Translations under genes and position numbers: made by a program
Notes under the pieces: model-generated
Database searches by the model: none
What the model was told of the DNA's origin: nothing
The model's input: the letters and a program-made list of their open reading frames with translations, nothing else
From: Chthonomonadaceae bacterium
Lineage (GTDB): Bacteria; Armatimonadota; Chthonomonadetes; Chthonomonadales; Chthonomonadaceae
NCBI GenBank assembly: GCA_025355115.1
Contig: JANXLO010000681.1
Location: forward strand, 1-10,741
Direction: 5' to 3'
DNA: 10,741 nt
In this document: positions 1-10,741 of the stretch, piece after piece
Layout: every line of letters begins with the position of its first letter
Numbering within the stretch: the first letter of the stretch is position 1

Positions 1-1
1 C

Positions 2-697
2 AGCCGGTACGCCTACTGGTTCGCGCAGGAGACCTCCGACCATCAGGTGATCGACGCGCAGACCGGCAGCCTCATCAAGACGCAGTCGCTTGTGAACAAG
101 GTGGACTACCGCCGGTTCGATCCGAAGAGCGGTGCCTATCAGCTCCTCCACGACGTCAACTTGAAGCAGATGAACCCGCCAATCACCGTCTTCCCCTCGC
201 AGTTCTGCAACATCGTCACCGCAGGCTACCACTACTTCCTCTGCTTCACCGACGCTGCCGAGCATCTTGGCCCTCCGTACTGCATCGGCAGGGTGGAGAT
301 CGCGACTGACAGGGTCGAGTATTTGGAGCTGCCGGTCTCCGTGGCTCGCGGCCCCGGTCAGACCGACCAGTTCATCTGGGGCAAGCCGCAGTCCTCATTG
401 GTGGTCAATTCACGAGGCATCGACGTCGCGGGCGACGAGCGATCCCGGCGCGACGGCTGGTACTGGTGCTATCTTGGCAGCCCGACATGCGTGGACGGCA
501 AGATCTACATCACGACCATGCTCGGCCTCACCTATGTCATCGACTCCCATGCAAAAGTTCTCGATGCAAAAGCCCTGCTCGCAGTGAACGACCTTGGCCC
601 GGCGGGGACGACCTGGAGCCTCAACTCCATCAGTTACGCCAACGGAAGGCTCTACCACCGCAGCATCAAAGAAGTAGTCTGCATAGGCAAAAAGTAG
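2..697 (+). CDS. PQQ-type beta-propeller repeat protein, 5' partial
   Basis: The frame is open from the first complete codon at base 2, so the start lies upstream of the window; about 231 residues are visible. Short repeats of the form VIDAQTG, then DGKIYITTMLGLTYVID, then ANGRLYHRS...VVCIGKK near the C-terminus are typical of PQQ/BamB-like propeller blades, which alternate 'variable stored in the protein' strands with D/N-G-[KR]-[IL]-Y turns. Such proteins include secreted quinoprotein dehydrogenases and non-enzymatic scaffold propellers. No cofactor-binding residues can be judged from this fragment, so no enzyme activity is assigned. The 232-residue tail contains several Cys and Trp residues. 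The SDR gene follows after 36 bp on the same strand and is probably cotranscribed. The family call is moderately sure; the function is not known. Confidence 0.6.
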   Translation, partial: SRYAYWFAQETSDHQVIDAQTGSLIKTQSLVNKVDYRRFDPKSGAYQLLHDVNLKQMNPPITVFPSQFCNIVTAGYHYFLCFTDAAEHLGPPYCIGRVEIATDRVEYLELPVSVARGPGQTDQFIWGKPQSSLVVNSRGIDVAGDERSRRDGWYWCYLGSPTCVDGKIYITTMLGLTYVIDSHAKVLDAKALLAVNDLGPAGTTWSLNSISYANGRLYHRSIKEVVCIGKK

Positions 698-720
698 ACG
701 CGTCGTTTTTCACGAGCGAT

Positions 721-726
721 AGGAGG
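721..726 (+). promoter_or_regulatory. Perfect Shine-Dalgarno AGGAGG for the SDR gene
   Basis: AGGAGG lies seven bases before a TTG codon at 734. No ATG or GTG sits at good spacing, and the Rossmann fold begins about 13 codons later. The site therefore fixes TTG as the start codon. A strong ribosome site with a weak start codon is a common compensation. Confidence 0.75.
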
Positions 727-733
727 AACTGGC

Positions 734-1510
734 TTGGATAGTGCGACTGTGCGTTGGAGCTTGAACGGGCGGAAGGCCCTGGTGACGGGCGGCTCGAAGG
801 GAATAGGGCTGGCTGCGGTCAGGGAACTGCTGCATTTCGGAGCGGACGTCCTCTCGGCGGCGAGAAATTCGGACGACCTGGAGGCTAGCGCAGAGGAATT
901 TCGCCGCATGGGTCTGCCTATTCACACAGTCGCCGCAGATGTCTCGACTGAGGAGGGAATGAAGTCGATTCTCGACGCGGTCGAGACGCAGCTAGGCGGC
1001 CTCGACCTGCTGGTCAGCAACGTCGGAACGAACATTCGTAAGCAGGCTTTGGAATACACGGAAGCGGAGATCGCGCACATCTTCCAGACGAATCTGTTCT
1101 CCTCGTTTGCGCTCGCCCGCGCCTGTCATCCCTGGCTGAAGCGGAGCGGAGCGGGCCGCGTGGTGTTCGTCGGCTCCATTGCGGGCGAGCGTGCCATCCC
1201 GACCGGCATTCCCTATGCTGCCACGAAAGCGGCTCTCGCGCAGATCACGCGCGGCCTCGCTTTGGAGTGGGCGACAGACGGCATTCGAGTAAACACCGTA
1301 GCACCCGGCTTCATCGAGACGCCGCTGACTGAGCCGCTGATGAACAATGCGGAGTTTCGCGGCAATCTCGAAGCCAGAGTCCCGCTGGGCCGTCCAGGTC
1401 AGCCCGAGGAGATAGGCGCTCTCATCGCATTTCTCTGCCTCCCCGCAGCCTCCTATATCACCGGCCAAATCCTCATCGCCGACGGCGGTCTCACCATCCG
1501 TGCCCTTTAG
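734..1510 (+). CDS. SDR family oxidoreductase (tropinone-reductase-like)
   Basis: A 258-residue classical short-chain dehydrogenase/reductase, the usual family length. The glycine-rich cofactor motif TGGSKGIG is at residues 18-25. Arg44 after strand beta-2 suggests a preference for NADP(H). Asp69 (ADV), the SNVG form of the NNAG motif (95-98), and the catalytic set Asn120, Ser148, Tyr161 and Lys165 (YAATK) are all present. The segment ending IRVNTVAPGFIETPL and the C-terminal GQILIADGG are standard for the family. It should catalyse reversible NAD(P)-linked oxidation of an alcohol or reduction of a ketone in the cytoplasm. The overall pattern, including SNVGTNIRK and ALEWATDGIRVN, is most like bacterial tropinone-reductase-like SDRs; that label implies no known substrate. 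The gene ends 5 bp from the convergent alcohol dehydrogenase. Confidence 0.93.
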   Translation: MDSATVRWSLNGRKALVTGGSKGIGLAAVRELLHFGADVLSAARNSDDLEASAEEFRRMGLPIHTVAADVSTEEGMKSILDAVETQLGGLDLLVSNVGTNIRKQALEYTEAEIAHIFQTNLFSSFALARACHPWLKRSGAGRVVFVGSIAGERAIPTGIPYAATKAALAQITRGLALEWATDGIRVNTVAPGFIETPLTEPLMNNAEFRGNLEARVPLGRPGQPEEIGALIAFLCLPAASYITGQILIADGGLTIRAL

Positions 1511-1515
1511 AGTGC

Positions 1516-2532
1516 CTACTCCCAGGGATGCAGCAGCACCTTCCCGCAGTTGCCGGTTCGTTGCAGCTCGAAGGCCTGCTTCACCTCCGACATCGGAAAA
1601 GTGTGCGTGATGAAGAGGTCAAGCAGTGAGCGTGAGCGGCGAATAACCTCCATAATGCGTCCGGCCTCCGTGAGATTGTAGTGCCACTGGCCGAAAAGCG
1701 TCAGGCCTTTCCGGATCATGTCGTTGCTGACGTGGATCGTCAGCTCGCCCGCCTCACCGATGAAAGCGACTCTCCCGCGCCGCCGTGTTGCGTCCAGAAG
1801 CAGTCGCTGAGCGCCCGCGCTGCCAGAGCAGTCGAGGGAGGCAGTTGCGCCAAGGCCGTCGGTGAGCCTGAGAATCTCAGCCAGAGCCTGATCGCTCTGC
1901 GGGTCTATGACTGCCGAAGCCCCCAGCCTTTTCGCCAGCGCAGCCCGGTAGGGATGTCCCTCTATTGCGATTACCTTCGCGCCGCGAAAAGCCCCGTTGA
2001 TGACGCCTCCAAGCCCGACGGGCCCCATACCCGCGATTAGAACCGTATCGAACTCGGTCACCTCCATGCGCTGCATAGCCCCGAAAGTCGGGCCAAGACC
2101 GCAGCATGCCAGAGAGGCGTGATCAGTGGTCATGTCGTCCGGGATGGGAAGCAACAGCCAGTCCGGCTTGAGAATATACTGTGCGTAGGTGGCTGTACCC
2201 GACGAATTGCCCGTCGCTGACAGGGCATCGATGCTATTGCGACAGTGGATGAAATCCCCGGCGAGACAGAGCGAACACGCTCCGCAGGCATACTGAGGCA
2301 TGACCACAACTCGCTGACCGACTCGCACTCTGCCCTCCTGGGCGACCGCCGAGACTACTCCAACCGCCTCATGCCCGAGGCAAACCGTCAAGTGACCGCT
2401 CGTATACTGCTTGTGCTCCGTGCACATGGGAGCGGTCAGCACCTTTACCACCGCCATGTTTCCGAACGGGTGAGGCTCTGCCCGCTCCACAAGTGAACAC
2501 TCCTCTTTTCCGGTTATCGCCGCCACCTGCAT
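1516..2532 (-). CDS. Zinc-binding alcohol dehydrogenase (MDR superfamily)
   Basis: A 338-residue medium-chain dehydrogenase, starting at ATG 2532 with AGGAG (2541-2545, minus strand) eight bases upstream. The GroES-like domain carries likely catalytic zinc ligands Cys37, His54-Glu55 (GHE) and Cys143 or Cys144. All four structural-zinc cysteines are present: Cys83, Cys86, Cys89 and Cys97. The Rossmann domain has GMGPVG at 168-173, and Glu191 at the end of strand beta-2 favours NAD(H). It should oxidise a secondary alcohol or polyol, or reduce the ketone, in the cytoplasm; the sequence does not identify the substrate. The family includes sorbitol and threonine dehydrogenases. It converges on the SDR gene with almost no gap. 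It is separated by 172 bp from the peptidase gene upstream on the same strand, so it probably has its own promoter. Confidence 0.93.
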   Translation of the reverse strand: MQVAAITGKEECSLVERAEPHPFGNMAVVKVLTAPMCTEHKQYTSGHLTVCLGHEAVGVVSAVAQEGRVRVGQRVVVMPQYACGACSLCLAGDFIHCRNSIDALSATGNSSGTATYAQYILKPDWLLLPIPDDMTTDHASLACCGLGPTFGAMQRMEVTEFDTVLIAGMGPVGLGGVINGAFRGAKVIAIEGHPYRAALAKRLGASAVIDPQSDQALAEILRLTDGLGATASLDCSGSAGAQRLLLDATRRRGRVAFIGEAGELTIHVSNDMIRKGLTLFGQWHYNLTEAGRIMEVIRRSRSLLDLFITHTFPMSEVKQAFELQRTGNCGKVLLHPWE

Positions 2533-2592
2533 ATCAAGTTCTCCTGGTCGAGACTATGTCACTCTGAGCCGATTGCGAACCACGATGGGCTC

Positions 2593-2624
2593 GCGCTCGT
2601 TATTCGTCGAGCGCCGAGTTGCAA
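2593..2624 (-). promoter_or_regulatory. Possible promoter and inverted repeat upstream of the alcohol dehydrogenase
   Basis: On the minus strand TTGCAA (2624-2619) is followed, 16 bases on, by TAACGA (2602-2597). This is a weak -35/-10 pair that would start transcription about 60 bases before the ATG at 2532. A perfect 7 bp inverted repeat, GCGCTCG (2593-2599) and CGAGCGC (2608-2614), overlaps the spacer and -10. It could be an operator or a chance hairpin. Nothing else of note is visible in the 172 bp between the two genes. Low confidence. Confidence 0.25.
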
Positions 2625-2704
2625 TCTCTCCCCGCATTTCGTTGCGTCTTTGCGTGAGTCCTCCGGAATCTCCCGTCTTAATTCGCAGAGACGCGGGCAA
2701 GGTG

Positions 2705-5233
2705 TCATGGCTTCTGAGGGCCATCTACTGCGGCAAGGGCGGGTTGGGACCGGGGTTCGACGCCAAGCAGGTTTTTGACGAAGAAGTCCTGAAGGCGGCG
2801 TCTGCCGTAGGGCGTCCCTGCGACGCCGTGTCCGGTGCCCGGAGAGACGAGCAGCTCGAAATCCTTGTCGGCCTTAATGAGGGCATCGACCACCTGCATC
2901 GTCGAGGCGGGATCGACGTTCGTGTCCATCTCGCCGACCATGAGCAGCAGCTTCCCTTGAAGTTTGTGCGCGAGCGTCACGTTGGACTGCTCGGCGTAGT
3001 GAGGGCCGACCGGCCAGCCCATCCACTGCTCGTTCCACCAGATTTTGTCCATGCGGTTGTCGTGGCAGCCGCAGTCCGCGACGCCCACTTTGTAGAAATC
3101 TCCGTGCTGGAGCAGGCCTCCCAGCGCGTTCTGCCCACCCGCCGAGCCTCCGTAGATGCCCACTCTCGTCAAATCCATATAGGGGTATTTCGCGCCTGCG
3201 GCTTTTATCCAGAGCATGCGGTCGGGGAAGCCTGCGTCTCCGAGGTTCTTCCAGCAAACGTCGTGGAACGCCTTGGAGCGGTCGTTGGTTCCCATGCCGT
3301 CGATCTGCACAACGATGAAGCCTAGCTCCGCCATCTGCTGCAGCCCCGAGCCTGGCGTGAAGCTCTTTGGGACGAACGATCCCTGCGGTCCCGCGTAGAT
3401 GTCCTCGATAACGGGGTATTTGCGTTTGGAGTCGAAGTTGGAGGGGCGCATGATGACGCCGTAGATATCCGTGGCTCCGTCGCGCCCTTTCGACACGAAC
3501 CGCTCGGGGTATCTCCACCCCGTCGCCAGTAGTGCGGATGCGTCTCCGCGCTCCAGATCGATGACCTTCTTGCCACTGTCCGAGCGGCGCAGTTCGGTGA
3601 CGGGCGGCATATCCACACGTGAGTAGGTGTCCACGAAATAGGCGTTGTCCGGCGACCAGCTGATCGAGTGATTCCCATCGCCTTCCGTCAGCACGTTAAG
3701 GCCCGTTCCGTCGAAATTCACGCGGCAGAAGTGAACGTAGTAGGGATCCTGTCCCGGCCGGATCCCTCCCGCACGAAACCAAATCTGCCGCTTCTTCTCG
3801 TCCACCCTGTCGACACCCCTCACGACCCAGTCCCCTTTCGTGATCTGGCTTTTGACTTTCCCTGTTGCGGTGTCGTAGAGGTAGAGATGATTCCAGCCAT
3901 CGCGCTCCGACATCCAGATCGCCTCATGTGAGGCTTCCATCTGATGCAGATAGACCTTGTAGTTCCAGTCGATAAAGGTCTTCTGTGTCTCTTCGATGAC
4001 CGTCACGGCCTTGCCGGTCTCCGCATCGACCGCGATAAGCCGCATGATCAGGTGCCCGCGCTGATTGTAGAGGAACGTGAATCTCTTGCCGTCCGGCTGC
4101 CACTGGAGGCGCGATATCTCCCACGGGTTGAGAAACAAGTCGTCCGAGATGGGAATATCACGCCTGGCAGCAGGATCGAACAGGTGCGGGCGTGAATGAG
4201 CGATCCGGTCGCCAGGCTTCAGGTAGTCAGTAGAGTGCAGCTTCGGCTGAACCTGATCGCGCGGGGAGGACTCGACAAAATAGACCTTGTGCTCCTGAGC
4301 GGGAACCGTCTTGAAAAGGACAAATTTGCTGCCGTCGGGCGACCATCTCGGCTCCCCTTCGTAGGCGTCCTGCGCCGATCCATCCTGAGTGAGCTGAGTC
4401 TCCGCCCCACTGCCCGCCTCGCGCAAAAAGACGTTGTTCGATTTGACGAACGCAGACCATTTACGTTCAGGAGCGGATCGGCGCTCTGTGGCAGCGGACA
4501 CAGTGCGTTTGGCCTGTCCGTCGATCACTGCAAGGAGCGGCATCTCCCTCCCAACGAAAGCGGCTAGAGGCTTGCCGCTCTTCGCTGTGGCTAGCCAAAG
4601 ATGCCCGACATAGGTTGGGTGCACACTCGTCGCGCCGGGACTCAAGGTGTCGTAGGCGCGCCGCTGACCCTCGGTGTCCACCCACCAGAGCGTTAGATCC
4701 GACTTAGAGCTGTTGAGAAAAGTGAGGAGCGTCGCTTCAGTGCCGTTGACGGAGCCGCGAGGCATATCCTCAGGAGGGATGGCCTGCGCCCGTCCAAGCG
4801 TCTCCGTCGACGGCTTGACTTCGTATGTGTTCAGGTCACAGGCGTAGCTCTTTTCTTGTATCTGCACCAGCATCACTGGCCGATCCGCCACGAAGGCGAT
4901 TCGATCCACGGGCAGTCTCTCTGCAGAGACATCCCTCCCCAGCACTTTCGACAGCCCTGCGGCAAGACGCGCATGATCGAACGCAGGCTTGCGCATCGGC
5001 CCAGCCGAGTCGACAAGAATGAACTCCCGCTGACCCCCCGCAAGATCGTTGCGGTACCAGAATCGGTCGGTGCCCGCGATCCAGTTGGGTCTGACGGAGG
5101 CGCGAAAAACCTTGCCATTGACGCGCTGGCCAAGGCTGTTGGCCCGTGCGTAGTCGGCGCGAGTTCCCTGCGCGCGACCCAAAGTGAGAAGAGCCATTGG
5201 CAGAATTACCGTGAGCGGAAGTGCAAGCCTCAT
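2705..5233 (-). CDS. Secreted S9 family (DPP-IV-like) serine peptidase with VHL-type beta domain
   Basis: 842 residues counted from ATG 5233; a TTG three bases upstream is an alternative, and the purine-rich GGGAAAGAG at 5241-5249 serves either. The N-terminus is a signal peptide (Lys/Arg-poor hydrophobic run to about residue 21), so the enzyme is exported. The middle is a beta-propeller with repeated WSPDG/WQPDG blades (near 297-301, 378-382 and 526-530) and the SERDGWNHLYLYD motif (442-454). The C-terminal alpha/beta hydrolase starts near residue 585. Its catalytic triad is Ser697 in GGSAGG, Asp770 in GEMDTNV and His802 in GTGHGV. Family members remove dipeptides or cleave short peptides, often after proline. 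The DW-YEEE glutamate motif that binds the free amino end in true DPP-IV is not seen, so dipeptidyl-peptidase specificity is unproven. A VHL-like domain is inserted at about 157-229. The gene stands alone, and a convincing promoter is not visible in the 200 bp upstream. Confidence 0.92.
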   Translation of the reverse strand: MRLALPLTVILPMALLTLGRAQGTRADYARANSLGQRVNGKVFRASVRPNWIAGTDRFWYRNDLAGGQREFILVDSAGPMRKPAFDHARLAAGLSKVLGRDVSAERLPVDRIAFVADRPVMLVQIQEKSYACDLNTYEVKPSTETLGRAQAIPPEDMPRGSVNGTEATLLTFLNSSKSDLTLWWVDTEGQRRAYDTLSPGATSVHPTYVGHLWLATAKSGKPLAAFVGREMPLLAVIDGQAKRTVSAATERRSAPERKWSAFVKSNNVFLREAGSGAETQLTQDGSAQDAYEGEPRWSPDGSKFVLFKTVPAQEHKVYFVESSPRDQVQPKLHSTDYLKPGDRIAHSRPHLFDPAARRDIPISDDLFLNPWEISRLQWQPDGKRFTFLYNQRGHLIMRLIAVDAETGKAVTVIEETQKTFIDWNYKVYLHQMEASHEAIWMSERDGWNHLYLYDTATGKVKSQITKGDWVVRGVDRVDEKKRQIWFRAGGIRPGQDPYYVHFCRVNFDGTGLNVLTEGDGNHSISWSPDNAYFVDTYSRVDMPPVTELRRSDSGKKVIDLERGDASALLATGWRYPERFVSKGRDGATDIYGVIMRPSNFDSKRKYPVIEDIYAGPQGSFVPKSFTPGSGLQQMAELGFIVVQIDGMGTNDRSKAFHDVCWKNLGDAGFPDRMLWIKAAGAKYPYMDLTRVGIYGGSAGGQNALGGLLQHGDFYKVGVADCGCHDNRMDKIWWNEQWMGWPVGPHYAEQSNVTLAHKLQGKLLLMVGEMDTNVDPASTMQVVDALIKADKDFELLVSPGTGHGVAGTPYGRRRLQDFFVKNLLGVEPRSQPALAAVDGPQKP
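4547..4765 (-). other. VHL-type beta domain inside the S9 peptidase
   Basis: Residues about 157-229 of the peptidase (ATG numbering) resemble the beta domain of the von Hippel-Lindau protein. SVN near the start, F-N (172-174), WW-D-EG (183-189), AYDTLSPG (193-200) and TYVGHLWL (207-214) line up with pVHL RSVN, FCN, VWLNFDG, PYPTLPPG and SYRGHLWL. The stretch equivalent to pVHL 88-117 aligns without a gap. Trp184, Tyr194, Thr207, His211 and Trp213 fall on pVHL Trp88, Tyr98, Ser111, His115 and Trp117, which form the hydroxyproline pocket. The alignment is from memory of the human sequence. The function in bacteria is inferred only: binding of peptide substrate, perhaps proline- or hydroxyproline-rich, beside the catalytic module. 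Confidence 0.8.
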
Positions 5234-5236
5234 CAA

Positions 5237-5394
5237 ATTACTCTTTCCCTATCGCCGTTTTCCGGGCATTTGCCTGAGCAGTGACTTTCGCTACTTACTT
5301 CTGTATCGCCCCAGACGAAACCTGCCTGTCGGCATAGCCAGCGTTAGCCGCAGGTTAACCTATCTGTTTCCACCTGCTTATTCACGGCCTGCCC
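5237..5394. other. Intergenic region between peptidase and tRNA operon
   Basis: No coding signal is seen. It contains a 10 bp perfect palindrome AGGTTAACCT (5352-5361). It also holds a 7 bp inverted repeat, AACCTGC (5319-5325) with GCAGGTT (5350-5356), whose right arm overlaps the palindrome. These could be an operator for the minus-strand peptidase gene, whose promoter must lie here, but no clear -35/-10 pair for it is visible. Confidence 0.3.
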
Positions 5395-5424
5395 TTGACG
5401 GAGCAGGGGACGTCATGATACAAT
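5395..5424 (+). promoter_or_regulatory. Extended -10 sigma-70-type promoter for the tRNA pair
   Basis: TTGACG (5395-5400) is followed, 18 bases on, by TACAAT (5419-5424). TG at 5416-5417 is one base before the -10, giving an extended -10 element. Transcription would begin around 5431, about five bases before the first tRNA. This is close to consensus and well placed for a stable RNA operon. Confidence 0.75.
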
Positions 5425-5435
5425 GTATCTGTTGT

Positions 5436-5507
5436 GCGGGAGTAACTCAGTGGTAGAGTGCCATCCTTCCAAGTTGGAAGTCGCGAGTCCGAATCTCGTC
5501 TCCCGCT
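5436..5507 (+). tRNA. tRNA-Gly (anticodon TCC)
   Basis: A full cloverleaf: acceptor GCGGGAG (5436-5442) pairs with CTCCCGC (5500-5506), the D arm is ACTC/GAGT with GG in the loop, and the anticodon loop CTTCCAA has TCC at 5468-5470. The T stem GCGAG/CTCGT and discriminator T5507 complete it. CCA is not encoded. Two oddities stand out. The T loop reads TCCGAAT, so the base normally modified to pseudouridine 55 is C. The anticodon stem CCATC/GTTGG has a T-T mismatch at positions 30-40. It decodes GGA/GGG glycine codons if functional. It is first in a two-tRNA transcript. Confidence 0.9.
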
Positions 5508-5513
5508 TTCCTT

Positions 5514-5586
5514 GCCCTCGTAGCTCAGTGGATAGAGCATTCGCCTTCTAAGCGAATGGCCGCAAGTTCGAGCCTTGCCGGGGGTA
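5514..5586 (+). tRNA. tRNA-Arg (anticodon TCT)
   Basis: A full cloverleaf six bases after tRNA-Gly. Acceptor GCCCTCG (5514-5520) faces CGGGGGT (5579-5585), with G-T wobble at 1-72 and T-G at 5-68. The D arm is GCTC/GAGC. The anticodon stem TTCGC/GCGAA is perfect, with loop CTTCTAA giving TCT at 5547-5549. The T stem GCAAG/CTTGC is perfect, with the normal loop TTCGAGC. Discriminator A5586 fits arginine tRNAs. CCA is not encoded. It reads AGA (and AGG by wobble). Confidence 0.92.
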
Positions 5587-5615
5587 TATACTCAGCAAGG
5601 CGGCAATTAATAGAC

Positions 5616-5649
5616 AGGAAGCCCGCTCATTCAGGTGAGCGGGCTTCCT
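5616..5649 (+). terminator. 14 bp perfect hairpin after the tRNA pair
   Basis: AGGAAGCCCGCTCA (5616-5629) and TGAGCGGGCTTCCT (5636-5649) form a perfect, GC-rich 14 bp stem with a six-base loop (5630-5635). It starts 30 bases after tRNA-Arg and ends 20 bases before the glpK ATG. Position and stability suggest termination of the tRNA transcript. However, no T tract follows on either strand, so it may instead be a processing or attenuation element in the glpK leader. Confidence 0.5.
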
Positions 5650-5669
5650 CACGATTGGACGTGGGTCAG

Positions 5670-7172
5670 ATGAAACGATTCGTGCTGGCGTTGGATCAGG
5701 GGACGACTAGTTCGCGGGCCATCCTTTTCGACGAGGCGGGGACAATCTGCGGGGTGGAACAGCAGGAGTATGCTCAGCACTACCCGCAGCCAGCCTGGGT
5801 GGAACATGCCCCGGAGGACATCTGGACGAGTCAGGCGGGCGCGGTCGAAAAGCTGCTGCGCACTCACAACGTCTCTGCCTCCGAGATCGCGGCTCTCGGC
5901 ATCGCCAATCAGCGGGAGACCACGATCCTGTGGGAGCGCGCGACGGGGCGGCCTGTCGCGAACGCCATCGTCTGGCAGGATAGGCGGACGGCCCCGCTCT
6001 GCGAGCGCCTCCGATCCGACGGCTGTGAGCCGCTGTTTCGCGAGCGAACGGGCCTGCCGCTCGATCCCTACTTCTCCGGCACGAAAGTGCGCTGGCTCCT
6101 TGACGAGATCCCCGGCCTTCGTGAACGCGCCGAGCGCGGCGAGATCGCGTTCGGGACGGTGGATTCCTTTCTGCTGTGGCGGCTCACCGCTGGCCGGGTT
6201 CATGCTACGGACGTCTCCAACGCTTCACGCACGCTTCTCTTCAACCTCCGTACTCGAACGTGGGATGACGACCTGCTCCGACTACTGGACATTCCCCGGG
6301 CGCTGCTCCCCGAAATTCACCCGAGCAGCCATCTCTACGGCGAAACGGAGGCTTCTATCTTTGGAGCTTCCATCCCAATCTCCGGGGTGGCGGGGGATCA
6401 GCATGCGGCGACCTTCGGTCAGGCATGTCACTCTCCTGGCATGGTGAAGAACACCTACGGCACCGGTTGCTTTCTGCTCATGAACACAGGAAATGCTCCG
6501 CAGGCGTCCCGGCACGGCCTGCTCACCACCGTCGGCTGGGAGCTCGATGCGGACGGCGACGTGCAAAAGCCCCCGACAACCTACGCGCTGGAGGGCAGCG
6601 TCTTCGTAGCGGGCGCGGCGGTGCAGTGGCTGAGGGACGAGCTTCAGATCATACGTCACGCCTCGGAAGTCGAGGCGCTCGCGGCCTCAGTGCCGGATAG
6701 CGGCGGGGTGGTGTTTGTCCCTGCGTTTGTGGGCCTGGGCGCGCCGTATTGGGATGCGGGGGCTAGAGGCGCCATATTCGGACTGACGCGCGGCACTGGA
6801 AGAGCGCATATCGCTCGCGCCGCACTAGAGGCGGTCTGCCATCAGACCTACGATGTCCTTGAAGCGATGCGCGCCGACAGCGGCCTCCCGATCCGCGAAC
6901 TGCGCGTTGACGGCGGCATGACGACCAACAACTCTCTCCTCCAAATGCAAGCCGATCTCCTAGGCGCTACCGTCATTCGGCCCGCGGTGACGGAGACGAC
7001 AGCATTAGGCGCCGCCTATCTCGCTGGCCTCGCCGTAGGTTTCTGGCACGACACCGCACAAATTGGCTCGCAGTGGCGAGCAGACGCCCGCTTTACTCCT
7101 GCCATGAGCGAAGATCACCGTCAATCTCTCCGCGCCAACTGGAGCCAGGCCGTCGCACGAGTCCGCTCATAA
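5670..7172 (+). CDS. glpK: Glycerol kinase
   Basis: 500 residues, against about 500 for the family. It phosphorylates glycerol to sn-glycerol 3-phosphate with ATP in the cytoplasm, trapping glycerol for catabolism or lipid synthesis. The N-terminal FGGY domain has the phosphate loop DQGTTSSR (9-16). The glycerol-contacting residues Arg82-Glu83 (NQRETT), Tyr134 and Asp243-Gln244 ([10 protein letters not shown]) are kept. FGGY signature [13 protein letters not shown] (134-146), the ATP-site YGTGCF (263-268) and DGGMTTNN near the C-terminus are also present. The loop that HPr phosphorylates in Gram-positive kinases lacks its histidine here, so PTS activation is unlikely. ATG 5670 is chosen because [15 protein letters not shown] matches the family start. 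A longer start at 5556 would overlap tRNA-Arg. The ribosome site is weak. No glpF or glpD is adjacent. The gene converges on the HAD gene 28 bp away. Confidence 0.97.
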
Positions 7173-7200
7173 CTCATTAGTCAGATGATTCTTCAATGGA

Positions 7201-7869
7201 TCAAACTGCGAGGCGGGGAAGCAGCCAGGCTGTAAACTCGGGGATGGTTTTGAAGAGAGCGTCCGGGCCTTCGGCCAGGAGAAGATCAAGGTCAGCAGTC
7301 TCGGCCCAGGCGGCAGCGACCACAAAGGTTCCGGCTTTTCGGGCGGCGGGAATATCACTTGGGGCGTCTCCCACATAGAGAGCGGAGGTCGGCCCCATGC
7401 CCCACCACTTCAGAATGTTGCGGATAGCTTCTGCTTTACGTGGGCCGAGGGGAGAGCCTACCTCAATGTGCTCGAAGAACGGCGCGAGACCAAGTCGTGA
7501 CAGCGAGATGTCCGCGCTGCCCTGTCCTTTGCCGGTCACCAGCGCGAGACGCACTCCGCGAGATTTCAGGTCGATGAGCAGGTCGACGACACCAGCGAAC
7601 GGGGTAGGGCAAGAATCGTGCAGCTCGGCATAGTACCTCAAATACTCCGCAAGGGCCTCCTTCTCATGGCCCGGCGCAAGAACTCGGACGGTTCCCTCCT
7701 CTGAGGGCCCGAAAGTGCCGATGATCTCGGCATCGCTCAGCTCGCGGCCCGCGAACGGCATAATCGCTCTTCGAAACGCGCCAATGCAGACAGGCAATGT
7801 GTTCCCCAGAGTGCCGTCCAGGTCGAACAGGACGCCCTTCACAAATGGAGTGATGTCATTGTTGCTCAC
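7201..7869 (-). CDS. HAD family hydrolase (phosphoglycolate-phosphatase-like)
   Basis: About 222 residues from GTG 7869, the start preferred because GAGGA (7879-7883, minus strand) is nine bases upstream; TTG 7875 would leave only three. Haloacid dehalogenase motifs are complete: motif I DLDGT with Asp16 nucleophile and Asp18, motif II Thr112 (VTGK), motif III Lys145, and motif IV GDAPSD (167-172). A helical cap lies between motifs I and II, as in phosphoglycolate phosphatase and pyrophosphatase PpaX-like subfamilies. It should hydrolyse a small phosphate ester with Mg2+ in the cytoplasm; the substrate is unknown. It is last in the minus-strand run, with about 22 bp to the upstream gene, and is probably cotranscribed with it. 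Confidence 0.9.
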   Translation of the reverse strand: MSNNDITPFVKGVLFDLDGTLGNTLPVCIGAFRRAIMPFAGRELSDAEIIGTFGPSEEGTVRVLAPGHEKEALAEYLRYYAELHDSCPTPFAGVVDLLIDLKSRGVRLALVTGKGQGSADISLSRLGLAPFFEHIEVGSPLGPRKAEAIRNILKWWGMGPTSALYVGDAPSDIPAARKAGTFVVAAAWAETADLDLLLAEGPDALFKTIPEFTAWLLPRLAV

Positions 7870-7891
7870 GGACAATCGTCCTCTCTTCTCA

Positions 7892-8650
7892 CTATTTACG
7901 TGTCACCGAGAGGCGATACGTGTAGCCCGCTCCGCCCTTAGCTTCGCCCTCCGTCAGCTCGATATAGTAGGTGCCGTCCGCTGTGGGATGAAAGAGAATA
8001 TGCCGGTCCTTTTTCTTGTCGCCTACGGAGAGCGCGAGCGGTATATGTCGGCTGTCGCGAAGGCGCAGGATAGGGTCGAGCATCGAGCCGATGCGCCCGC
8101 AGGCAAGAGTAATGCTCCATGTCTCGCCCGCCTTCGCATCGAAACGAATCAGATCCGGCACATCGCCATCTAGCTGGCCGGTGATCGCTGCCGAAGTCCC
8201 CGTCAGCGGCATCGCCTGCTTGAACGTTGCCGCGGGCTTCTTTATCGCGATGTCCTCGGCAGCCTTCTCCGTCACCGGAAGCGACGTTGTGAGTTTCGTA
8301 CCATCCGTCTGAACAAGCGTGATCTCCGCATTTTCGGGTGGACAGTCGGGCGACACTGTCACTTCGAACGAGGCGACTTTGCTGCCGGGCGACTTGGCCT
8401 TGGGGTCCGTCGCTTTGACTTCCAACAGCTTCACCTTAAGCGGCAGTTTGCTCGTTGAGACGGATTTGACCGTCAGGTTTTCCCCATAGATTAGTATTGT
8501 AGTGGTTCGGCCAGCGACCACGTACTTGGGCTCGACGGATTTGACCTCCGGCTTCGGCCCGTCCGCTCCCGCGCGCAAAGCAGGAAGAAGCATGAGGGCA
8601 GGCAACGCCGACCGCAAGAGTGATGAAATGACACGACTGGATTGAGTCAT
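7892..8650 (-). CDS. Secreted protein with IPT/TIG-like and PPC-like domains
   Basis: 252 residues from ATG 8650, with GAGGA seven bases upstream (8658-8662, minus strand). The N-terminus is a signal peptide: Arg6 and Arg13, a hydrophobic stretch 15-26, and cleavage likely near AGA at 27-29. Residues 37-127 look like an IPT/TIG immunoglobulin fold (P-YVVAGRTTTILIYGENL, then a beta-rich stretch). Residues 150-250 look like a bacterial pre-peptidase C-terminal (PPC) domain: LDGDVPDLIRFDAKAGETW, a LDPILRLRD segment, then GTYYIEL...YTYRLSV at the end. No catalytic residues are visible. Such proteins are common in planctomycete-like genomes beside cytochrome c/WD40 genes and are thought to bind carbohydrate or protein outside the cytoplasm. 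It follows the cytochrome gene by 18 bp. Confidence 0.75.
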   Translation of the reverse strand: MTQSSRVISSLLRSALPALMLLPALRAGADGPKPEVKSVEPKYVVAGRTTTILIYGENLTVKSVSTSKLPLKVKLLEVKATDPKAKSPGSKVASFEVTVSPDCPPENAEITLVQTDGTKLTTSLPVTEKAAEDIAIKKPAATFKQAMPLTGTSAAITGQLDGDVPDLIRFDAKAGETWSITLACGRIGSMLDPILRLRDSRHIPLALSVGDKKKDRHILFHPTADGTYYIELTEGEAKGGAGYTYRLSVTRK

Positions 8651-8668
8651 CCTATATTCCTCTGCTCC

Positions 8669-10024
8669 TCATCGCTGAAGCGTGGTGGTGTGAAGCAGCT
8701 TGCCCTGCTTGGCGTCCCAGAAGAAGACTTTGCCGTCTTGAGTTCCAGCAGCGACCGTCTGGTTGTCCGCGCCAATCGCGACTGCATAGACCCAGTCCTG
8801 CGGGTCTTTCATCTCTTGCTTCTGGTTGGAGCCATCGCCATTGAAGACCCGAACACGGCTGTTCGAGGCCCCATAGACCAGCAGGCTGCCGTCCGGGCTG
8901 AAGGCACATGCGTTGATCGCGTCTCCCTCGCCCTGTTGCCGCAGCGGATTTTCCATCTTGCCGATCTCGACTTTCCAGACGCGCATCTGCCGGTCGGCAC
9001 TCGCCGTCGCCAGAAGAGTGCCATCCCGATTGAATGCCACCTGTGTCACCGAGTCCTGATGCGCGGTGAGAGAGGCGACGCGCTTATAGTCCGTCGTCTG
9101 AAAAAGCTTGACGCTCCGGTCACCGCTGCCCGTCGCCAGCAGCTTTCCGTCCGGCGAGTAGGCGACGCCAAATACGGCTTCAGCGTGGTCCTTGATCGTG
9201 CGAACGGACTGCCCGGTGTCTGCGTTCCAGATGCGAACCGTTTTGTCGAGAGAGCCGGAGGCGAGCTCATGCGTATTCGGGCGGAAGGCGACCGCATAGA
9301 CGACCTCGGCATGCTCGCCAAGCGTACGAACGGGCTTCCATGTAGCAGGGTCTAAGAGGACGATCTCGCCCTTCATTCCGGGAGTCCCGCCGCCCGCCGC
9401 AAGCATTTTGCCGTCGCTGCTCCATGCCAGAGCCTGCACTTGATCAGTAGGTCCAGAGATTGTCTTCGTTACTTCACCGGTCACGGAATTGAGCAGGCGC
9501 ACGCACCGGAAGCCGCCCACCGCGAGCATTTTGCCGTCCGGTGAGTACGCCAGAGCGGTTACAGGGGCAGGAAGATTTTGCGCGGCTGTCGAGTGGCTCA
9601 GCAGCGGCGCGGGGGTTTTCCCGCCAGTAGTCGGCACAGGCATCAGCATGGTGTCGACTTTCGCGCCCTCGTCGATCCAACGGCGAATGACCGCGATCTT
9701 CTCGAGATCGATGGCGCCGTTGGGAGGCATCTTCGGCTTGAGCTCACCGGTCATGTAGAGGACAAGTGTGCTCTGGGCTCCCTTGCTAACCACGATGGCC
9801 GCTCCATGCCGCCCCCCGCCGATCATGCGGTCACGGGTCTCCAGCGAGTAACCGCTCGCCGGGTTAGCCCCGCCGTGACAGCCAGCACACTGCGTCTTCA
9901 GCAACGGCAGAACCTGCTTGCTGAACACGACGGGCGGCGCCGCACTAACAGGCCCGCCGAGCCCTGCAATCAGGCTCAAAATCAGACAGACTAACAGAGA
10001 TTTCGACATCATACCGCAACTCAT
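8669..10024 (-). CDS. Secreted cytochrome c domain fused to seven WD40 repeats
   Basis: 451 residues from ATG 10024. A GGAG directly touches that ATG, so ATG 10012 or 10009 (residues 5-6) may be the true start; both leave an intact signal peptide (to about Ala28, PVSA|APP). The heme-binding motif CAGCH is at 46-50 and the likely axial Met99 is in KPKMPPNG, followed by IRRWIDEGA (113-121). This is the planctomycete-type (PSCyt1-like) domain. Residues about 150-451 contain seven WD40 units of the form V-ALAYSPDGKMLA-GG-...-VRLL, enough for one complete seven-blade propeller. The predicted role is a periplasmic single-heme electron carrier with a protein-binding propeller; partner and redox pathway are unknown. 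It lies between the enolase-superfamily gene (30 bp upstream) and the IPT/PPC gene. Confidence 0.88.
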   Translation of the reverse strand: MSCGMMSKSLLVCLILSLIAGLGGPVSAAPPVVFSKQVLPLLKTQCAGCHGGANPASGYSLETRDRMIGGGRHGAAIVVSKGAQSTLVLYMTGELKPKMPPNGAIDLEKIAVIRRWIDEGAKVDTMLMPVPTTGGKTPAPLLSHSTAAQNLPAPVTALAYSPDGKMLAVGGFRCVRLLNSVTGEVTKTISGPTDQVQALAWSSDGKMLAAGGGTPGMKGEIVLLDPATWKPVRTLGEHAEVVYAVAFRPNTHELASGSLDKTVRIWNADTGQSVRTIKDHAEAVFGVAYSPDGKLLATGSGDRSVKLFQTTDYKRVASLTAHQDSVTQVAFNRDGTLLATASADRQMRVWKVEIGKMENPLRQQGEGDAINACAFSPDGSLLVYGASNSRVRVFNGDGSNQKQEMKDPQDWVYAVAIGADNQTVAAGTQDGKVFFWDAKQGKLLHTTTLQR

Positions 10025-10054
10025 CTCCAGTGCTATGGCTGTGCTTGATTCAGG

Positions 10055-10741
10055 TCAGCAGACAGTGAGGACGGACTGACCGAGTGCCTGCTCATCGACG
10101 GTGATTCCGAGGCCCGGCCTGTTGGGGACGGGGACAAGGCCGTCCGCCATGAACGGCGCGTCGGGAGCGATCCGGACATCGACGTAGCTGTTGAAGTCCG
10201 TGGAGGAGAAGTAGAACTCCGTTCGAGTGCTGCCCGCAAAATGCGCGATGGCCGCCGAAGTCACGTCTCCGCCCCAACTGTCCTCCAGGGTCATGGCGAG
10301 GCCAAGGTTCTGGCAGAGGTCGCGCACGGCCTTGGCCTTCGTCAGGCCGCCAAGCCGGGAAATTTTGAGATTGACGACGTCCATTGCGCCCTTGCTATGC
10401 GCCTCGACCAATGGGCCGACGCCGCGAATCACCTCGTCGAGCACCATCGGCAGGCGCGTGTTGCGCCGCACAAGCAGACACTCCTCCAGCGTTGGGCACG
10501 GCTGTTCGATATAGACATCCCGGTCAGCGACGGCGTTGACGACCCGGATCGCCTCATGCGAGAGCCAGCCGGTGTTCGCGTCCGCGATCAGTGTATCGTT
10601 CTCGTCCAGGACATCGGCACAGGCGTGTATGCGGGCGATGTCGGCATTCACGCTGCCGCCGACTTTAAGCTGAAACCGCCGATAGCCGCGCTCGCGAAAC
10701 CGCGTCACATCCTCCGCCATCTCCTCGGGAGCGCGCTGCGG
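10055..10741 (-). CDS. Mandelate racemase/muconate lactonizing enzyme family protein, 5' partial
   Basis: The C-terminal 228 residues of an enolase-superfamily enzyme are visible; the capping domain and start are beyond the right edge. In visible numbering the metal ligands are Asp54 (ADANTGW), Glu79 (YIEQPC) and Asp102 (VLDEVI). The second catalytic lysine is Lys126 (NLKISRLGG). On strand 2 the usual KxK reads Gln24-Leu-Lys26 (FQLKVGG), so only the second lysine is kept. These enzymes abstract the alpha proton of a carboxylate and carry out dehydration, racemisation or epimerisation with Mg2+ in the cytoplasm. FQLKVGG plus YIEQPC-T-EECL-VRR and LDE resemble, from memory, cis-3-hydroxy-L-proline dehydratases and hydroxyproline-betaine epimerases. 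This subgroup call is tentative; sugar-acid dehydratase is the alternative. It is upstream of, and likely cotranscribed with, the cytochrome c/WD40 gene. Confidence 0.85.
   Translation of the reverse strand, partial: PQRAPEEMAEDVTRFRERGYRRFQLKVGGSVNADIARIHACADVLDENDTLIADANTGWLSHEAIRVVNAVADRDVYIEQPCPTLEECLLVRRNTRLPMVLDEVIRGVGPLVEAHSKGAMDVVNLKISRLGGLTKAKAVRDLCQNLGLAMTLEDSWGGDVTSAAIAHFAGSTRTEFYFSSTDFNSYVDVRIAPDAPFMADGLVPVPNRPGLGITVDEQALGQSVLTVC

Follow-up and report, generated by a model that had tools for sequence, protein, structure and literature searches.

On the minus strand of the window (the whole stretch of DNA analysed here, 10,741 nucleotides of an Armatimonadota contig) lies a gene for an S9B-type peptidase into which a VHL beta domain is inserted; its features are collected in Table 1. 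The open reading frame is listed with a TTG start, ATG being its second codon. The Pfam VHL profile (PF01847) matched the protein with an E-value of 2.9e-7 and 30.8 bits (cut-off 21) over residues 162–224, in frame at nt 4565–4753. The first-pass annotation, made from the sequence, had proposed a VHL beta domain at 4547–4765 and had named a Pfam VHL search without a significant match as grounds for dropping it; the match lies inside that segment and above the curated cut-off, and the proposal stands.

Table 1. Features of the window on the minus strand, with the G032 neighbourhood discussed in the text (coordinates within the window unless a locus is named)
Feature	Position	Strand	Basis or remark
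S9B-type peptidase with inserted VHL beta domain, 843 aa	2705..5236	-	
Signal-peptide-like N-terminus, residues 2–23	5168..5233	-	sequence and model helix 5–19
Propeller blades 1–2 (probable numbering), residues 58–143	4808..5065	-	strand order in the model
VHL beta domain, residues 162–238, seven strands	4523..4753	-	
W185 = pVHL W88	4682..4684	-	gapless alignment; W in 70/70 domains
Y195 = pVHL Y98	4652..4654	-	Y in 70/70 domains
T208 = pVHL S111	4613..4615	-	Thr 62/70, Ser 8/70
H212 = pVHL H115	4601..4603	-	H in 70/70; lost in some Planctomycetota domains
W214 = pVHL W117	4595..4597	-	W in 69/70, one Phe
DPPIV_N propeller, residues 253–545	3602..4480	-	PF00930, E 4.6e-47
Peptidase_S9 catalytic domain, residues 632–820, S698/D771/H803	2777..3343	-	PF00326, E 9.7e-46
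cis-3-hydroxy-L-proline dehydratase-like enolase, cut by contig end	10055..10720	-	NF043002, E 3e-90
ArsR-type HTH–VHL fusion and trans-4-hydroxy-L-proline dehydratase neighbourhood, G032	L224:2475-3284; L249:8375-13910	-	

A profile built from 20 bacterial VHL domains and searched against the PDB returned VHL as the sole significant family (24 VHL sequences, E 7.4e-12 to 9.4e-11), with a single non-VHL row at E 0.96. For the full-length model, VHL was absent among the best 50 structure matches listed; a list of this kind can be filled by one domain, hence the VHL domain was modelled alone. It has the VHL beta-sandwich fold, and both fold and gapless register agree with pVHL. Among Pfam matches up to E 0.1 no second VHL-type family (alpha domain or elongin C box) was detected, and the domain runs on into the propeller. 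The presence of a genuine VHL beta domain with pocket residues in the window is near certain.

The rest of the protein has the propeller and catalytic triad of the S9B / DPP IV family, and the triad is invariant in all 54 aligned proteins. The claimed coupling of the VHL domain to S9 catalysis is borne out by this invariant triad. The signal-like N-terminus suggests that the peptidase is exported. DPP IV anchors the N-terminus of its substrate through a double-Glu motif and prefers Pro or Ala at P1, as described in the available text of PMC5807507. Residues 283–298, before WSPDG, are the probable place of this motif; no conserved Glu pair occurs there in the 54 sequences. Substrates may therefore be positioned otherwise than in DPP IV, and the VHL domain is a candidate for the substrate-placing role of the motif. 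Its insertion after blade 2 would direct it toward the side opening described in the same text of PMC5807507.

Elsewhere in the window, tRNA-Gly(tcc) and tRNA-Arg(tct) (5436-5587, plus strand) separate the peptidase from a glycerol-kinase-like FGGY gene, whose listed ORF (5556-7172) overlaps the second tRNA and therefore probably starts further in. A CxxCH-bearing segment followed by WD40 repeats occupies 8669-10024 on the minus strand.

Conservation of the pocket and spread of VHL in bacteria

Animal oxygen sensing centres on the recognition of hydroxyproline by VHL, and VHL-based degraders chiefly exploit the same interaction. In pVHL, as set out in the accessible part of PMC9528729, the hydroxyl of hydroxyproline bonds S111 and H115, the Y98 hydroxyl bonds the hydroxyproline carbonyl, the H110 backbone carbonyl bonds an amide NH, and W88 and W117 contribute, with other side chains, to the shape of the site. 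The five side-chain positions align without gaps to W185, Y195, T208, H212 and W214 of the window protein with Thr in place of Ser111, just as the first-pass annotation had read them.

Genome searches gave 74 distinct bacterial VHL domains, of which four cut at the edges of the fetched regions were dropped and 70 analysed. All five pocket columns are within the seven least variable of 67, a ranking with a chance of 2.2e-6 by a simple count that ignores phylogeny and carries some bias from the collection of domains with VHL profiles. The pocket is conserved as a unit, its columns being nearly invariant while their neighbours vary, in line with the earlier proposal. Position 111 is only ever Thr or Ser, hence a hydroxyl is kept. 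N78 is also invariant; no such conservation is seen at the pVHL contacts N67, R69 and F91. The window protein has Pro at the position of H110, which still provides the backbone carbonyl; judging from these substitutions, recognition of the flanking residues appears to differ from that of pVHL. Among 19 distinct domains found via the peptidase part, with VHL then located by a purpose-built profile, W88 and Y98 are kept in 19/19, and, where the position is present, H115 in 15/15 and W117 in 14/15. This pattern of a fixed pocket and a variable F91 is the same as in animal VHL, where the pocket positions are almost invariant and the adjacent F91 varies (PMC6650433, in the text available).

Of the 291 genomes searched in the window's phylum (Armatimonadota), 63 have a PF01847 match, as do 11 of 194 Verrucomicrobiota genomes and 22 of 179 genomes in a Planctomycetota sample. 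A pattern scan of genome contigs added 269 stretches, 80 of which were kept as named loci, mostly from Verrucomicrobiota and Planctomycetota and with flanks of up to 4 kb. The scan pattern, taken from a nine-sequence alignment, fixes Q-H-T-[FY]-x-G-H-V-W, hence these 80 loci are excluded as evidence for positions 109–111 and 114–117. Two MAG records, L088 under the name Akkermansia muciniphila and L095 under that of Klebsiella pneumoniae, have VHL domains close to that of the Verrucomicrobiales locus L050, and their titles look doubtful.

VHL on an S9 peptidase is a conserved architecture and not a peculiarity of one protein. Two layouts occur: in one, VHL precedes the main propeller within the peptidase, and in the other it follows the catalytic domain. 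A quick tree of peptidase domains requires six layout changes, with well-supported branches forcing at least two per label; one member (L140) counted as VHL-less only because its contig is cut, and the tree without it still needs six. Long C-terminal extensions were seen in the VHL peptidases of L064, L067, L097 and L269, the last of which resembles a DUF885 protein adjoining an HExxH–VHL gene in L217.

The domain is also found outside S9 peptidases. Nine HExxH metallopeptidase-like proteins with hydrophobic N-termini, three from Armatimonadota and six from Planctomycetota (L217, L219, L220, L253-L258), carry a C-terminal VHL domain with H115 in 9/9 and Y98 in 8/9; no Pfam family exceeded its cut-off in the catalytic part of the four scanned (L217, L220, L253, L254), and none of the hydroxyproline marker genes was found in the six Planctomycetota regions. 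Further Planctomycetota VHL domains are on sulfatase, esterase, LRR and kinase proteins, and three VHL-rich genomes (G593, G646, G677) have lost H115 on sulfatases, an acetylesterase-type enzyme and an LRR protein. Taken together, the Planctomycetota regions hold 23 domains, 10 of which lack H115. Ala or Asn stands in its place in 9 of the 13 domains found outside recognised peptidases (seven of these 13 proteins were scanned with Pfam) and in one of the four on S9 proteins; all six HExxH proteins keep the histidine. Y98 has changed in two of the 23 domains. In the loci from VHL-rich Planctomycetota genomes (L259-L267), where H115 is mostly Ala or Asn, the scanned proteins include sulfatases, a SASA esterase and an LRR protein, and L259 has its H115-replaced domain on an S9 peptidase. 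At L268:4833-6479 (minus strand) a Ser/Thr kinase with MORN repeats bears a VHL domain retaining the pocket residues.

These variants bear on whether the aromatic residues are kept merely for the fold, the domain being a structural or general envelope-binding accessory whose pocket binds nothing, or something else. W88, W117 and T/S111 stay in 23/23 Planctomycetota domains on such diverse proteins, even where H115 is gone, and W117 belongs to the aromatic core of pVHL in the account given in the available text of PMC3688787, both of which fit this explanation. However, the losses mean that the fold can do without H115, yet the residue is present in 70/70 domains elsewhere, a retention that suggests use and argues against a purely structural cause. 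Furthermore, across the 70 domains the pocket is less variable than F76, a position of the core, and the Y98H mutant of pVHL is wild-type-like in modelled structure and fluorescence (PMC3688787, same text). We therefore regard the structural explanation as unlikely.

Hydroxyproline genes near VHL proteins

The window itself offers little linkage. Its peptidase gene lies outside any hydroxyproline operon, and its genome (74% complete) has no match to PF05544, the proline racemase family, which includes 4-hydroxyproline 2-epimerase. The only hydroxyproline-type gene on the contig is the cis-3-hydroxy-L-proline dehydratase-like enolase, 4.8 kb from the peptidase with unrelated genes between; its NF043002 match has 302.7 bits, below the cut-off of 500, with 219 of 366 profile positions present. 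A dehydratase of this kind has been described from Labrenzia (PMC5144071, in the part available). Just 8 of 28 genomes with this family also have VHL, which is no enrichment, so that the proximity in the window is weak evidence; the window is also the only case listed with both families on one contig within 10 kb. The enolase is a possible functional neighbour of the peptidase.

In relatives the linkage is much closer. PF05544 was searched in 291 Armatimonadota genomes, and 151 of these were also searched for the peptidase. In genomes with a strong PF05544 match, the epimerase family lies within 10 kb of the peptidase for 13 of 25 VHL-bearing members. None of the 42 distant S9 paralogs has it so near (Fisher 2e-7 for this comparison), and one of the ten VHL-less members does (p = 0.028, uncorrected). 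The linked cases span only five families and seven genera and include some close relatives, hence these p-values are optimistic. Members of either layout, internal or C-terminal, are among those linked, and in G068-G071 the PF05544 and peptidase matches are 30–39 bp apart. At the level of whole genomes, a strong PF05544 match accompanies VHL in 34 of 63 genomes vs 60 of 228 others (p = 6e-5, uncorrected). The first-pass annotation had proposed docking of hydroxyproline- or proline-rich peptides from the pocket residues; the gene linkage in relatives goes beyond that proposal and strengthens it.

Twenty regions were fetched, 15 chosen for a nearby epimerase and five without one. They contain the epimerase (n = 15), a DAO-type oxidase (n = 12), a DHDPS-type gene (n = 12) and an M24 peptidase (n = 4), with none of these in four. 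All 15 clustered epimerases keep the motifs MCGHG and CGTGTSA, which presumably hold the two catalytic cysteines. For two scanned epimerases the best NCBIfam name is 4-hydroxyproline epimerase (376 and 327 bits, below the cut-off of 442), and one M24 gene is named Xaa-Pro aminopeptidase, also below cut-off. An aldehyde dehydrogenase is found in three regions (L235, L236 and the VHL-less L243). Adjoining a VHL peptidase, the gene at L244:3069-4394 (plus strand) was assigned over cut-off to NCBIfam nickel pincer cofactor-dependent isomerase group 22.

The linkage is seen less elsewhere. Any of five hydroxyproline marker genes occurs at just 5 of the 80 named loci, within flanks of up to 4 kb, and PF05544 shows no clear enrichment in the Verrucomicrobiota sample (2 of 11 VHL genomes vs 14 of 183 others). 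Among named-locus genomes it is present in 25 of 46, a non-random set representing 46 of the 80 loci.

A second link comes from a regulator. In G032 a 270-aa protein combines an ArsR-type HTH (NF033788, 56.8 bits, cut-off 55) with a C-terminal VHL domain (24.6 bits, cut-off 21). Its gene is about 40 bp from that of a glycyl-radical enzyme named trans-4-hydroxy-L-proline dehydratase (NF043068, 1197 bits, cut-off 1100; PDB 6vxc, E 5e-292). The dehydratase gene abuts a radical-activase-like gene, which we name from its sequence; an M24-like gene follows (591 bits to the M24 seed), all of them sharing one strand. This neighbourhood makes the fusion a candidate hydroxyproline-sensing regulator and ties VHL to hydroxyproline independently of the peptidase, in a single case: no further ArsR–VHL protein was found among the 291 Armatimonadota genomes, and on plasmids the match spans no more than 56% of the query in the 15 listed of 105 records, none of the records reaching 80%.

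The hydroxyproline link could belong to the peptidase family alone, with VHL a passenger that has no role in substrate choice, an explanation which overlaps with the structural one. In the fetched set 11 members of the family have no VHL, and a VHL-less relative (G100) sits in a full hydroxyproline cluster, so VHL is not required for the link. Against this, linkage is commoner with VHL (the 13/25 vs 1/10 above, with its uncorrected p-value), VHL occupies two positions on the peptidase with the repeated layout changes described, and an unrelated VHL regulator has a hydroxyproline link of its own. We judge the passenger explanation improbable.

Proposed role and comparison with known systems

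The reading we favour, and hold to be probable, is that the window encodes an exported S9B-type serine peptidase using hydroxyproline peptides, with VHL as a hydroxyproline-binding exosite. After export of the peptidase, the 4-hydroxyproline ring would lie between W185, Y195 and W214 while T208 and H212 hold its hydroxyl, and capture by VHL would bring the peptide to the S698/D771/H803 active site. Cleaved fragments would pass to an Xaa-Pro aminopeptidase, and free hydroxyproline would follow a route of epimerase, D-hydroxyproline oxidase, deaminase and semialdehyde dehydrogenase. What has been observed is the domain, its fold match, the pocket residues, the triad and the gene linkage in relatives; we infer export, hydroxyproline binding, docking to the active site, the substrate (collagen, plant or algal) and, for the window's own organism, the pathway. 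With the pocket residues and the catabolic genes beside the peptidase in some relatives, the domain may serve to hold peptides with hydroxyproline as a nutrient. The interpretation in the first-pass annotation is, overall, partly supported.

The domain might instead bind proline-rich or otherwise modified peptides with no selectivity for 4-hydroxyproline, on a general post-proline peptidase. The Pro/Ala preference of DPP IV at P1 noted above (PMC5807507, available text), the methyl group that Thr in place of Ser adds to the pocket, and the Xaa-Pro aminopeptidase-type genes beside some members are consistent with this. However, the partner genes are of hydroxyproline families, namely an epimerase with both cysteine motifs and, for ArsR–VHL, a trans-4-hydroxyproline dehydratase, and we consider the lack of selectivity very doubtful.

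More tentatively, VHL could possibly be a bacterial hydroxyproline-recognition module in general, serving as an exosite on S9B and unrelated HExxH peptidases and as a sensor in ArsR–VHL controlling a dehydratase operon, the animal reader being one use of an older nutrient-sensing pocket. If bacteria do feed on hydroxyproline peptides by means of this pocket, that would give a concrete role to the VHL pocket outside animals, a source of selective hydroxyproline-binding domains, a testable idea on the origin of the animal hydroxyproline reader, and a function for a widespread peptidase family with none assigned in the searches made.

The component families are known; their combination and the hydroxyproline linkage did not appear among the literature matches listed. 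Within these, which cover the main texts of largely open-access papers, neither an S9 peptidase with VHL nor hydroxyproline binding by a bacterial VHL is described, and VHL is absent from the main text of PMC4522959 on POP domain architectures. A bacterial ‘VHL domain-containing’ protein in PMC9002001 likewise has Pfam VHL in a bacterium; unlike the peptidases described here, this Litorilituus protein is annotated as tumour-suppressor-like, and the word ‘peptidase’ does not occur in the main text.

The reference for the window domain is the pVHL beta domain (PF01847; 1lm8, the pVHL–HIF complex, and 4awj with a capped hydroxyproline). In contrast to pVHL, the window protein has no detected alpha domain, belongs to a family in which N67, R69 and F91 are not kept, has Thr for S111 and Pro for H110, and carries its VHL domain as part of a peptidase with a signal-like N-terminus. 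With the S9B DPP IV family (human DPP4, PmDAP IV 5yp1 and prolyl tripeptidyl aminopeptidase 2d5l) it shares the propeller, alpha/beta hydrolase and catalytic triad, but the VHL peptidases differ in having no conserved Glu pair in the expected loop and in the inserted or C-terminally fused VHL domain. The clusters of the relatives, with their epimerase, oxidase, DHDPS-type deaminase and aldehyde dehydrogenase type genes, are largely in agreement with the bacterial Lhp clusters described in the available text of PMC5144071. They differ, however, in adding a VHL peptidase and sometimes an M24 peptidase, enzyme functions being assigned by family only, and these peptidases suggest the intake of hydroxyproline as peptides.
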